NCBI RefSeq assembly: GCF_016765675.1
Contig: NZ_JAESWB010000365.1
Location: 1-64,000 of the forward strand
Direction: 5' to 3'
Source: Neobacillus paridis
GTDB lineage: Bacteria > Bacillota > Bacilli > Bacillales > Cytobacillaceae
DNA length: 64,000 nucleotides
Part shown: positions 1-64,000 of the stretch, one piece after another
Position numbering within the stretch: position 1 is the first letter of the stretch
Layout: each line of letters begins with the position of its first letter
Position numbers and translations under genes: made by a program
Notes under the pieces: generated by a model
Told to the model about the DNA's origin: nothing
What the model saw: only the letters and a program-made list of their open reading frames with translations
The model's database searches: none

Positions 1-45
1 TTTCATGTATTTAGCTTAGAACACTACCGCGCTTTCGCTTGGTGG

Positions 46-93
46 CCCCTTCATTTGGTGAGCGATCTGACAATCCCTCACCAAATGAAGGGG
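46..93 (+). terminator. 17-bp perfect inverted repeat, likely terminator
   Basis: Positions 46-62 and 77-93 are perfect 17-base inverted complements around a 14-base loop, followed by a short T-rich stretch (TTAAATTTT). This fits a transcription terminator for a gene entering from the left edge on the plus strand. The T tract is weak, so its strength is uncertain. The rest of 1-174 shows no gene. Confidence 0.6.
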
Positions 94-174
94 TTAAATT
101 TTGCCCACATTAATTTTACTCATACGTCCTAATTTGTTTTCCTTCCCTTGCTTTCTCGCCATTTTTTCAATTGA

Positions 175-2358
175 TTAAAGTACCAGCCCTAATTTTGGGT
201 CTACCTTACTTAGTTGGCTGGCCGCTTTCACTATATCGTCAAAGTTAGCTTGAATTTCTTCAATAGGTAACGGTTTACTAAATAAATATCCTTGCACTTC
301 ATGACAATCATTCTGTTGAAGAAATAATAGCTGCTCTTTTGTTTCCACCCCTTCAGCATTAATTTCTAATTGTAACTGATGGGCCATGGCAATAATTGTT
401 TTTACGATTGTGGCATTATTAGAATTGACAAGACAATCACGAATAAACGACTGATCAATTTTTAATTTATCAATGGGAAATTGCTTTAAGTAATGGAGTG
501 AGCTATACCCTGTCCCAAAATCATCCAAACTAATTCTAACCCCAAATTTCCGTAATTCACGAACAATCATGAGTGCATGATGAGTATCTATCATCATACT
601 TTCGGTAATCTCCAGTTCTAGGAGTTCCGGAGGCATCTCCGTTTCTGTTAATACCTGGCCGACCATCTGAGAAAAGTTAGGTTGAAAAAACTGCTGCAAT
701 GATAGGTTAACGGAAACAACCAGCGGCGGAAATCCTGCTTCGCGAAACGCCTTTGCGTCTAAACAGGCTTTTCGCAGTACCCATTCCCCAATTGGAATAA
801 TCATGCCGGTTTCTTCGGCCAAAGGTATAAATTGGGCTGGCGAAATCATTCCTTTTTGTGGATGCTGCCAACGAATCAAGGCCTCTACACCAACAATTTT
901 TCCCGTAAAAATATCCAGCTTCGGCTGATAGAATAAGATAAACTCTTCCCGTTCCAACGCCTTGCGGAGGTCTTTCTCCAGCTCCAATCTATCGTTTATT
1001 TGTTCCATTGACCTTTTTTCGTAAAATTGATAATTGTTCTTCCCCATTCTTTTTGCCTGGTGCATTGCCAAATCGGCTTTCTTAATTAATATGCCAATAT
1101 CGTCACCATCTTGAGGATATTGGCTGATTCCCAAACTTGGTGTGACATACATTTCATATTCATTTAACAAAAATGGTTCATTTAAACGTGATAAAATTTT
1201 CTCCGCTGTTTTTAAAGCTCCTTCTTGGTTAACATTGGGCTGAAATAGAATGAATTCATCTCCGCCTAATCTTGCAAGACAATCATCAGGGAGGATACAA
1301 TCTTTTAGCCGCTCGGAGACCTTTTTTAATAAAAGATCGCCCATGTCATGGCCTAATGTATCATTGATTAATTTAAAGCGATCCAAGTCAAGGAAAAGGA
1401 TCGCTGCTGTTTTAATCTCTCGGTTTGCCATTGTTTCCTGGTAGTGGGATGTAAATTGATAACGGTTAGGCAGCCCGGTCAAAGCATCATAGTAGGCCAG
1501 ATGTTTGATCTTCTCTTCAGCCATTTTTTGCTCGGTAATATCAATGACACTTCCAATGACAGCCGGTTTCCCTTGATAAATCGTTTTCGTCCCATACACT
1601 TCCAGATAAATAATACTTTGATCTTTTTTTATTCCACGATATTGGTATTTCATCCCTTTATTTTTATTAGTAAACCTTTTTTGAATATTTTCCTGTACAA
1701 AGGCTACGTCTTCAGGATGAATGAATTCGGAAAGTTTTTCTCCAATTATTTCTTCATACGTATAACCAAACCATTGTAATAATTGTGGGTTCACATACAC
1801 GAACCGGCCATTTTGGATAATATAAATACCGACCAAAGATTCCTCGACTAAACTGCGATATTTCAATTCCGCTTCCATAAGGGCTTTTTGCGCCTGTTTA
1901 AATCTCGTAATATCCTTAAGAATAGCATAGGCGCCGACAATTTTTTCATTAATAATAATGGGAATGCTGGTTACATCCAATTCGATTCGTGCTCCTGATT
2001 TGCTGTAAATCGTTGTTTCGTAATTTGCGGCTGTACCGTTTATCGACTTTCTAAAGTATTTTACGGTTTTCTTTAACTTCTCCGGGGCAACATATTCAGC
2101 AAACGGACGTTGGAGCAGTTCTTCTATGGTATAACCATAAGACTCGACTACCGAATTAGCGCTTAACAGATTCCCCTTCAAGTCTATTGTTAAAATCATA
2201 TCGGGATTATGATCGTAGAGGGACTGGTAGTATTGTTCACTCGTTTTTAGTTTTTTGGATTGTACAGCAAGCTTTCCTACAAAATATACCACAATTAAAA
2301 TACCAAATACGATTATTGCAATAAGGCATAGTTCTAAGATCCGCATCTGCCATTCCAT
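175..2358 (-). CDS. Membrane-anchored PAS-PAS-GGDEF-EAL cyclic-di-GMP signalling protein
   Basis: A 727-residue protein with one N-terminal membrane segment (about residues 10-30), two PAS domains (about 37-155 and 165-280), a GGDEF domain (about 290-450) and an EAL domain (about 465-710). The GGDEF motif is intact (RLGGDEFILF). No RxxD inhibitory site precedes it. The EAL domain keeps EALIRW, the DDFGTGYSS loop, the LKID lysine, the NAEGVET glutamate and the EVQGYLFSKP glutamine, so phosphodiesterase activity is likely. Known family role: synthesis and/or breakdown of cyclic-di-GMP in response to a PAS-sensed signal. Whether both halves are active cannot be told from sequence. It stands alone; the 333 bases upstream (2359-2691) hold only AT-rich DNA and the neighbouring terminator. 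Confidence 0.9.
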   Translation of the reverse strand: MEWQMRILELCLIAIIVFGILIVVYFVGKLAVQSKKLKTSEQYYQSLYDHNPDMILTIDLKGNLLSANSVVESYGYTIEELLQRPFAEYVAPEKLKKTVKYFRKSINGTAANYETTIYSKSGARIELDVTSIPIIINEKIVGAYAILKDITRFKQAQKALMEAELKYRSLVEESLVGIYIIQNGRFVYVNPQLLQWFGYTYEEIIGEKLSEFIHPEDVAFVQENIQKRFTNKNKGMKYQYRGIKKDQSIIYLEVYGTKTIYQGKPAVIGSVIDITEQKMAEEKIKHLAYYDALTGLPNRYQFTSHYQETMANREIKTAAILFLDLDRFKLINDTLGHDMGDLLLKKVSERLKDCILPDDCLARLGGDEFILFQPNVNQEGALKTAEKILSRLNEPFLLNEYEMYVTPSLGISQYPQDGDDIGILIKKADLAMHQAKRMGKNNYQFYEKRSMEQINDRLELEKDLRKALEREEFILFYQPKLDIFTGKIVGVEALIRWQHPQKGMISPAQFIPLAEETGMIIPIGEWVLRKACLDAKAFREAGFPPLVVSVNLSLQQFFQPNFSQMVGQVLTETEMPPELLELEITESMMIDTHHALMIVRELRKFGVRISLDDFGTGYSSLHYLKQFPIDKLKIDQSFIRDCLVNSNNATIVKTIIAMAHQLQLEINAEGVETKEQLLFLQQNDCHEVQGYLFSKPLPIEEIQANFDDIVKAASQLSKVDPKLGLVL

Positions 2359-2539
2359 TCCATCACCGTCCCCGCAGCATTTAATATTCTCTTTTTTTAA
2401 GGTGATTAAATTTTACCATATTTTTTGATATAATTCTGAATATTTTGCTATTTTTTATAATTTTTTTACATTTTTTGTACTATCCTGACAAAACAATATT
2501 ATGCTCACGCTTTACCTTAGCTTGATTTTATAAAATAAA

Positions 2540-2565
2540 AGGCTGAAACTTTGTAGAATCAGCCT
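2540..2565 (-). terminator. Probable terminator of the chemoreceptor gene
   Basis: A 7-base stem (AGGCTGA at 2540-2546, TCAGCCT at 2559-2565) with a 12-base loop. On the minus strand it is followed by a T-rich run (CCTTTTTATTTTAT). It lies about 125 bases beyond the chemoreceptor stop codon. Confidence 0.5.
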
Positions 2566-2691
2566 AATTTTGCTTGTAAAATTGGTTAAAAATTCCCCAA
2601 TTATTTACACGAAGACTTATCAGTCTCTGTATATTCACAAAATATTGGCTCGGGATTCTTTTCAATTCCCTCTTACTCTTGCACCAATTTT

Positions 2692-4743
2692 TTATATTTT
2701 AAACATACTGGTCGATTCCTGTAACTCTTGGGCCATTTTTTTAAGTGTTTCAGCTGATACAGCAATTTCGCCCATTGCCAAATTTTGCTCTTTCGCTGAC
2801 ATCGCGACATTTTGTATTCTTTCTGATGCTTGTTCAGCTATGTTCGCTACGTTTTCAATATCTTTTACCATTTCCTCGGAACTGTTATTAACCCCCATTA
2901 AATGATCTGAAACTTCTTTTGACATTTTCGCAACTTCGCCTATCATTTGGGCAATTTCATTAAATGTTTTACCACTTTGATTGACAAATTCCAGTCCATC
3001 TTGGACCATTTGTTTATTATTATTCATTGCCGTAACGGTTTTCTCGACTTCGCTTTCAATATCTTCAATAATTACAGAAATATTTTTTGCCGCTTCCTGT
3101 GATTGTTGCGCTAAAGTTTTTACTTCATTTGCTACCACCGCAAAACCTCTGCCGTTTTCTCCGGCTCTCGCCGCTTCAATAGAGGCATTTAATGCCAGCA
3201 AATTCGTTTGTTCGGAAATAGCGGTAATCAAATCAACAATCTGATTAATTTGTTTGGATTTTTCACCTAATTCATCCACCCGACTGGCTGTTTCTTCAGT
3301 CGTTTGATGAACCAAATCAATTTGGGAAATCGCCTTCCTAACCACTGCGCTACCGTTATTAGCTTTATCGTTCGTTTCTGATATCAAGTTTGAAATGGAA
3401 GTATTAGAACCTAATGCTTGTTCCATTCTAGTTGTAATTTCTTCAGCTACCTCTGTTGAATGGGTGGTTCTTTCCACCTGTGTTTTGGATCCAATAGCGA
3501 CTTCCTGAATTGCATTATTAATCTGAACGTTTGCTGTGCTCGTTTCTTCAGCGATAGCCGATAATTCTTCAGAGGTTGCTGCCACTTGGTCTGATTGACT
3601 TTTCACTTGTTGAATGATGTGTAAAAAGTTATCTTTCATTTGATTTAAATAGCCGGCCATTTTTCCAAACTCATCTTGGCTCTTGATATCTAACTGATGT
3701 TGGAAATCGCCATTAGCCAATGTTAAAGCCATGTCATTGACTTTATTAATATTTTTCACAATGGATTGATTATAAAAAAGAATCACTAAAACAATTAATG
3801 CAATTCCTACCAAACTGACAATGATTAAAATGTTTGAAAGTGAACTTAATGATGCATACAATTCATCATCTGGAACCACTAGACCAATTGTCCAATTTGT
3901 GTTTGGTATTTTTTTAAAAAATAAAGAAGTGTCCACATTACTGCTATTTGTGAAGCGAAGGGATCCGTTTTTCTTTTCGATAATTTGACTGCCTAACTTC
4001 GCCAAATTGGCATCATTATCTTCTGTAATCTTCGCTTTCATCACTTTTTCGGAGTCAGGTGCAGCAATATATGTTCCATTATTATCTATTAAAAATGCAT
4101 AACCTGTTTTTTCAACTTGAATATCCTCAATCGTTTTTTGGATTTGACTTAAGTCAATATCAGCTGTGACCACACCAAGAAATTGTTTTTGCTGATCATA
4201 AAATGGAGCAGTAGCCGTTACCATAGAGACGTTTACGTTCGTATCGAGATACGGACTTGTTAGCACAACAGGTTTATCAGTATTGGTTGCAATTTGATAC
4301 CAATCTTGAGATGTGTAATCAAATTTTACATCACTGTATTTTTGTGTTGTTTTTATTGCATTTTGATCCCAGTAAGCATAGGTTGAAAAATATCTTAAAT
4401 CCTTTTTATATTTATAAGGTTCAAAAAAGATTCCTCCTCCAAACGCATTTTTATTTGAAGAAAAAACATTTGTAAGGATTTTTTGGTAATTTGATAGAGA
4501 GTAGCTCTTTGGTGATACTTCAATCATCCTGGTAAGTTGCTCAGGTATACTACTTGTTTCCAGCAAATAGTTTTCTACGGATTGTGTCACACCATCTAAT
4601 CTATTTTTCATTCGATAATTTATCTGTTCTTCCAGTAGACCTTTAGCATTAATATAGGTGACCGATATGATAGACCCAAAAATCACCAGTAATAAAGGAA
4701 GTATAATTGCCAATGTACGCATTTTAATACTTTTGAATTTCAT
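2692..4743 (-). CDS. Methyl-accepting chemotaxis protein, dCache-type sensor
   Basis: A 683-residue chemoreceptor. It has an N-terminal membrane segment (about 9-31), a long extracytoplasmic domain (about 35-300) with Cache features such as WYQIA, SPYLD and VVTADIDL, a second membrane segment (about 305-326), a HAMP domain and a methyl-accepting signalling domain. The signalling tip is typical ([19 protein letters not shown]). Role: binds an external ligand and controls CheA in the flagellar chemotaxis complex. Its gene is preceded by a EutV-type antitermination leader (5005-5075), so it is predicted to be expressed with the ethanolamine genes. A ligand tied to ethanolamine or a related amine is an inference from that leader and position, not from binding-site residues. 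Confidence 0.92.
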
Positions 4744-5004
4744 TTAGATTCTTACCTTCTTTCTGTATATTCACTCCGTGATATGTATCGATTTGTTTCC
4801 CATCTTTATGTCCTCTTCTAAATGAACGGCATTATATCTACGTTCCATCCCTCTCTTCTCCATCATTTGAGTTTCATATTTTCTCTTCCTCAATACCCAT
4901 AATTTTTTCAGTTTTATTTACCCAATTACTTATATTCGCATCTCCAGAAAATTAAAATACGTGTGTATTACTTTCAAAACAATCCTTTCCTATCCACCTT
5001 TTCC

Positions 5005-5075
5005 AAAAAAAAGAAGCTTTAAAGAGAAAAAAATCTCTATAAAGCTCCTTTGCTTTTATTGCACGCCGTTGTGCC
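5005..5075 (-). promoter_or_regulatory. EutV/ANTAR dual-hairpin antitermination leader before the chemoreceptor gene
   Basis: On the minus strand, hairpin P1 (5061-5074) has a GCAC/GTGC stem and loop AACGGC. P2 (5041-5056) has an AAAGC/GCTTT stem and loop AAAGGA. Both loops carry A1 and G4, the ANTAR recognition pattern. P2 overlaps the 5' arm of a terminator (5034-5046 paired with 5013-5027), which is followed by eight T residues (5005-5012). This is the architecture established for EutV targets: phospho-EutV binding to P1-P2 prevents terminator folding. The downstream gene is the chemoreceptor starting at 4743. The leader and its promoter lie in a 489-base gap; the remainder of the gap shows no gene. 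Confidence 0.85.
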
Positions 5076-5081
5076 AATTTA

Positions 5082-5090
5082 ATTATATCA
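5082..5090 (-). promoter_or_regulatory. Extended -10 promoter element for the chemoreceptor leader
   Basis: The minus strand reads TGATATAAT, an extended -10 (TGN plus perfect TATAAT), seven bases before the P1 hairpin. No good -35 hexamer lies 16-18 bases upstream, as is common for extended -10 promoters. It suggests the chemoreceptor has its own start rather than only read-through from eutH. Confidence 0.55.
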
Positions 5091-5232
5091 TGAGAAATTC
5101 ATAATTAATTGGCGATTTTATGACATTTTGTAAAATATATCTATTCTAATTCAAAAGAGATATTTTTTCTGAACAACCAAACAAGGAAAACGACCATAAT
5201 TCAGACATGAAAATTGCATCAAACCAAAAACT

Positions 5233-6357
5233 TTAGTTAGCTTTAGCAAGTGGAGATTGTCCACCTTTATCTCCTGTCTTTCCAAACATTCTGTTAGCGA
5301 TAAAAATCGCAACAAAGATTACCGTAATTCCTCCAACTAGTTTACCAACAATCATTGGGAAGATCATATCTTTTGCTACACCAGCTGCAAAGCCTAAGTG
5401 GTCACCAAATACAAAGGCTGCAGATACAGAAAAAGCAACATTGATAATTTTACCGCGGTCATCCATATCTTTTAACATCGAAAACATCGGAATATTATTA
5501 GCTAAAGTTGCAATCATACCAGCTGCAGCTATCTCATTCATACCGAGAAGCTTCCCTAATTTCAACAGTGGCTTTTTGAATACTATCGTAATTACATCAA
5601 CCATAACGTAAGCTCCTGCTAGAACTATCGCAATACTGCCGACGATGGAAACCCCTTCTTCCACTTTTGCTGTTCCCGGAATAACTGTTAGCCCAGTTAA
5701 TGTCTGAATAATCCCAACCGCAAGACCAATTGTTGCAACAACCACAACACCATGTCCAAAAATGGTAAACCCTTTGATCATTTTTTCAGGTATTAACCAA
5801 AGACCTACCACAATTAAAGCGGAAACTAAAATGATTGGAACAAGGTTTTTCAAAATCATAATAATTGAAAACCCAGCTGTTAGCCCTCCTGCTAAACACC
5901 CAAGAGGAATGGTAATCATTCCTGCCAAAATCCCGGTCGCTAAAAACTTATGATCTTTCTTTTCAATAATTCCTAATGCAACAGGAATCGAGAACACAAT
6001 GGTCGGTCCCATCATTGATCCTAAGATAACCCCTGAAAACATTGCAGCATCCGGTGTTTTAGCCATCTCCTGAGCCAACTGGAAGCCACCCATATCAATC
6101 GCCAAAAGACTTGTTGCAAACATCGATGGGTCAGCACCAAGGGCACTATAAATAGGGACAATTATTGGACTTAATACCTTTGCCAATACAGGTGCAATTA
6201 CGATAATCCCAACCATGGCCAATGTTAAAGAGCCCATTGCCATAATCCCTTCATCAAACTTATCGCCTAAACCGATTTTATTTTTGAAGCACTTATCTAA
6301 AGCCCCTATCACCATAAAAATAACCATTAAATACAAAATAATATCATTGATTCCCAT
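5233..6357 (-). CDS. eutH: Ethanolamine permease EutH
   Basis: A 374-residue polytopic membrane protein with about 11 hydrophobic segments, matching the EutH family in length and sequence (for example DMGGFQLAQEMA and GSMMGPTIVFSIP). Role: ethanolamine uptake across the cytoplasmic membrane. It is the last gene of the long eut operon. It follows a decayed shell gene whose old stop codon overlaps the eutH start by 14 bases. No strong terminator is visible between eutH and the chemoreceptor leader. Confidence 0.93.
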   Translation of the reverse strand: MGINDIILYLMVIFMVIGALDKCFKNKIGLGDKFDEGIMAMGSLTLAMVGIIVIAPVLAKVLSPIIVPIYSALGADPSMFATSLLAIDMGGFQLAQEMAKTPDAAMFSGVILGSMMGPTIVFSIPVALGIIEKKDHKFLATGILAGMITIPLGCLAGGLTAGFSIIMILKNLVPIILVSALIVVGLWLIPEKMIKGFTIFGHGVVVVATIGLAVGIIQTLTGLTVIPGTAKVEEGVSIVGSIAIVLAGAYVMVDVITIVFKKPLLKLGKLLGMNEIAAAGMIATLANNIPMFSMLKDMDDRGKIINVAFSVSAAFVFGDHLGFAAGVAKDMIFPMIVGKLVGGITVIFVAIFIANRMFGKTGDKGGQSPLAKAN

Positions 6358-6563
6358 TATTGGAGTCCCCCAATTTTTTATTTAGGATTAAATGTTTTAG
6401 TTCCGTACTTGGAGAGTGTATTTCTGAAGAATCTACTATATATTTAGGATCAATCCCCGAAAGTGAACATGAAAGGGCCTGGTGCTTTTTTAAACATGTA
6501 ATCAGCTGTCAAATAGCCTCTGCTGATACTCCGAAGCTCCAATACTCCAATAGCATTATTCAT
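6344..6563 (-). pseudogene. Truncated BMC-domain shell protein gene between eutN and eutH
   Basis: An ATG at 6563 overlaps the end of eutN by 8 bases and opens a frame beginning MNNAIGVLELRSISRGYLT, the typical start of a BMC shell domain. The match ends after about 27 residues, and the frame stops at 6450. A second open stretch (IDPKYIVDSSEIHSPS and onward) runs to a stop at 6344 inside the eutH start. The two pieces are read here as the N- and C-terminal ends of one shell protein that has lost its middle. A full BMC domain needs about 90 residues, so no shell subunit can be made from it. The overlaps at both ends imply it was once translationally coupled to eutN and eutH. Confidence 0.65.
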
Positions 6564-6825
6564 TTTCAACCTCGATTGAATCAATGACCCCGACAATTAC
6601 GGCATCAACTGGTATGTTTGGATTTTCGAGTGACGCCCTTGCACCCCCGCCCTGACTAATCAGTACCAAATCATTGACACCAGCACCGGCATTATCAGCG
6701 GCAACGAAATAGCCTTTCATATCACCATTCTCATATAGAGGTTCTATTACGAGAAACTTTAACCCATTTAATTTATCGTCTTTTCTTGTAGCCCATAGAC
6801 TTCCGACAACTTTTCCGACAATCAT
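6556..6825 (-). CDS. eutN: EutN/CcmL pentameric microcompartment vertex protein
   Basis: An 89-residue protein of the BMC-P (EutN/CcmL) family: it begins MIVGKVVGSLWATRK and keeps ADNAGAGVNDLVLISQGGG. Such proteins form pentamers that cap the twelve vertices of the ethanolamine microcompartment. The gene overlaps the preceding one by 4 bases, so the two are probably translationally coupled. It is the only vertex gene in view. Confidence 0.93.
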   Translation of the reverse strand: MIVGKVVGSLWATRKDDKLNGLKFLVIEPLYENGDMKGYFVAADNAGAGVNDLVLISQGGGARASLENPNIPVDAVIVGVIDSIEVENE

Positions 6826-7505
6826 GACAATTCCCTGCCTTGATGAGTAATCACCAAATGATGTGTCCGAATAAAGTCTTTTGCAAGTGGAGTGATGATA
6901 CTTTTGTCACTAATGATGATTTCCTTTATATTTTGTAAATGCATTTTTTGTAAATCAGCTTCAGAAATCACTCTCTTGGTGATTTTTGAACTTTTTTTAC
7001 AGGGAACTTTCAGTTCTTGCTCCGTCAACTGTTCCGGTTTTTCTTTCTCTAATTGTTTTGGCTCTTTTAACAATTCATTACTATATAAAAAGAAAACTCC
7101 AAAACCTTTTAATTTCTTTTCATATTCCTCATAAACTTTATATAATAACGCAGGTGACTGCTTCTTGTATTCACGGTATTCCACTCCATTTTGCAACACG
7201 ATAACCTTTTGGCCCTGTAATAATTGATAGAGAATAAATTGTTCTTCAACTGTTGTTCCAATACCATTTGCCAAATTTGCCAGCATCGTAACTGTTAAAC
7301 GAGGAATGAGGACCATTTTATACGGACCATGCTCCAAGTAATTTTCTTTAGAAAAATAAACGATATCAGAGGATTCTTTGAAAATCCGTTCTAGTTCAGG
7401 AACCCGATTGTGGGAGAGGACACATACCGATCCTTGCTTTTTATCTTGTTTCAGTTTACAAGCAAGTTCCTGATAAACAGCCTCTACTAATCGTTCAAAA
7501 TCCAT
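6822..7505 (-). CDS. Flavoprotein-like ethanolamine utilization protein of unknown function
   Basis: About 227 residues. The start is taken at the ATG at 7505, seven bases after AGGAGGTG; the upstream GTG lies inside that ribosome binding site. Residues 65-120 resemble the HFCD flavoprotein fold (LIPRLTVTMLANLANGIG, then QGQKVIVLQNGVEY). The C-terminal third is a charged linker followed by a small domain (VISEADLQKMHLQNIKEI). The position between pduL and eutN matches a family found only in non-proteobacterial eut operons (TIGR02536 from memory). Its biochemical role is not known to me. FMN binding is only a guess from the fold resemblance. Confidence 0.75.
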   Translation of the reverse strand: MDFERLVEAVYQELACKLKQDKKQGSVCVLSHNRVPELERIFKESSDIVYFSKENYLEHGPYKMVLIPRLTVTMLANLANGIGTTVEEQFILYQLLQGQKVIVLQNGVEYREYKKQSPALLYKVYEEYEKKLKGFGVFFLYSNELLKEPKQLEKEKPEQLTEQELKVPCKKSSKITKRVISEADLQKMHLQNIKEIIISDKSIITPLAKDFIRTHHLVITHQGRELS

Positions 7506-7517
7506 TACTATCACCTC

Positions 7518-8141
7518 CTAAGCGCCATTTTTAATAATTCGGCCCAAGGTACCTTTGCTAAAGCCACAGGCATTTGCCTCATCATAGTCAATATGCATAT
7601 AGGTGCGATATTTTTCACTAACTCGGACTAATACATCATCAAAGATCAATGGGCGACTGCCATACACCTTGACCTGGACAATTTCCTTGTCTTCCAGTTT
7701 AAAACGTTTGGCATCCTCTGGACTTACGTGTATATGCCTTTTGGCAGCAATGACACCATTTGGCAGCATGATTTTAGCTATAGGCGACTTTAAAATGATG
7801 GAAGGGGTGCCGAAAATATTACCGCTTTCACGAACTGGAGCTTTAATACCAAGAGTTACAGCATCTGTTAACGATACTTCAACTTGCGAGTCCTTTCGTT
7901 CCGGTCCCAAAATTACAACGTTTTCGAATTTCCCTTTTGGGCCAATAATGGTCAGCCTTTCTTTACAAACAAATTGACCTGGCTGTGAAAGTTCTCGGTT
8001 CTTTGTTAATTGATATCCTTCTCCAAATAATTGATCAATCGCTGTCCGATTTAAATGAATATGGCGACCGGATGCTTCAACCTCAATGAACTGTTCCTTT
8101 ACTTTCGAGAAAACCTCAGTGATTAGTGTTTCGATTTGCAA
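7518..8141 (-). CDS. pduL: PduL-type phosphotransacylase (microcompartment phosphotransacetylase)
   Basis: A 207-residue PduL-family enzyme with the zinc-binding histidine motifs SGRHIHLN near residue 28 and AAKRHIHVSPEDA near residue 130. Role: converts acetyl-CoA made by EutE plus phosphate to acetyl phosphate, recycling CoA inside the shell. The N-terminal 20 residues form an amphipathic helix suited to encapsulation. The start appears to be TTG, preceded by GGTGAG. The nearby ATG is out of frame. This gene replaces the proteobacterial eutD. Confidence 0.92.
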   Translation of the reverse strand: MQIETLITEVFSKVKEQFIEVEASGRHIHLNRTAIDQLFGEGYQLTKNRELSQPGQFVCKERLTIIGPKGKFENVVILGPERKDSQVEVSLTDAVTLGIKAPVRESGNIFGTPSIILKSPIAKIMLPNGVIAAKRHIHVSPEDAKRFKLEDKEIVQVKVYGSRPLIFDDVLVRVSEKYRTYMHIDYDEANACGFSKGTLGRIIKNGA

Positions 8142-8159
8142 TCCATCTCACCATCCTTC

Positions 8160-8927
8160 TTATGATTTGTACTGGCCAGTTTTAAACTTAAACATCATAA
8201 TGTAAAATAAGGAGGAAAGACGGTTTAGTGCTAGGATAATATCGCCTCGCTCAGCATCGCCTGTCTCTGTTCTAAAAGCAGCGTAAGCAGCTAATTCCGT
8301 TTCTCGAACCGAACTTCTTAAGGAGTTTAGAAGAACAACTTCTTCTCCCATTTGATAGTCTGGAATAAAATGTCCGGTTCCGAAATATTTATTCGGATGG
8401 TGGGACATTTCCCTTAGCTCGGTGGGATTCATGTGTTGGAGATAAAATTCCTTTACTTCTTCCCCAAGTACTTCACATCTAAGGATATTCCTTACAAACT
8501 CCAGAATCTCTTGCAGATCTTCAACCAATCTTGGAACTTTAAGTTTTTGAAATGCAATTTGCGTTTCCATAATCTTTGACTCTAGTGAATCTAGTTTTCC
8601 ACGTAAAACAATCCGTTTATGGTCTTTAAATACGAGAACATTGCCATACAAGGCTGTCATATGCTCCGGTTTTTTTTCTAAATTGCCTCCATATAAAGTT
8701 CGATAAGGATATCTCTTTTCTTCCGACTTATCTATCTTTGCTGCGACTTGCTGCCCATTTATAGCAGTTTGCTTCTCAATAAACTTCAGTTTAATATGGT
8801 GCTCAGCTAAAAATCCTTTGGCCGATGGTGTTACAACTGTCCCTTTGGGAATTTCTAATGCATCTGTTGTTTTAAGACCTTTTCCTTTTAGAAGTTTACG
8901 AATCTCACTTTCAGTTAGCACAGCCAT
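8160..8927 (-). CDS. eutT: EutT corrinoid adenosyltransferase, lacking the Cys metal motif
   Basis: A 255-residue EutT-family protein that makes adenosylcobalamin, the cofactor of ethanolamine ammonia-lyase. Family features are PYRTLYGG (about 71-79), KPEHMTALYGN (about 85-95) and the C-terminal helices AYAAFRTETGDAERGD. Enterobacterial EutT carries a histidine plus CCxxC iron site. Here the only cysteine is in ILRCEVLG, so the motif is absent. This fits the metal-independent EutT class described in Listeria and other Firmicutes. It is in the operon between eutM and pduL, with a large hairpin just upstream. Confidence 0.9.
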   Translation of the reverse strand: MAVLTESEIRKLLKGKGLKTTDALEIPKGTVVTPSAKGFLAEHHIKLKFIEKQTAINGQQVAAKIDKSEEKRYPYRTLYGGNLEKKPEHMTALYGNVLVFKDHKRIVLRGKLDSLESKIMETQIAFQKLKVPRLVEDLQEILEFVRNILRCEVLGEEVKEFYLQHMNPTELREMSHHPNKYFGTGHFIPDYQMGEEVVLLNSLRSSVRETELAAYAAFRTETGDAERGDIILALNRLSSLFYIMMFKFKTGQYKS

Positions 8928-8952
8928 TTATGTCACTTCCTTATAAAAAGAA

Positions 8953-9027
8953 GACTGGCCCGTACGACTAAAGAAGTCTCCTTGAATGCAACAACGTATT
9001 TTTAAGTTTTGTATACGGGTCAGTCGT
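8953..9027 (-). other. Intercistronic long-range hairpin between eutM and eutT
   Basis: GACTGACCCGTA (minus strand from 9027) pairs with TACGGGCCAGTC (ending at 8953): 12 base pairs with one mismatch, enclosing about 51 bases. It is followed by TTCTTTTTAT. It lies directly after the eutM stop. It could be a partial terminator or an mRNA-stabilising element that raises the yield of the major shell protein relative to downstream genes. It shows no ANTAR hexaloops. Confidence 0.6.
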
Positions 9028-9033
9028 TCTTTC

Positions 9034-9324
9034 TTACTCTTCAACATTTACATTAGGCAAAATTGCAGCTACTTCTGTATGTGGGCGTGGGATTACATGA
9101 ACTGAAATTAATTCACCGACACGTTCAGCAGCTGCAGCACCGGCATCTGTTGCCGCTTTAACAGCGCCAACATCTCCGCGAACCATTACTGTAACAAGGC
9201 CAGCACCGATTTGTTCCTTCCCGATTAAAGTGACATTTGCTGCTTTTACCATTGCATCTGCTGCCTCAATTGCTCCAACTAATCCTTTTGTTTCAATCAT
9301 TCCTAATGCATTTGTGTTTGCCAT
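9034..9324 (-). CDS. eutM: EutM major hexameric shell protein (BMC-H)
   Basis: A 96-residue single BMC domain ([20 protein letters not shown], then [20 protein letters not shown]). It matches the canonical EutM/PduA shell hexamer that tiles the microcompartment facets and forms the substrate pores. Strong ribosome binding site (GAGGAGG). It sits between eutE and eutT and is followed by a large hairpin that may protect its transcript. Confidence 0.96.
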
Positions 9325-9386
9325 TTTTACTTCCTCCTCGAATTTTTATGTTTAAATTCATCATTTTCATTAAAACAATCATCTAG

Positions 9387-10850
9387 TTAATGTAATTGTG
9401 CCAGCACTTGCTTCACGATTGATTCAATCAATTCCTTTTGATCGCAAACCCCAAAGGATGGTTCACATGTTGGTGTATTTTCCCTCAGATCCTCCAGTTC
9501 CTTAACTCCATAGGCAACACGGCGAATATTGATCAAGTTCAACGGACCAATATTATCCGATGTAGATGTTCCTCCAACAGCACCGCAACCAAGTGTAAGT
9601 GCTGGGACAAGATTAGTCGTTGCCCCAATACCCCCTAGAGCACCAGGAGTATTAACTAGTAATCTTGAAACTGGTTTCTTCAAGGCAAATTGTTTAATTA
9701 CTTCTTCATTTTCAGAGTGAATGATTAAGGTATGCCCCGCTCCTTCATTCAAAAGAAGTTGTATGCATCTCTCACATGCTGCCTGCCAATCTTTTTCTGT
9801 ATAAAAAGCCAAGATTGGTGCTAGTTTTTCCCGTGAGTATGGTACGTCTCGTCCGACTCTTGATTCCTTGGCAATTAATACTCTTGTGCCATCCGGAATG
9901 TTTAATTCTGCTAATTTGGCTATTTGCTCAACGCTTTTTCCAACAATCGCTGGATTCATTGTTCCATTAGAGCGCATTATAAATTTCTCTAATTGTTTTC
10001 GCTCTCTTTCAGAAAGAAAATAACCGCCCTGCTTTGAACATTCTTCAATTACTTCTTCACGGATGCACTCCTCTACGACAATTGATTGCTCAGAAGCACA
10101 AATAACGCCATTATCAAAGGTTTTAGAATCAAAGATTCGTTTTACAGCTAATGGAATATTAGCAGTTCTTTCAATAAAGGCAGGGCCATTTCCAGGTCCT
10201 ACCCCGATTGCAGGGGTTCCCGACGAATAGGCAGCCTTTACCATTGCGGACCCGCCAGTTGCTAGAATTAATGAGACATCCTTATGTTTCATTAACGTTT
10301 CTGTACCTTCAATAGCTGGAATCGACATACAGCTTATAGCATCGCTTGGACATCCCGCTTTTACCGCAGCTTCTTTAATCACCCGGACTGTTTCCAAAAT
10401 GCAGTTAATAGCGTTTGGATGGGGCGAAAAAATAATTGCATTTCCGGCTTTAAGGGAAATCATCGCTTTGTAAATGGTTGTCGATGTCGGATTGGTCGAG
10501 GGAATTAATGCTGCAATTACTCCTAATGGAACACCAATCTCCATTACTTTCTGTTGCATATCCTCTTTTAGAATGCCAATTGTTTTTAAATCCTTAAGTG
10601 ATTCGTACACGGCCTGAGAAGCAAAGGCGTTTTTTAACACTTTGTCCTCCCATTTGCCGAATCCTGTTTCTACCGCTGCAATTTTTGCCAGTTCCTCCCT
10701 ATTATCATAGCCAGCTTCGGCAATTGCCTTAACAATTCGATCAATCTGTTCTTGGCTTAACAGTGCAAGCTGTGATTGCGCGGCTTTCGCCTTGCCAATT
10801 AACTCACGTGCCTCTTGTATCGAACGCAAATCTTTATCTAATAAGGTCAT
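9387..10850 (-). CDS. eutE: EutE coenzyme A-acylating acetaldehyde dehydrogenase
   Basis: A 487-residue aldehyde dehydrogenase-superfamily protein. The catalytic cysteine is in DNGVICASEQSIV (about residue 250). NAD/CoA-binding features include PSTNPTSTTIYK and GVGPGNGPAFIE. It oxidises acetaldehyde to acetyl-CoA with NAD+ inside the microcompartment. The C-terminal segment KELIESIVKQVLAQLH is an amphipathic helix after a Pro/Cys-rich linker, possibly a C-terminal encapsulation peptide. The start overlaps the stop of the upstream shell gene (ATGA), implying coupled translation. Confidence 0.95.
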   Translation of the reverse strand: MTLLDKDLRSIQEARELIGKAKAAQSQLALLSQEQIDRIVKAIAEAGYDNREELAKIAAVETGFGKWEDKVLKNAFASQAVYESLKDLKTIGILKEDMQQKVMEIGVPLGVIAALIPSTNPTSTTIYKAMISLKAGNAIIFSPHPNAINCILETVRVIKEAAVKAGCPSDAISCMSIPAIEGTETLMKHKDVSLILATGGSAMVKAAYSSGTPAIGVGPGNGPAFIERTANIPLAVKRIFDSKTFDNGVICASEQSIVVEECIREEVIEECSKQGGYFLSERERKQLEKFIMRSNGTMNPAIVGKSVEQIAKLAELNIPDGTRVLIAKESRVGRDVPYSREKLAPILAFYTEKDWQAACERCIQLLLNEGAGHTLIIHSENEEVIKQFALKKPVSRLLVNTPGALGGIGATTNLVPALTLGCGAVGGTSTSDNIGPLNLINIRRVAYGVKELEDLRENTPTCEPSFGVCDQKELIESIVKQVLAQLH

Positions 10851-11461
10851 TTACCTTGGATCTCCTTTAAATGATTTGTTAATATTTCCAATAGAAATTC
10901 CTTTCTGCCATATTTTATTTGGCTGGGCTTTATATTTTTAATATGACAGGAACGAGCAAGTTTTCTTAGCTCCTCAACAGTTAGCCCTTCAAGATTGTTG
11001 ATATCTGGCTCCGAGGATTTTTCAACTAATTTTTCTTGTTGCTGTGTAATTAGCTCAGCTTCTTCTACAGTAGGATGGAACTCTTCTTCTTTCACTGATC
11101 CAATTTCTTCCGTTTCTATCGTCTCTTCTAGTTCTTCCATAACTAATTGAGATTGATCCTCTACATTAGGAAGAGTTGCTTTCCTACGAGGTTGAATAAG
11201 GATCTGTTCTGTTTCTTCATGAACTCTTGCGATGACATGGGACGATAGAATTGTACTGCATTTGGCTGCTGCCTCTGCCCCAGCCTCCACAGCTGCTTTA
11301 ACTGCCCCTACATCCCCAATCACCATGATGGTGACTAGTCCACCTCTAATTTTTTCTATATTTTGCAATGTGACGTTTGCAGCTTTCAGCGCGGCATCTG
11401 CGGCTTCGATTGCTCCGACGTATCCTCTTACTTCAATGAGTCCAAGAGCAGTTGTATTCAT
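10847..11461 (-). CDS. BMC-H shell protein with acidic linker and C-terminal Rho_N/SAP-like domain (EutK-like)
   Basis: About 204 residues. The ATG at 11461 is preferred over the upstream TTG because AGGTAG lies seven bases before it. Residues 1-95 are a normal BMC domain ([20 protein letters not shown]). A very acidic linker follows (about 100-155). The last 45 residues read LEGLTVEELRKLARSCHIK and then KYGRKEFLLEIL, resembling the Rho N-terminal/SAP helical nucleic-acid-binding fold. Proteobacterial EutK also joins a BMC domain to a different nucleic-acid-binding-like tail, so the role may be analogous. Function of the tail is inference. Placed between eutL and eutE. Confidence 0.88.
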   Translation of the reverse strand: MNTTALGLIEVRGYVGAIEAADAALKAANVTLQNIEKIRGGLVTIMVIGDVGAVKAAVEAGAEAAAKCSTILSSHVIARVHEETEQILIQPRRKATLPNVEDQSQLVMEELEETIETEEIGSVKEEEFHPTVEEAELITQQQEKLVEKSSEPDINNLEGLTVEELRKLARSCHIKNIKPSQIKYGRKEFLLEILTNHLKEIQGK

Positions 11462-11471
11462 AGTCAACTAC

Positions 11472-12125
11472 CTAAAAATTCGTTGGATTTTCTGCTACAA
11501 ATTCAACTGCCGCCGCAAAAGCATCACATGCTGCTTTACAAGCTGATTGACTGCCTGTTAATAAACCGCCGCCAAAGTTTGTTTCTGAAGGTGGACCATA
11601 AAATGCTGCAAGTTGAACGTCTGCTGCTTTTAATGCAGCATCTAGACCATACATAGCCTCTAGTGGAGGTGCAATCAAGTAGGCAATTGCTTCTCCCTCT
11701 TTAATACCGGCTACTTGTGATAAATAAGATCCTGTCCTAGAGATACAATGAGCATAGTACGGAATCGAGTTATCATCATTTGCGCTAACAAAATGGGCGC
11801 CATTTTCAATAAAGTCTATAGCTGCATTGATTCCGCTCCTTACTTCGGCTGGACTTGGACCAGCAAGAATCCCAATGATTTCCCCGGCTAACTTCGTTGA
11901 GGCATTGGCGCTTCCGGCATACATTGATTTGGCATAAACAACGTCTACATCCGCTGCTTTTGTTGCTTCATCCAATGCGGTATAGGTAACATCATCAATA
12001 TCAGCTGTAATTAAACCAATACTTTTATGATGAGGTTTTAATGCAAGCTTCTCTGATAAATCAGGGTTGACATTAGAAATTATTTTTACACTCAAAACTG
12101 TTGCGTGGATCGGTTCATGTTTCAT
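11472..12125 (-). CDS. eutL: EutL trimeric shell protein (BMC-T)
   Basis: A 217-residue tandem-BMC protein matching EutL along its length (DVTYTALDEATKAADVDVVY; AFYGPPSETNFGGGLLTGSQ). EutL trimers form pseudohexameric shell tiles with a gated central pore. It sits directly after eutC with a strong ribosome binding site. It is the only intact BMC-T gene in the window. Confidence 0.95.
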   Translation of the reverse strand: MKHEPIHATVLSVKIISNVNPDLSEKLALKPHHKSIGLITADIDDVTYTALDEATKAADVDVVYAKSMYAGSANASTKLAGEIIGILAGPSPAEVRSGINAAIDFIENGAHFVSANDDNSIPYYAHCISRTGSYLSQVAGIKEGEAIAYLIAPPLEAMYGLDAALKAADVQLAAFYGPPSETNFGGGLLTGSQSACKAACDAFAAAVEFVAENPTNF

Positions 12126-12144
12126 TTTATCTCTCCCATTTCCG

Positions 12145-13035
12145 TTAATTTTTCAAATCAATGCCGGAAGCCTTTTTGTCAATCATCTTTTTGATGACTT
12201 CAGCAATATGGGCGCCTGCTTCTACTGGAGATGTGCCGCCTTTATGAATATTGGAGACAACTGTTCTTCTTGCTTCCGGCATATCAACGGTCGGTTTATA
12301 AGCAATATAGGCACTCATCGACTCCGCTGTAACTAATCCTGGACGTTCTCCAACAAGCAGGCAAACAACATCCGCATCTGTTGCTTCACCGATCACATCC
12401 ATCGCAGGAACCCGGCAATATTTCACAAACATGATATTGTTAATGTCAATTCCGTACATCTTTAGGCCTTGTTTAATAGCTGGAAGGATATCTTCCATAT
12501 TGGCTTCAATGGCGGCAGAGCTTAGGCCGTCACCGACCACCAATTGTACTGTCGGTTTACCGCAGACATCCTTCATTTTCTGAACCATTTCATCCGAAAA
12601 CTGTCTACCAAGGTCAGGCCGGGTTAAATATTCATCCTTACTTTGACAAAGAGTTTGAAACGGAATCAGACCATTTTTTTCAACAAACTCCTCTGAAACA
12701 TGGGAGAAAACGGCATCTTGCGCGGCCGCGTGGTCTGCTCGAAAGCGAAGGGACGTAACTGTCTTATAACGAGGGCCGGCCCGCCAAACACCAATTCTTG
12801 CCGGGGTTTTCTCTTTCATTTTTAAATATCCTTCTTTATCCTCCGGTTCTGGTACGAGTAATTGCTTCTTAATATCAAACTCCGTAATGTCCTCTAAACA
12901 TGCTTCTTCACAATCAAGACAGACTAGTTGTTCCGCCCCTTGCACCTCAATCTTTTGTTTTTCTTCCTTTTCATCTCCAACCATGTCTTTTAAAATATTT
13001 GCGATCAAGGATTTTAATTCTGTCTCATTCACCAT
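12145..13035 (-). CDS. eutC: Ethanolamine ammonia-lyase small subunit EutC
   Basis: A 296-residue EutC. With EutB it forms the adenosylcobalamin-dependent lyase that converts ethanolamine to acetaldehyde and ammonia. Recognisable segments are [47 protein letters not shown] and the C-terminal [18 protein letters not shown]. The first 20 residues form a helix typical of a microcompartment targeting peptide and are followed by a charged linker. A gutted second copy lies at 20795-21072. Confidence 0.96.
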
Positions 13036-13053
13036 TCAAAATTCCTCCTTTCC

Positions 13054-14421
13054 TTATTTTAAGAACGTCGATGCATCGCCGGCTTTTGAAGTTAACTTGC
13101 CATATTCATCAATAAAGCCCATTTTGAACATCCATTGCTCAAATTCCTTAATCGGTTTTAGCCCCAACAGTTCTCGTAATGTCGGAGTGTCATGGTAGCC
13201 TGTACACTGGTAATTCAGCATGACATCGTCTCCATGAGGTATACCCATGAAATAGTTAACTCCAGCTGATGCTAATAAAACTGCTAAGTTTTCAATATCG
13301 TTCTGGTCTGCCTTCATATGATTCGTGTAGCAGGCATCACAGCCCATTGGAATTCCAGTTAATTTACCCATAAAATGGTCTTCAAGACCGGCACGGATTA
13401 CTTGTTTGGAATCATAAAGAAATTCCGGCCCAATAAAACCAACTACGGTGTTAACCAAAAATGGTTGGAACTGTTTTGCAAACCCATAGCAGCGTGCCTC
13501 CATTGTTAATTGGTCGACACCATGATGAGCATTAGCTGATAATTCAGAGCCTTGTCCCGTTTCAAAGTACATGACATTTGGCCCCATAGCTGTTCCTTCT
13601 TTTAACGCAAGCTGACGTGCTTCTTCCAGTAACGAGGCACTAATACCAAACGCGGTGTTTCCCTTTTCCGAACCGGCAATTGATTGGAAAATCAAATCGG
13701 ATGGGGCCCCTTTTCGAATGGCTTCCATTTGGGTAGTGACATGTGCCAAAACACAAATTTGCGTCGGAATTTCCCACTTATTTTTAAATTCATCAAATTT
13801 CCTTAAAATTCTCGATACACTTTCGACTGAATCATCTACCGGATTCAATCCGATAACGGCATCCCCAACACCGTAAGATAACCCTTCCATAATGGAGGCA
13901 ATAATACCATCCGGATCATCTGTAGGATGGTTTGGCTGAAGCCGCGCTGATAAGGTTCCTTCCAACCCAATCGTTGTATTAGCCGTTGCGGAGACTCTTA
14001 CCTTTCTGGCAGCATAAACCAAATCGAGATTAGACATTAATTTTGTGACAGCTGAAACCATTTCCGAGGTTAAACCCCTTGAAACTCTCCTAATCATTAA
14101 ACCTGTTGTATTTTGGTCCAAGATCCATTCACGAAGTTCCTGTACGGTCCAGTTTTTAATTTCGTTATAAATTTTTTCATTAACAGAATCTTGAATGACT
14201 CTCGTAACTTCGTCGATTTCATAAGGGACAGCCGGATTGTTACGCAAATCAGCCAACGTTAAGTTTGCGACAACCACCTTTGCTGCTACCCTTTCCTCGG
14301 CAGACTCCGCTGCAATCTGTGCTAATTTATCTCCTGATTTTTCCTCATTAGCCTTTGCCATTACTTCGTTAACACTTTTAAACTGGTATGTCCGACCAAA
14401 GAGTTTTGTTTTTAAAATCAT
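13054..14421 (-). CDS. eutB: Ethanolamine ammonia-lyase large subunit EutB
   Basis: A 455-residue catalytic subunit with the TIM-barrel sequence typical of EutB (NTTIGLEGTLSARLQPNHPT; CDACYTNHMKADQND; NYFMGIPHGDDVMLNYQCTG). It binds ethanolamine and adenosylcobalamin at the interface with EutC. Full length for the family. Preceded by GAGAGGAGG; it follows eutA by 24 bases. Confidence 0.97.
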   Translation of the reverse strand: MILKTKLFGRTYQFKSVNEVMAKANEEKSGDKLAQIAAESAEERVAAKVVVANLTLADLRNNPAVPYEIDEVTRVIQDSVNEKIYNEIKNWTVQELREWILDQNTTGLMIRRVSRGLTSEMVSAVTKLMSNLDLVYAARKVRVSATANTTIGLEGTLSARLQPNHPTDDPDGIIASIMEGLSYGVGDAVIGLNPVDDSVESVSRILRKFDEFKNKWEIPTQICVLAHVTTQMEAIRKGAPSDLIFQSIAGSEKGNTAFGISASLLEEARQLALKEGTAMGPNVMYFETGQGSELSANAHHGVDQLTMEARCYGFAKQFQPFLVNTVVGFIGPEFLYDSKQVIRAGLEDHFMGKLTGIPMGCDACYTNHMKADQNDIENLAVLLASAGVNYFMGIPHGDDVMLNYQCTGYHDTPTLRELLGLKPIKEFEQWMFKMGFIDEYGKLTSKAGDASTFLK

Positions 14422-14445
14422 AAATATCCTCCTCTCAAGGCAAAA

Positions 14446-15876
14446 TTAATGAAACACTAACGTTTTAATCACTACGGGAAGAACGCTTCCATCAGCTACC
14501 GGATACCCGATATCGATGTAATCGCCATTTTCCACATGAATTCCATCTATACAAATAAGGTCTATTGGATACCCAATTTTTGCATAAATGGTCTGACCTA
14601 ATACTTTTGCAATATCTTGTTCTGTGATGATAACCATAGGAAATCGTTTTGTAAGCAAACTCTCCATTCCATCTAGCAGGCCCTCTGCGTACCATTGAAT
14701 TTCCCGGAATGAAGGATTTAGCTTTCCACAAAAAGCAACTGCTACATTTTCGATGTTTCCATCTACCTTAAACCAATCCAGTTTCTTTTGGATTGTTTCA
14801 CTTAGTAAACGAGCATCCAGTGTTTCTTCTTCTTTCGCAATCTTCAATACTGGAAGATTCTTTAGAGGAAAAAGACCATCTGTATACGTAATCGTACTGC
14901 CGCTTATCTCGGTTGTATGGGTGCCTGCCCCAACAACTGTTGCTCTTATTGTTTCTGCCGGCGTAATGATGTTAAAGGCACTCATAAGCATTGATTGGCG
15001 GATAGCTTTTCCAAGAAGAATTCCAATATCACCAAATTTAAAGGGATCTTCATCTGACTCGTTATAGATAGAATCGGCAACACCTCCCGTAAATGATAAA
15101 TACTTCGCCTTTGCTTGTGGTTGTAATCCTTTATGTGTAATTGCCTGATGATAAAATGAAGAAGTAGTTTCCATACCAACACTTTGTTCAATTATTTGTA
15201 CCATTTCATTTATAATTGGCTGCAATTGTTCGCACGATGTTGTCTTGCCCTCTTCAACCTTCAAATTTCTTTCCTTAATCAATTCCTTTATTTTTGGTGA
15301 AATATAGGTTACCTTCTTAGATCCCGGGTCAATTTTGATGAGCCTTCCACCAATATCCAGACAGCCTGTATCTATGACTTCACCTTTATTTAAATAGGCT
15401 AGATTACTAGTACCTCCACCAATATCAATGTTGATGACCGACGTGGAATGCTCCTCTGAAAAAACATGCATTCCTGCTCCCTTAGCTGCAATAATGCTCT
15501 CCAAATCAGGCCCTGCCGTTGCTACAACAAAATCACCAGCAAATCCGCTTAATGTTTGCAATACATCGTTGGCATTTTCCCTTCTAGCTGTTTCCCCAGT
15601 TATAATAACGGCTCCGGTTTGAATATCTTTTTTTTGAATTCCTGCATTTTCATACTCTTGATTGACAAACTCTTCAATTTTTTCCATATCAATTTTGTTA
15701 TCAGAAAGCAGCGGTGTGAAAATAATTCGACTCTTATAAATAACTTTCTTATCAACAATGACAATTCTTGGTACAGTAAAACTTGATGCCATATTTTCAA
15801 TCGTAATATTCGAAAAAACTAACTGGGTGGTCGAAGTTCCAATATCAATTCCAACACTTAAAATCTGTTCATTCAT
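14446..15876 (-). CDS. eutA: EutA, reactivating factor for ethanolamine ammonia-lyase
   Basis: A 476-residue actin/Hsp70-like ATPase with phosphate-binding loops near GIDIGTSTTQLVFS and NIDIGGGTSNLAY. It releases damaged cobalamin from EutBC in exchange for intact adenosylcobalamin. The start is set at the ATG at 15876, after CAGGAGGTGAGGAG. The longer frame to 15906 would begin inside the terminator of the upstream leader. It is the first gene behind the ANTAR leader at 15905-15996, which therefore gates eutA and probably the whole downstream operon. Confidence 0.95.
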   Translation of the reverse strand: MNEQILSVGIDIGTSTTQLVFSNITIENMASSFTVPRIVIVDKKVIYKSRIIFTPLLSDNKIDMEKIEEFVNQEYENAGIQKKDIQTGAVIITGETARRENANDVLQTLSGFAGDFVVATAGPDLESIIAAKGAGMHVFSEEHSTSVINIDIGGGTSNLAYLNKGEVIDTGCLDIGGRLIKIDPGSKKVTYISPKIKELIKERNLKVEEGKTTSCEQLQPIINEMVQIIEQSVGMETTSSFYHQAITHKGLQPQAKAKYLSFTGGVADSIYNESDEDPFKFGDIGILLGKAIRQSMLMSAFNIITPAETIRATVVGAGTHTTEISGSTITYTDGLFPLKNLPVLKIAKEEETLDARLLSETIQKKLDWFKVDGNIENVAVAFCGKLNPSFREIQWYAEGLLDGMESLLTKRFPMVIITEQDIAKVLGQTIYAKIGYPIDLICIDGIHVENGDYIDIGYPVADGSVLPVVIKTLVFH

Positions 15877-15904
15877 CTCCTCACCTCCTGTCCCGCAAGA
15901 AAAC

Positions 15905-15996
15905 AAAAAGGCTTAAGGATATAATAATTTCTTACACAGAAACTACTTATAACCTTAAGCCTCTTTGCTTCCGGATTTTGACGCTGCATTGCGTCA
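15905..15996 (-). promoter_or_regulatory. EutV/ANTAR dual-hairpin antitermination leader between eutW and eutA
   Basis: P1 (15979-15996) has a 6-bp stem TGACGC/GCGTCA and loop AATGCA. P2 (15957-15970) has stem AAGC/GCTT and loop AAAGAG. Both loops keep A1 and G4. The terminator pairs AGGCTTAAGG (15953-15962) with CCTTAAGCCT (15909-15918) and ends in TTTTT. It starts 18 bases after the eutW stop, so transcripts that read through the regulators are checked before entering the structural genes. Its P2 and terminator closely resemble those of the orphan leader at 21244-21340. Confidence 0.9.
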
Positions 15997-16014
15997 CATT
16001 ATACAAATTAAATT

Positions 16015-17418
16015 TTATTCATTTTGTAATTCGAACTGGAAGGAAATATCAGTCCCCTTCTCCAGCCTATTGAATTGAAGAGTTCCCTTTAATTTGTCCT
16101 TTACATAACTCTGGACAATGGAAAAGCCCAAGCTATTTTTTACCTCATTTGAAAAGTCAAAGCCAGCCCCATCATCGATAACAGAAATGTTAATTTTACT
16201 ATTCTCTTTGTGCACCTTAACCTGTATTGTACCTTCATTATTTTCCCCAAAAGCATGATCGTAGCAATTTTGTACTAACTCATTAATGATCAAAGCAATA
16301 ACTGTGGCGTGATCACTGTTAATCATAAAATCTTCATTAGATACATAATGCAGGCTAATTTTATTGTTATCAGAATAGCTTTGATGTAAGTTATTTAGGA
16401 CAAACTGGATTACCTGATTTAAATTAATTGCATCGCTTAATTGTTTTGATAATAATTCATGGGTTGCCGCTATCGACAAAATTCGATTCATACTGTCTTT
16501 TAGTAATCGTTTTGCCTCAGCGTTATTACTTCTTCTTGACTGCATTCGTAACAACGAGGCAATCGTTTGCAGATTATTTTTTATCCGGTGATGAATTTCC
16601 CTTATCGCTACCGCTTTTAAGGTCAATTCTGCGTCTTTATCTTTTATCTGGGTGATATCTCGTAACACCACCGCAATTTTTTCCTCACTATTCGGCACAA
16701 CCACTTTTTTCATTAAGAAGTAGTAGTCCCCAATCTTCACCTCATGATTAAAGTTAAGTCCTTCGTCTACTAATAATTGCTCGAATGTGATCTCATTGAT
16801 AGTCAAATCGTCATAATGCTTTCCTTCAATTTCATCCATAAAACCCAAGCTTTTATAAAGAATTTCAGCCTTCACATTTTTGAATTGAAGAAAACCGTCT
16901 TTATCAAAAATTAAGATGGCATCGTCTAAATAATCGTTTAGGCTCTTGATTGACAGTAGAGTAGACGGCAGCAATTCTTGACGCTGATCATTAAGCTTGA
17001 AATTTTTTTCAATATCATCACTAATATCTTTTTCCATTATTAATGTGCCAATAACCTTCTGCTCATTACAGATTGGATAAATATCTTGTGTCACATAGCG
17101 GTTTTCTTGTGTTTGCGCCTTTATATTACTTGTATGCTCACCAGTTGACATTACGTGCCACACACCTGGTTCATTTTCTCGTTTTGCCATTTCACCGACT
17201 GGAGTATCCCAGTACATGGACTTTCCCTTTGGTTTACAATGGTAAACAACAATTGATTCATCCTTCCTTGTTGTTGGTACATCAATGAAGATATCACATT
17301 CTAAAAAATCAACCATGATGTCTACGACATCAGCCATTTTCAAAATTTTTTCTATGTCATCGTTTGTTAAGTTGGTATACTGTTGACAAAGTTCTAGGAT
17401 CCGTTTCTTATCACTCAT
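16015..17418 (-). CDS. eutW: EutW ethanolamine sensor histidine kinase
   Basis: A 467-residue soluble kinase without membrane segments. It has an N-terminal sensory domain (about 1-130), a PAS-like region (about 160-265), an HWE/HisKA_2 dimerisation box with the phosphorylated histidine in IREIHHRIKNNLQTIASLLR (about 285) and an ATPase domain (IINELVQNCYDHAF; DDGAGFDF). In Enterococcus the EutW homologue senses ethanolamine and phosphorylates EutV. The start overlaps eutV by 8 bases. The leader before eutA follows immediately. Confidence 0.94.
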   Translation of the reverse strand: MSDKKRILELCQQYTNLTNDDIEKILKMADVVDIMVDFLECDIFIDVPTTRKDESIVVYHCKPKGKSMYWDTPVGEMAKRENEPGVWHVMSTGEHTSNIKAQTQENRYVTQDIYPICNEQKVIGTLIMEKDISDDIEKNFKLNDQRQELLPSTLLSIKSLNDYLDDAILIFDKDGFLQFKNVKAEILYKSLGFMDEIEGKHYDDLTINEITFEQLLVDEGLNFNHEVKIGDYYFLMKKVVVPNSEEKIAVVLRDITQIKDKDAELTLKAVAIREIHHRIKNNLQTIASLLRMQSRRSNNAEAKRLLKDSMNRILSIAATHELLSKQLSDAINLNQVIQFVLNNLHQSYSDNNKISLHYVSNEDFMINSDHATVIALIINELVQNCYDHAFGENNEGTIQVKVHKENSKINISVIDDGAGFDFSNEVKNSLGFSIVQSYVKDKLKGTLQFNRLEKGTDISFQFELQNE

Positions 17419-17983
17419 ACATGATCATGATTGTTCTGGCAATCTCCCCCATGGAACAGCGCCGATCCATGCTCAATTTTCTTATAAATTTATAGGCCTC
17501 ATCTTCCGTTAATTGGCGTTCCCTCATAAGTAACCCTTTTGCAATGTCTATTGCCTTTCTATCCTCTAGCTTTTGTGATACCTTTCTCACTTCAATTTCT
17601 AGCCTGTTCAATTCTTTTCCTTTTGCAATAGCCGTTTCAATTGTTGGAATAAATGATTTTTCATCCAGCGGTTTAACTAAATAACCTAACGCTCCTACTT
17701 CCCTCGCTTGTTGAATATAGTCAGTATCATTAAAAGCACTAAGCAATAAAATTCCACCTGCAAGTTTTTCACGCATAATAATTTTACTTGCTTTTAATCC
17801 ATCCAAAATGGGCATTTTAATGTCCATGATAACTAAATCGGGAGAATACATTCTGCATACATCTATTGCTTCAAAGCCATCGGAAGCTTCTCCCACAACA
17901 TCGTAGCCAGCTTCGCATAATAATTCGCGTATATCGATTTTTGTAATCGGTTCATCATCGACAATTACAATTCGCTTTTTCAT
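17411..17983 (-). CDS. eutV: EutV response regulator with ANTAR RNA-binding domain
   Basis: 190 residues. The receiver domain (1-120) has the acidic pair in VDDEP, the phospho-acceptor in VIMDIKMP and the lysine in LVKPLDE. An ANTAR domain follows at about 130-188 (AIDIAKGLLMRERQLTEDEA, then AYKFIRKLSMD). ANTAR proteins bind dual hexaloop hairpins in nascent RNA and block terminators. The five matching leaders in this window are its evident targets. The leader before eutS lies upstream of eutV itself, giving positive feedback. Confidence 0.96.
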   Translation of the reverse strand: MKKRIVIVDDEPITKIDIRELLCEAGYDVVGEASDGFEAIDVCRMYSPDLVIMDIKMPILDGLKASKIIMREKLAGGILLLSAFNDTDYIQQAREVGALGYLVKPLDEKSFIPTIETAIAKGKELNRLEIEVRKVSQKLEDRKAIDIAKGLLMRERQLTEDEAYKFIRKLSMDRRCSMGEIARTIMIMYE

Positions 17984-18018
17984 ATTTTATTTAATTCTCC
18001 TTAAGCTGTTGTCTTAAT

Positions 18019-18453
18019 TCAATCAAGCTCCAGATACTTCCTTAATTCTTCAATTCCTTTACCTGTTGAAACGGACGTATGAAACAACTTTTCAGCCCCG
18101 GCTATTTGCAAATGTTCCTCTGCAGCTTTCACTTGCCGCTTATTGTTTGCTAAGTCAATCTTTGTAACAATCCCAATAATGGGCTTTGGAAAAACAGCAG
18201 CAAAGGAAGGAGGAAAGAAACTATCTTCTTCAGTACAATCTTGTACTAAACCAATAACATCTGCATCTGCAGCTGTTACAATTAGGGCTTTATAATAAAA
18301 GCGATTTTCTATATATTCCCCAGGAGTATCGATCGCATGTTCAAACAGATTTATTGCCTGGGTTTTTTGGTATTCAACGACTTTCCCGTGAAGCTTTTGA
18401 CAAAGGGTTGTTTTCCCACTACCGGTTTTACCAATCAAAATAATTTTCTTCAT
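18019..18453 (-). CDS. eutP: EutP/PduV P-loop GTPase-like protein
   Basis: A 144-residue small GTPase-like protein with a P-loop (LIGKTGSGKTTLCQ, residues 6-19), a DTPGEYIEN switch and a VTKIDLA base-specificity motif. EutP/PduV proteins are linked to microcompartment positioning, and Salmonella EutP has been linked to acetate kinase activity; which role applies here is unknown. It lies 9 bases after eutS and before the regulators. Confidence 0.92.
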   Translation of the reverse strand: MKKIILIGKTGSGKTTLCQKLHGKVVEYQKTQAINLFEHAIDTPGEYIENRFYYKALIVTAADADVIGLVQDCTEEDSFFPPSFAAVFPKPIIGIVTKIDLANNKRQVKAAEEHLQIAGAEKLFHTSVSTGKGIEELRKYLELD

Positions 18454-18462
18454 CGTTATCTC

Positions 18463-18813
18463 CTATGTTCTCGTAACCTGAGGAATAGAAAAATTCAATA
18501 TCGACGATAGTCCATTTATAACTTCATTCAGTGCATACTCGACTGAAGATACATCCCCTGTCAGAACAACTGATCCACTGAATCTGTCTACAAATCCAAT
18601 CTCCACATTGCCAGCTTTTGTGGCAATATCAGCAGCAATAATTGACGCTTCACTAGGAGTAATCGTTAAAATTCCAATAGCATTAGTTGAAAGATTTGAT
18701 AGGCCTAATTTTTTATATAAATCTGAATCTGGATTCGCAATAATATGCGCTAATGTTACCTGTTTACCAGGTACATATTCCTGAATGACCCTATCTTTAT
18801 TTTCATGATCCAT
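18463..18813 (-). CDS. eutS: EutS shell protein (circularly permuted BMC-H)
   Basis: A 116-residue EutS/PduU-type shell subunit (REVPGKQ-like [16 protein letters not shown] at the N-terminus; [20 protein letters not shown]). EutS hexamers are bent and are thought to shape shell edges. First gene after the leader at 18875-18951, starting a eutS-eutP-eutV-eutW unit. Confidence 0.94.
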
Positions 18814-18874
18814 TTTTAATCCAATCCTACCTTTTTCCTCCTTTGCCCTATAAAGGATTTATTAAATTAAAAAC

Positions 18875-18951
18875 AAAAAGGAGCTTTGAAAAAAAATAAC
18901 TTTTTTCAAAAGCCCCATTGCTCTCTTAATGAAAGTTGCACTTCCTTGTGC
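18875..18951 (-). promoter_or_regulatory. EutV/ANTAR dual-hairpin antitermination leader before eutS
   Basis: P1 (18938-18951) has stem GCAC/GTGC and loop AAGGAA. P2 (about 18909-18924) has an AGAGC/GCTTT stem with one G-U pair and loop AATGGG. Both loops carry A1 and G4. The terminator pairs 18901-18916 with 18880-18896 and ends in TTTTT (18875-18879). Promoter elements lie directly upstream (18959-19013). Confidence 0.88.
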
Positions 18952-18958
18952 TATTTAT

Positions 18959-19013
18959 AGTATAAAAGAAAAATATTAGTTGTGAGCGTTTACTTTTTAA
19001 ACAATTTGTGAAC
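18959..19013 (-). promoter_or_regulatory. Promoter block before eutS, with -10 TATACT and a candidate cre-like site
   Basis: The minus strand carries TATACT (18959-18964), eight bases before P1. A block of about 30 bases further upstream (GTTCACAAATTGTT, then AAAGTAAACGCTC) is repeated with identical spacing at 21477-21533. No consensus -35 lies at 16-18 bases, so an activator or repressor site is likely. AGTAAACGCTCACA (18982-18995 region) matches the CcpA cre consensus at 13 of 14 positions, suggesting catabolite control. The copy at 21.5 kb matches less well. Confidence 0.55.
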
Positions 19014-20153
19014 TTAAAAAATTTGCTTAACAATTGCTTCAATATCGTTTGTTGTTGGCAACCTTGGATTTGCTTTTGTGCATCCATCCTTTAATGCTGC
19101 TTCAGTTATTGTCTCTAAAGACTTCATCAGTTGCTCATATGTCAGTCCGCATGCTCTTAAATTCTGCGGCATATTTAGATCTTTTTTTAATTGTTGAATA
19201 TGTTGAATCAAGCTTGTTACTCCACTTCTAATGTTGCTTGACGAGAAACCACTTTTTTTTGCTAATTGGGCATATTTTTGCGCTGTGAGTGTTTGTGTGC
19301 TATTGGAAAAACCCTTCAGGTCAGCATTATATTCAATTACTGCTGTTAGTAAAAGAGCATTCATTCTTCCATGAGGAATATGAAATTGCGCCCCACACGC
19401 ATGTGCAATCCCGTGATTGACCCCAAGTCCTGCGATATTGAAAGCCATTCCAGCCAAACAAGATGCATAATGAACCTTTTCTCTTGCTTCGATGTCTTTT
19501 CCATTGTTATAGCAACGCAATAGGTAATCAAAAATTAACTGGAAAGCCTTTTCAGCCAATGCATCGGAAAAATCGTTGGCATTAGTCGAAACATATGCTT
19601 CTAATGCGTGCGTTAAAACATCTAAACCAGTATCAGCGGTAATGACCGGAGGAACAGAAATGACAAGATTAGGATCCAAGATAGCTTCATCAGGTAATAA
19701 AGAATCTGCAATAAGCGGATACTTAACATGTTTTTCTTGATCAGTAATTACCGAAAATGAAGTAACTTCCGATCCTGTACCACTTGTAGTTGGAATTGCA
19801 ATAAATTTTAAATCATTTTCCTGTTTAAATAATCTTATCGAAAATTCTTTAATCGCCTTCGCTGTATCAATTGCTGAACCACCTCCGATTGCTATCAGGA
19901 CCGAAGGATAAAATTCCTGTAAGGCCTTTACACCGATTGTGACCGTTTCAATAGGAGGGTCGGGGATAATATCACTAAAAATTAAGTACTCATTATGATT
20001 AGAATGAAGCCGATTCGTGACCTCACTAACAATTCCTGACTGGACAATAAATGGATCTGCGATAATAAAGACTTTTTGTCCTGTTATCTTCAGCAGACTG
20101 TCAAGCGAGTTTGCACCAATATTAAGTTTTGTTCGTAAAGATATTTCCTCCAT
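19014..20153 (-). CDS. eutG: EutG iron-containing alcohol dehydrogenase
   Basis: A 379-residue group III alcohol dehydrogenase. NAD-binding motif IAIGGGSAIDTAKAI (about residues 90-105), PTTSGTGSEVT, and metal ligands in DTGLDVLTHALEAYVS and NHGIAHACGAQFHIPHGR. It reduces acetaldehyde to ethanol and regenerates NAD+ for EutE inside the microcompartment. It follows eutQ after 162 bases that hold no gene and no cobalamin riboswitch or ANTAR leader that I can see. Confidence 0.92.
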   Translation of the reverse strand: MEEISLRTKLNIGANSLDSLLKITGQKVFIIADPFIVQSGIVSEVTNRLHSNHNEYLIFSDIIPDPPIETVTIGVKALQEFYPSVLIAIGGGSAIDTAKAIKEFSIRLFKQENDLKFIAIPTTSGTGSEVTSFSVITDQEKHVKYPLIADSLLPDEAILDPNLVISVPPVITADTGLDVLTHALEAYVSTNANDFSDALAEKAFQLIFDYLLRCYNNGKDIEAREKVHYASCLAGMAFNIAGLGVNHGIAHACGAQFHIPHGRMNALLLTAVIEYNADLKGFSNSTQTLTAQKYAQLAKKSGFSSSNIRSGVTSLIQHIQQLKKDLNMPQNLRACGLTYEQLMKSLETITEAALKDGCTKANPRLPTTNDIEAIVKQIF

Positions 20154-20315
20154 TTCTAATTATCCTTTCTGAAATATTCTTGTCCCATTACATGTTTCTA
20201 ACCCGGTGGTGAAGATGTATTGTTTTTTCACCAACCTTTCTTTTTCGAAATATATTTTCCTAAAACTCCTGATAGAATTTCTTGAATTATTTTAAAATCT
20301 ATTGACAGGTTATAA

Positions 20316-20786
20316 TCATTGGTTTGCCCAGTCAGCTGGATATGTGATATATAAAAAACGTGCATGATTCTTTACTGAAAATTGGATCTTGCTATCTCTA
20401 GGAATAAATATTATTTCTCCCTCTCCGGCACTGATTGTCTTTCCATTCACCAAGATATCAAGCTGGCCTTCAATGACATAATCTATTTCGTCATATTTCA
20501 ATGTCCAATCAAATGTAGTATCAGCCATTTCCATGACCCCACATCCTAATCTAGGACTCTCTTTCAAAGTAAAAATATCCTTTGTGTAGACAATATCCTC
20601 TTTGCTTCCAGTATCCAAACGATCTTCTTCTGTCACTTTGATTGTTGGAATACTAACTGATATCACACCGCTCGAGTCAACGGTTTTATTTATTGCCTGG
20701 ATTCCTCCTATGTCTAATTGTTCAGCGATAACTTTTTTTATCAAATCTTCCAATAATGATTTATTTAATGTCTCCACAATGTTCAT
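20316..20786 (-). CDS. eutQ: EutQ cupin protein (acetate kinase-type)
   Basis: A 156-residue EutQ with an amphipathic N-terminal helix (LLEDLIKKVIAEQLDIG), likely an encapsulation signal, a flexible linker and a C-terminal cupin barrel (DEIDYVIEGQLDILVNGK; GEGEIIFIPRDSKIQFS). EutQ of Salmonella has acetate kinase activity and would complete acetyl-phosphate to acetate with ATP gain after PduL. It starts nine bases after the remnant eutC reading frame, so it belonged to a second eut transcription unit controlled by the tandem leaders at 21.24-21.47 kb. Confidence 0.9.
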   Translation of the reverse strand: MNIVETLNKSLLEDLIKKVIAEQLDIGGIQAINKTVDSSGVISVSIPTIKVTEEDRLDTGSKEDIVYTKDIFTLKESPRLGCGVMEMADTTFDWTLKYDEIDYVIEGQLDILVNGKTISAGEGEIIFIPRDSKIQFSVKNHARFLYITYPADWANQ

Positions 20787-20794
20787 CTCCTAAT

Positions 20795-21072
20795 TTATTG
20801 AAATTTATGATACTTATTTAAATTGATGCCGGAAGCCTTTTGTTCAAGTATGGTTTGAATTAGACCGGCAAGATATGCACCTGCTTCAACAGGAGCTAAA
20901 CCTCCTTCGTGAATTTTTGAAATAACTATTCTTTCAGACTCTCATGGTTAAACATAACTTCTATTACGTTTTTTGAAAGATTATCCATTTGGCTGTTTTC
21001 GTTAGTTGCCTTTGTTTCATCACCATTGATGAGTTCTTCAAGTATTTGGTTAATAACTGTTTCAAGATCCAT
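20795..21072 (-). pseudogene. eutC: Gutted second copy of eutC
   Basis: An ATG at 21072 behind GGAGGAGGGAG opens a 48-residue frame beginning MDLETVINQILEELINGDET, resembling the EutC N-terminal targeting helix and linker. It then meets a stop. In another frame the EutC C-terminus follows: [20 protein letters not shown] and QKASGINLN, clearly parallel to the intact gene's end ([22 protein letters not shown]). About 200 central residues are missing. It is not a functional lyase subunit, although the short targeting peptide could still be made. It is evidence of a former second eutC. Confidence 0.88.
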
Positions 21073-21243
21073 TTCTCAATCTCCCTCCTCCAAAAATATA
21101 GGAAAAATTTTATACTTCTCTATTAGTCTCCCATGCAGCGCAAAATCAGCGCTGCACCACAAAGAATGAAAATAGTTATACTTTCATGATGGCTAAAACT
21201 ACTGGGCTCAAGCCTATGCAAATTCTTTTTGGCTTATAAAAGC

Positions 21244-21340
21244 AAAAAGGCTTAAGATTATAAATATCCCTAAAGGTAGGAATATTACTTATAACCCTAA
21301 GCCTCTTTGCTTTTAAATCTATGCTTCAACATTGAAGCAT
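21244..21340 (-). promoter_or_regulatory. EutV/ANTAR leader (eutA-type) before the eutC remnant
   Basis: P1 (21321-21340) has a 7-bp stem ATGCTTC/GAAGCAT and loop AATGTT. P2 (21299-21312) has stem AAGC/GCTT and loop AAAGAG. Both loops have A1 and G4. The terminator is a long imperfect hairpin beginning AGGCTTAGGG and closing CTTAAGCCT, followed by TTTTT (21244-21248). P2 loop and terminator are nearly the same as in the leader before eutA, indicating that the two were copies. Confidence 0.88.
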
Positions 21341-21353
21341 ATATAACTATTTT

Positions 21354-21401
21354 TTATTCATCTGTAATCGATAAACTCAACAGCTTTATCTTTTTAAAGA
21401 A
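21354..21401 (-). pseudogene. Possible last codons of a deleted eutW copy
   Basis: Between the two tandem leaders only about 60 bases remain. A frame there ends in a TAA (21354-21356) after codons reading LSLSITDE, 13 bases before P1. The intact eutW ends FELQNE 18 bases before its own P1. The parallel placement suggests this is the tail of a lost eutW, but the match is too short to prove it. Confidence 0.25.
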
Positions 21402-21403
21402 AC

Positions 21404-21469
21404 AAAAAGGGACCTTTGAAATTTCAAAAGCCCCATTGCCTTCAATATTAAAGCTGCACGCCTTTGTGC
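21404..21469 (-). promoter_or_regulatory. EutV/ANTAR leader (eutS-type), upstream member of the tandem pair
   Basis: P1 (21456-21469) has stem GCAC/GTGC and loop AAAGGC. P2 (21428-21441) has loop AATGGG on a 4-bp stem with one G-U pair. Both loops have A1 and G4. The terminator pairs GGGGCTTTTGAAA with TTTCAAAGGTCCC and ends in TTTTT. Loop P2 and the terminator resemble the leader before eutS. No gene now lies between this leader and the next one 60 bases on. Confidence 0.88.
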
Positions 21470-21476
21470 TGTTTAT

Positions 21477-21533
21477 AGTATAAAATAAAAAAGCGAACTA
21501 CGAGCGTTTACTTTCTTAACAATTTGTGAACTA
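21477..21533 (-). promoter_or_regulatory. Promoter block before the tandem eut leaders
   Basis: TATACT (21477-21482) and the upstream block (AGTTCACAAATTGTT, AAAGTAAACGCTC) are the same as in the promoter before eutS, with identical spacing between the blocks. Nineteen bases between them are not conserved, so selection or recent duplication acts on the two boxes. The 157 bases between here and the divergent LysR gene show no further feature. Confidence 0.55.
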
Positions 21534-21702
21534 ATTCATTTTTTCTCAATAGTTTCTTTATCAGTATTGTTGGAATTCTTGGATCCGTCAGTGAATTTTC
21601 CTGTAAAATTCATAACCCATTCTACTAATTCATTATATTATAAGAATATAGTTACATGACTAACATCAAAAATCACGAGCCGTCAGAAGGGTGGGTTCCG
21701 AA

Positions 21703-22572
21703 TTGAATCTCGAAAATATTGAGGCTTTTGTCTATGCTGTTCATTTAGGAAGCTTTGTTAAAACGGCCGAGGCTCTCTATTTAACACAGCCTTCCGTTAC
21801 CGCACGGATTCACTCCCTGGAAAGTGAACTTAATGTGGAATTGTTTCAGCGGACTGGGAAACATATTTCCCTAAGTGAACAGGGGAAAATTTTTTTGCCA
21901 TATGCACAAACGATTCTCCAATCTTATCAGGAAGCAAAGGTGAAACTGCATCATCCTATCACCACACCCAATCAATTAAAAATTGGCTGTGCCAGTTCTA
22001 TTTCGAATTATATTATCCCAGAGCTCATTCCTACCTTTCAACAGGAATATCCTAATGTCAACATCAAGATTATTACTGGGCATTCCAACGATATTTTGGA
22101 CAAAGTGCTGAATAAGAAGGTCGATTTCGGTATCGTTCGCACGGTTAAACACTCGCAAATTAAATCACTGTTATTTCGCCACGATCCGATTGGCTTGTTT
22201 GCCCCGGCGGGACATCCCCTTCTACAAAGTGAGCAGGTCACGATTGAGGAAGTAAGTGAACAACCATTGATCTTTTTTGATTATGGGTCGGTAGATTGGT
22301 TGATGATCTATCGTTTATTTGATTCTAAAAATCTTAAACCTAATATCATTCTTGAAGTAGATAGTATGGAAACAGCCAAAAACCTGGTCATGAATGGTGT
22401 GGGGGTCAGCTTCTTACCACAGCATTGTGTGGTAAAAGAGCTTGCGGACGGTCGACTGTTTCGTGTCCCACTCATTTCCCCAGGTCAACTTGATGTAAAA
22501 ATTGAGATTATTTATCGAAAGGGTGAGCGGAAATCACCTTTTATTGACTTTTTTATTCTCAACAGTGTATGA
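21703..22572 (+). CDS. LysR-family transcriptional regulator
   Basis: A LysR regulator of about 289 residues. The start is taken as TTG at 21703 (LNLENIEAFVYAVHLG), nine bases after AAGGGTGGG and matching the family N-terminus. The GTG at 21691 overlaps that site. Helix-turn-helix: AEALYLTQPSVTARIHSLES. The effector-binding domain follows from about residue 90. It is transcribed with the racemase gene 150 bases downstream and away from the eut remnants. Likely controls the racemase or a nearby promoter; the effector is unknown. Confidence 0.88.
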   Translation: MNLENIEAFVYAVHLGSFVKTAEALYLTQPSVTARIHSLESELNVELFQRTGKHISLSEQGKIFLPYAQTILQSYQEAKVKLHHPITTPNQLKIGCASSISNYIIPELIPTFQQEYPNVNIKIITGHSNDILDKVLNKKVDFGIVRTVKHSQIKSLLFRHDPIGLFAPAGHPLLQSEQVTIEEVSEQPLIFFDYGSVDWLMIYRLFDSKNLKPNIILEVDSMETAKNLVMNGVGVSFLPQHCVVKELADGRLFRVPLISPGQLDVKIEIIYRKGERKSPFIDFFILNSV

Positions 22573-22720
22573 ACTCAGATACATTCATAGGGATATAAGT
22601 TTCAACCGAAATCTAGTCCCTATATATAGAAGTTCTATAATGAATATAGGATTTCGATATACGCTGCCTCTCACCCTGGACTTATACTTTAAGTGAATAA
22701 TCAAAAAGGTGGAGAGTGGT

Positions 22721-23413
22721 ATGAAGACAGTCGGTATTATCGGCGGCATGGGACCGCTAGCTACAGTTGATTTGATGACAAAAATGATTCTCTTAACACC
22801 TGCAAAAAACGATCAGGAACATATTCATATGATCGTGGATAATTATCCGCAAATTCCGGACCGTACTTCAGCGATCATAGAAGATGGAATCAATCCACTG
22901 CCATTTATGATTCAATCAGCCCGCAGATTGGAAATGGCTGGAGCTGATATGCTTGCGATTGCCTGCAATACGGCACATTATTTTTTACCAGATATTCAAG
23001 CCGCAGTCAGCATCCCGATTATAAACATGCCGAAAGAAACGGTAAACTATATTAAGGAAACGGGATTAAAACGCATTGCTTTATTAGCGACTGATGGAAC
23101 ACTGGCCACAAAGCTATACCAAAATTATCTTAGTGAAGGTAAAATTACTGTACTAATACCTGACGAAATGACACAAGCGAGAGTGATGGAAGGGATTTAT
23201 GCGGTAAAATCCGGAGATACCATGGAAGCGAAGGAAATATTGCTGCAGGCAGCCGAGACAATGATTACTGCAGGGGCAGAGGCCGTCATTGCCGGGTGCA
23301 CCGAAATTCCTTGTGTTTTAAGTGAACAGGATGGCATCAATGTCATTGATCCCAGTTTTATTTTAGCAAGAAGGATTGTCGACCTTGCTTCAGGAAGTTT
23401 GGTTTATTCATAA
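22721..23413 (+). CDS. Aspartate/glutamate racemase family protein
   Basis: A 230-residue cofactor-independent racemase-like protein with the two catalytic cysteines in IACNTAHYF (about residue 83) and AGCTEIPCV (about residue 190), and the N-terminal GIIGGMGPLAT signature. The ATG at 22721 follows AAGGTGGAG. Interconverts D- and L-aspartate, glutamate or a related amino acid; substrate not predictable. Possible use in peptidoglycan or spore-related D-amino acids. Confidence 0.9.
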   Translation: MKTVGIIGGMGPLATVDLMTKMILLTPAKNDQEHIHMIVDNYPQIPDRTSAIIEDGINPLPFMIQSARRLEMAGADMLAIACNTAHYFLPDIQAAVSIPIINMPKETVNYIKETGLKRIALLATDGTLATKLYQNYLSEGKITVLIPDEMTQARVMEGIYAVKSGDTMEAKEILLQAAETMITAGAEAVIAGCTEIPCVLSEQDGINVIDPSFILARRIVDLASGSLVYS

Positions 23414-23467
23414 GTCAGGCAGTATTGTCATTTTTTCTTTCTCCCTCTTATAAAAGAAGATATTAAC

Positions 23468-23500
23468 AGCCAATCGCTCGTTCGATTGGTTTTCTTATTT
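23468..23500 (+). terminator. Terminator of the racemase gene
   Basis: Stem CCAATCG (23470-23476) and CGATTGG (23483-23489) with a 6-base loop, followed by TTTTCTTATTT. Confidence 0.8.
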
Positions 23501-23532
23501 AAAAAGCGATGCCTGCAGCAATGCCTTCATCA

Positions 23533-23739
23533 CTAAGACGCAGAATGTTTACAGCACATTCCACTTTTATCTTCCATACTAACAAGCTCATTTAAAGCTA
23601 TATCGAGTTTTTTACTTGCAAGAAGTGTTTCTTCAGCAGAAAGACCTTTTTCCATTCCTAATTTAATCATCCGTTTTCGTAATCGCTCAATTTTAATAGC
23701 AAGAAAAACTTTTCGCTCATACATACTCATGGAGGTCAC
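23533..23739 (-). CDS. Spo0E-like aspartyl-phosphate phosphatase
   Basis: A 68-residue two-helix protein with the family pattern [12 protein letters not shown], then a [15 protein letters not shown] segment corresponding to the conserved SxxLD motif. Spo0E-like proteins remove phosphate from Spo0A or related response regulators, delaying sporulation. Monocistronic, no obvious partner. The C-terminal CCKH tail is unusual but of unknown meaning. The 310 bases upstream hold the purine permease terminator and nothing else recognised. Confidence 0.82.
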
Positions 23740-23956
23740 CCTTTCTGTATTTCCTCCTAACAGGAACTTACATTAATTCAAGACTTAAAGCAATCATACA
23801 ATTATTGTTTTAAGTGGAATTAAATATAGCAAAACCCTTTTTAGTCCTTTATTCCCATAATATATAAATTAATCATTTTTTTATATGAAAAATATCACAG
23901 AAATAAAAAAAACACGATATTTTATCCCAAGCGCGCCTATAGTCATGGTTATCATC

Positions 23957-24004
23957 AAAAGAAAACCCACGAACGGGTCGCGACGTTTGTCCGCCATTCG
24001 TGGG
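23957..24004 (-). terminator. Terminator of the purine permease gene
   Basis: CCCACGAA (23966-23973) and TTCGTGGG (23997-24004) form an 8-bp stem; on the minus strand it is followed by TTTTCTTTT. Confidence 0.8.
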
Positions 24005-24049
24005 CATTTTCTTGATATCTGTAGGATTTTGAACCATATCCAGCTATTA

Positions 24050-25345
24050 TTATATGACATAGACAAAATAACCGATAAATATCGCACATAAAACATACAT
24101 AATCGGATGGACTTCCAATGTTTTCTTAGTAGCTAACATCGTGATTGGATATAAAATAAATCCTAAGGCGATTCCAGTTGCGATACTATAGGTTAAAGGC
24201 ATCGTAATAATCGTGACAAAGCATGGAATCACAATAGCAAAGTTACTCCAATTGATTTTGCTGATCTCGGTTGCCATCATCGCACCAACGATGATTAAGG
24301 CTGGTGCCGTTACCTCCGGTGTGACAACCGCAAGTACAGGTGCAAAAAACAATGATATGGTAAAGCATGCGGCGATGATAATGGATGTAAAGCCTGTCCT
24401 GCCGCCCACAGCAATCCCCGCCGTTGACTCCACAAATGACGCCGTTGTTGAAGTTCCCAATACAGAGCCAACAATACCGGACAACGAGTCGGCCAAAAGG
24501 GCTTTCCCGGCATTTGGAATCTGATTATCCTTCATTAAACCGGCCTGGCTGGCAATCGCGATCAAAGCGCCGGTTGTATCAAAAAAGGCAACAAATAAAA
24601 AGGTGAAAATAACAGCTAGCATTTTTATCGAAAAAATCTCATCCAAATGGCCGAATAGCACCCCAAAGGTAGGCTCTAAACTAGGAATGCTCCCAATAAT
24701 TTTATCCGGAGGAGTAATAATTCCAAATATCATCCCGAGAATGGTTGTGAGCACCATTCCATAAAAAATGCCCCCTTTTATCCCTTTATTTAATAGAAAA
24801 ATCATAATGATAAAGCCAACAATTGCGAGTACGGTCGGGGCTGATTTGAGGTTGCCAATTGCAACAAAAGTAGCTTCATTTGCCGTAATAATACCGGCAT
24901 TTTTCAAACCCATAAAAGCCACGAAGAAACCAATCCCAGCGGCAATAGCATGTTTTAAATCTGCGGGAATAGCGTTAATAATTTTTTCGCGGATTTTTAA
25001 TATACTTAAGATCATGAATAACAATCCAGCGACAAATACCCCGGCCAACGCTGTTTCCCACGGTATTTTCATGCCAATACAGACACTAAACGTAAAAAAG
25101 GCATTAATTCCCATGCTAGGCGCAATTCCGATTGGAAAATTAGCCATTACACCAATTAACAAGGATCCGATAATCGCCGATAAGGCAGTTGCCGTAAATA
25201 ACGCTCCCTTGTCCATGCCGGTTTGACTCAAGATCACCGGATTGACAACTAGAATATAAGCCATTGATAGAAATGTCGTAATTCCTGCGGCACTTTCCTG
25301 TTTAAAAGAAGTACCCCGCTCGGAAAATTGAAAGTAGTTTCTCAT
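24050..25345 (-). CDS. Guanine/hypoxanthine permease, PbuG type (NCS2/AzgA)
   Basis: A 431-residue permease with about 12 membrane segments and AzgA/PbuG family signatures (ITTFLSMAYILVVNP; NFPIGIAPSMGINAFFTF; DTTGALIAIASQAGL; STTASFVESTAGIAVGGRTG). It imports guanine and hypoxanthine by proton symport. The guanine riboswitch upstream (25446-25514) supports the purine substrate directly. Start ATG at 25345 after GGAGGACAATC. Confidence 0.93.
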   Translation of the reverse strand: MRNYFQFSERGTSFKQESAAGITTFLSMAYILVVNPVILSQTGMDKGALFTATALSAIIGSLLIGVMANFPIGIAPSMGINAFFTFSVCIGMKIPWETALAGVFVAGLLFMILSILKIREKIINAIPADLKHAIAAGIGFFVAFMGLKNAGIITANEATFVAIGNLKSAPTVLAIVGFIIMIFLLNKGIKGGIFYGMVLTTILGMIFGIITPPDKIIGSIPSLEPTFGVLFGHLDEIFSIKMLAVIFTFLFVAFFDTTGALIAIASQAGLMKDNQIPNAGKALLADSLSGIVGSVLGTSTTASFVESTAGIAVGGRTGFTSIIIAACFTISLFFAPVLAVVTPEVTAPALIIVGAMMATEISKINWSNFAIVIPCFVTIITMPLTYSIATGIALGFILYPITMLATKKTLEVHPIMYVLCAIFIGYFVYVI

Positions 25346-25365
25346 GATTGTCCTCCATATCTATT

Positions 25366-25396
25366 AAAAAATCCCCCGGCTCAAGCTGCCGCAGGA
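25366..25396 (-). terminator. Expression-platform terminator of the guanine riboswitch
   Basis: Minus-strand TCCTGCGGC pairs with GCCGGGGGA (one mismatch) and is followed by six T residues (25366-25371). It lies between the aptamer and the permease start, as expected for a riboswitch that terminates when guanine is bound. Confidence 0.85.
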
Positions 25397-25445
25397 TGTT
25401 CTGCAAAGGACAAATTGTATACTTTGATAAATCAAACGCATTGCC

Positions 25446-25514
25446 CCTTGTAGACAGGCTATTTACGGCAGCCTGGTAGAGACATTCGAGCCATATTCTC
25501 GAACTTATACAAGG
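25446..25514 (-). ncRNA. Guanine-class purine riboswitch aptamer
   Basis: Minus strand: the P1 arms CCTTGTA and TACAAGG close a three-way junction containing the conserved AATATGG, GTCTCTACC and CCGTAAA segments. The discriminator base before the 3' P1 arm is C (GTCTACAAGG), which selects guanine rather than adenine. Guanine binding is predicted to favour the downstream terminator and shut off the permease. Confidence 0.92.
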
Positions 25515-25627
25515 TGAATCTATATTAGAATAATAAATGAATATTATCAGTGATAAGGTTCATCGTCAATAACAATCGTCATTTTCAGCCAATTAAGTTA
25601 ACTTGAACAAGGAACATTTTTGATTTG

Positions 25628-25695
25628 CCGATATATTGGCATAATTCACCGATAAAAGGTCCTGTTTCGCCGATATGTAGGAAAAATCGCTGATA
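25628..25695. repeat. Four phased CCGATA-type repeats spaced 21, 21 and 20 bases
   Basis: In a 290-base gap, CCGATA occurs at 25628, 25649 and 25670 and CTGATA at 25690, each in a related context (TTTGCCGATA, TTCACCGATA, TTCGCCGATA, ATCGCTGATA). The spacing equals two helical turns. It is non-coding. The rest of 25515-25803 shows no gene, only the downstream terminator. Confidence 0.7.
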
Positions 25696-25739
25696 CATTT
25701 TTCTAAACTATTTTATTAACAAAATATTCCTTCTAAAAT

Positions 25740-25777
25740 AAGAAAAAAGACAGCGATTTTTTATGATCGATGTCTTT
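25740..25777 (-). terminator. Terminator of the glycine-rich protein gene
   Basis: AAAGACA (25746-25752) and TGTCTTT (25771-25777) form a stem, extended internally by CGAT/ATCG; the minus strand continues TTTCTTATTTT. Confidence 0.75.
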
Positions 25778-25803
25778 ATGATCGTTGTAGGATTATTTTT
25801 TTA

Positions 25804-26325
25804 TTAGCTGCTTGATTCTTCGATCTTTTTTCCTCCAAGTTGGAAGCCAAAATTGCCACCGTATTTTCCTAACTTCCCACCTACATGTGCTCCAAGGCCG
25901 TGCCCGCCACCTAAATGTCCGCCGGCTTGAACACCAACGCCCTGCTGACCGCCTAATTGACCAGCCGCATGAAGACCAAGACCATGTCCTCCTCCCAATT
26001 GACCGCCGGCCTGAAGTCCAAGGCCATTCGGACCTCCTAAAGAGCCCATGGCATGTACATCCAGTCCCTGTCCGCCACCCAGTTGGCCGCCGGAATAAAC
26101 CCCAAGCCCATGCTGACCGCCTAATTGACCGCCAATATTGTAGCCAACTCCAGTGCCGCCGCCTAATTGACCGCCACCATAAACACCGCCATATTTGCCC
26201 CCAAAATACCAATGTCCCGGGGGAGGCGACCCGTAATAAACCTTTGGGTAGGAGTAAGTATATTGATAATATGACCGTGAATAGGGACTCGGTTGATACC
26301 CAAACATATTAGGTCCTGTTATCAT
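25804..26325 (-). CDS. Glycine-rich protein with tandem 14-residue repeats, possible spore surface protein
   Basis: About 173 residues from the ATG at 26325 (nine bases after GGAGG; a TTG at 26331 is too close to it). Residues 1-50 are rich in Tyr, Pro and Ser. Residues 55-160 hold about seven 14-residue units of the form GGQLGGxxGLGVxA, ending in a short Lys/Glu/Ser tail. No signal peptide. The regular Gly/Leu pattern suggests a beta-solenoid or glycine-loop surface protein, as seen among Bacillus spore coat and exosporium proteins. I do not recognise a named family. The overlapping Arg/Trp-rich frame is a shadow. Confidence 0.75.
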   Translation of the reverse strand: MITGPNMFGYQPSPYSRSYYQYTYSYPKVYYGSPPPGHWYFGGKYGGVYGGGQLGGGTGVGYNIGGQLGGQHGLGVYSGGQLGGGQGLDVHAMGSLGGPNGLGLQAGGQLGGGHGLGLHAAGQLGGQQGVGVQAGGHLGGGHGLGAHVGGKLGKYGGNFGFQLGGKKIEESSS

Positions 26326-26408
26326 CCGCAAAAACCTCCAATCTTCTTGATGATCTAGTCTATGCTTAGCTGACCAGACGTGTTAACGGCGCTTGACACT
26401 GGATAAAA

Positions 26409-26439
26409 GAAAAAAGCAGCCTATACCTTCAAAGCTGCT
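26409..26439 (-). terminator. Terminator of the nitroreductase gene
   Basis: AGCAGC (26415-26420) and GCTGCT (26434-26439) form the stem; the minus strand continues with six T residues and CTTTT. Confidence 0.8.
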
Positions 26440-26503
26440 TCTGTTACTTGTTCAATTTGATTATTAGATTTTCGAGTGACCATATAAATGCTTCGGGCAA
26501 TTA

Positions 26504-27136
26504 TTATTTATACTCCAGTACCTCTTTTAAAGGAATCCTTGTCGTTTTAAATGCGGGTGCTGCTGCTTTGCCTAATGCAATCAGGACAACCGGTTCATAG
26601 CGTTCCGGTACAGCGAATCGCTGACTAAATTTTGCTTTATCAAACCCGCCCATTGGAACAGTATCATAGTCTTTTGCCTTTGCAAGCAGCATAATTTGCA
26701 TCGAAACCAGCCCTGTATCAAAGAAGGCAATATTTTTGCGAATTTCTTCAGAGGCATGTGGATACGTACTATTAGCACTTTTGATTAACCGTTCCATATT
26801 AGCTTCATCCATGTACCCAGCCTCATTAGCACTCCGGTATACTCTTTCAATGTTGCGGTACATTTCCTTATCAGCTAAAACGGCAATAACGGCTGATGAT
26901 GTCTCCACCTGTTCCTGGTTGTTGGCAATTTCCCGCAGTTCCTTTTTCGTATTTTGATCATCAAAGACAATAAAGCGCCATGGCTGAAGATTACTTGAAG
27001 AAGGGGCAGAAATGGCTTCGCCTAAAATTTCTTCAATTTCCTGTCTTGAAATCTTAAAGTTAGGGTCGTATTTTCTAACTGAGTGACGTTCTTTTATCAC
27101 ATCAGATAAGCTTTTCATTGCTGTAGTGGTCATCAT
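26504..27136 (-). CDS. Nitroreductase-family FMN oxidoreductase
   Basis: A 210-residue nitroreductase-fold enzyme with the FMN-binding N-terminus ERHSVRKYDPNF, ISAPSSSNLQPWRFIVF and the C-terminal MGGFDKAKFSQRF region. Closest in style to the B. subtilis YodC/MhqN group, which reduces quinones and nitroaromatics. It is divergent from a HxlR-type regulator, and YodB/CatR-like HxlR proteins control such genes in B. subtilis. Two palindromic sites lie in the shared promoter. Confidence 0.9.
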   Translation of the reverse strand: MMTTTAMKSLSDVIKERHSVRKYDPNFKISRQEIEEILGEAISAPSSSNLQPWRFIVFDDQNTKKELREIANNQEQVETSSAVIAVLADKEMYRNIERVYRSANEAGYMDEANMERLIKSANSTYPHASEEIRKNIAFFDTGLVSMQIMLLAKAKDYDTVPMGGFDKAKFSQRFAVPERYEPVVLIALGKAAAPAFKTTRIPLKEVLEYK

Positions 27137-27161
27137 TTGTCTCCTCCACGCTTTTTTCTAA

Positions 27162-27204
27162 ACTTACTTTAAGTAAGTACAGAAATAAGCTTACTATTAG
27201 TTAG
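27162..27204. promoter_or_regulatory. Candidate HxlR operators between nitroreductase and HxlR genes
   Basis: ACTTACTTTAAGTAAGT (27162-27178) is a palindrome around a central base. CTTACTATTAGTTAG (27190-27204) is a weaker version 12 bases on. Their placement in the 135-base divergent promoter and the TTACT half-sites fit HxlR/YodB-type operators. Binding is inferred. Confidence 0.6.
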
Positions 27205-27271
27205 TTTATTCGTCAAGTTTCATTATTTTTAGTAAAATAGGATCAAGACTAAATTCTACGGAGGCTGTTTC

Positions 27272-27628
27272 ATGGATGAGTGTTCGCCGAAAATGATCAC
27301 CCCTAATGAGTGTCAGGGAATTTGCAAAGACTTCCACAGTACTATTGAATTCATTGGTAAACGTTGGGTTGGTGTGATTATTTATAGTTTGTTACAAGGA
27401 CCCAAAAGGTATCATCAAATCTTGGCGGAAATCCCTGGCATTTCGGATCGGTTGTTAACAGAACGGCTACGAGATTTGGAAAAAGAAGGGCTAATTATTA
27501 AAAGGGTAGATAAAACTTCGCAAAAAAAGGTGGAATACGAATTAACATCAGCTGGGAAGGAGCTTGAAAAGGTTATTGCAGCAATTATGCATTGGATTCA
27601 GCAAAAAGGAAAAAGTCAATACCAGTAA
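27272..27628 (+). CDS. HxlR-family redox or quinone-sensing regulator
   Basis: A 118-residue winged-helix protein of the HxlR family (FIGKRWVGVIIYSLLQGPKR; PGISDRLLTERLRDLEKEGL). It has cysteines at residues 4, 14 and 18 in the N-terminal arm. YodB and CatR sense quinones or diamide through an N-terminal cysteine, so thiol sensing is plausible here. Start ATG follows CGGAGG. Likely represses itself and the divergent nitroreductase. Confidence 0.88.
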   Translation: MDECSPKMITPNECQGICKDFHSTIEFIGKRWVGVIIYSLLQGPKRYHQILAEIPGISDRLLTERLRDLEKEGLIIKRVDKTSQKKVEYELTSAGKELEKVIAAIMHWIQQKGKSQYQ

Positions 27629-27635
27629 TTTTTTG

Positions 27636-27665
27636 CAAAAAAAGAAGCATGAAAATCCATGCTTC
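27636..27665 (-). terminator. Terminator of the pirin gene
   Basis: GAAGCATG (27644-27651) and CATGCTTC (27658-27665) form an 8-bp stem that touches the pirin stop codon; the minus strand continues with seven T residues. It also lies just beyond the convergent HxlR gene. Confidence 0.8.
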
Positions 27666-28683
27666 ACGATCTTTGTTCTACTCTTCCATCACCATGTTGG
27701 GCAAATCTTCCGGCACTGCGCTCGTTGACAGGATCAAGCCGTCCCCATGGCCATCCTCCGAATTGTGTTCGGCGATAGTCATTAAAGGCAGCGCGGATTT
27801 CTTCCTCCGAGTTCATCACAAACGGACCATACTGGGCAACCGGCTCCTGAATCGGCTCTCCCTCAAGCAACAGAATAAAAGCATCCTGGCTGCCATTGGT
27901 CATTTCAACCTCTTGGTCACCCGCAAGCTTTACACGATGGAAAGCCATAATGGTCGTGCCTTCTAACTGGATTTTTTCCCCTTGGTAAAAATACATATTT
28001 CTGTTCAATGTTTTCGAGACAGCTGGCAGTTTAAACGTAGCCTCTGGCTCCATATGAATAAGAAAGATACTAACATGATGGTCAGGATCCTTGGCCCAAG
28101 AAGCAGGGGCTGGATCTAAACTAGTCTTGCCTAGCAGGCTCCCGGCAATGAGGCGAACGGTTGTCTTCTTCCCATTAGGGCTAGTTGTTTCCACTTCGGG
28201 GATATCTTCAGCCCACAGCATTTTATAATTTGGATTGGCTGATTTTTCTCTAGCAGCGAGGTTCAGCCAAATTTGAAAAAGCTCAAGCGGATTGTCCTTA
28301 TCCTGATGGATGAGAGGGAACATTTCGGTATGAAGACAGCCTTTCCCGGTTGTCAGCCATTGCACATCGCCATTTCCATAGCGTCCTCTAGCACCGGTTG
28401 AATCAAAATGATCAACAAACCCTTCAAGAACGATGGTTACGGTTTCAAATCCTTTATGTGGATGGGCTGGAAATCCTGGAACAGTTGTACCATGATACAT
28501 TCTAAAGCCATCTTTTACAGTAAAATCCTGGCCCAAATCCCTGCCCTCCAGCGATACGGCCGGCCCCTGCTGATCATTTCCGGCGGGATAAGCATCTTTA
28601 TGATGCATAGTTATAAGAAAGGGATCTTCGGTCTCCCATTGAAAACTAAGCTTTTGAATTTTGAGAATTTTATTGTTTCCCAT
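27664..28683 (-). CDS. Pirin-family bicupin protein
   Basis: A 339-residue pirin. The metal site is visible in FPAHPHKGFETVTIVLEG (His-x-His and a later Glu) and GKGCLHTEMF. Some bacterial pirins act as quercetin 2,3-dioxygenases; others have regulatory roles. The C-terminal extension NDYRRTQFGGWPWG is typical of Firmicute members. Monocistronic, with a terminator at its stop. Substrate unknown. Confidence 0.9.
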   Translation of the reverse strand: MGNNKILKIQKLSFQWETEDPFLITMHHKDAYPAGNDQQGPAVSLEGRDLGQDFTVKDGFRMYHGTTVPGFPAHPHKGFETVTIVLEGFVDHFDSTGARGRYGNGDVQWLTTGKGCLHTEMFPLIHQDKDNPLELFQIWLNLAAREKSANPNYKMLWAEDIPEVETTSPNGKKTTVRLIAGSLLGKTSLDPAPASWAKDPDHHVSIFLIHMEPEATFKLPAVSKTLNRNMYFYQGEKIQLEGTTIMAFHRVKLAGDQEVEMTNGSQDAFILLLEGEPIQEPVAQYGPFVMNSEEEIRAAFNDYRRTQFGGWPWGRLDPVNERSAGRFAQHGDGRVEQRS

Positions 28684-28796
28684 CTCTATGCTCCCTTACA
28701 GCGATTTTTGATGATGTTGATTTGGAAATCCATTGTTACCTAGCGAACTCCTTTTCTAAGCTTAAGGGCATCTTAATGCTTTTAAAGCCAGCCCAA

Positions 28797-29471
28797 TCAT
28801 TTTTTATTTCTAAGATATAGATCTTTGGTTTTAAACCCTTCACTAAGAATCATTTTCATTTCTTCGCGGCGTTTGGCCTTTGTTGTTTCTTGTTTGGCAC
28901 TATAGATATATCGTGCCCAGTCTTTACGATAGCCAGGAGTGAGTGACTGATAAAAAGCCAGCAATTCTGGTGTATCCTGTAAATCCTTTTCCACCTCTGG
29001 AATTAAAGCCTCATAGTCTTCTACCCTTTGGCTCGGTTTGGAGGCAGCGTTTTGTTCCTGCTTTTTCGATTCTTCTTTCAGGCCAACTACTGTAAACACC
29101 TCATCCAATCCGACCATCCGGGCAAATTTAATCGTGCTGTCTCCAATATAACCATTCTCGTCAGCACCTAACCCGGTTAATAGATCGTCACGATGAATAA
29201 ACGTTGAGTATACTTTATTGCCTTTTTTCGGATAAGCTAAATAAAGGTAGCCGTTTTTGTTAAGGGCATTTTTTTCAATGACCTGATAAACAAGCTCCTT
29301 TAGTGACTCCAAATCCAGGACAAAGGCAAAAATGAGATCATACGGCAGTGAGACTAACTCCGAGTCATATTCCGCCAGATCAGCAAAATAATCAGCTCCA
29401 GCAGGTAGATTTAATACCGCTTTCTTTTTATATTTTTGCAAATTTAACTTTTCTGCTATTGATTTCGCCAT
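28797..29471 (-). CDS. YdeI/OmpD-associated (OmdA) domain protein
   Basis: About 224 residues from the ATG at 29471 (MAKSIAEKLN), which has GGGTGA five bases upstream; the ATG at 29501 has no ribosome site. The N-terminal half resembles DUF3052-like proteins (KLNLQKYKKKAVLNLP). The C-terminal 60 residues match the OmdA motif (YRKDWARYIYSAKQETTKAK, RREEMKMILSEG). Function is not established for the family. No operon partner. Confidence 0.75.
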   Translation of the reverse strand: MAKSIAEKLNLQKYKKKAVLNLPAGADYFADLAEYDSELVSLPYDLIFAFVLDLESLKELVYQVIEKNALNKNGYLYLAYPKKGNKVYSTFIHRDDLLTGLGADENGYIGDSTIKFARMVGLDEVFTVVGLKEESKKQEQNAASKPSQRVEDYEALIPEVEKDLQDTPELLAFYQSLTPGYRKDWARYIYSAKQETTKAKRREEMKMILSEGFKTKDLYLRNKK

Positions 29472-29614
29472 TTGATCACCCATTAAAAAATATTTCAACA
29501 CTCTTTAAGTTTAAAAGTTTCACACTTAATTAGCAAATTGGCTGTTTGCAGTAATTTGCATTATATCTGGTCGGAGACTGCCCGTAATAGTTTACCATAA
29601 TCGTGAAGGATATC

Positions 29615-31357
29615 TTATTTTTCATAAATGGTTTCAAGCTCTTTCATCGTGAATTTATCAACCGTTGGAATTCCAATCGGCGGATTTAACACCATCCCTT
29701 TATTATATATAATTGAAAGTCTCGATGTTGTTGGGGCCAGTGAAGTTTGTCTTTCTTGAAAATAAAGCTTGTCTAATGACGGCCCAACCGAAAAAGAGTT
29801 TGCAAAAGGCTTATCTTTTGTTTTTCCCTTAGTAACATTCAATACCACCGGATTCCCGTAAACACCGCCATGAATTTTCAGATTCGATCCAATTCCAAAA
29901 ATTTCCAATTGTCGATTTGAATAAAAATAAGCATTCAGTACCTTAGGCTTATCTTCAAATTCATTATTATTGGCAATTGTGACTTCCTCATCAGCAATAA
30001 TCACAGCCGTCCCGTCTTTATCCGAAAAATCTTCAATATTAGCTTGGCGTGTAACATATACCGTTCCGTTTGTATTAAAATCACCATTAATATCCACACT
30101 GTCTTCAATATACATTTTTCCGGTGAAATTAAAATTTTTTATCTCTGTTTTTTCGTCAATATAGATAAAACTATCTTCGGATCCTAACGTAAGCGAACCA
30201 TATTTAGATACTTCATCAGGTGTATACTTGTTTAAATCAATAAGCTCGCTGCCTAAATATCCCTTGCCATTGACATGAATTGATCCTTCCACTGTTAACT
30301 TACCGCCAGATTTTTCTCTAAGTAACTTTTGGGCTGTACGTATTTTTAGGTCCCCGCCAACAAAAAGGTCGCCTTTCACAATTAATTCACCTTCGGGATC
30401 GATCCTAAGATTTCCATTTATTCTGGCATCTCCATTGATCACCAGTTTACCAGATTCCAAGATTCCAAGACGTAAAAATTCAGCCGAGCCATTTATTGTT
30501 GTCGGACCAACAACTTTACCAAAATCATTAAGCCAGTAGGTTTTAAGATTTTTTTGGCTGATTTCAGTTTTCTTTTTTTCATCTACCAGATTTTTCGGCA
30601 GTATGGTTTCCGTTAATAAATTCCGATTGAGCATTTTTGGAACAACCGAAAAATATTTATTCATATTATCCGGTTCGGGTATAAATGGGACCCAACTATT
30701 TTGTTTTTGATTATAGCGATAATAACCCCCGGAAACCGTTAAGTTCCCTTTAATCGCAGGGTATGAAGTATTAACCCAATAATCCCGATCAGGCAAGATT
30801 AAGCGGTATTTTATAAACTTTCCTTGATTTCTGGTATACACGTTCCCATTGACTAATACATCCCCTTCAAGATATGGTGCCCCGTTTAGTACAAGATCAC
30901 TTGGAGAAACGGTGCTATATTGAAATACCTCAGCAATAGTAGAAATTGTTACTTTCTTTTTTATAAATTTTCCTGTTTGTCCAATCGGGGATTTTATCGT
31001 GACCTCTTCTAATATAACACCGGAATTTTTTATTATCTTCCGCTCTAAAGTGTATCCATTGTTAACACCAAGGGCTGCAACATGATCTAAGGCAGATTGC
31101 AACAGTGGTAAAGCTGTACTCTCATTCAAGTCCCCATTATTAAGATTCTCAATTTCCTGATCAATATATGCGAGGCCCATTTCGATTGAATTTTCCGCAT
31201 TTACCTTGTTTTCAATAGACTCTTTATTTTTCACAACACCTTTTAAAGAATTCATGGTGTAAGCAGTTAATGAAAGCCCAATAATTCCAATCAAAGTAAA
31301 TATTAAAAGGACCGAAACCAAGGAATAGCCTTGTTGTGCTTGGAATTTTTTAACCAT
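29615..31357 (-). CDS. Prepilin-like membrane protein with a bactofilin-like repeat domain
   Basis: 580 residues. The N-terminus has a type IV prepilin-like cleavage site and helix (QQGYSLVSVLLIFTLIGIIG), but position +5 is Ser instead of the usual Glu, as in PilX/GspK-type components. Residues 150-500 carry many short beta-strand repeats (GDVLVNGNVY, GKLVINGDARINGNLRI, GDLFVGGDLKIRT) like polymer-forming bactofilin or right-handed beta-helix domains. Last gene of a three-gene pseudopilin set; no assembly ATPase or prepilin peptidase is in view, so they must be supplied elsewhere. A role in DNA uptake, secretion or surface attachment is inference. Confidence 0.75.
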   Translation of the reverse strand: MVKKFQAQQGYSLVSVLLIFTLIGIIGLSLTAYTMNSLKGVVKNKESIENKVNAENSIEMGLAYIDQEIENLNNGDLNESTALPLLQSALDHVAALGVNNGYTLERKIIKNSGVILEEVTIKSPIGQTGKFIKKKVTISTIAEVFQYSTVSPSDLVLNGAPYLEGDVLVNGNVYTRNQGKFIKYRLILPDRDYWVNTSYPAIKGNLTVSGGYYRYNQKQNSWVPFIPEPDNMNKYFSVVPKMLNRNLLTETILPKNLVDEKKKTEISQKNLKTYWLNDFGKVVGPTTINGSAEFLRLGILESGKLVINGDARINGNLRIDPEGELIVKGDLFVGGDLKIRTAQKLLREKSGGKLTVEGSIHVNGKGYLGSELIDLNKYTPDEVSKYGSLTLGSEDSFIYIDEKTEIKNFNFTGKMYIEDSVDINGDFNTNGTVYVTRQANIEDFSDKDGTAVIIADEEVTIANNNEFEDKPKVLNAYFYSNRQLEIFGIGSNLKIHGGVYGNPVVLNVTKGKTKDKPFANSFSVGPSLDKLYFQERQTSLAPTTSRLSIIYNKGMVLNPPIGIPTVDKFTMKELETIYEK

Positions 31358-31372
31358 GGGAATGCCCTCACT

Positions 31373-31867
31373 TTATAATCGGTAGAATTTATTCACTTCA
31401 AATTTTTGATTATTTTGCTGGTCTGAGATAATTAAATTGACTAAAAGGCCTCCATTTTTTAAAGAAAATGAGGAGCCTTCAACAGAATATGGGTCAGAAT
31501 TAATCCTTCTTCCCTCTATTAATAAGTCCTTTTTGTTAATTTCAATTGCAACTTTTGATCTTTCAATTTCTTCATACTCGCCTGAGGTGGTATTCATTTC
31601 TACACCATTTTCAATCGCCCAAAAACTAGTGAAATGATCTTCGCTGTTTGCTTCGCCAATGATTTCAATCGTGTCCACATTAAGCATCATTTTGTCAAAT
31701 TGATTACAAATTTCAATGGTTTCATTTCTAATGTTAACATCTTCGATGGAAGCCTTATTCACTCTCATTGCGGTAGTATAGATCGAATAAGCAGTAATAA
31801 GGATAATGGAGGAAATCGCAAGTACCGCTAATAGTTCGACTAAAGTTACGCCACTTTGTCGTCTCAT
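31373..31867 (-). CDS. Prepilin-type (pseudopilin) protein
   Basis: A 164-residue protein with a class III prepilin signal RRQSGVTLVELLAVLAISS: cleavage after Gly, then Val-Thr-Leu-Val-Glu with the conserved Glu at +5. The rest is a small globular domain with no clear name. It overlaps the upstream pilin gene by 4 bases and precedes the bactofilin-like gene by 15, so the three form one operon. Confidence 0.85.
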   Translation of the reverse strand: MRRQSGVTLVELLAVLAISSIILITAYSIYTTAMRVNKASIEDVNIRNETIEICNQFDKMMLNVDTIEIIGEANSEDHFTSFWAIENGVEMNTTSGEYEEIERSKVAIEINKKDLLIEGRRINSDPYSVEGSSFSLKNGGLLVNLIISDQQNNQKFEVNKFYRL

Positions 31868-32274
31868 TTTCGTACATACCCCTCCAGTTGCGTTTTATTC
31901 TGTTCGTTTTTTGTAAATACGGTTATTTTTACAATAAGGACGCGATTAGGAAGATCTGGATGAGGGATAACGATAACTTCTGCGGAATACCTGGATACGT
32001 CAGTTGAGGAGTCTAGTTGAAGTTCGTCGTTTATTTGTATCGACTTTGGATTCCCAAGATTTGAAGATAAAATGTCAAATCCCTTTGCTTTATATACATC
32101 TAAAAGACTTTGACAAAGCTGAATGGAAGAAAAACTTTTATCCATATGTTTGTTTTGCTGGAAACTTTGAATAAAGTAAGAACTGACAAGCATAAGTAAA
32201 ATCGTGGTAAGAACAATGGATGCAAGTACCTCGACAAGTGAAATTCCTTTTTCCTCCTTCAATATTCTATTCAT
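31864..32274 (-). CDS. Prepilin-type (pseudopilin) protein, first of the operon
   Basis: A 136-residue protein with the prepilin signal KEEKGISLVEVLASIVLTT, Glu at +5, followed by a hydrophobic helix and a small beta-rich domain. Likely a minor pilin. It starts the three-gene operon. The 414 bases upstream (32275-32688) hold a terminator of the neighbouring operon and an AraC-type remnant. Confidence 0.85.
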   Translation of the reverse strand: MNRILKEEKGISLVEVLASIVLTTILLMLVSSYFIQSFQQNKHMDKSFSSIQLCQSLLDVYKAKGFDILSSNLGNPKSIQINDELQLDSSTDVSRYSAEVIVIPHPDLPNRVLIVKITVFTKNEQNKTQLEGYVRK

Positions 32275-32435
32275 TTAATCACCTGCTTGAATGATTTGAA
32301 TTAAATGAAAAATAACTATATTAGTCTACTCATATATATTTTACCATTAAAAAATTCGACAAATTTGGCATATTCGTGACATTTATCACAGTTCTCGATG
32401 AGTTAAAATGAGGAAAATGCGGAGAATGGTTTTTT

Positions 32436-32470
32436 ATTAAAAAAAGGAACATTCCCGAAAGAAGTTCCTT
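32436..32470 (-). terminator. Terminator of the nos/two-component operon
   Basis: AAGGAAC (32444-32450) and GTTCCTT (32464-32470) form the stem; the minus strand continues with a run of seven T residues. It lies about 220 bases after the response regulator gene. Confidence 0.7.
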
Positions 32471-32494
32471 TTACTTAACAAATTTTTTTAAAAA

Positions 32495-32614
32495 ATAGAA
32501 TGGCTCAAGGAGTTACTGGAAAAGACGGACCCCGCCATTAGCGAAATTAGTGAGGAGATGGGATTCAGCGAACCCGGTAACTATACTAAAACCTTAAAAA
32601 ATACGAAAATATAA
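32495..32614 (+). pseudogene. Fragment of an AraC-family DNA-binding domain
   Basis: A 40-codon stretch in the plus strand reads IEWLKELLEKTDPAISEIS then EEMGFSEPGNYTKTLKN, the second helix-turn-helix of AraC/XylS regulators, and ends at a TAA. No start codon or first half of the domain is present, so it is a relic. It shows that a gene was lost between the pilin and two-component operons. Confidence 0.7.
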
Positions 32615-32688
32615 CTCCTTACCAATACTGGAAGTTGTTTTTCATCAAAATATAGTTCTTTAAAATGCTTTTATGTGTCCCTCCCCAT

Positions 32689-33327
32689 TTAATTTGAGAT
32701 GTATTTAACCGCATAGGATGCCAGTTGTACTCTGTTTTCGAGACCAAGTTTATTTAGCAGGTGTTTGATGTGGTTTTTAACGGTGTTTTCGGCGATATAT
32801 AGTTTTTCCGCGATTTGTTTGTTGGTGAGCCCGTCTGAAACCAACAGGAGAATTTCCTTTTCCCTAGCTGTCAAGGTGCTGATTTCAGGGGTGTTCATTA
32901 AGTCGCGCTCTCTAAATTGGTATAAAAGTTTTCCAGCGAGATTCCTTGTAATGGTGTCGGAGCCATCAACAATCGAGTGGAGATATTGCAGCCAATCATC
33001 CGGCTCCATATTTTTCAACAAGTATCCCTGTGCCCCATATTGAATCGCTGTAAATAAATCACCAACGTTATCAGAAACACTGAGGATGATCACTTTTATC
33101 AAAGGAAATTTTTCTTTGATAATTTTTGTTGCCTCCAAGCCATTCATGACAGGCATTTCAATATCAATTAATAAAATATCAGGGTTCAGTTCTTCACATA
33201 GCTGGATTGCCTCTTTGCCATTTTTCGCCTGCCCGGCAATTGAGAAAAGATTATCGTCTTCAAGAATCTCCAATATTGCCCGGCGTGCATGTGGATGGTC
33301 ATCTGCGATTAACACTTGATAAGTCAC
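32689..33327 (-). CDS. NarL/LuxR-family response regulator
   Basis: 212 residues. Receiver domain with DDHPHARR, phospho-acceptor in LLIDIEMP and lysine in LLKNMEP. C-terminal LuxR helix-turn-helix (LTAREKEILLLVSDGLTNKQ; NTVKNHIKHLLNKLGL). Overlaps the kinase gene by 29 bases. As the end of the nosD-L-Y-F transcript it probably responds to a redox, nitrogen-oxide or copper-related signal; this is inferred from position only. Confidence 0.92.
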   Translation of the reverse strand: MTYQVLIADDHPHARRAILEILEDDNLFSIAGQAKNGKEAIQLCEELNPDILLIDIEMPVMNGLEATKIIKEKFPLIKVIILSVSDNVGDLFTAIQYGAQGYLLKNMEPDDWLQYLHSIVDGSDTITRNLAGKLLYQFRERDLMNTPEISTLTAREKEILLLVSDGLTNKQIAEKLYIAENTVKNHIKHLLNKLGLENRVQLASYAVKYISN

Positions 33328-34135
33328 CGTGGTTTCGCTCCCTTTTTACGACGATGATGGTTCCATCGTCTAACTCAGAGATTATCTCAAGCTGGGCATC
33401 CATTTTCTGGGCTCTTTCCCTTAACATAACTAAACCATATCGGGTGCGCTCACTTTGGTTGGGCAAAAACCCTTTGCCATTGTCTTTGATCGTCATTGTC
33501 CAGCCTTCAGAAGTTGTATGTAATTGTAAAAATGCTGTGGTTGCCTGGGAATGCTTGCGGATATTCGTAAACGCTTCCTGAATAATACTAAAAAGCTGTA
33601 CCTCTTCCGCGGGGCTAAAGGATCCTTCTTCGGTTCTAATCGAAATCTTCGCCTCAATCCCTGACACGGCAGACCACTCATTAACCCAATTTTCAATTCG
33701 TTTTTGTAACGACGGCATTTCCTCGGGATTCATCCGTAGATTATAAATCGCCTGCCTAACATTGGCATCGATCGAATTGAGCAACCCCTTTGCTTCTTCT
33801 ATTTTTCCTTTTGATAGATTCACTTTCAGTAAAAATAACGTTTGCGCAATATTATCATGCAATTCTTTTGCCAGCCGTTCCCGTTCCTCATATACGGCCC
33901 GCATTTCCCGTTCCGATGCAATTCGTCTATTTTTTTTCGCAATGATATTAAACATCCAGGTTGAGAAGAAATACATAATCACTAATGTTAACAAGATAAT
34001 CAAGTAGTTTCCCAAAGACATCGATAGTTTATGAAGGAAAACGCTATGCCTGAGAAGTTCAAATCCACCAATCAAGATAGCAGGAAGTAAAATTGTAATT
34101 ACTTTCAACGTTCGGTAAGACATTGAAAACGCCAC
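33299..34135 (-). CDS. Membrane sensor histidine kinase, HisKA_3 (NarX/NreB) type
   Basis: 278 residues: two membrane segments near the N-terminus with almost no external loop, then the HisKA_3 box ERLAKELHDNIAQTLFLLKV and the ATPase domain (QEAFTNIRKHSQATTA; DNGKGF). No cysteine cluster for an iron-sulphur sensor is visible. Partner of the response regulator whose gene overlaps its end. It sits 21 bases after nosF. Confidence 0.9.
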   Translation of the reverse strand: MAFSMSYRTLKVITILLPAILIGGFELLRHSVFLHKLSMSLGNYLIILLTLVIMYFFSTWMFNIIAKKNRRIASEREMRAVYEERERLAKELHDNIAQTLFLLKVNLSKGKIEEAKGLLNSIDANVRQAIYNLRMNPEEMPSLQKRIENWVNEWSAVSGIEAKISIRTEEGSFSPAEEVQLFSIIQEAFTNIRKHSQATTAFLQLHTTSEGWTMTIKDNGKGFLPNQSERTRYGLVMLRERAQKMDAQLEIISELDDGTIIVVKRERNHGDLSSVNRR

Positions 34136-34156
34136 CTTCTAAAACGCTATATATAT

Positions 34157-34879
34157 CTATTTAACCATAGATACTTCTTTTTGCCGATAGCGGTTGGTCA
34201 AGTCTACCATCAGTTGTTCGGGATTTTGATGATTATTCACAATAAGTTCGGACATTTTACCCTGATCCATAAAGACTATTTGATCTGCGGCTTCTGCGGC
34301 AACGTCCATCATATGGGTGGAAAAAATTATGGTTGTGCCGCTGCTTTTTATTTTTTTCAGTAAATCAATGAATACATTAATCCAGTAGGGATCAAGGCCG
34401 TTTGTTGGTTCATCGAGGATTAGGACAGCGGGATGTGCCATCCATGCCTGGCCAAATAAAAGCCGCTGCCGCATCCCTTTCGATAAATGCTGGATTCGTT
34501 CATTCTGTTTTTCCTCCAGGCCGAGTAGCTGAATGACCTCTTGAATTCGGGATTTGGCGACTTTTCTAAAGGCTGCATAAAAGGTGAAAAACTCGTTAAC
34601 AGTTAAGGATTCTTGAGCATAAAATTCATCAGGCATATAGCCGATCAGTGAAACGTATTTTTTACGATTGGTCAGTATGTCAACGCCATCAATCAGGATT
34701 TTCCCTTCATTTGGTAAGGAAAGGCCGGCAATCATATGAAGCAACGTGCTTTTACCGGCACCGTTTCCACCGCATAAAGCGATGCACTGCCCTTCTTCAG
34801 CCGAAAGTGAAAACGGGTAAAGTGCCATTTTGTCTTTAAAAAACTTGGCGACCTGTTTGATTTCGAGTCGGGCGGTCAT
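34157..34879 (-). CDS. nosF: NosF-like ABC transporter ATP-binding protein
   Basis: 240 residues with Walker A GGNGAGKST, signature LSKGMRQRLLFGQ, Walker B VLILDEPTNGLDP and the H-loop FSTHMMD. With the NosY-like permease it forms the ABC exporter that supports copper-site assembly of nitrous oxide reductase in known nos clusters. It overlaps the permease gene by 4 bases. Family assignment rests on the nosD-nosL-nosY context as much as on sequence. Confidence 0.85.
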   Translation of the reverse strand: MTARLEIKQVAKFFKDKMALYPFSLSAEEGQCIALCGGNGAGKSTLLHMIAGLSLPNEGKILIDGVDILTNRKKYVSLIGYMPDEFYAQESLTVNEFFTFYAAFRKVAKSRIQEVIQLLGLEEKQNERIQHLSKGMRQRLLFGQAWMAHPAVLILDEPTNGLDPYWINVFIDLLKKIKSSGTTIIFSTHMMDVAAEAADQIVFMDQGKMSELIVNNHQNPEQLMVDLTNRYRQKEVSMVK

Positions 34880-35688
34880 GTCATTCTCCTCCGTTTCAAG
34901 CTGATTATGGCAAAGGTAAACAGCAGCAAAAAGTAAGCAAGCAGATAGAGAATCAAAAGAATGATTCCCGTGCCCGATTCAAATAAATGGACAACCGAAT
35001 CATATGATTGCCCAAAAACAGCGCCGCTGTCCCAGCGAATCATCAGGAAAACACGAAAAAACTCGGCCGGATTGATGAACATCGCCAGCTTCATTAATGG
35101 TTCAATCAGTGGATACGGCATGAGTCCAAGAATGGCGATTAATGCCGTCGGCCAAATCATGATACCAAAAAACCAGGCCGCGACTGACAATGTGAATGCC
35201 TGCCACTTTGTTTTGACAAAGGTTCCAAGAAAAATACCCATCATTAAAAAAGCAAATATGAGCAATAAGGAAAACCAATAAATCCTGACCAGCCAGGCAA
35301 GCGATAACGGAACTCCTGTTATTAAACCAATAAGCATGCTTACACCAAAACTAAATGTAAACATTAAGGTTTGTGCCGTAAAAATACCGAGGAATTTCCC
35401 GCCTATGTAAGCAGCGATACTGACAGGATACGTGCACAGAAGCCGCCATTGGCCATTTTCCATTTCATTTGCAATCGAAAAGGAACCGTTCATCATCATA
35501 AACAGCGGTAATAAATACAATAAAATGTTGACAATCGTACCGCTTATATTGGTAAAGCCGGAAATGCCCATATTGTTTTTCTCCAGTAAGAATAATAAGG
35601 AAAAAACAATCACCCATAGGAAAAGAAAAGTATAAAAAGAGCGCTGTCTCGTCAATGTTTTCCATTCTGAAAACCATAGATTGATCAT
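34876..35688 (-). CDS. nosY: NosY-like ABC-2 permease
   Basis: A 270-residue membrane protein with about six helices and the ABC-2 pattern (NEMENGQWRLLCTYPVSIAA YIGGK region near residues 70-95). Placed between nosL and nosF, matching NosY. It probably exports a sulphur or other factor for metal-site maturation. Confidence 0.82.
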   Translation of the reverse strand: MINLWFSEWKTLTRQRSFYTFLFLWVIVFSLLFLLEKNNMGISGFTNISGTIVNILLYLLPLFMMMNGSFSIANEMENGQWRLLCTYPVSIAAYIGGKFLGIFTAQTLMFTFSFGVSMLIGLITGVPLSLAWLVRIYWFSLLLIFAFLMMGIFLGTFVKTKWQAFTLSVAAWFFGIMIWPTALIAILGLMPYPLIEPLMKLAMFINPAEFFRVFLMIRWDSGAVFGQSYDSVVHLFESGTGIILLILYLLAYFLLLFTFAIISLKRRRMT

Positions 35689-35765
35689 TGTTTGCGCTCC
35701 TTTCTTTATAAATAGATCTTAAACACATTTTTATTTAATAGGGAGAGAACTTGTCCCTCCGGCGA

Positions 35766-36275
35766 TTAATGATTCATGTTCATGTTCATTTTTTTCTTCA
35801 TTTCTTCCATCATTGCCTTATTTCGTTCCCAACTATGGCTGCCTAGATCGTCTGCAGTTAATAGTTCGCCGCTATTTTTGTCGATAAAGTCTTGGGCTGC
35901 TTTTTTATCGCCAAAGGCAATGACATTGTAGGCCATTGGCGTTTTAATCGATTTGTCGTAAACGAATGATGCTTTCTCCACCTCAAGCCATTTTTTAGTT
36001 TGATAGTCTTTGATAAAGGAATTACCGATTTTCTCATCCTTGTTTTCACTTTTCCATTTGTACATACAGCCGATATCATCAAATTTGAGCGTCTTTTCAT
36101 TTTCGAGAATAATTTCTGATGCAAACCCGTCATCTTTTACTGCCATATGACAAACATCACATTTATCTGTTTTTTCATTGATGGCAGCAGGTTTATAGTC
36201 GGTTTTTCCACACCCGGCAATCAAAAACAGCAAAGAAAAAATAAGAACAGATTGTTTTACAATTGAAAACTTCAT
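35766..36275 (-). CDS. nosL: NosL copper-chaperone lipoprotein
   Basis: A 169-residue lipoprotein: signal with lipobox LIAGC at residues 18-22, then the NosL copper-binding motif KCDVCHMAVKDDG and the family segments KFDDIGCMYKWK and AYNVIAFGDKKAAQDFI. The Met/His-rich tail (KKKMNMNMNH) may also bind copper. NosL delivers Cu(I) to nitrous oxide reductase. The start overlaps the nosD stop (ATGA). Confidence 0.92.
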   Translation of the reverse strand: MKFSIVKQSVLIFSLLFLIAGCGKTDYKPAAINEKTDKCDVCHMAVKDDGFASEIILENEKTLKFDDIGCMYKWKSENKDEKIGNSFIKDYQTKKWLEVEKASFVYDKSIKTPMAYNVIAFGDKKAAQDFIDKNSGELLTADDLGSHSWERNKAMMEEMKKKMNMNMNH

Positions 36276-37549
36276 ATTTTTTTCCTCCCAATATATAGTA
36301 AGAATAAACTTCCGGTAATCAGTAAAAGGCTTAACAGTAGGACAGATCGTTTTTCTGATTTCACTTGGACGTTTTTTTGCCAGTCAGATGTCATCAGTGG
36401 TTCTTGATCAGTGACCAGCATCTCATCAGGACTCTTGAGCATTTTTTGCAGTAAAACAAGGCCGGGATGCTGAAAAAACAACTGGTATGGCGGCGTTTCA
36501 CTTGTCAGTGTCAGAAAATAAGGGTCAGCCTTAAAGGCGATGTTACTTTTGTGATTTCCATCCGTATCCAATGTTAAGGCACCGTCCCAGTAGTTATGCT
36601 GGATTTGATTTTCACGGCTGCTAGTTGCTTGGATAACGTTTACATTTGCGATGAAAGCATTCTCTTCCATTATCGTTTTAGTCATTTTTTTCATTTGTGT
36701 TCCAATAAAATTTGCCTCGACTTTGTTTTGTATAATCGTATTGCTGCTGGAATCTTCGATATACATTCCGAGACGATTGTGCGAAATCGTATTATCACGA
36801 ATGTTGGAATGATGAACATCATACAAAAGCAGCCCCTGGGCATTCACATTTTGCTGATTATCAATCAACTGGTTTTCCTTAATCTCCGCGTATTTCACCC
36901 CCATAATCATCGCCCCAGTTACATTTTTCGTCGATGTATTTTGCTTTAGGGTAATATGATCTGAGAACATCACGTGGACTCCGTACCTTGAATGTTCAAT
37001 AGAATTTTTTATTAAGGTATTATGATTGCTGTTTTCAAGGTAAATTCCGTCTTGGACATTTTTTATTTCGCATTGTTGGAAGAGGTTTTGCTCAGACTGC
37101 CAAAGGTCAATCCCATTTTCTTTGTGTTGCCCATGAATCCGGATATTTTCAAACTTGGATTTTTGGACATTTTTCAGCTTCAAAGCGATTTTTTCCGAAG
37201 TAACAGAAATATTATGAAGCTGGTGCCCACTGCCGCTAATGGAAATCGCTGCACTGTTCTTGCCGCTTAGACAATCTACGAGTTTGATGTCTCTAAGCCT
37301 AACTCGCTTTCCAGTAATGGTAATGGCGGGTTTGGATGAGCAGTTATGGATTATTACCCCTTCTGCCTCCACCACAACCGGCTTGTTTATGACAATCCGT
37401 TCACGATATGTACCTGCCTTTAACTTAACCACCCCTCCAACCGGGGCAGCATTAATTTGAGTTTGTAGAGAATTTTGCGCCCATGCCTCTTTTCCAAAAA
37501 ACAAACTTACAAACACCAATACCAGCAGAATTTTGATAGAATTCTTCAT
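36272..37549 (-). CDS. nosD: NosD periplasmic-type beta-helix maturation protein
   Basis: A 425-residue secreted protein: signal peptide ending near EAWAQ, a right-handed parallel beta-helix of CASH/NosD repeats (IYLENSNHNTLIKNSIEHS; GMYIEDSSSNTIIQNKVEAN) and a C-terminal membrane anchor followed by GRKKI. NosD is essential for copper-site assembly in N2O reductase. First gene of the nosDLYF-kinase-regulator set. CCTTTACG occurs twice within 70 bases upstream, a possible regulator site. Confidence 0.9.
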   Translation of the reverse strand: MKNSIKILLVLVFVSLFFGKEAWAQNSLQTQINAAPVGGVVKLKAGTYRERIVINKPVVVEAEGVIIHNCSSKPAITITGKRVRLRDIKLVDCLSGKNSAAISISGSGHQLHNISVTSEKIALKLKNVQKSKFENIRIHGQHKENGIDLWQSEQNLFQQCEIKNVQDGIYLENSNHNTLIKNSIEHSRYGVHVMFSDHITLKQNTSTKNVTGAMIMGVKYAEIKENQLIDNQQNVNAQGLLLYDVHHSNIRDNTISHNRLGMYIEDSSSNTIIQNKVEANFIGTQMKKMTKTIMEENAFIANVNVIQATSSRENQIQHNYWDGALTLDTDGNHKSNIAFKADPYFLTLTSETPPYQLFFQHPGLVLLQKMLKSPDEMLVTDQEPLMTSDWQKNVQVKSEKRSVLLLSLLLITGSLFLLYIGRKKI

Positions 37550-37682
37550 CCATCACAACCTTCCTTTTTCCGTAAAGGTTATCTATATTTAGCGTAAAGG
37601 AAGGAAAGTTGGTTTCCTATGACTCGAATGGGCTATTTATTTTGAAGTTTTTATGAAGTGAAGTGAGCGGGAGCGGAGGGAG

Positions 37683-37766
37683 GATTTACTTGCGGTTAAG
37701 CTCGATTTACTTGCGGATGAAACCGATTTATCTTCGAAGAGGAACGGTTTCATCCATTAATAGGTA
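37683..37766. repeat. Four degenerate repeats phased at 21 bases
   Basis: GATTTACTTGCGG at 37683 and 37704, GATTTATCTTCG at 37725 and GGTTTCATCC at 37746 are spaced exactly 21 bases. The DNA is non-coding, between nosD and a GNAT gene. Spacing and style recall the repeats at 25628-25695, although the core sequence differs. Confidence 0.6.
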
Positions 37767-37800
37767 TTCCATTTTAAAAAGTTAGCTGAATCAAAGATTC

Positions 37801-38220
37801 CTATTGGCCGCTAACTCTTCTCATAAAATGCAATGGACCCAATTTTTCGGTAAACCCCCACTTTTCATAGAATGGCCGCATTTCCGTTCGGCAATATAAT
37901 TCAAAATGCTTTACCGACTTAAGTTTGGGGTGATGGATGATCTCATCCATCAAGCTCCTCCCCAGCTGTTGTCCGCGAAAACGTTTGTTGACCATCACAT
38001 CGAAAATCACAGCTTTATAGACAAAGTCAGTAAGAACTCTGGCAAATCCGATCAATTCTTGGGTGTCCACATCTATGAAACCAATAATAATATTGGAGTT
38101 TTCCACCATAGTCTCGATTTCTTTCCGCTCCCTCCCTTTCGTCCACCATTCCATTTGAAATAGATAGTATAAATCGTCTATTTGGCCGCTTGTTAGTGTT
38201 TCCACTTGAATATAGTTCAT
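37801..38220 (-). CDS. GNAT-family N-acetyltransferase
   Basis: About 139 residues from the ATG at 38220, which follows GGGAGG; the upstream ATG at 38235 overlaps that site. The acetyl-CoA-binding motif is VNKRFRGQQLGRSLMDEII and the C-terminus has FELYCRTEMRPFYEKWGF. Substrate unknown. Confidence 0.85.
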   Translation of the reverse strand: MNYIQVETLTSGQIDDLYYLFQMEWWTKGRERKEIETMVENSNIIIGFIDVDTQELIGFARVLTDFVYKAVIFDVMVNKRFRGQQLGRSLMDEIIHHPKLKSVKHFELYCRTEMRPFYEKWGFTEKLGPLHFMRRVSGQ

Positions 38221-38241
38221 ATTGCAACCTCCCATGATTTT

Positions 38242-38925
38242 TCATTTTAACTTCCATAAAAATGTCGCGCGGTACACGACAAACACTGCTGCGTTAAAGA
38301 TTGCCGACATGAGAAAGATAGGTGCCGTGCCCCACTCATGAATAACCCATCCCGATAAATAGACAGTAATCGGCATGCCAATCCTAAAGAACGTTCCGGT
38401 GATCCCGCTGATCCTGCCGATCAGCTCGGGCGGTGTTTGTTCGAGCCTGAATGTATAGGCACAGACGCTGTAAAATGAGGTCGCCAGCCCGCTGATAAAC
38501 AATGCTATAATTAACATGTAGCTATTGTATGAAAAAAACAGCAACAGATATGCAGCTGCATGAAAAATTGCCGACAAGCCAAACAATACGCCCAGACCCC
38601 ATGACAGCCTCAATCTACTGGCCAACATGCTGCCTGCCATTCCGCCAATTCCGACAGCCGAGATGACAATTGCTACTTGTGAAGAGGCAAGGTGAAGATC
38701 TTCCTTTGCAAAAATAATGATCGTTGTTTGAACAACAGTAGCGGTTGCATTCAACAGCATGATAAACAGGGTCATCAGCCAAAGGGCTCTGTTGCCGCGG
38801 AATGATTTCCATCCTTCATGTAAGTCAGCCAAGAAACCAGAGACTTTCTGTCGTTGTTCGTCGGATGGGTGTGCCAGCCGGGACAGGATCAACAAGCTTA
38901 ATAAATAGGCTCCAGCGGTAATCAT
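38242..38925 (-). pseudogene. MFS transporter, C-terminal part only
   Basis: 227 residues with about six membrane helices matching the second half of a macrolide-efflux-type MFS transporter (normal length about 400). The frame stays open a few codons beyond the first Met and then runs into the coding DNA of the divergent gene. The first half, including the start and promoter, is missing. Not expected to be functional. Confidence 0.75.
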
Positions 38926-38930
38926 GATTC

Positions 38931-40238
38931 CATGTATATGACACGATCGTTATTTACGATTATGCTTCTGAAAAGGCTATGGGCACACTGGCCCATTACT
39001 GGGAAGCTAACGAGAACAAAACAGAATGGACCTTCTTTTTAAAAAAAGGGATTCTATTTCACAACGGCAAGGAGCTTACAGCAACAGATATTAAGTACAC
39101 ATTCTCGTTGCTATTGCATCCTGATTTTGAGCAATTTTGGCTCGTAGAGAATATTCACTTTATCGAATGCTTAAATCGATATACGATACGCTTCCATTTA
39201 TACAAACCAAACGAGCTGTTTTTGCAATTTCTCAGTTTTCCGGCGCTTTCGGTCATTCCTTCAGGAAGCACAAGTTACATCGGAACCGGACCTTTCAAGG
39301 TTCAAACTTATAACCCAAATTACATAGCTCTTGAGGCAAATCCCTCCTATTTTGAAGGCAGGCCTTTCGTCGACCGAATTGAGATCTTAAATGTCCCGAG
39401 AGAATACGAGAAAGAAATTTTAGCAGATCATACCAGTATTTTTGTTAACACTGGAGAAGGCAGCAACCATATTGGCGACCCGTCACATAAACTGATCAAG
39501 GGGACGTATGAAGGAAGTACTTTATTTACTTTCAATCTAGGGAAAAAGACCGGCCCGCAGCAAAACTTATTTTTCCGAAAAGCAGTCCATAAACTGATCG
39601 ACAGGAAAAAATTGATTGCCGATCTCGGACCGCCGCGAATGATTCCTGCTGCTAACTTTGACATAAACGATTCACTGGAAATGACTTTTGAAAAAGTGGA
39701 CGATGAGGAAATCCGGGTTTTGTTGCAGGCAGCAGGCTATCGGGGAGAATCAGTACAACTTTTCACGTACGACCGCCATCAACCAGATGCTGAATGGATC
39801 AAACAGGAAGCAGCCAACTATGGCGTTTCTTTTCATGTAACGATTCTCGGTTGGAATGAAATCCTTAAACAGGAAAATATCAATCAAGCAGACTGTATTT
39901 TGTTTGAAGCCGTTTGGGGAGAAAATGAATTATCGAAACTGGAACTCTATCAATCAGGCTTCAGCTTTTTACGGCAGCACCTCAATCAAGAAACAGCAGA
40001 GTTTATCGACAGGAACATGACGGAAATCATGGCTGCATCAAGGCGAGAGGATCGTTCCATCCTGTTTTCGGAAATTGAGTCCCGCCTGATAGAAACAAAT
40101 GCGCTTGTGTTCCTCGTTCATAAAAACATTGAGTCAACCTTCCACCCCTCGATTAAAGGGGTACAACTAAATACCCGGGGAAATGTCGATTTTAAAACAA
40201 TCTGGATCAAGCCGGATTTAACAGAAAAAGGAAAATGA
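38931..40238 (+). pseudogene. SgrR-like transcriptional regulator, N-terminus missing
   Basis: The frame opens without a start in HVYDTIVIYDYASEKAMG and continues as a family 5 solute-binding-protein domain (TEWTFFLKKGILFHNGKELT; GTGPFKVQTYNPNYIALEAN), the C-terminal part of SgrR-like regulators. The DNA-binding N-terminus (about 150 residues) is absent. An internal ATG at 38979 exists but has no good ribosome site. It meets the MFS fragment head to head, so one deletion probably removed both 5' ends. Confidence 0.72.
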
Positions 40239-40454
40239 CATAAAATCCAAAAGTTGTTTAATGAAAATATTCAATAACACCTTTTTATTTATTTTTCTAT
40301 CATCTAAGGGCGATTAAATACGGCTAAATTCGCTATAAAAATTGAATTATAGACAATTTTTACTATTATTAATAATTTTAGTATATTTTAGGCAAAAAGA
40401 TATGATAAAATAACGTTTGAAAAATTCAAACTATTCTTTCGGGAGGGAAACAAG

Positions 40455-42047
40455 ATGAATGTACCTTTAGTGTTGACGCAATTTTTGGACCGTGCTGTTT
40501 CATTGTATGGGGACAAGAAAGCTGTATATTGTGATACAAGAGCTTTTACATACCGTGAGTTGCAGGAACGGGTCAATCAGCTTTCTCATGGATTAAAAGC
40601 CTTAGGTATCACCAAGGGGGAACGGGTGGCTTACCTAGCACCTAATACAGTTGAAATGCTCGAAGGCTTTTACGGCGTATTTCAACTTGGCGCGATTATG
40701 GTTCCGCTCAATATCCGCTTAAAACCAGAAGACTATTTATTTATCCTGAATCATAGTGAATCGAAAGTCCTGTTTGTCGATCAAGATATTTATCACTTGA
40801 TTGAACCGATCAAACAACGTTTAGAAACAGTTGAGCATATCATTGTTCAATATAAAGACGACAAAACAAATGAAACCGATTACGACAAGTGGCTAGCAAG
40901 TTTTCCGAAAACCTCGTTCGACCGCGAAGACCTTGACGAAAATGACGTTTGCAGCCTGCTTTATACAAGCGGTACGACCGGCAACCCAAAAGGTGTTATG
41001 CTTACCCACCGTAATAATTACCTGCATGCACTACATACCATGCACCATTTGCGCGTAACGGATCAGGATGTCTACCTTCATGTCCTGCCAATGTTCCACG
41101 TGAACGGCTGGGGCTCACCCTTCTACTATACAGCCAACGGGGCTACTCATATTTGCTTAAAAAAGGCTACGCCGGAAGCTATTTTTAATGCTATTCAAGA
41201 ATATAAAGTAACCGTTTTGCATATGGCGCCAACTGTATTAAATTCCTTGCTGCAATATTATGAGAAAAACGTCCCGGAAATTGATCATGATGTACGGGTT
41301 GTCATCGCAGGCTCTGCGCCGCCGCCAGCGTTTGTAACCCGAGTAGAAAAGGAACTCGGCTGGGAGTTTATTCAAGTGTATGGGATGACGGAATCAACAC
41401 CGCTCAGTTTGATTTCCACCATTCGTTCTGAACTTACCCACCTGTCCCCGGGAGAAAAAGCACGGCTGAAAGCGAAAGCCGGGTATCCAATGATTGGCTG
41501 TGATGTCCGTGTCGTGAATGAGCATGGTGAAGAAGTAGCCCACAACGGCAAAGAAATCGGTGAAGTTGTCACAAGAAGCCATGGAGTCATGTTGGGCTAT
41601 TGGAAAAATCCCGAAGAAACGATGAAAACAATTCGGGACGGCTGGCTTCACACTGGAGATATGGGAACAGTTGATGAGAATGGCTATATTGATATCGTTG
41701 ACCGTAAAAAGGATATTATCATCAGCGGCGGCGAAAACATTTCCTCTATAGAAGTTGAGGGGGTATTATATGAGCATCCAAGTGTCCTTGAGGCGGCAGT
41801 CATTGCAGCGCCGCACGAAAAATGGGGTGAAACACCGCATGCCTTTGTCGTATTAAGAGAAGGGCATCAAGTCAGTGAAGCGGATATCATTGCTTTTTCC
41901 CGGGAAAAACTAGCTCATTTCAAGGCCGTTACCGGCGTCACTTTCGTGAACGAACTGCCAAAAACAGCTTCTGGAAAAATACAAAAAGTTCACTTAAGAA
42001 ACGAGTATTGGAGCAGCCACGGAAAGGAAGGCAGGTTTGTTAATTAA
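40455..42047 (+). CDS. Long-chain fatty acid-CoA ligase family protein
   Basis: A 530-residue ANL-superfamily enzyme. AMP-binding motif LLYTSGTTGNPKGVMLTHR (about 177-195), the YGMTESTP motif, GWLHTGDMG and the C-terminal lysine region PKTASGKIQKVHLR. It activates a medium- or long-chain acid to its CoA thioester. Start ATG follows CGGGAGGG. Monocistronic, ended by a terminator; the 216 bases upstream hold only AT-rich DNA. Confidence 0.92.
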   Translation: MNVPLVLTQFLDRAVSLYGDKKAVYCDTRAFTYRELQERVNQLSHGLKALGITKGERVAYLAPNTVEMLEGFYGVFQLGAIMVPLNIRLKPEDYLFILNHSESKVLFVDQDIYHLIEPIKQRLETVEHIIVQYKDDKTNETDYDKWLASFPKTSFDREDLDENDVCSLLYTSGTTGNPKGVMLTHRNNYLHALHTMHHLRVTDQDVYLHVLPMFHVNGWGSPFYYTANGATHICLKKATPEAIFNAIQEYKVTVLHMAPTVLNSLLQYYEKNVPEIDHDVRVVIAGSAPPPAFVTRVEKELGWEFIQVYGMTESTPLSLISTIRSELTHLSPGEKARLKAKAGYPMIGCDVRVVNEHGEEVAHNGKEIGEVVTRSHGVMLGYWKNPEETMKTIRDGWLHTGDMGTVDENGYIDIVDRKKDIIISGGENISSIEVEGVLYEHPSVLEAAVIAAPHEKWGETPHAFVVLREGHQVSEADIIAFSREKLAHFKAVTGVTFVNELPKTASGKIQKVHLRNEYWSSHGKEGRFVN

Positions 42048-42087
42048 GCTTGCTGCCTGACATTTAGAAAGTTTAAAATAAGTTGAG

Positions 42088-42124
42088 AAAGAAATGGCCA
42101 GTTTCATAACTGCGCCATTTCTTT
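42088..42124 (+). terminator. Terminator of the acyl-CoA ligase gene
   Basis: AAAGAAATGGC (42088-42098) and GCCATTTCTTT (42114-42124) form an 11-bp stem followed by a short T-rich tail. Confidence 0.7.
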
Positions 42125-42213
42125 CTTACCTATTTGTTGGAGGAACATGGAATGCAAACAATCTATAAAAATTTTTCAACCCATTGAAACCCACTCATTC
42201 TACAAAGGATGAC

Positions 42214-42263
42214 AAAAAAGCTAACCTTGAAAATGAAACAAGTGCATTTTTAAGATTAGCTTT
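42214..42263 (-). terminator. Terminator of the lytic transglycosylase gene
   Basis: AAAGCTAA (42217-42224) and TTAGCTTT (42256-42263), extended by further pairing, form a long hairpin; the minus strand continues with T residues (42214-42219). Confidence 0.75.
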
Positions 42264-42270
42264 AAATAAA

Positions 42271-43944
42271 TTATTTTGAAACAGTGACTTTTCTTGTTGC
42301 GCTTACTTTTCCTTTGCTGTCTTTAGCATTTACGTATAGTTTGGTTCCTGCCCGCTGCTTTGGAATTCGCACTTTAAAACTCCCACTAGCGCTGGCTTTT
42401 GCCGAGTATGTCTTCTTTCCGATTTTTATCGAGACGGCTGCATTTTTTTCGGCTTTTCCAGTAACAGTCGCAGTTTTATAAGTTAGTTTGTTCACAGTCG
42501 GCATATTTGGTGCCGTTCTGACAACTTTTATCACCTTTGCTTTACTTTTATTTCCCGCCTTATCCCTTGCCGTGACCGTAATGGTCTTTCCAAAGTTTTG
42601 TACAGGTATAGCTACTTTGTAGTTTCCGTATTTATCCGCTTTTCCTTTATAGCTTTTCGTAGAAATTGTTACCGTTACGGCAGCATATGCTTCTGTTTTA
42701 CCAGAAACGGCAGTAGACCTGTTCGTAACTGTCTTCACTGTCGGAATCGCCGGTGCGGTTTTATCAGCAACGATAATAGTCTTCGCGGGGCTTGCTGCAT
42801 TGTACTGATCCTTATAGGATATTGTCAGCTTGGTTCCTGCCTTTTGAACAGGAATATCAGCTTTAAAGTTCTTATTTTTATCAGCAACAGCACTGCCTAT
42901 CACCTTTGTTCCGTTCTTTATCTGGATTCTGGCATTTGCCGGGGCTTTCCCGGATATTGACTTATCATTATCATCAACTATATTGACTACAGGTGCATCC
43001 AGCTTCCTGCTAATATAAGCTGAGGAAACAAATCCTATAACTTTGGCATCTGTTGTTTTGACCGGATACCAAACAAAGCGGTTACTGGTGGAAGATTTGT
43101 CAAAGGTGAAATTCCCTGTAATAATAAGTGTGGTATTTTTTGCCAGCTCTTTTTTAACAGAAGAGGCACTGCTATTGTCTGATCTTACCTTTACCTTATC
43201 AGCAGTTACAATTACTTTATCTCCCGTTTGGAAATAATAATTTGATGGATGCATTTCGCCCGTAATGGTATATTCCCTAACTTTAAAAACAATATTTTTG
43301 CTGCTATTAGGATCATAATCAAAGTCTTTTGTTTTGAAAGGGAACTGTGCCAGTGTCGTATCATCCAAAAAACTGTCTCGTTTCAATATGGAAAAGATTT
43401 TTTCTTGATAGGCGTTCGCATTACGTTTCCCAGTATCCTGGAACAGCGGGCTATTTATTGGTTTTGTCCCGTTATAAGCCATTACTGGAAAATACCAATT
43501 TTCAATCACTTCCCGGCCTGCGCCCTTTATTTTCGGCAAATCAGTGCGGTTATACATGCTGTTAAGAATCTCTACGCCTGCCTGAATATTATAGTAAATA
43601 TCCGTTTTTAGTTTTTGTGGATCATAGTTTGCTTGATTGGTAAGTTGCATCAAACCGATTCCGCCGTCTTTTGAAATAAAGGGCTCGCCATTCGTAAATT
43701 GCTTCCAGCCGTTTTCCTGTTCGGCAATGGCCTTGACCACTTCAGGTGGAATCTTTGCAGCTAATGCTGCATTCGTCAGTAAACAATTGATTTGCTGGGG
43801 GGCAGGATTTTGATTTGGTTCAACTTTCCCATATATTTTTTCACATTTGGAGGTCCAGGACGTCGCTGCAGAGGCCCCGTCGTAAGACCACCCCAGGAGG
43901 AATATACAAGACAATACTACGGCCCTGAGTAGGGTTGATTTCAT
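42271..43944 (-). CDS. Secreted lytic transglycosylase-like protein with SH3-like and Ig-like repeats
   Basis: 557 residues. Signal peptide (1-26, ending GASA), an SLT-type lysozyme-fold domain (about 55-190; PEVVKAIAEQENGW with the catalytic Glu, GGIGLMQLT), a bacterial SH3-like domain (about 235-315) and three C-terminal Ig-like repeats of about 80 residues each containing SGKAPANARIQI, SGKTEAYAAVTVT and TGKAEKNAAVSI. It probably cleaves peptidoglycan while bound to the wall. Single gene. Confidence 0.87.
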   Translation of the reverse strand: MKSTLLRAVVLSCIFLLGWSYDGASAATSWTSKCEKIYGKVEPNQNPAPQQINCLLTNAALAAKIPPEVVKAIAEQENGWKQFTNGEPFISKDGGIGLMQLTNQANYDPQKLKTDIYYNIQAGVEILNSMYNRTDLPKIKGAGREVIENWYFPVMAYNGTKPINSPLFQDTGKRNANAYQEKIFSILKRDSFLDDTTLAQFPFKTKDFDYDPNSSKNIVFKVREYTITGEMHPSNYYFQTGDKVIVTADKVKVRSDNSSASSVKKELAKNTTLIITGNFTFDKSSTSNRFVWYPVKTTDAKVIGFVSSAYISRKLDAPVVNIVDDNDKSISGKAPANARIQIKNGTKVIGSAVADKNKNFKADIPVQKAGTKLTISYKDQYNAASPAKTIIVADKTAPAIPTVKTVTNRSTAVSGKTEAYAAVTVTISTKSYKGKADKYGNYKVAIPVQNFGKTITVTARDKAGNKSKAKVIKVVRTAPNMPTVNKLTYKTATVTGKAEKNAAVSIKIGKKTYSAKASASGSFKVRIPKQRAGTKLYVNAKDSKGKVSATRKVTVSK

Positions 43945-44189
43945 TCTTCAATCTCCAATCTATCATTCTTATAGATATTTTATCATGATGGGTCATCTTT
44001 TTCGAGAAACTACTATCCAATTATGCAGATTCATAGGACATGCAGATGTGTTTCTAAAGACAATAGCTATTATTTTGCCACTCCGGATTCAACCATACCG
44101 AAAAGTTTTTATTTTACAAAAATCACTCTTTTAACAGTCAAATAAACAGTGTAAGATATCGTTATATTTAGCAGATTGGCGGGAAAAGT

Positions 44190-45401
44190 ATGGAGTCATT
44201 AAGCAAACTGACGTTTCTTCGGATTATCATGTTTTATCTGATTTGCTTCGTGTATTATTTTATCATTTTTGACGGCAATAGTAATCTTCAAAGATATTTT
44301 CTGTTTGCAGCAATCGCTATATTTACAGTTGATCAAATTCTTCTTTGTGCAAAGGATCAAGAACGGTGGATTCACGTGGTGTTGACTATGGATTCACTTG
44401 TGGCAGCCGGTTTGGGCCTTGTTTTTCCGGGAACGACTGGACTGTATTTGACGATATTTGGCATTATTGGGGTTACCTTGTTCTTGGCGATCACGGACAA
44501 ACAAATCATTCGAAGATATGTTGCCTTTTTTCTCGTGATTTGGGCTGTAATTATCCTCTACACCTATCAAGCTACGGGAAAATGGCAATTGGCTGAGAAT
44601 GTGTTAAATACCGGGTTTGTTCTTTTTGGCAGCTTTGTCGGGAGCTTAATCCGCAAATTAATGGATGCCCGCACGACCGTGAATGCCCAATATGAAGAGT
44701 TAAATACCTCCCATGCGGCTTTAAAGGCGGCTCATGACCAATTGCGCCTTTATTCCAAGCAGGTGGAGGAATTAACAATGATTCGCGAGCGAAATCACAT
44801 TGCCCGCGAAATTCACGATACGGTCGGTCACAAAATCACGGCTCTCCTTGTCCAAATTCAGCTTGCAAAAGAAATGATGCAGCTTGACCTTGAAAAAACA
44901 AAGGACGTACTGCGGCAATGTGAACAACTCACACGCGAAACGCTGCAGGAAATTCGTCTTTCCGTCCGTACGCTCCATGAAGACGGTGAGGAGCAGTCCA
45001 TGCTCCAGATTTTACGAAAACTATTTCAAGACTATTCCAAATTAACCAATCTCGAAACAACTTTTGAAATGGACGGAGACCCCGCTTCCATTCCGACGAC
45101 ATTGCAGCCCACGATCATCCGGATCATTCAAGAGTCGCTGACGAACGCAAAGCGGCATGGTCAGGCAACTCAATGTTCGGTCATGCTTAATTGTCAGCAC
45201 GAGAACATTACCGTGCGAATTAAGGATGATGGAAAAGGAGTTCCAGAGGTGGTGCCTGGGTTTGGCTTGGTCAATATGCGCGAGCGGATCTTGGATCATG
45301 GCGGTACGTTGCAGTTTCTCAGCCAAGCCGATGAGGGATTTGAAGTCATCGCAGAATTCCCGATGAAAAAACTAAAATGGACGGCAGGTGTAAGCCAATG
45401 A
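44190..45401 (+). CDS. lnrJ: LnrJ-like membrane sensor histidine kinase
   Basis: A 403-residue kinase with five to six N-terminal membrane helices (1-150), a coiled linker, a HisKA_3 box (RNHIAREIHDTVGHKITALL) and an ATPase domain (IRIIQESLTNAKRHGQATQC; DDGKGVPEVVPGFG). With the next four genes it matches the B. subtilis lnrJKLMN (yfiJKLMN) order, in which LnrJ senses polyenes such as linearmycin. Symbol is by synteny. The 245 bases upstream show no other gene. Confidence 0.85.
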   Translation: MESLSKLTFLRIIMFYLICFVYYFIIFDGNSNLQRYFLFAAIAIFTVDQILLCAKDQERWIHVVLTMDSLVAAGLGLVFPGTTGLYLTIFGIIGVTLFLAITDKQIIRRYVAFFLVIWAVIILYTYQATGKWQLAENVLNTGFVLFGSFVGSLIRKLMDARTTVNAQYEELNTSHAALKAAHDQLRLYSKQVEELTMIRERNHIAREIHDTVGHKITALLVQIQLAKEMMQLDLEKTKDVLRQCEQLTRETLQEIRLSVRTLHEDGEEQSMLQILRKLFQDYSKLTNLETTFEMDGDPASIPTTLQPTIIRIIQESLTNAKRHGQATQCSVMLNCQHENITVRIKDDGKGVPEVVPGFGLVNMRERILDHGGTLQFLSQADEGFEVIAEFPMKKLKWTAGVSQ

Positions 45402-46075
45402 TAAAAATCATGGTAGTTGATGATCAATCATTAATGCGCGACGGTCTGGCCACAATTCTCAGTTTGCGAAATGAGCTGGAAGTTGTTGGAACAGCTTGTG
45501 ACGGTCAGGATGCGTTTGAAAAAGCGAAACGATTGATTCCGGATATCATCTTAATGGACATCCGCATGCCGGGGACAAACGGTGTCGACGGAACGAAATT
45601 GATTCGTGAGGAAATGCCTGAGATCAAGGTACTGATGCTGACAACGTTTAAAGATAGTGAGCTGATTTTTGAAGCGCTTGAAGAGGGAGCGAGCGGCTAT
45701 TTGCTCAAGGACATGCCGACAGATACGATTGTACAGGCCATTTTAACTGTTCATTCCGGCGGTGTTGTCCTTCCTCCGGATGTGACGGCACAAGTTATCA
45801 AGGAAATGAAGCATTCTCAAAGTATGGCTGCCCCATTAGAAGGAAATCCCCCTGCCGCCCCAAAGGAAACAGAGGATTTGACGGAAAGGGAGCATGATGT
45901 ATTAAGACAGCTGGGATATGGTCTAAGCAACAAGGAAATTGCGGAAGTTTTATTCATCACCGAAGGCACGGTAAAGAACCACGTATCCAACATTATCAGC
46001 AAACTGGGGCTGCGGGACCGGACCCAGGCAGCCATTTTTGCCGTCCGGTATGGAATCACGACTTACGATATATGA
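45398..46075 (+). CDS. lnrK: LnrK-like NarL-family response regulator
   Basis: About 225 residues from the ATG at 45398, which overlaps the kinase stop (ATGA). Receiver: VVDDQSLMRDG, LMDIRMPG; DNA-binding LuxR domain: LTEREHDVLRQLGYGLSNKE and EGTVKNHVSNIISKLGL. Likely activates the ABC genes downstream. Confidence 0.9.
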   Translation: MIKIMVVDDQSLMRDGLATILSLRNELEVVGTACDGQDAFEKAKRLIPDIILMDIRMPGTNGVDGTKLIREEMPEIKVLMLTTFKDSELIFEALEEGASGYLLKDMPTDTIVQAILTVHSGGVVLPPDVTAQVIKEMKHSQSMAAPLEGNPPAAPKETEDLTEREHDVLRQLGYGLSNKEIAEVLFITEGTVKNHVSNIISKLGLRDRTQAAIFAVRYGITTYDI

Positions 46076-46101
46076 CGTTTGGCATAGATAGGTATGAAAA
46101 T

Positions 46102-46127
46102 CGGCTGAAACCAGCCGGTTTTTTTAT
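46102..46127 (+). terminator. Hairpin terminator between the two-component and ABC genes
   Basis: CGGCTG (46102-46107), loop AAAC, CAGCCG (46112-46117), then GTTTTTTT. It separates the lnrJK pair from the ABC genes, so these probably have their own regulated promoter in 46128-46197. Confidence 0.85.
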
Positions 46128-46197
46128 GGAAAAATATCCCCTGCGATAGATGGAAGTTCCTGCAAAACCATTTATGATTACCTTAACAAAAAAATAA

Positions 46198-47142
46198 GTG
46201 AAGGTGATCAACATACTGAAGATTAAAGATATAAAAAAAAGCTTTGGAAAAAATGAAGTGGTTAAAAGGATTACATTTTCTGTACAAAAAGGCGAGTCAT
46301 TTGGTCTGCTTGGGCCAAACGGTGCCGGTAAATCAACGACCATCTCGATGATTTGCGGATTGCTGCCATTTGATGCCGGCGAAATTGAAGTAGCCGGTAA
46401 ATCAGTGAAAAAGGACCCGATGAGCACAAAGAAAAAGATCGGCGTCGTTCCGCAGGATATTGCCCTTTATCCGACAATGTCGGCAAAAGATAATTTGGTT
46501 TTTTGGGGCAAAATGTACGGCTTAACGAGCGCCCAAGCAAACAAAAGGGCCGCCGAGGTGCTGGAATATGTCGGCTTAAAGGACCGTGCCAAGGAGAAAA
46601 TCGAAACTTTCTCTGGAGGAATGAAACGGAGGATCAATATTGGTGCCGCTCTGATGCACAAGCCTGAATTGTTAATTATGGATGAACCGACCGTTGGAAT
46701 TGATCCACAGTCGAGAAATCATATTCTTGAAACAGTCAAAAAGCTGAATCAGGAAGGAATGACAGTCATTTATACGAGCCATTACATGGAGGAAGTGGAA
46801 TACCTGTGTGAACGAATTGGAATTGTTGACCATGGTCAAATGATTGCCCTTGGAACAAAACAAGAGCTATGCAACCGTCTGGCTGGTGGAACGGTCATCA
46901 GCTTACAGCTGAACGAGATAGAGTCTGAATTCATCACGTTCGTGAAGGAGCTTTCCTTTGTTGAACAGGTCGTCTCAAAAGACAATACCATTGAAATATT
47001 TGTAACCCATACCAATTTGGCTATTGGCGAGATTGTCGGTAAAGCCGTGACATCAGGACTGCAGGTTCAAGCCGTTCATGTACAGGAGCCAAATTTGGAG
47101 TCATTATTTTTACAATTAACAGGAAGATCATTGAGGGATTAA
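46198..47142 (+). CDS. lnrL: LnrL-like ABC transporter ATP-binding protein
   Basis: About 310 residues with Walker A GPNGAGKST, signature FSGGMKRRINIG, Walker B LLIMDEPTVGIDP and H-loop YTSHYMEE. The start is unclear: GTG at 46198 or 46204, or a rare CTG at 46216 that has AAGGTGA upstream and gives the usual N-terminus LKIKDIKKSFG. Forms the ATPase of a drug/polyene exporter with the two permeases downstream. Confidence 0.87.
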   Translation: MKVINILKIKDIKKSFGKNEVVKRITFSVQKGESFGLLGPNGAGKSTTISMICGLLPFDAGEIEVAGKSVKKDPMSTKKKIGVVPQDIALYPTMSAKDNLVFWGKMYGLTSAQANKRAAEVLEYVGLKDRAKEKIETFSGGMKRRINIGAALMHKPELLIMDEPTVGIDPQSRNHILETVKKLNQEGMTVIYTSHYMEEVEYLCERIGIVDHGQMIALGTKQELCNRLAGGTVISLQLNEIESEFITFVKELSFVEQVVSKDNTIEIFVTHTNLAIGEIVGKAVTSGLQVQAVHVQEPNLESLFLQLTGRSLRD

Positions 47143-47157
47143 GGGGAGGGAAGATGG

Positions 47158-48372
47158 ATGAAAAGCTTTACTATCGCTTGGAAAGATTTGCATATACGGT
47201 TGAAAGACCGAAAAGGGTTTCTGATGATGATTCTCATGCCGCTGATTTTGACCGCCATTTTGGGTACAGCTTTGAGCGGCGTCATGGGCGGTGAAGAAAA
47301 ACTGCCGCTGACAATCGTCGGAGTAGTGGTTCAAGATCAGGATGAACTTGCAACAACCTTTGTTGATGATGTTTTAAAAAGCAAAGATATGCAAGAGTTC
47401 ATTAAGGTTCGCACAGTTCCCTCCGAGAAGAAAGCGAAGGATTGGTTGAAGAAAGAAAAAATTGATGCTGGCGTCGTGATCCCAGTTAAATGGAGTGGGC
47501 ATTTAAAGGACGGACAATTAAAAGACTTGACGCTGCTCACCGATCCGGGAAAATCATTGCAGGCTTCAATTGTGGAATCAATTACGACTTCTTTTACCGA
47601 TAAAGTGGTTACCATGGCTGTCTCTTCGAAAGTGGTCATGGAGCAGCTTGCCTCGTCCACTCCGGTCCTGACTGGAAAGCTGGATATGAGAAAGGCAGCC
47701 GCTGAGATTGCCGGACAACTGCAAGAGCAAATGAAAGCTGCAACCAACTCCGTCTCGGAAACGCCGATCGGAAAACGGTCGGTATCCTCGAGTCAATACT
47801 ATGCCGCTGCCATGGCAGCAATGTTTTTACTCTATAACATCACGACTGGCGCCAAATCACTATTAAATGAGCGGGCAACAGAAACGCTGGCAAGATTGCT
47901 GAGCACCCCGACTGGAAGAATGCAGATTGTCTTCGGAAAATTTTTAGGAACGTTTTATTTTGCTGTGATACAGTTTACCATTTTTACACTTACAACCCAT
48001 TTTGCCTTTCAGGTGGACTGGGGCAAAAATTTGATGCAAGTTGCAGTGATCGGGCTGGTTTACAGTTTTACCGTCGCAGGTCTTTCGATGCTCATTGCCG
48101 CACTGATTAGGGAGGAAAAAACGGCCGATGTCATCGGCGGGATAGGTATTCAGATTTTCGCTATCCTGGGCGGGTCAATGCTGCCGCTATCGGTATTTCC
48201 AGATTTGATGCAAAAAGCAGCGAATATTACACCGAACAAATGGGTACTAACCAGTTTTATTGATATCATGTCCGGAACCACCTGGAATACGCTGCTTTTG
48301 CCGGTGACGGTATTACTAACAATCGGGATTATTTCCCTTTCCATCGGCACCGTGAAATTTAAATTACGATAA
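47158..48372 (+). CDS. lnrM: LnrM-like ABC-2 permease
   Basis: A 404-residue ABC-2 type permease: one N-terminal helix, a large external domain (about 45-210) and five C-terminal helices (QYYAAAMAAMFLLYNITTGA; GGSMLPLSVFPDLMQ). Typical of the LnrM/YhgE-like half of a heterodimeric exporter. Preceded by GGGGAGGG. Confidence 0.85.
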   Translation: MKSFTIAWKDLHIRLKDRKGFLMMILMPLILTAILGTALSGVMGGEEKLPLTIVGVVVQDQDELATTFVDDVLKSKDMQEFIKVRTVPSEKKAKDWLKKEKIDAGVVIPVKWSGHLKDGQLKDLTLLTDPGKSLQASIVESITTSFTDKVVTMAVSSKVVMEQLASSTPVLTGKLDMRKAAAEIAGQLQEQMKAATNSVSETPIGKRSVSSSQYYAAAMAAMFLLYNITTGAKSLLNERATETLARLLSTPTGRMQIVFGKFLGTFYFAVIQFTIFTLTTHFAFQVDWGKNLMQVAVIGLVYSFTVAGLSMLIAALIREEKTADVIGGIGIQIFAILGGSMLPLSVFPDLMQKAANITPNKWVLTSFIDIMSGTTWNTLLLPVTVLLTIGIISLSIGTVKFKLR

Positions 48373-48384
48373 GGAGTGGAACAA

Positions 48385-49542
48385 ATGCGAAAAGCATGGG
48401 CCGTTTGCCTGTTGGAGTTAAAAAAAGTATTTCAAAAAAAGCAAAGCTATTTTCTGATGTTTGCCATGCCCCTCATTTTTACGCTTATTTTCGGAGGACT
48501 TTCCGGAGACGGCAGCTCGGATCGAATGAAATTGGCTGTGGTGGATGACGATCAATCGACACTTTCCAAAGGGTTTCTGCAGTCTGTTAAAGAGAATGAA
48601 TTATTTACTTTGGTGCCTGAGAGCAAGCAACAGGCGGAACAAAAGGTAAAGGACAAGAAACTGGGCGGAATGCTGTACATTCCGAAAGGCTTTGAGGAGC
48701 AAATGATGGCGAAAGAGGATCCGAAGGTTGTTTTTAAACATGGACCAGAGTTCACATCCGCGACTGCCATTTCGCAAATGATCAATCAAAGTTTGACAAA
48801 AATCAAAATGGAATTGGCCGCCAGTCTCCAGTCGAGCCGTTTAACAGGAGAGGATTGGAAACCTGTTTTTTCTGCGATTACGAAGGAGACTTCAACAGCT
48901 TCAACCGCTGTGCATAAAATCGAAGTAAAAAAAGGCAAGGCGCAGTCAAAATTAAACAATCAATCGGCTAGTTCCGCTGGTTTCTCAATTATGTTTGTAA
49001 TGATTGTGATGATGAGTGTCAGCGGGACGATTTTGGAAGCAAAAAAATCGGGTGTCTGGTATCGGATGATGTCGACGCCGATTTCGAGATTTGAATTAAT
49101 GGCTGGCTTTTTTCTAGCGTTTTTCATCCTTGGCTGGATTCAATTTGGCATCTTAATGGCCGCCACCTCCGTTTTGTTTGATATCCAATGGGGAGATCCT
49201 TTGGGCATTGCTGTATTAGTATCGGCCCTGTTGCTGTGTGTCGTGGGATTGGGTCTGTTCATCGCTGGATTTGTCACTACGACCGAGCAGCAATCCGCCT
49301 TGGGTAACATTGTCATCATCTCCACTTGTATGCTGGGCGGGGTCTTCTGGCCGCTTGATGTTGTACCGAAATTCATGCAAAAGATAGCCGAATTTGTGCC
49401 GCAAACATGGGCGATGAAAGGATTCACCGAACTCGTTGCCCGCAGCGGCGGCGTTGCCGACATAACTCTCCCTGTAGCAGTGCTGTTATTATTCTCGGCA
49501 GTATTTCTTGTGGTCGGCATGTCGCGGGTGCGATTTGAATAG
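48385..49542 (+). CDS. lnrN: LnrN-like ABC-2 permease
   Basis: About 385 residues from the ATG at 48385 after AAGGAG. Same layout as the previous protein (MLGGVFWPLDVVPKFMQ near the C-terminus), so the two likely pair in the membrane. It ends the cluster, followed by a repeat-type hairpin. Confidence 0.85.
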   Translation: MRKAWAVCLLELKKVFQKKQSYFLMFAMPLIFTLIFGGLSGDGSSDRMKLAVVDDDQSTLSKGFLQSVKENELFTLVPESKQQAEQKVKDKKLGGMLYIPKGFEEQMMAKEDPKVVFKHGPEFTSATAISQMINQSLTKIKMELAASLQSSRLTGEDWKPVFSAITKETSTASTAVHKIEVKKGKAQSKLNNQSASSAGFSIMFVMIVMMSVSGTILEAKKSGVWYRMMSTPISRFELMAGFFLAFFILGWIQFGILMAATSVLFDIQWGDPLGIAVLVSALLLCVVGLGLFIAGFVTTTEQQSALGNIVIISTCMLGGVFWPLDVVPKFMQKIAEFVPQTWAMKGFTELVARSGGVADITLPVAVLLLFSAVFLVVGMSRVRFE

Positions 49543-49570
49543 TTTGAATTGGCTATTGAACGAAGAAAAG

Positions 49571-49612
49571 GGGTCAGTCTCTCGCTGCTTTAATGCAGCG
49601 GGGACTGACCCT
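49571..49612 (+). repeat. GGGTCAGTC-type repeat hairpin after the lnr cluster
   Basis: GGGTCAGTC and CGCTGC pair with GCAGCG and GACTGACCC around a TTTAAT loop. A further GGCTGACCCC lies at 49628-49637. Related sequence occurs at 58140-58170 (GCAGCGGGGGCTAACCC) and 59291-59330 (GGTCAGTCCCC). No T run follows, so it may be a mobile or repeated hairpin rather than a simple terminator. Confidence 0.6.
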
Positions 49613-49658
49613 GTCATACACATTATAGGCTGACCCCAGTTCATAATACTATTCTTTG

Positions 49659-50027
49659 TTATACATATTCTTTATTTTGTTCCATGAATTCTTGAACTTC
49701 TTTTAAATTTGGTAAAGATGGAATAGCTCCTTCTTTTGTTACTGTAAGGGCTCCTACTGCATTTGTGAATCTCACCACTTCGTGAAGTGGTTTTCCATTT
49801 GAAATTCCTACAGCCAGTGCTCCGTTAAAAGAGTCCCCGGCTGCAACGGAATCTACTGGATTTACTTTGTAGCCGGGAACATGGATGGCTCCAGATTCCG
49901 TTATAATTAACGCCCCTTTTTCTGCAAGTGTAATAATGATATTTTTGACACCTTTTTCTAAAAGAATCTTTCCAGCGGTCTTCGCATCTTCCAAAGATTT
50001 TATTTTAATACCTTTGAAACTTGCCAA
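49659..50027 (-). pseudogene. rbsK: C-terminal fragment of ribokinase
   Basis: 122 codons matching the last 40 percent of ribokinase (EKGVKNIIITLAEKGALI; PVDSVAAGDSFNGALAVG with the catalytic Asp). The sugar-binding N-terminus, including GGKGANQA, is missing, and only a TTG without a ribosome site could start it. A complete ribokinase lies at 53477-54403. This fragment looks like the remains of an earlier sugar operon. Confidence 0.82.
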
Positions 50028-50118
50028 AAAACATTAATTCTGAACAAATCCTAAATGTCAGACAACGATTAATAAAATTTTGTCAACAATCAATTATTGT
50101 AAGCAATTACCCGAGTAT

Positions 50119-50150
50119 GTAATCGTTTACCTAATTATGAAAACGATTAC
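50119..50150. promoter_or_regulatory. Two LacI-type operator-like sites
   Basis: GTAATCGTTTAC (50119-50130) and GAAAACGATTAC (50139-50150) are 20 bases apart between the ribokinase fragment and the LacI gene. They share the GTAATCG/CGATTAC half-sites with the perfect operators at 52246 and 52788. Confidence 0.6.
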
Positions 50151-50266
50151 ATATTTTTCAATATACTATAAAAAAATCTTGTTTCTTTTATTAAAAAGAG
50201 GATTTTTAATCCATCTTAAAAATCCTCATTCCCATATTAATAATTATATTTCAAGACGATAATATG

Positions 50267-51265
50267 TTATTCTATCAGTATTTTCGGTCTGAATTTTTCG
50301 ATGACTGGTTCTGTAGAATGGTTCATTAACCGGTTCATTAATATTTCTCCGACACGAACCCCCATTTCATATGGAGATTGACTCACATACACAATATTTG
50401 GCGATTTCAATAATTTTGCTCCCTCTACTTCCCCATACGAAGCCAATACAACATCACGTGGCAGTGAATATCCCATACGAGTTAACTGCAGGAGTACCCC
50501 AAAGGACATCGTATTATTAAAAGAAATAATGGCTGTAGGTTTATTATTTCTGTTAAAGAAATTTTTAACTGCATTTTCCCCATCTTCCTGATTAAAGTTC
50601 CCATTAAATATAAAATCAGGATCTTCTTCTAACCCATATTCTTGTATCGCTTTTTTAAATCCATTATATCGTTCTATACCGGTACTTACGGTTTGGGGTC
50701 CATTAACAACTCCAATCCTGGTATGGCCTTTTGAAAGTAAATAATTAGTCAATTCAAATGCTGCGTTAAAATTATCTTCTGCGACAAAATCGATCGATTC
50801 ATTTTGTTCCGTCAATTCCCTATCCACTAAAACAATCGGAATCCTGCTATTTTTTATCTTATTTACTATTTCCTCATTCTGGCCTGATGTGGCTAATACT
50901 ATGGCATCTACTCTTTTTTCAAACAAAAGGTTTAACAATTCATTTTCTTTTTTTGGTTTTTCCTCTGCACTGGCAAAAATTAAATTATAACCATTTTGAT
51001 AAACAGTATCTTCAATCCCTCTTGAAATCCTCATAAAATATGGATTTGATATATCTGGGATAACGACCCCGATCGTATGGGTCTGATGGTTCTTTAAGCT
51101 CCTTGCAAGTGCATTGGGCTGATAATTTAACATCTTTGCTGTTGAAAGAACTTTCTCTCTTATTTCATTACTGGCGTATCCTTTATTACGAAGTACCCTT
51201 GATACTGTAGCAGTGGATACTCCTGACGCTTTCGCAACATCCTTTATGGTCACATTATTATTCAA
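50267..51265 (-). CDS. LacI-family repressor of the sugar operon
   Basis: A 332-residue LacI/RbsR-like repressor. The start is set at TTG 51265, because the helix-turn-helix (TIKDVAKASGVSTATVSRVL) follows it directly and GGGGATGA precedes it; the longer frame adds 21 unrelated residues. Sugar-binding domain from about residue 60 (IGVVIPDISNPYF; VVNGPQTVSTGIERYNGF). The GTAATCGATTAC palindromes in the region are its likely operators. The ligand is probably the sugar handled by the downstream plus-strand operon. Confidence 0.88.
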   Translation of the reverse strand: MNNNVTIKDVAKASGVSTATVSRVLRNKGYASNEIREKVLSTAKMLNYQPNALARSLKNHQTHTIGVVIPDISNPYFMRISRGIEDTVYQNGYNLIFASAEEKPKKENELLNLLFEKRVDAIVLATSGQNEEIVNKIKNSRIPIVLVDRELTEQNESIDFVAEDNFNAAFELTNYLLSKGHTRIGVVNGPQTVSTGIERYNGFKKAIQEYGLEEDPDFIFNGNFNQEDGENAVKNFFNRNNKPTAIISFNNTMSFGVLLQLTRMGYSLPRDVVLASYGEVEGAKLLKSPNIVYVSQSPYEMGVRVGEILMNRLMNHSTEPVIEKFRPKILIE

Positions 51266-51486
51266 ATAATCATCCCCGTAACTTGGTAATCGTTTGCATA
51301 GCAATTGATAAATTGATCTTATTGTCATTTTCTAATCCATTACTATTATAACTTTAGTTTTGCATCTTGAAAACTCAATAAATCCCGCTATTTATCCAAT
51401 CACATAAAGCAAGAAAGTCCGCATGAACACTGTTTTTTGGTATGATTATGGCAACAACTCCAAATCCACCAAAAGGACGTGTTATC

Positions 51487-51564
51487 ATGCAGACTAACTT
51501 GAATGAAATCCAAAAGATATTAAAAACCCATGGATTTTCTATTAACCAAATTAGGGTTTGCTGA
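51487..51564 (+). other. 25-codon ORF, possible mobile-element relic
   Basis: A short frame from ATG 51487 (MQTNLNEIQKILKTHGF) ends at TGA 51562. It looks like the beginning of a longer protein cut short, next to a transposase relic on the other strand. I cannot name the family. Confidence 0.25.
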
Positions 51565-51700
51565 ACGAATCACGAACTGAATATTATCCGTTTTCCCAAA
51601 GACCCGAATAGTATATTGAAAAATTGCTATAATAGAATCCTGAGCTTGCGCTTGCCTTCTCCAACCCAACTTTCCTTCAATTGCATTCTTTTCAGAACGA
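51545..51700 (-). pseudogene. Transposase C-terminal relic
   Basis: The minus strand reads RSEKNAIEGKLG, then in a shifted frame GEGKRKLR, then DSIIAIFQYTIRV. The N-x-x-EGK-x-GxGK pattern is typical of the end of IS5/IS1182-type DDE transposases. No start, no catalytic region and at least one frameshift. It abuts the kinase remnant, so an insertion followed by decay is likely. Confidence 0.45.
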
Positions 51701-51938
51701 ACCCACCACGTGCAAAACGTTTTCCAGCTTCCAAAAAGGCTTCAATAACAATTAAGTTTTGTTCTTGTGATTCTGGTAAAAATGGAGGTATTGGCCCCTT
51801 TTAAATATAGTGATAGAAATCATCCGTGTGCATATGTACCGACTTTGATAAATTAGATTCTTTAGCAACAATTGATGCCGTTGTACTTTTACCAGTTCCT
51901 GGTGAACCAGTAATTATAATAATTCTACCTTGTTTCAT
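51700..51938 (-). pseudogene. Broken P-loop kinase-like ATPase gene
   Basis: From ATG 51938 (after GAGGAG) the frame reads GRIIIITGSPGTGKSTTAS, a clear P-loop, then HMHTDDFYHYI and a stop (51801-51803), then continues in frame PPFLPESQEQNLIVIEAFLE and ARGGF before meeting transposase-like sequence. It resembles a small AAA/nucleoside-kinase-like family. The in-frame stop and missing 3' half make it non-functional. Upstream, 51941-52200 shows only short fragments. Confidence 0.75.
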
Positions 51939-52209
51939 AAATATTCTCCTCTTGTAAACAATAAGACAATCGGTTGATAACAGCGTTGACTGTATGGGGA
52001 ATTGTTCCTACCTTAATTATTCCAACTTTTTTATCGTTCATCTTAATAATCGGCTCCTACAAATAAAATAATGTTTAAATTAGGAACGGATCTTCCGCCC
52101 GAACAAACCCCTTTGCTTCTTTTACCAACTTTTTAAACTCGGTAATTTTCCCCACACCAAAACTCCTCTCTAAAAAGGTAAATGTCCTGCCAAAAAATGA
52201 ATAAAAAAA

Positions 52210-52257
52210 TTGACATAACCATGAAACCGTTTTACAATCATTTATGTAATCGATTAC
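52210..52257 (+). promoter_or_regulatory. Promoter and LacI operator of the sugar operon
   Basis: TTGACA (52210-52215) and TACAAT (52233-52238) are separated by 17 bases. The perfect palindrome GTAATCGATTAC (52246-52257) covers the expected start site, so a bound LacI repressor would block initiation. Confidence 0.82.
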
Positions 52258-52347
52258 CTAAATAGTTTTTGTAACAGCAATCGATACCAATTTAATTTTT
52301 TTAATAGACTCTTTGATAGAGTCTACCTATAAAAGGGAGGAAATATC

Positions 52348-52758
52348 ATGTTAATAACAGAATGTATTCATCCTAAGCTTTTGGAAGTTGTTGCCTCTTG
52401 CGGCCACGGAGATAAAATATTAATTGCAGATGGAAATTACCCGTTAAATTCATGCACGAATGTTAATACAACGAAGGTTTTTCTTGGACTTGCCCCTAAT
52501 TTACCGTCAGTTACAGATGTTTTAAAAGTATTAAATTCCATTTGTAATTTTGAAAAGGCCGAGGTTATGGATCCACAAAATGGAGAAAAACCAGAGATAT
52601 TTACTGAATTTATTGACATACTTAACATCGATGAATTGAAAAAATTAAACCGCTATGAGTTTTATGAAGAATCACAAGCTAAAAATATTATTTTAGGTAT
52701 TAGTACTGGAGAGACACGGACTTTTGCAAATATCTTACTTACAGTTGGTGTAAGATAG
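52348..52758 (+). CDS. RbsD/FucU-family sugar mutarotase
   Basis: 136 residues: HPKLLEVVASCGHGDKILIA with the conserved His, ADGNYPLNS, and the C-terminal STGETRTFANILLTVGV typical of RbsD/FucU proteins. They speed anomer exchange of ribose, fucose or related sugars before phosphorylation. First gene of the operon; ribosome site GGGAGG. FucU seems closer than RbsD in the NYPLNS region. Confidence 0.85.
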   Translation: MLITECIHPKLLEVVASCGHGDKILIADGNYPLNSCTNVNTTKVFLGLAPNLPSVTDVLKVLNSICNFEKAEVMDPQNGEKPEIFTEFIDILNIDELKKLNRYEFYEESQAKNIILGISTGETRTFANILLTVGVR

Positions 52759-52787
52759 ATACTATCTTTATTTATTTAGCAACTTAT

Positions 52788-52827
52788 GTAATCGATTACC
52801 TATTTACATTAAATTAAAATCGATTAC
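52788..52827 (+). promoter_or_regulatory. Second LacI operator and a half-matching site
   Basis: GTAATCGATTAC (52788-52799) is identical to the operator at 52246. AAAATCGATTAC (52816-52827) follows 28 bases on. They lie between the first and second operon genes and may act as auxiliary operators for looping. Confidence 0.7.
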
Positions 52828-52849
52828 TAAACTGAAAGGAGAAAGAAAA

Positions 52850-53455
52850 ATGAATATAACAACCATAATTAGTAACGTAATGAATTCTGAAATCGATACC
52901 ATGCTGCAAGTTAAAGAAAATATTGATCAATCCTATGAAAGAGCCGTTGAAAAAATACTGAATTGCACTGGAAAAGTCATATTATTAGGGGTTGGAAAAT
53001 CGGGGCATATTGGAAAGAAGTTAGCTGCAACATTTGCAAGTACAGGCACACCTTCCTTTTTTGTACATGCAACAGAGGCTGTTCATGGCGACTTAGGAAT
53101 GATTGAAAAAGAAGATGTTGTCATTGCCATTTCAAACAGCGGGGAGACGAAAGAAGTGCTCAACACATTGCCTTCATTAAGAAGAATTGGAGCAAGCATA
53201 CTTTCTATAACAGGAAATAAAAACTCCACTCTTGCTAAATCCAGTGAGATTGCAATTGAAGTGAGGGTAGAACGTGAAGCTGACCAACATAACCTGGCTC
53301 CTACAAATAGCTCCACAGCAACATTAGTAGTTGGAGATGCACTAGCACTTACCGTTTCTCAGCTTAAAGGGTTCAAAAAAGAAGACTTTGGACTTTATCA
53401 TCCAGGAGGAAGCCTTGGTAAGCAATTATTTGTGACCGGATTCATTAAAAATTAA
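52850..53455 (+). CDS. SIS-domain sugar-phosphate isomerase, arabinose-5-phosphate isomerase type without CBS domains
   Basis: 201 residues. SIS domain with GVGKSGHIGKKLAATFASTG, ATEAVHGDLGMI and ISNSGETKEVL, and the C-terminal HPGGSLGKQL signature of the KdsD/GutQ/KpsF group. The usual tandem CBS domains (about 120 residues) are absent. KdsD-type enzymes interconvert D-ribulose 5-phosphate and D-arabinose 5-phosphate. No Kdo pathway is expected in a Gram-positive, so a catabolic role with the neighbouring kinase is inferred. An alternative is a 6-phospho-3-hexuloisomerase. Confidence 0.85.
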   Translation: MNITTIISNVMNSEIDTMLQVKENIDQSYERAVEKILNCTGKVILLGVGKSGHIGKKLAATFASTGTPSFFVHATEAVHGDLGMIEKEDVVIAISNSGETKEVLNTLPSLRRIGASILSITGNKNSTLAKSSEIAIEVRVEREADQHNLAPTNSSTATLVVGDALALTVSQLKGFKKEDFGLYHPGGSLGKQLFVTGFIKN

Positions 53456-53476
53456 TTGAAAAGGATATGACTTCTA

Positions 53477-54403
53477 ATGAAAAACATTTTAGTAATTGGC
53501 AGTTTTATGACAGATTTAGTTGTTCAATCAGAAAAGGTTCCTGTTGAAGGCGAAACCACTATTGGAAAAAGTTTCAATAGATTTACAGGTGGAAAAGGAG
53601 CCAATCAAGCCGTTGCTGCTGCACGATTAGGCGGAAAAGTGACAATGATTGGGAAACTTGGTGAAGATGACTTCGGCAAAGAGCATATTCAAGCACTAAA
53701 AGCCGAAAACATCAATACTGATTCAATATTATTTGACTCCGAAGCAAATACCGGTATAGGAAATGTGATTATTGATTCTAATGGGAATAATAGAATTATA
53801 GTTGTTCCGGGAGCAAATTTGAAGTTAACAGAACAAGATATCAAAGATTTTGAAGAAATCATTAAGCAATCAGATTTTGTTGTATTACAACTAGAAATTC
53901 CATTACCCACGGTTTATATGGCAATTGATTTGGCAAATAAACATAAAAAAACAATCATTCTCAATCCTGCTCCTGCGCAAAAAATTGACTCTGATTATAT
54001 TCAGAAGATTGATTATATTATTCCGAATGAAACAGAAGCAAGCTTGTTAACAAATATGGAAGTGAACAGTCTTGAAACCGCTAAAACGGCTTCAGAAATT
54101 TTATTAAACCAAGGTTATAAAAATGTCATTATCACACTAGGTAAAACAGGTGTAGTTTATCGAGACCCTTCTGAATTTAGGTTTTTTGAAGCATATACGG
54201 TAAATGCAGTTGATACAACCGCAGCAGGGGATTCCTTTATTGGAAGTTTTGTATACGGTTTAGCAAGTGATATGAGTATTGACCACTCCATTAAACTAGC
54301 TGTTACTGCCTCTGCCTTAACTGTTACAAAGCTTGGAGCACAACCATCACTGCCAGTGATGAGTGATGTTGAAAAGTTAATGTTGGTTGGTACAACAAGG
54401 TAA
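53477..54403 (+). CDS. Ribokinase-family sugar kinase
   Basis: A 308-residue PfkB kinase of the ribokinase group: FTGGKGANQAVAAARLGG (about 35-52), ILNPAPAQ, NETEAS and the catalytic VDTTAAGDSFIGSF. It phosphorylates O5 of a pentose such as ribose; D-arabinose is possible given the isomerase next door. Follows the isomerase by 21 bases. A fragment of a related kinase lies at 49659-50027. Confidence 0.9.
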   Translation: MKNILVIGSFMTDLVVQSEKVPVEGETTIGKSFNRFTGGKGANQAVAAARLGGKVTMIGKLGEDDFGKEHIQALKAENINTDSILFDSEANTGIGNVIIDSNGNNRIIVVPGANLKLTEQDIKDFEEIIKQSDFVVLQLEIPLPTVYMAIDLANKHKKTIILNPAPAQKIDSDYIQKIDYIIPNETEASLLTNMEVNSLETAKTASEILLNQGYKNVIITLGKTGVVYRDPSEFRFFEAYTVNAVDTTAAGDSFIGSFVYGLASDMSIDHSIKLAVTASALTVTKLGAQPSLPVMSDVEKLMLVGTTR

Positions 54404-54430
54404 ATAAATGTAAAGGTGGATTGATTTCCT

Positions 54431-55780
54431 ATGGATAAGACAAAATTCATTCAACAACCTGATGGATATTTAAACCGTGTACCAGTTCTGCAATTTGTAT
54501 TGGTGACTCTGCTGTTTCCATTGTGGGGGGCTGCTGCAAGTTTAAATGATATTTTAATTACTCAGTTTAAAGCTGTGTTTGAATTAAGTAATGTTGCTTC
54601 AGCTTTTGTTCAAAGTGCCTTTTATGGAGGATATTTTCTCATTGCGATTCCTGCAGCGACCATTATTAAAAAAACATCCTATAAATTAGCCATTATCATC
54701 GGTTTGCTATGTTATATTATGGGATGTTTTATATTTTTTCCGGCATCCCATATGGCCACATATGGCATGTTCTTAGTGGCAATCTTCGGAATCGCCATCG
54801 GGTTAAGTTTTTTGGAAACCTCAGCTAATACGTATACAACCCTGTTAGGTCCAAGGGAAAGTGCGACAAAGAGAATTAATCTAGCACAGCTCTTTAATCC
54901 GATTGGCAACATTGTTGGTATATTACTTGGTAAGTACTTTGTATTTACAGACGGTGAAAGTAGTCTTCAAGAACAGCTTGCGGGGATGAGTCCTGCTGAA
55001 GCCAAGCAATTCAGTTTAGAAATGCTACAACGCACATTAGTACCATATAAAATAATTTTGATGATTCTATTAGCTGTATTGATTTTATTTCTTATCGTAA
55101 AATTTCCAAAAGCAAAACCGGAATTGCCTAAGAAAACGAAAAAGCAGGTTGATCTAGGAGAAACGTTAAAATATTTATCGAAAAACGTTCCTTTTAAAAA
55201 GGGGATTTTGGCTCAATTTATTTATATGGGATTGCAAACGACTGTATGGTCATTTACCATTCGTTTAGCTTTAGATGTAAATCCACACGTTAATGAACGA
55301 TTTGCTTCAAATTTTATGATTTATAGTTTTATAGCATTTTTTATTGGCAGGTTATTAGCCAATATCTTAATGGCTAGATTTAAACCAATATTTGTCTTAG
55401 CTTTGTATAGTGTTATTGGTTTCATCCTATTGGCATATACAGCCCTTGTTCCAAATATGTCTGCTGTATATGGTGCAGTGTTTGTAAGCGTTCTATTTGG
55501 TCCATGCTGGCCGACGATATATGGAAGAACCGTAGAAATGGTTGAAAATAAATATAGAGAAACTGCCGGTGCATTTTTAGTAATGGCTATTATCGGAGGA
55601 GCTGTTATACCTCCTATACAAGGTCTCTTCACGGATCTTTTTGGTTCACTACAATTATCATTCGTAGTACCGATGTGCTGTTTCCTTTATCTTGCCTATT
55701 ATTTCTATAAAGAGAATCGGGCATCATCCAATAAAAATGTAGAAGAAGATTCAACGATCAAGCAATCAATTGTGCAGTAA
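54431..55780 (+). CDS. FucP-type sugar:proton symporter (MFS)
   Basis: A 449-residue MFS protein with about 12 helices of the FucP/GluP group (FPLWGAAASLNDILITQF; LSFLETSANTYTTLLGP; AQLFNPIGNIVGILLGKY). E. coli FucP carries L-fucose and its analogue D-arabinose, which fits the predicted operon. Last gene, followed by a terminator. Confidence 0.9.
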   Translation: MDKTKFIQQPDGYLNRVPVLQFVLVTLLFPLWGAAASLNDILITQFKAVFELSNVASAFVQSAFYGGYFLIAIPAATIIKKTSYKLAIIIGLLCYIMGCFIFFPASHMATYGMFLVAIFGIAIGLSFLETSANTYTTLLGPRESATKRINLAQLFNPIGNIVGILLGKYFVFTDGESSLQEQLAGMSPAEAKQFSLEMLQRTLVPYKIILMILLAVLILFLIVKFPKAKPELPKKTKKQVDLGETLKYLSKNVPFKKGILAQFIYMGLQTTVWSFTIRLALDVNPHVNERFASNFMIYSFIAFFIGRLLANILMARFKPIFVLALYSVIGFILLAYTALVPNMSAVYGAVFVSVLFGPCWPTIYGRTVEMVENKYRETAGAFLVMAIIGGAVIPPIQGLFTDLFGSLQLSFVVPMCCFLYLAYYFYKENRASSNKNVEEDSTIKQSIVQ

Positions 55781-55860
55781 ATTTTATGCGAAATCTGTAC
55801 CTTGGTAAACACAGAAGAAATTGTCGGCTGGTGAAGTTGTCAGAAACTATTTGTATTTAT

Positions 55861-55895
55861 AAAGGAGGGTAAAGTTAAATAAACCCTCCTTTTTC
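55861..55895 (+). terminator. Terminator of the sugar operon
   Basis: AAAGGAGGGT (55861-55870) and ACCCTCCTTT (55883-55892) form a 10-bp stem followed by TTTTT. The remaining 165 bases to the next gene show nothing recognised. Confidence 0.85.
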
Positions 55896-56062
55896 TCTCG
55901 GAGTCATATAATCCATATGCATATTCATTCCTTCATTATGACTTACCATTGATCCAGTTTCAATATGGATATTTTTTTAAGTTTATAGCTCCTAATCCCC
56001 CTAGATCCAACATTACCCAGTATAACAAAGGATTTCTATTATTATGCATCTGTAATATTTAG

Positions 56063-56608
56063 TTAAATATCCATTTCGACTTTCCTGCCTTGTTGAAACA
56101 AAAGATGTGGATTTAGTTGATTTTCTTTTGCCGTCAGTTCACTTGGGGTCAGCTTAAACACTAATGTATAACTCCCTAGTGAGGAACGATACTTCTCGAC
56201 ATGGGAGGAAGATAGCTGTTTGTCATAATAACCCGGCACATACTTATCCAGCAACGCCTGCATCGCCGCGGTTGCCTCTGCTAAATCAGTTACCTTCGTA
56301 AGTGAGCCAAACAGCATCACACTCATATAGGCGGTATCGGTCTTCGCTGGGATTGGACTGACCATTGTTCCATAATCTTCTGCCACCGTAAAGCAACCGT
56401 TTGGATTAGTCTCGATGAGCTCGATTTTTCTCCCTTGCGCAGCACCGTGGAAATAGATCGCTCCGTTCAGCCAGGTGAAATTCAACGGAACAACATAGGG
56501 AGAATTCCCATCCGTTAATCCGAGATATCCTGTCCGTGTTGTTCTCAAAAACTGGTCAATCCGTTGTTGGTCGGTACAAGCTAATTTTTCTTGGCGAATT
56601 TTTTGCAT
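56063..56608 (-). CDS. Pyridoxamine 5'-phosphate oxidase-related FMN-binding protein
   Basis: 181 residues with the split-barrel pattern of the PNPOx-like/flavin-nucleotide-binding family (TTRTGYLGLTDGNSPYVVPL; IYFHGAAQGRKIELIE; SVMLFGSLTKV). Divergent from a MocR regulator, which commonly controls vitamin B6-related or FMN-binding neighbours. Exact reaction unknown. Confidence 0.85.
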   Translation of the reverse strand: MQKIRQEKLACTDQQRIDQFLRTTRTGYLGLTDGNSPYVVPLNFTWLNGAIYFHGAAQGRKIELIETNPNGCFTVAEDYGTMVSPIPAKTDTAYMSVMLFGSLTKVTDLAEATAAMQALLDKYVPGYYDKQLSSSHVEKYRSSLGSYTLVFKLTPSELTAKENQLNPHLLFQQGRKVEMDI

Positions 56609-56718
56609 GTTTCCATCCCTTCTTTCATTCCATATGATAGACTCATTTTAAAGAATCTTTGCACAGGAAAAAAGTGACAGATGTTAGAAAAATGATAAGG
56701 ACAGATGGAGGGTGAACA

Positions 56719-58149
56719 ATGGAAATTTCCCCATTTTTAAACAAGGAACTGCCTGAATCGCTTTATATGCAACTGTATCATTGGATAAGGAAGGAAATTG
56801 AAGACGGAAGGCTAATGCCGGGAACAAAGATGCCATCTATCCGTGAACTTACCGCCAATTTAAACGTCAGCCGGAACACGGTGGAGACAGCGTACCAGCA
56901 ATTACAAGCAGAAGGATACCTCGAAAGTATCCCAAAGAGCGGGGTTTGGGTGGCAGAAATTGAAAAACCGGTATGGCATCTTCCTCCAACTGAGCATCCC
57001 ATTATACCGGAAAAGCAAGCATCACCAAAAGTGGCTGTGGATTTTGAATACGGAAATGTCGATCTGGACAAGTTCCCGATCAAGCAGTGGAAGAAATGTC
57101 TTACAGATGCAATCGATCAGCAAAACAACTGGTTATTCCAATACGGAAACAAAATAGGTGAATTTTCATTACGGAAGGAAATTGCGCACTATCTACAACA
57201 ATCGAGAGGTGTAAGAGCCACACCGGAGCAAATTTTGATCACCGCAGGCACTCAGACCTCCATATCAGTGCTCTGCCGGCTTTTATCACTGAATGGTGAA
57301 ACCGTGGCAATGGAGGAACCTGGTTATCTTGGTGTCCGTACCGTCTTTAAAGACGAGGGATGCCATCTCAAACCAATTCCACTTGAACATGATGGATTAT
57401 CAGTTAAACATCTTCAAACATCGATGGCCAAGGCCATTTATGTCACCCCTTCACACCAATTTCCTTACGGAATGGTTCTGCCTGTTGCTAAACGAATACA
57501 ATTATTAAAATGGGCCTATCAAACAAATGGATATATTTTTGAAGATGATTATGATGGTGAATTTCGTTACCGCGGCCAGCCGATTCCCTCTTTGAAATCA
57601 CTGGATGAAGAGGGGCGTGTTATTTATTTAGGAACATTGTCCAAATGCTTCCTTCCTACTGCAAGATTAAGCTATATGGTCCTTCCCCCTTCCCTTATGG
57701 AGTTATTATTACAAAAATTTGCAGAATATAACCAATCAGTCTCGCCGATTATTCAGAGAGCGGTTGCTCAGTTTATGAAATCAGGGGAGTTTGAAAAACA
57801 TATCCGGAGAATGCGTAAATGGTATCAACGAAAACACCAGGTTCTGTTGACGAGTATCCAGCAATATATGGACACACGGGTCAGCATAATCGGTGAAAAA
57901 TCAGGCTTACATATCTTATTAAAACTAAACGGTATGACCGCTTCCAAATTAATCGAACGTGGGCTGAGCCATGGGGTTAAGGTTTATTCCCCCGCCCGGT
58001 TTTGGTTGCTGCCCAACGATGAAATTGAATCTATTATCATGTTGGGATTTGGCGGATTGTCACTCGAAGAAATTGAACAGGGTATTCGAATTCTTGCAAG
58101 CTGTTTACCGAAAGACTTAGAAAAAAAAGGCGGCCCTCCATTGCGTTAA
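56719..58149 (+). CDS. MocR-type regulator (GntR DNA-binding plus aminotransferase domain)
   Basis: 476 residues. GntR winged helix (YHWIRKEIEDGRLMPGTKMP; SRNTVETAYQQLQAEGYL) and a fold-type I aminotransferase domain with EDDYDGEFRY and the PLP lysine in GTLSKCFLPTARLSYM. Likely senses PLP or an amine and controls the divergent gene across the 110-base gap. Its last codons run into the repeat element GCGTTAAAGCAGCGGGGG, so the C-terminus may have been altered by it. Confidence 0.9.
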   Translation: MEISPFLNKELPESLYMQLYHWIRKEIEDGRLMPGTKMPSIRELTANLNVSRNTVETAYQQLQAEGYLESIPKSGVWVAEIEKPVWHLPPTEHPIIPEKQASPKVAVDFEYGNVDLDKFPIKQWKKCLTDAIDQQNNWLFQYGNKIGEFSLRKEIAHYLQQSRGVRATPEQILITAGTQTSISVLCRLLSLNGETVAMEEPGYLGVRTVFKDEGCHLKPIPLEHDGLSVKHLQTSMAKAIYVTPSHQFPYGMVLPVAKRIQLLKWAYQTNGYIFEDDYDGEFRYRGQPIPSLKSLDEEGRVIYLGTLSKCFLPTARLSYMVLPPSLMELLLQKFAEYNQSVSPIIQRAVAQFMKSGEFEKHIRRMRKWYQRKHQVLLTSIQQYMDTRVSIIGEKSGLHILLKLNGMTASKLIERGLSHGVKVYSPARFWLLPNDEIESIIMLGFGGLSLEEIEQGIRILASCLPKDLEKKGGPPLR

Positions 58150-58176
58150 AGCAGCGGGGGCTAACCCTTGTTGGGA

Positions 58177-58620
58177 TTATTTCAACTTATCTATTCGCCA
58201 ATCTGTTTGAAGAATACTTTTTAGAATTGAGAGTTGTTCTATACCGATCGCATCAGCAATCTTTTTCTCAAGCATAGCCTTTAATGACTTATTTTTTTCA
58301 TAGCACTCTTGGCCAAATGCTGTCAACTGGATGCATTTTTCCTTTTTATTGTTTTCAACATCTTTTATTTCAACTAATCCCTTTGCCTCAAGACGTTTGA
58401 TGAACTTATGTGTTGCTTGTCGAGAAATATCCACATTTTTTGAAACATAAGAAATTGTCGGCTGCTGATTTTCATATATTCTGGTTAGGATAAACCACTC
58501 AGAATTTGATATATAAATATCACTATGATCATTCCATAAATGTTCGGCAGTACTTCGAAGTTGAACATGGCGTTCGCTAATCAGGTCAAGTAAACCTAAG
58601 CTTTGCAATTTAGGATCCAA
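58177..58620 (-). CDS. MarR-family regulator
   Basis: 147 residues from TTG 58620 (LDPKLQSLGLLDLI), which has AGGAG eight bases upstream and gives a normal MarR length; the longer frame to 58680 reaches into the operator. Winged helix: TISYVSKNVDISRQATHKFI and RLEAKGLVEIKDVENNKKEK. It is divergent from a CarD-like gene, and two palindromes lie between. Confidence 0.88.
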   Translation of the reverse strand: MDPKLQSLGLLDLISERHVQLRSTAEHLWNDHSDIYISNSEWFILTRIYENQQPTISYVSKNVDISRQATHKFIKRLEAKGLVEIKDVENNKKEKCIQLTAFGQECYEKNKSLKAMLEKKIADAIGIEQLSILKSILQTDWRIDKLK

Positions 58621-58675
58621 GCAATTCACTCCTATTATTTTTCTCGTTATCACTATACCAAGGACATTTAAAATC

Positions 58676-58737
58676 GTCAATTAAGTTGACATTTTTACAC
58701 ATAAAGGATTATAATAACATTAGTCAACTTAGTTGAC
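58676..58737 (+). promoter_or_regulatory. CarD-like gene promoter with two MarR-type operators
   Basis: TTGACA (58686-58691) and TATAAT (58710-58715) with an 18-base spacer. GTCAATTAAGTTGAC (58676-58690) overlaps the -35, and the perfect palindrome GTCAACTTAGTTGAC (58723-58737) lies at the start site. The two 15-mers differ at one base. The arrangement predicts tight repression by the MarR protein. Confidence 0.85.
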
Positions 58738-58763
58738 AATTATTCATTAAAGGAGTTAATTTA

Positions 58764-59288
58764 ATGTTTAACAAAGGAGATCTAATCGTTTATTCAGGAC
58801 ATGGGATATGCAAAATCGAAGATATTTGTGACATAAACATTGCCGGAAATACAAAAGCATATTATGTTTTACAACCTCTTAATAACGACCACCAGCTGAC
58901 AATAAGAACCCCAGTAGATAATAACAAGGTAACCATGTCAAGTTTGATGCAGAAGGATCAGGCTGAGGAAATTTTAGACTCATTCCAATTCCCCGGCGCC
59001 AATTGGATTGAAAATAACCACTTACGTATCCAAACCTATAATAATATTGTAAAATCCGGAAATCGTCGCGAAATTGCTAAAATAGCCAATACCTTGATTC
59101 GGAAAAAGCATGAACTTGAGTTGAAGGATAGAAAAATAAGTGAACAGGATAAACAGCTTTTAACTTCAATCAAAAGTGTATTGTTCAAAGAAATGGCCCT
59201 ATCTTTGCATACGACATACGAAACCATCTCTAATGAAGTTAACAAACTTTTGTTAAATAAAACGGAAGAACAAATTGAATTGAACTGA
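58764..59288 (+). CDS. CarD/CdnL-family RNA polymerase-binding protein
   Basis: 174 residues. N-terminal CarD_TRCF domain (FNKGDLIVYSGHGICKIEDI; YYVLQPLNNDHQLTIRTPVD) that binds the RNA polymerase beta subunit, and an all-helical C-terminal domain (REIAKIANTLIRKKHELELK) that contacts promoter DNA in known homologues. Placing it under a dedicated MarR repressor is unusual, since CarD proteins are often constitutive. Confidence 0.88.
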   Translation: MFNKGDLIVYSGHGICKIEDICDINIAGNTKAYYVLQPLNNDHQLTIRTPVDNNKVTMSSLMQKDQAEEILDSFQFPGANWIENNHLRIQTYNNIVKSGNRREIAKIANTLIRKKHELELKDRKISEQDKQLLTSIKSVLFKEMALSLHTTYETISNEVNKLLLNKTEEQIELN

Positions 59289-59337
59289 AAAAAGGTCAGT
59301 CCCCACTGTTTAACGAGAAAGGAACTGACCTTTTTTT
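59288..59337 (+). terminator. Terminator of the CarD-like gene, GGTCAGT type
   Basis: AAAAAAGGTCAGT (59288-59300) and ACTGACCTTTTTT (59324-59336) form a 13-bp stem with a T tail. It can also serve the convergent M20 gene on the other strand. Its core matches the repeat hairpin at 49571. Confidence 0.85.
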
Positions 59338-59344
59338 AAAATTA

Positions 59345-60529
59345 TTAAAGCAAATAATTTGAAACAATTTTTACAAAGGAGCGACCGATGTTTAACAGCG
59401 CTCTTTCATCGATATCAAATTTCGGATGATGATGTGGAAAGTGTGTAGCCGCATCCTCATTTTGCGACCCTACTCTGAAATAGGTGCCTGGTTTTTCCAG
59501 CAGGAAATACGAAAAGTCCTCGGCTCCCATCGAAGGTTCCATTTCCATGACATTTTCGGAAGAAAACTCCTCCATGAACCATTGGCGAACGGTTTCTGTT
59601 TCTCGCGGATGATTATATAATGCCGGATAGCCATTTAAATAATCAATTTCAGCCGCTGCCCCAAACGCCGCAGTAATCCCCGCAACGATGCTGCGAATTT
59701 GTTCTTCCACCTGCTTGCGGACATCGGCATTAAACGTGCGAACCGTTCCTTCCAATACCGCTTTATCTGCAATGACATTAAATGCGCTGCCTGCTTGAAA
59801 CACACCTATCGTCACGACCGCTGATTTTAATGGATCGACCCGACGACTGACAACTTTTTGCAAGGCACCGACGATTTCACTGCCAATCACGATCGAATCA
59901 ATTGATTCATGGGGTCTTGCCCCATGGCCGCCCTTCCCTTGAATCTTGATGGTAAATTTATCAACAGCCGCCATTTGATAGCCGCTGCCTGTCGTTACTT
60001 TTCCGACAGCTGTTTGCGAATCCAAATGGGCGCCGAAAACATAGTCCACCCCGTCCAAGACACCGGCTTCGACCATAAATTTAGCGCCGCCTGGCGGTGT
60101 TTCCTCCGCCGGTTGAAAAATAAACACTACATTTCCTTTCAACTGATCGCGAAATTCGTTAAGCACTTTGGCCGTGCCAAGCAATGCCGCCGTATGACCA
60201 TCGTGGCCACAGGCATGCATAACACCCGGATTCTGCGACTTATAAGGAACGTCTTTTTCATCCTCAATTGGCAAAGCGTCAAAATCAGCCCGAAGCGCAA
60301 TCGTTTTTCCGGGCTGGGCTCCCCGCAAAATTCCGATTAAGCCATGGCCACCACCAATATTGGTTTCCACTTCTAACCCAAAGCTCACCAGCTTCTCCCT
60401 TATGTATAGCGCCGTTTTTTCTTCTTTAAAGGACAGCTCTGGGTGCTGATGCATATATCTTCTCCAGCTCACGATTTCTTCAAAGCTATCCGCTAACTTA
60501 TCGTTTATTTCTTTTATAAGTGTCGTCAT
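59345..60529 (-). CDS. M20-family amidohydrolase (N-acyl amino acid hydrolase)
   Basis: A 394-residue metallopeptidase of the M20D/hippurate hydrolase group: YMHQHPELSFKEEKT, metal site HACGHDGHTAALLG, QPAEETPPGGAKFMVE and MGAEDFSYFL. It removes acyl groups from N-acylated amino acids. It follows metNIQ after a hairpin, so a role in releasing methionine or cysteine from imported N-acyl forms is inferred. Confidence 0.88.
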   Translation of the reverse strand: MTTLIKEINDKLADSFEEIVSWRRYMHQHPELSFKEEKTALYIREKLVSFGLEVETNIGGGHGLIGILRGAQPGKTIALRADFDALPIEDEKDVPYKSQNPGVMHACGHDGHTAALLGTAKVLNEFRDQLKGNVVFIFQPAEETPPGGAKFMVEAGVLDGVDYVFGAHLDSQTAVGKVTTGSGYQMAAVDKFTIKIQGKGGHGARPHESIDSIVIGSEIVGALQKVVSRRVDPLKSAVVTIGVFQAGSAFNVIADKAVLEGTVRTFNADVRKQVEEQIRSIVAGITAAFGAAAEIDYLNGYPALYNHPRETETVRQWFMEEFSSENVMEMEPSMGAEDFSYFLLEKPGTYFRVGSQNEDAATHFPHHHPKFDIDERALLNIGRSFVKIVSNYLL

Positions 60530-60544
60530 TTCCCTTTCCCCCTT

Positions 60545-60592
60545 TTAAAAAATAAACCGGCCCGCCGGGGATGCCGAAATCCCCCAGCAGGC
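60545..60592 (-). terminator. Hairpin with T tail between metQ and the amidohydrolase gene
   Basis: On the minus strand GCCTGC..GGGGAT pairs with ATCCCC..GGCGGGC around TTCGGC, followed by a TTTATTTTTT tail. It could terminate most metNIQ transcripts, leaving partial read-through into the M20 gene. Confidence 0.65.
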
Positions 60593-60601
60593 TCCATTAA
60601 A

Positions 60602-61429
60602 TTATCGTAATTCTTCCGGAATAAACCAGTAATCATCTTCGTTATGTTTTTTCATATAGGCCTTAAATTCATCAGATTGATAAGCAGCGGCAACGTCTTT
60701 TGCCCATTTGGTATTTTTGTTTGCTTTTTTCGTTACAGCTACTAATTCCAAGTGTTTCAGAACATCCTCGGATAAAAGCTTTTTCGATGGGTCCATATTG
60801 GAAGAGTAGACGATGCTTCCCGGAATAACGCCGTAGTCCAGATCAGCTAAAGATCTTGGAATCTGTGCAGAATCCATTTCTACAATTTTTAACTTGTATG
60901 GATTTTCTACAATATCCTGGGAAGTCGCCTTCATCAGCTCTACGCCATCTTTTAGTTTAATTAATTTGGCTTTTTGCAATAAGGCATAGGCTCTTGCTGC
61001 ATTGGAAGCATCATTTGGAATCCCGATTGTGTCACCTTTAGCAATAGCGGCTAACGATTTTTTCTTACCCGGGAAAATTCCCGCTGGTACTGTTGGAATT
61101 GGCGTTAAATTGACAAGATCGGTCTTTTTATTTTCATTAAAATTTTCCATGTATGCAGTATGCTGGTCGACATTCAAATCCACGCCACCATCGGCAAGAG
61201 CAACATCAGCCTGCAATAAATCATTGAATTCCACTTGCTTAATGGTGTAGCCTTTTTTCTCCAAAATTGGCTTAACCGCATCTAAAAATAAAACACTGTA
61301 CGGCCCTGGTGATGTCCCCACTTTAATCGTTGTTTTTTCTTTCCCTGCTGTTTTTTCCTCTTTACCACAGCCCGAAAGTACAAGCGTAAACAAAGCTAAA
61401 ATACTGACAAAAATTGCAAGTTTCTTCAT
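60602..61429 (-). CDS. metQ: MetQ methionine-binding lipoprotein
   Basis: A 275-residue NlpA/MetQ-type lipoprotein: lipobox LVLSGC at about residues 16-21, IKVGTSPGPYSVLFLDAVKP, DLNVDQHTAYMENFN and PNDASNAARAYALLQ. It binds methionine (or D-methionine/derivatives) outside the membrane for the MetNI transporter. Confidence 0.93.
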   Translation of the reverse strand: MKKLAIFVSILALFTLVLSGCGKEEKTAGKEKTTIKVGTSPGPYSVLFLDAVKPILEKKGYTIKQVEFNDLLQADVALADGGVDLNVDQHTAYMENFNENKKTDLVNLTPIPTVPAGIFPGKKKSLAAIAKGDTIGIPNDASNAARAYALLQKAKLIKLKDGVELMKATSQDIVENPYKLKIVEMDSAQIPRSLADLDYGVIPGSIVYSSNMDPSKKLLSEDVLKHLELVAVTKKANKNTKWAKDVAAAYQSDEFKAYMKKHNEDDYWFIPEELR

Positions 61430-61443
61430 TCCTCTAATCCCCT

Positions 61444-62097
61444 TTATTCATGTCTTAATTTTTTTGCTAAACGATTACCAATGCTTTGAATGATTTGCAC
61501 AATGATAATCAAAATAATAACCGTCAGGATAATGACATACGTGTTAAAACGTTCATATCCGTAAGTGATCGCCAAGCTGCCGACACCGCCGCCGCCAATC
61601 GTTCCCGCCATCGCGGTTGCGCCAATGAGACCAATGGTGGCGGTTGTCATCGTTAACACTAAGGAACCAAGCGCTTCCGGCAGGAGAAAATAACGGATCG
61701 TTTGAAACGATGTCGCCCCCAGCGATTTTGCCAATTCAATAATCCCTGGTCCAACCTCGAGCACCGAGTTTTCCACTAGGCGAGCGATAAACGGAGCAAT
61801 ATAGACAACCAACGGGACAATCGCCGCCGTTGAACCATACGTCTGTCCGGCAATCAATCTAGTTAACGGTGTAATCGCCACTAATAAAATGATGAACGGA
61901 ATTGATCTTAGGATATTAATAATGCCATTTAGTATTGTGAAAAAAATCCGACTCGGCTTAATCCCATTTGGCCGTGTCATGACTAAAAGAATCCCCAGTG
62001 GAACACCGATTAACGTCCCGATTAAGAGCGAAACGGACACCATATAAATGGTTTCATAGATCGATTGGATAATTAAATCTGCAGAGACGCTGTTCAC
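61444..62097 (-). CDS. metI: MetI methionine ABC permease
   Basis: A 217-residue permease with five helices and the MetI EAA region (GIIELAKSLGATSFQTIRYF LLPEA, about 130-155). Overlaps metN by 4 bases. Confidence 0.93.
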   Translation of the reverse strand: MNSVSADLIIQSIYETIYMVSVSLLIGTLIGVPLGILLVMTRPNGIKPSRIFFTILNGIINILRSIPFIILLVAITPLTRLIAGQTYGSTAAIVPLVVYIAPFIARLVENSVLEVGPGIIELAKSLGATSFQTIRYFLLPEALGSLVLTMTTATIGLIGATAMAGTIGGGGVGSLAITYGYERFNTYVIILTVIILIIIVQIIQSIGNRLAKKLRHE

Positions 62098-63125
62098 ACA
62101 ATCACCTCTTTAATAGAAATATTCCTTTCTGTTACATAATGGTAAAGATGATCAAGCACAGAATCTTCACCGAAAAAAGCAACCGTGAAAATTCCCAGTG
62201 TCGTGCCTTGCAGCTCGGTAACGTTAGCAAAAACGATGTTCATGTCAACGTCAAACTCTTTTGTTAGCTTTGTAAGCAGCGGCTCTGAAGCGGTTTTTCC
62301 AAAAAATTTCAGCTGATAGACCCGCCTATTTCGCTTCTCTGCTTGCAGTTCCTGCACTACACTTGAGGGAATTTCGTCATGGATAACCGTTTTGACGAAT
62401 TCTTTTGTCGTCTCTCTTTGCGGGTTTCCGAATACAGCAAGGACATCGCCGGCCTCAATAACATTGCCTTTTTCCATGACGGCTACTTTATTACAAATCT
62501 CGCGAATGACTTCCATCTCATGGGTAACAATGAGAATCGTAATATTAAATTCTTGGTTGATCCGCTTTAATAGTTTAAGGATCGAGACGGTGGTTTTAGG
62601 ATCCAGCGCGGATGTGGCTTCGTCGCATAAAAGGATTTCCGGATTGGTGACAAGCGCCCGGGCAATCCCGATCCGTTGCTTTTGCCCGCCCGATAACTGA
62701 CTTGGGTAGCTGTTTTCCTTGTCTGCTAATCCGACAAATTCGAGTAGTTCTTTTACCCGCTTATGAATGGTCGCTTTGTCTACTTTATTTAACACAAGTG
62801 GCAGTGCAACATTATCAAAAACAGTCTTGGATTCTAATAAATTAAAATGTTGAAAGATCATGCTGATGTTTTTCTTAACCTGGGAAAGCTCCTGATTACT
62901 TATCGTTCCCAGTTCCTTTCCACCCACAATGACTTTTCCGGTTGTCGGTGTTTCTAGGGCATTGACCATTCTGAGTAATGTACTTTTTCCGGCACCACTA
63001 TAGCCAATTACGCCATATATGTCACCTTTATCAATTTTTAACGATACATTATGTAACGCCGTCATTTTCTTTCCCTTATGATGAAATTCCTTGACGATAT
63101 TATGAAACTCAATCACAGAAGACAT
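62094..63125 (-). CDS. metN: MetN methionine ABC ATPase
   Basis: 343 residues: Walker A GYSGAGKSTLLR, signature LSGGQKQRIGIARAL, Walker B ILLCDEATSALDP and a C-terminal NIL domain (about 265-340) that senses methionine for trans-inhibition. First gene of metNIQ. No S-box riboswitch precedes it. Confidence 0.94.
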   Translation of the reverse strand: MSSVIEFHNIVKEFHHKGKKMTALHNVSLKIDKGDIYGVIGYSGAGKSTLLRMVNALETPTTGKVIVGGKELGTISNQELSQVKKNISMIFQHFNLLESKTVFDNVALPLVLNKVDKATIHKRVKELLEFVGLADKENSYPSQLSGGQKQRIGIARALVTNPEILLCDEATSALDPKTTVSILKLLKRINQEFNITILIVTHEMEVIREICNKVAVMEKGNVIEAGDVLAVFGNPQRETTKEFVKTVIHDEIPSSVVQELQAEKRNRRVYQLKFFGKTASEPLLTKLTKEFDVDMNIVFANVTELQGTTLGIFTVAFFGEDSVLDHLYHYVTERNISIKEVIV

Positions 63126-63173
63126 TCACCTCTCATTTAATTCCGACTTAATTTATAAGATTTATTTGTTTTA

Positions 63174-63202
63174 TTTATATACTATTATTTTTGTTATGTC
63201 AA
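63174..63202 (-). promoter_or_regulatory. metN promoter
   Basis: Minus strand TTGACA (63202-63197), 17-base spacer, TATAAA (63179-63174). It lies about 50 bases before metN. The rest of the 341-base gap 63126-63466 has one 8-bp hairpin (63348-63367) and the next gene's terminator; no SAM riboswitch or T-box features were found. Confidence 0.8.
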
Positions 63203-63413
63203 CATATGTTTTGAAATTTTGAAATAAATTAGAAAGTTGAGGAAGACGAGGTGCACTAAAGTAAAAAATAAAATGACAATAGTTGAATAGTAGAAATAGT
63301 TTTTTAAGAAAGAATTGTGGAGAACAAGGGAAGAATAACTAAATGAAAACTCGCCGATTGGCGAGTTCGTTAGGGCGGTTCATGAGGCGTAGTTGAATTT
63401 ATGCTTTCCTGGC

Positions 63414-63437
63414 CAAAAAAGGAGGGGCACCCCTCCT
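63414..63437 (-). terminator. Terminator of the carbon-nitrogen hydrolase gene
   Basis: AGGAGGGG (63420-63427) and CCCCTCCT (63430-63437) form an 8-bp stem; the minus strand continues with six T residues. Confidence 0.85.
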
Positions 63438-63466
63438 AAACATTTAAGTGAATAACATTTCCTTGT

Positions 63467-64000
63467 TCACCCGGATATTTTTTCTTTCCCTAAAATTGGC
63501 CCATATGTGTCTGTCCGCCGGTCTCTTAAAAACTGTAAAAGGTTTCTGGTAAACTCAATTTCATGTAAATCAATTTCCTCTACAAGAATACCCTCCTTGT
63601 CGTCAAGAGATTGAATAATCTCACCCAGCGGATTGCTAATGAAGCTTCCGCCATAGAAATTCATCTCTTTTTCCTGCCCGACACGGTTTACGGCCGCAAC
63701 AAATACGCCATTATGAATACTATGAGCAGAAATTGCCTTCGTCCAGGCAGCCCTTGTGGACAACTCTGGATGATCGGGCTCCGAGCCAATTGCAGAAGGA
63801 TAAAACAAGATTTCTGCTCCTTTTAGCGTCAAGATGCGCGCGACTTCCGGAAACCATTCATCCCAGCAAATGCCAATCCCAATTCGGCCGAACTTTGTAT
63901 CATAGACCGGATACCCGGTATTGCCCGGAGTAAAATAAAATTTTTCATGATACTGCGGTCCATCCGGAATATGGTTTTTCCTGGTCGTCCCCAGATAGTT
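63467..64000 (-). CDS. Carbon-nitrogen hydrolase, N-carbamoylputrescine amidase-like (5' end outside window)
   Basis: The last 177 codons of a nitrilase-superfamily enzyme; the frame is open to the window edge. The catalytic Cys is in GIGICWDEWFPEVARIL, the Lys region in RKNHIPDGPQYHEKFYF, and substrate-side residues lie in FYPSAIGSEPDHPELST. This pattern matches AguB, which makes putrescine from N-carbamoylputrescine. The catalytic Glu lies outside the window. Agmatine-deiminase or other polyamine genes would be expected beyond the right edge. Confidence 0.85.
   Translation of the reverse strand, partial: NYLGTTRKNHIPDGPQYHEKFYFTPGNTGYPVYDTKFGRIGIGICWDEWFPEVARILTLKGAEILFYPSAIGSEPDHPELSTRAAWTKAISAHSIHNGVFVAAVNRVGQEKEMNFYGGSFISNPLGEIIQSLDDKEGILVEEIDLHEIEFTRNLLQFLRDRRTDTYGPILGKEKISG

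What the first reader, a model, noticed from the sequence alone, without database searches (positions are those of the whole stretch)
4990..5090. A chemoreceptor gene carries a EutV antitermination leader
The leader before the chemoreceptor has both ANTAR hexaloops (AACGGC and AAAGGA, each A1/G4), P2 overlapping a terminator with eight T residues, and its own extended -10. EutV targets are established before eut metabolic genes. Here the same RNA switch would switch on chemotaxis toward a signal when ethanolamine is sensed, linking motility to microcompartment metabolism. I do not know of a described case but cannot search.
Basis: partly seen in the sequence, partly recalled or inferred. Interest (0 to 1): 0.8.

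Follow-up and report, generated by a model that had tools for sequence, protein, structure and literature searches.

The report
Ethanolamine RNA switch before a chemoreceptor
A Bacillus relative seems to use the RNA switch that turns on its ethanolamine-eating genes to turn on a swimming receptor as well, one whose binding pocket looks suited to ethanolamine; the switch is of a known type, and its use on a chemoreceptor is what looks new.

Summary
On the minus strand, between eutH and a dCache chemoreceptor gene, lies a short leader with two A1/G4 hexaloops. The second overlaps a terminator with eight T, and a perfect extended -10 sits just before the first. My detector finds 5 such leaders in the window, against a mean of 0.05 per shuffled window. 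The other four lie in the eutQ/eutS/eutA part of the same eut locus, which encodes EutV and EutW.

In two genomes of another genus the orthologous receptor (59% identical) also sits in the eut locus, at a different place, with the same leader (78% identical; flanks 39-43%). Eight homologues not seen in eut loci lack it. The sensor is related to ethanolamine-bound CqsR, and all eight contact positions are identical or aromatic-for-aromatic; three other dCache receptors of the genome lack three or more of them, while homologues without eut linkage largely share them.

Best reading: EutW/EutV antitermination switches on an ethanolamine-type chemoreceptor together with the eut genes. The mechanism is known; I found no report of this target behind a terminator, though Ramesh 2012 mentions a putative translational ANTAR element at a chemoreceptor gene. 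Nothing was tested in cells.

The parts
5082..5090 (-). extended -10 promoter element TGATATAAT directly before P1
   Evidence: read from sequence; a -10-like hexamer ends 7-11 nt before P1 in 9 of 11 leaders, shuffled mean 3.2, 0 of 1000 shuffles reach 9
5061..5074 (-). P1 hairpin, hexaloop AACGGC (A1, G4)
   Evidence: three of four P1 pairs show changes on both sides over 22 distinct leaders
5041..5056 (-). P2 hairpin, hexaloop AAAGGA (A1, G4), overlaps the terminator
5005..5051 (-). intrinsic terminator hairpin (about 5051-5013) with eight-T tail (5012-5005)
   Evidence: fold, z -3.28; energies; not listed by the simple scan
2692..4743 (-). chemoreceptor, 683 aa: dCache_1, HAMP, MCP signalling domain
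   Evidence: Pfam; sensor related to 3LIB/3LIC and to CqsR-ethanolamine 9NIA
2531..2565 (-). terminator-like hairpin after the receptor gene (AGGCTGA...TCAGCCT then T-rich), before the PAS-GGDEF-EAL gene
   Evidence: read from sequence, no program run on it
5233..6357 (-). eutH, last eut gene, upstream of the leader
   Evidence: Pfam EutH 500.9 bits
17411..17983 (-). EutV, response regulator with ANTAR domain, predicted reader of the leader
   Evidence: Pfam; E. faecalis EutV 6wsh/6ww6 E 3.3e-66 over 186 residues
16015..17418 (-). EutW sensor histidine kinase (name from gene order and recall)
   Evidence: Pfam GAF_PdtaS, HisKA_2, HATPase_c
18904..18953 (-). dual-hexaloop leader before eutS
15952..15996 (-). 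dual-hexaloop leader before eutA
21422..21471 (-). dual-hexaloop leader, first of two upstream of eutQ
21294..21339 (-). dual-hexaloop leader, second of two upstream of eutQ

Best explanation
The element is a EutV antitermination leader with its own promoter. Without active EutV, RNA polymerase starts near the P1 hairpin and stops at the terminator after about 65-70 nt, and transcripts coming out of eutH stop there too. When EutW senses ethanolamine and phosphorylates EutV, EutV binds the P1 and P2 hexaloops; P2 takes the 5' arm of the terminator, so polymerase reads on into the chemoreceptor gene. The receptor's double-Cache sensor probably binds ethanolamine or a close amino alcohol, so cells that have switched on ethanolamine catabolism also gain a receptor for following ethanolamine gradients. 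Shown here: anatomy, statistics, conservation, genomic linkage, sensor homology and pocket residues. Inferred: promoter start, EutV binding, ethanolamine dependence, ligand, and sign of the chemotactic response.
For: Five leaders of one type in one locus on one strand, 0.05 expected per shuffled window. EutV and EutW in the locus. Orthologous receptor with the same leader in G184 and G183, in the eut locus but upstream of eutG instead of after eutH; leader 58 of 74 columns identical against 54 of 125 upstream and 110 of 280 downstream. The leader is present at 3 of 3 receptor genes seen inside eut loci and at 0 of 8 homologues elsewhere. P1/P2: 98.3% of pair cells are standard pairs over 22 distinct leaders, slid controls 25-46%. 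A -10-like hexamer lies 7-11 nt before P1 in 9 of 11 leaders, 0 of 1000 shuffles. Short spacing also before eutG in G184, G349, G862. Pocket: F106, Y122, Y136, W148, Y165, D167, T193, D195 align with CqsR W105, F123, W138, W151, Y169, D171, T196, D198; three other dCache_1 receptors of the genome (Pfam) lack positions 106, 136 and 193. Two CheA-type genes (PF02895) in the genome.
Against: No expression, binding or behaviour data. Spacing is at the short end: the linker is 4 nt (5-bp P2 stem) or 5 nt (4-bp), while E. faecalis eut linkers are 5-12 nt and shortening to 3 nt impaired induction (PMC3369931). Conservation of the receptor leader rests on two independent lineages; the G183 and G184 leaders are identical over the 41 nt modelled. 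Only one other member of the window's genus (G109) has a homologue at E<=1e-50, 40% identical in the sensor and without the leader. G349 has EutV leaders and a 48% identical receptor with the full pocket but no leader on it, so the coupling is not general. The pocket is also largely present in homologues not linked to eut, so it does not prove an ethanolamine role. In the covariation count, the number of pairs with a double change (3) was reached by 106 of 500 shuffles and the P2 helix shows none. 9NIA is not among the 50 fold matches printed. No good -35 element.
Confidence: 0.77

Rival explanations
1. The leader works as a EutV switch, but the receptor senses something other than ethanolamine (another amine, a breakdown product such as acetaldehyde or ammonia, or an electron acceptor), so the circuit tunes taxis to metabolism and is not substrate taxis.
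For: The pocket largely occurs also in homologues without eut linkage, one of them (L017) next to a glycine-betaine-type ABC transporter. Closest folds include 3LIB, whose sensor (R1) bound dimethylamine best and not ethanolamine (PMC10104139). The R103/D133 pair of the amine motif seems absent (my mapping).
Against: All eight CqsR ethanolamine positions are matched in kind; genomic linkage to ethanolamine catabolism in two arrangements.
Confidence: 0.25
2. It is mainly the transcription terminator of the eut operon after eutH; the hexaloops are a relic of a duplicated eut leader and the receptor is expressed independently.
For: No other terminator on this strand between eutH and the leader was listed (which also misses the leader's own terminator) or seen by eye. 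About 260 nt lie between terminator and start codon, room for another promoter.
Against: In G184 and G183 the same leader precedes the receptor where the genes read upstream are not eut genes. Loops, P1 stem and P2 are kept while flanks have diverged.
Confidence: 0.1
3. The leader RNA is a decoy (EutX-like sponge) that titrates EutV, and control of the receptor is incidental.
For: In G183 and G184 an AdoCbl riboswitch (RF01482, 100.3 bits) lies about 130 nt upstream of the receptor leader, as in EutX/Rli55 (review PMC5821096, passage seen).
Against: The EutX site is described as not associated with a terminator (PMC5821096); here P2 is locked in a stable terminator when EutV is absent. In the window no riboswitch of that kind was found.
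Confidence: 0.08
4. Chance hairpins in an AT-rich gap.
For: Short stems and an AT-rich intergenic region.
Against: Shuffle controls, whole-genome model search with only five matches, cross-genus conservation.
Confidence: 0.02

Closest known systems
EutV/EutW dual-hexaloop antitermination leaders (E. faecalis eutP, eutG, eutS, eutA; also ef0120)
   Same: two hairpins with A1/G4 hexaloops, P2 overlapping an intrinsic terminator, promoter of its own, EutV and EutW in the same locus
   Different: target is a chemoreceptor gene; A1-A1 spacing 19 nt instead of 24 as in eutP (A29, A53); P1 at the predicted 5' end
Putative ANTAR element at a methyl-accepting chemotaxis gene (Ramesh et al. 2012, Fig. 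S3)
   Same: ANTAR-type dual hairpin in front of a chemoreceptor gene
   Different: described as overlapping the ribosome site and start codon, proposed translational; here it overlaps a terminator.
EutX/Rli55 riboswitch sRNA
   Same: in G183/G184 an AdoCbl riboswitch is followed by a EutV-type dual hexaloop
   Different: there the dual hexaloop carries a terminator and leads into a chemoreceptor gene; no such riboswitch found in the window
CqsR and the ethanolamine-binding Cache sensors R3 and R7
   Same: double Cache domain; CqsR platform Asp, Thr, Tyr, Asp and aromatic lid positions conserved
   Different: CqsR is a quorum-sensing receptor, R3 a Ser/Thr phosphatase and R7 a histidine kinase; this is a chemoreceptor in a eut locus; ligand untested

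Membership tests
EutV (ANTAR) antitermination leader | two hairpins with hexaloops, A at 1 and G at 4 in both | tested here: met
   kept in G183/G184. Among the 25 leaders aligned, 48 of 50 loops have A1 and 50 of 50 have G4
EutV (ANTAR) antitermination leader | P2 overlaps the 5' arm of an intrinsic terminator | tested here: met
EutV (ANTAR) antitermination leader | linker within the natural range (5-12 nt in E. faecalis) | tested here: inconclusive
   4 or 5 nt depending on P2 stem length; the same short class precedes eutG in G184, G349, G862
EutV (ANTAR) antitermination leader | cognate EutV and EutW encoded in the genome | tested here: met
EutV (ANTAR) antitermination leader | EutV binds the RNA and ethanolamine induces read-through | not testable with these tools
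   needs gel shift, reporter fusion or RNA-seq
methyl-accepting chemotaxis protein | MCP signalling domain, HAMP and extracellular sensor | tested here: met
   CheA-type genes present
ethanolamine-binding Cache domain (CqsR type) | platform Asp198, Thr196, Tyr169, Asp171 and aromatic lid 105/123/138/151 | tested here: met
   by sequence alignment: D195, T193, Y165, D167, F106, Y122, Y136, W148; not superposed in three dimensions
ethanolamine-binding Cache domain (CqsR type) | binds ethanolamine | not testable with these tools
   needs calorimetry or thermal shift
dCache_1AM amine-receptor motif | R103-D133 pair above the pocket (PctD numbering) | tested here: inconclusive
   alignment to 3LIB suggests it is absent; position mapping is mine, by spacing
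EutX/Rli55 | AdoCbl riboswitch upstream of a EutV site without terminator | tested here: not met
   window: no AdoCbl riboswitch, and none over the cut-off in its genome; G184: riboswitch present but the dual hexaloop has a terminator

The most novel reading that the evidence does not exclude
A two-input RNA circuit couples microcompartment metabolism to navigation. EutV antitermination installs an ethanolamine chemoreceptor only when ethanolamine is already being sensed, making a positive loop: sense, digest, swim up the gradient. In the sister genus the receptor leader sits about 130 nt behind an AdoCbl riboswitch, and no separate complete EutV site was found between them. There one RNA could serve both as the B12-gated EutX sponge and as the receptor's own mRNA leader, so that cells chase ethanolamine only when they also have the cofactor to use it.
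Probability: 0.3. Interest if true: 0.78.

Novelty: new member of a known kind. Interest (0 to 1): 0.57.

Why it matters
The EutV targets named in the passages I saw are eut genes and ef0120. A chemoreceptor under the same antiterminator would show that an RNA-level two-component switch coordinates catabolism with behaviour, and it would give a concrete candidate for an ethanolamine chemoreceptor in a Gram-positive bacterium. Ethanolamine is already a reported attractant of P. aeruginosa (PMC10653921, passages). Both halves can be tested directly in a harmless laboratory host.

Tried and rejected
Rfam on the window and on the leader: no family describes it (one chance hit at E 0.81). Looking for an AdoCbl riboswitch: none in the window (at gathering scores; only 20700-22200), and in its genome one RF01482 match below the cut-off on another contig; other cobalamin families were not searched genome-wide. 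Idea that the receptor forms an operon with the PAS-GGDEF-EAL gene (175-2358): unlikely, a terminator-like hairpin lies between (read). Plasmid searches: none by DNA, two distant protein matches; one of these records has the length and match position of G177:C2 and is Niallia taxi, so the window's family includes Niallia; the window's genus was not determined. Named-genome scan for the sensor: one distant match, Desulfosporosinus, without leader. Model hits treated as chance and not inspected: in the family search 18 of the 23 genomes with a hit at E<=0.1 had one weak hit each (E 0.0056-0.092). Not annotated: of the class-level loci L077-L084 I annotated four (L077, L078, L081, L084) and the wider regions of G1058 and G1262; G1026 was not read. 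Search samples at order, class and phylum level overlap and use stricter filters that can lose weak leaders. Ramesh 2012 supplementary tables could not be read (no look-ups allowed), so whether its lists hold a chemoreceptor behind a terminator is unknown. Papers opened: PMC3369931 passages and section 10 part 1 of 2; PMC8934654, PMC10104139, PMC5821096, PMC10653921 passages; PMC12410723 passages and sections 6 and 10; PMC4207490 and PMC8217296 searched for chemotaxis terms, none found. The statement that I found no antitermination case in print rests on the listings in an open-licence library; apart from the papers just named the listed papers were not opened (one search listed 20 of 116, one search listed 20 of 21, one search listed 12 of 13).

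Full report
1. Observation. The finding lies on the minus strand between eutH (5233-6357) and a chemoreceptor gene (2692-4743). Reading 5' to 3': extended -10 TGATATAAT (5090-5082), P1 GCAC-AACGGC-GTGC, a short linker, P2 AAAGC-AAAGGA-GCTTT, then a terminator whose 5' arm begins inside the P2 loop and whose tail has eight T. A 106-nt stretch folds as P1 plus terminator, -27.8 kcal/mol, z -3.28, 1 of 200 shuffles as good. On the trimmed leader the two states exclude each other: -26.4 with terminator, -9.1 with P1 and P2. The simple pattern scan lists neither the promoter nor this terminator.

2. Chance. A detector requiring two A1/G4 hexaloops and a terminator overlapping P2 finds 5 sites in the 64-kb window and 0.05 on average (maximum 1) in 40 dinucleotide shuffles. 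All five are on the minus strand in the eut locus: two upstream of eutQ, one before eutS, one before eutA, and this one. A covariance model built from five window leaders and three from a relative (R1) finds just these five in the 4.63-Mb genome at E<=0.1; they are training sequences, so the point is the absence of others.

3. Setting. I label the locus as EutQ, EutG, EutS, EutP, EutV, EutW, EutA, EutB, EutC, EutL, EutM-type shells, EutE, EutT, EutD, EutN and EutH. Pfam gave a fitting family for 9 of the 10 window proteins submitted (receptor, EutH, GGDEF-EAL protein, EutV, EutW, EutQ, EutG, EutA, EutT) and none for orf230; the other labels are from gene order and recall, and labels in relatives come from BLAST against this set. 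EutV aligns with E. faecalis EutV (6wsh, 6ww6) over 186 residues at E 3.3e-66. The receptor has dCache_1, HAMP and MCP signalling domains; the genome has two CheA-type genes. A terminator-like hairpin follows the receptor gene (by eye).

4. Relatives. Among 193 genomes of the family, 8 have a homologue of the sensor at E<=1e-50. Three are inside eut loci: the window, G184 and G183 (59.0% and 58.9% identical over the whole protein). In G184 and G183 the gene lies upstream of eutG, eutS, eutP, eutV and eutW, not after eutH, yet it carries the same leader: GCAC-AATGGC-GTGT and AAAGC-AAAGAA-GCTTT, A1-A1 spacing 19, overlapping terminator and T tract. The aligned leader is identical at 58 of 74 columns, the upstream region at 54 of 125, the downstream region at 110 of 280; the best 70-column stretch in 20 shuffled pairs was 0.586. 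Eight homologues not seen in eut loci (G163, G109, G177, G172, G168, Desulfosporosinus, G349, G100) have no such leader: model matches there are absent or at E 0.58 and above. For G168, G349 and G100 only about 3.9 kb around the gene was read, but in G349 and G100 the eut locus is on another contig. G349 is the case against generality: it has EutV leaders and a 47.7% identical receptor with the full pocket, but no leader on it.

5. Wider survey. R1 gave 23 of 193 genomes in the family at E<=0.1, of which five have three to five leaders each (G000, G012, G100, G183, G184); the other 18 have one weak hit each, not inspected. Order sample: 2 of 397 at E<=0.001. Phylum sample: 8 of 398 at E<=0.003. 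Class sample: 6 of 398 at E<=0.001. Counts include the window's genome; samples overlap. Ten eut-bearing genomes were read around the locus (G000, G012, G100, G183, G184, G349, G798, G862, G1058, G1262): 3 of 10 have the receptor with leader, and BLAST shows no homologue of it in the stretches read of the other seven. The G349 contig ends 78 bases after eutH, so that one is open.

6. Structure of the RNA. In 25 leaders (22 distinct) from eight sources aligned to the model, 98.3% of pair cells are standard pairs and sliding the partner by 1-3 columns drops this to 25-46%. Three of four P1 pairs show changes on both sides; that number was reached by 106 of 500 shuffles, while the count of double-change cells (15) and the covariation score were reached by none. 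P2 shows no double change. The alignment was fitted to this structure, which favours it. G4 is present in 50 of 50 loops, A1 in 48 of 50; the two exceptions have G, one of them the G349 eutG leader. The short spacing class (19-20 nt) also precedes eutG in G184, G349 and G862, so the receptor leader may derive from a eutG-type leader (inference). Linker length is 4 or 5 nt; E. faecalis eut linkers are 5-12 and a 3-nt linker impaired induction (PMC3369931). A -10-like hexamer (at least 4 of 6, A2 and T6) ends 7-11 nt before P1 in 9 of 11 leaders, shuffled mean 3.2, 0 of 1000 shuffles reaching 9.

8. Mechanism. In E. faecalis, EutW is stimulated by ethanolamine, EutV is phosphorylated and dimerises, and the dimer prevents terminator formation at dual hexaloops (PMC8934654, passages). 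Applied here, the receptor is made when ethanolamine is sensed. Steps shown: anatomy, mutual exclusivity in silico, conservation, linkage, pocket residues. Steps inferred: binding, induction, ligand, direction of taxis.

9. Sister genus. In G183 and G184 an AdoCbl riboswitch (100.3 bits), with a terminator-like hairpin behind it read by eye, lies about 130 nt upstream of the receptor leader. EutX/Rli55 consists of such a riboswitch followed by a EutV site without terminator (PMC5821096). In G349 a riboswitch is followed by a dual hexaloop (27.2 bits, L059:535-581) and then the eutG leader. In G184 one P1-like hexaloop (by eye) lies between riboswitch and receptor leader, and the model reports only a weak partial match there (L005:2807-2832, 12.1 bits, E 0.9). 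The receptor leader may therefore double as the sponge. This is the boldest reading; the window has no such riboswitch.

10. Novelty. EutV leaders are known. EutVW control outside the eut locus has a precedent in ef0120, and an ANTAR-like element at a chemoreceptor gene was mentioned as possible translational control (PMC3369931). Searches for EutV or ANTAR with chemotaxis terms gave no report, as far as listings and the opened passages show, of an antitermination leader before a chemoreceptor; exact phrases for an ethanolamine chemoreceptor gave nothing. The library holds open-licence papers only. Ethanolamine taxis itself is known in P. aeruginosa, with TlpQ and PA4915 tested for ethanolamine by thermal shift (PMC10653921). 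Verdict: a new member of a known kind, with an unusual and testable target.

Noticed in passing
L013:11706-11856 (-) and L015:9547-9697 (+): AdoCbl riboswitch about 130 nt upstream of the chemoreceptor leader in the sister genus, with no complete separate EutV site found between them; possible fusion of EutX with an mRNA leader.
   Followed up: partly
window 21294-21471 (-): Two complete dual-hexaloop leaders in tandem, about 130 nt apart, upstream of eutQ; no AdoCbl riboswitch found near them.
   Followed up: partly
window 20795-21073 (-): Short broken reading frames between the tandem leaders and eutQ resemble the end of EutC by eye; looks like a decayed eutC copy.
   Followed up: no
L053:14632-14678 (-): In G012 a dual-hexaloop leader precedes a gene with Complex1_51K and RnfC_N domains followed by a BMC shell gene, suggesting a redox partner in the EutV regulon.
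   Followed up: partly
L062:1501-1541 and L063:1501-1546 (-): ANTAR-type leaders before genes that look like asparagine synthase (recalled from the protein start, no family search) in distant members of the phylum, fitting the nitrogen theme of Ramesh 2012.
   Followed up: no
window 4771-4848 (-): A 25-codon open frame with a purine-rich stretch before it lies in the long untranslated stretch between terminator and receptor start.
   Followed up: no
11 leaders: In 9 of 11 leaders a -10-like hexamer ends 7-11 nt before P1, as if promoter and leader form one movable module.
   Followed up: partly
window 25431-25532 (-): Purine riboswitch (87.1 bits) before a gene for a purine-type permease (24050-25345; name from recall).
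   Followed up: no
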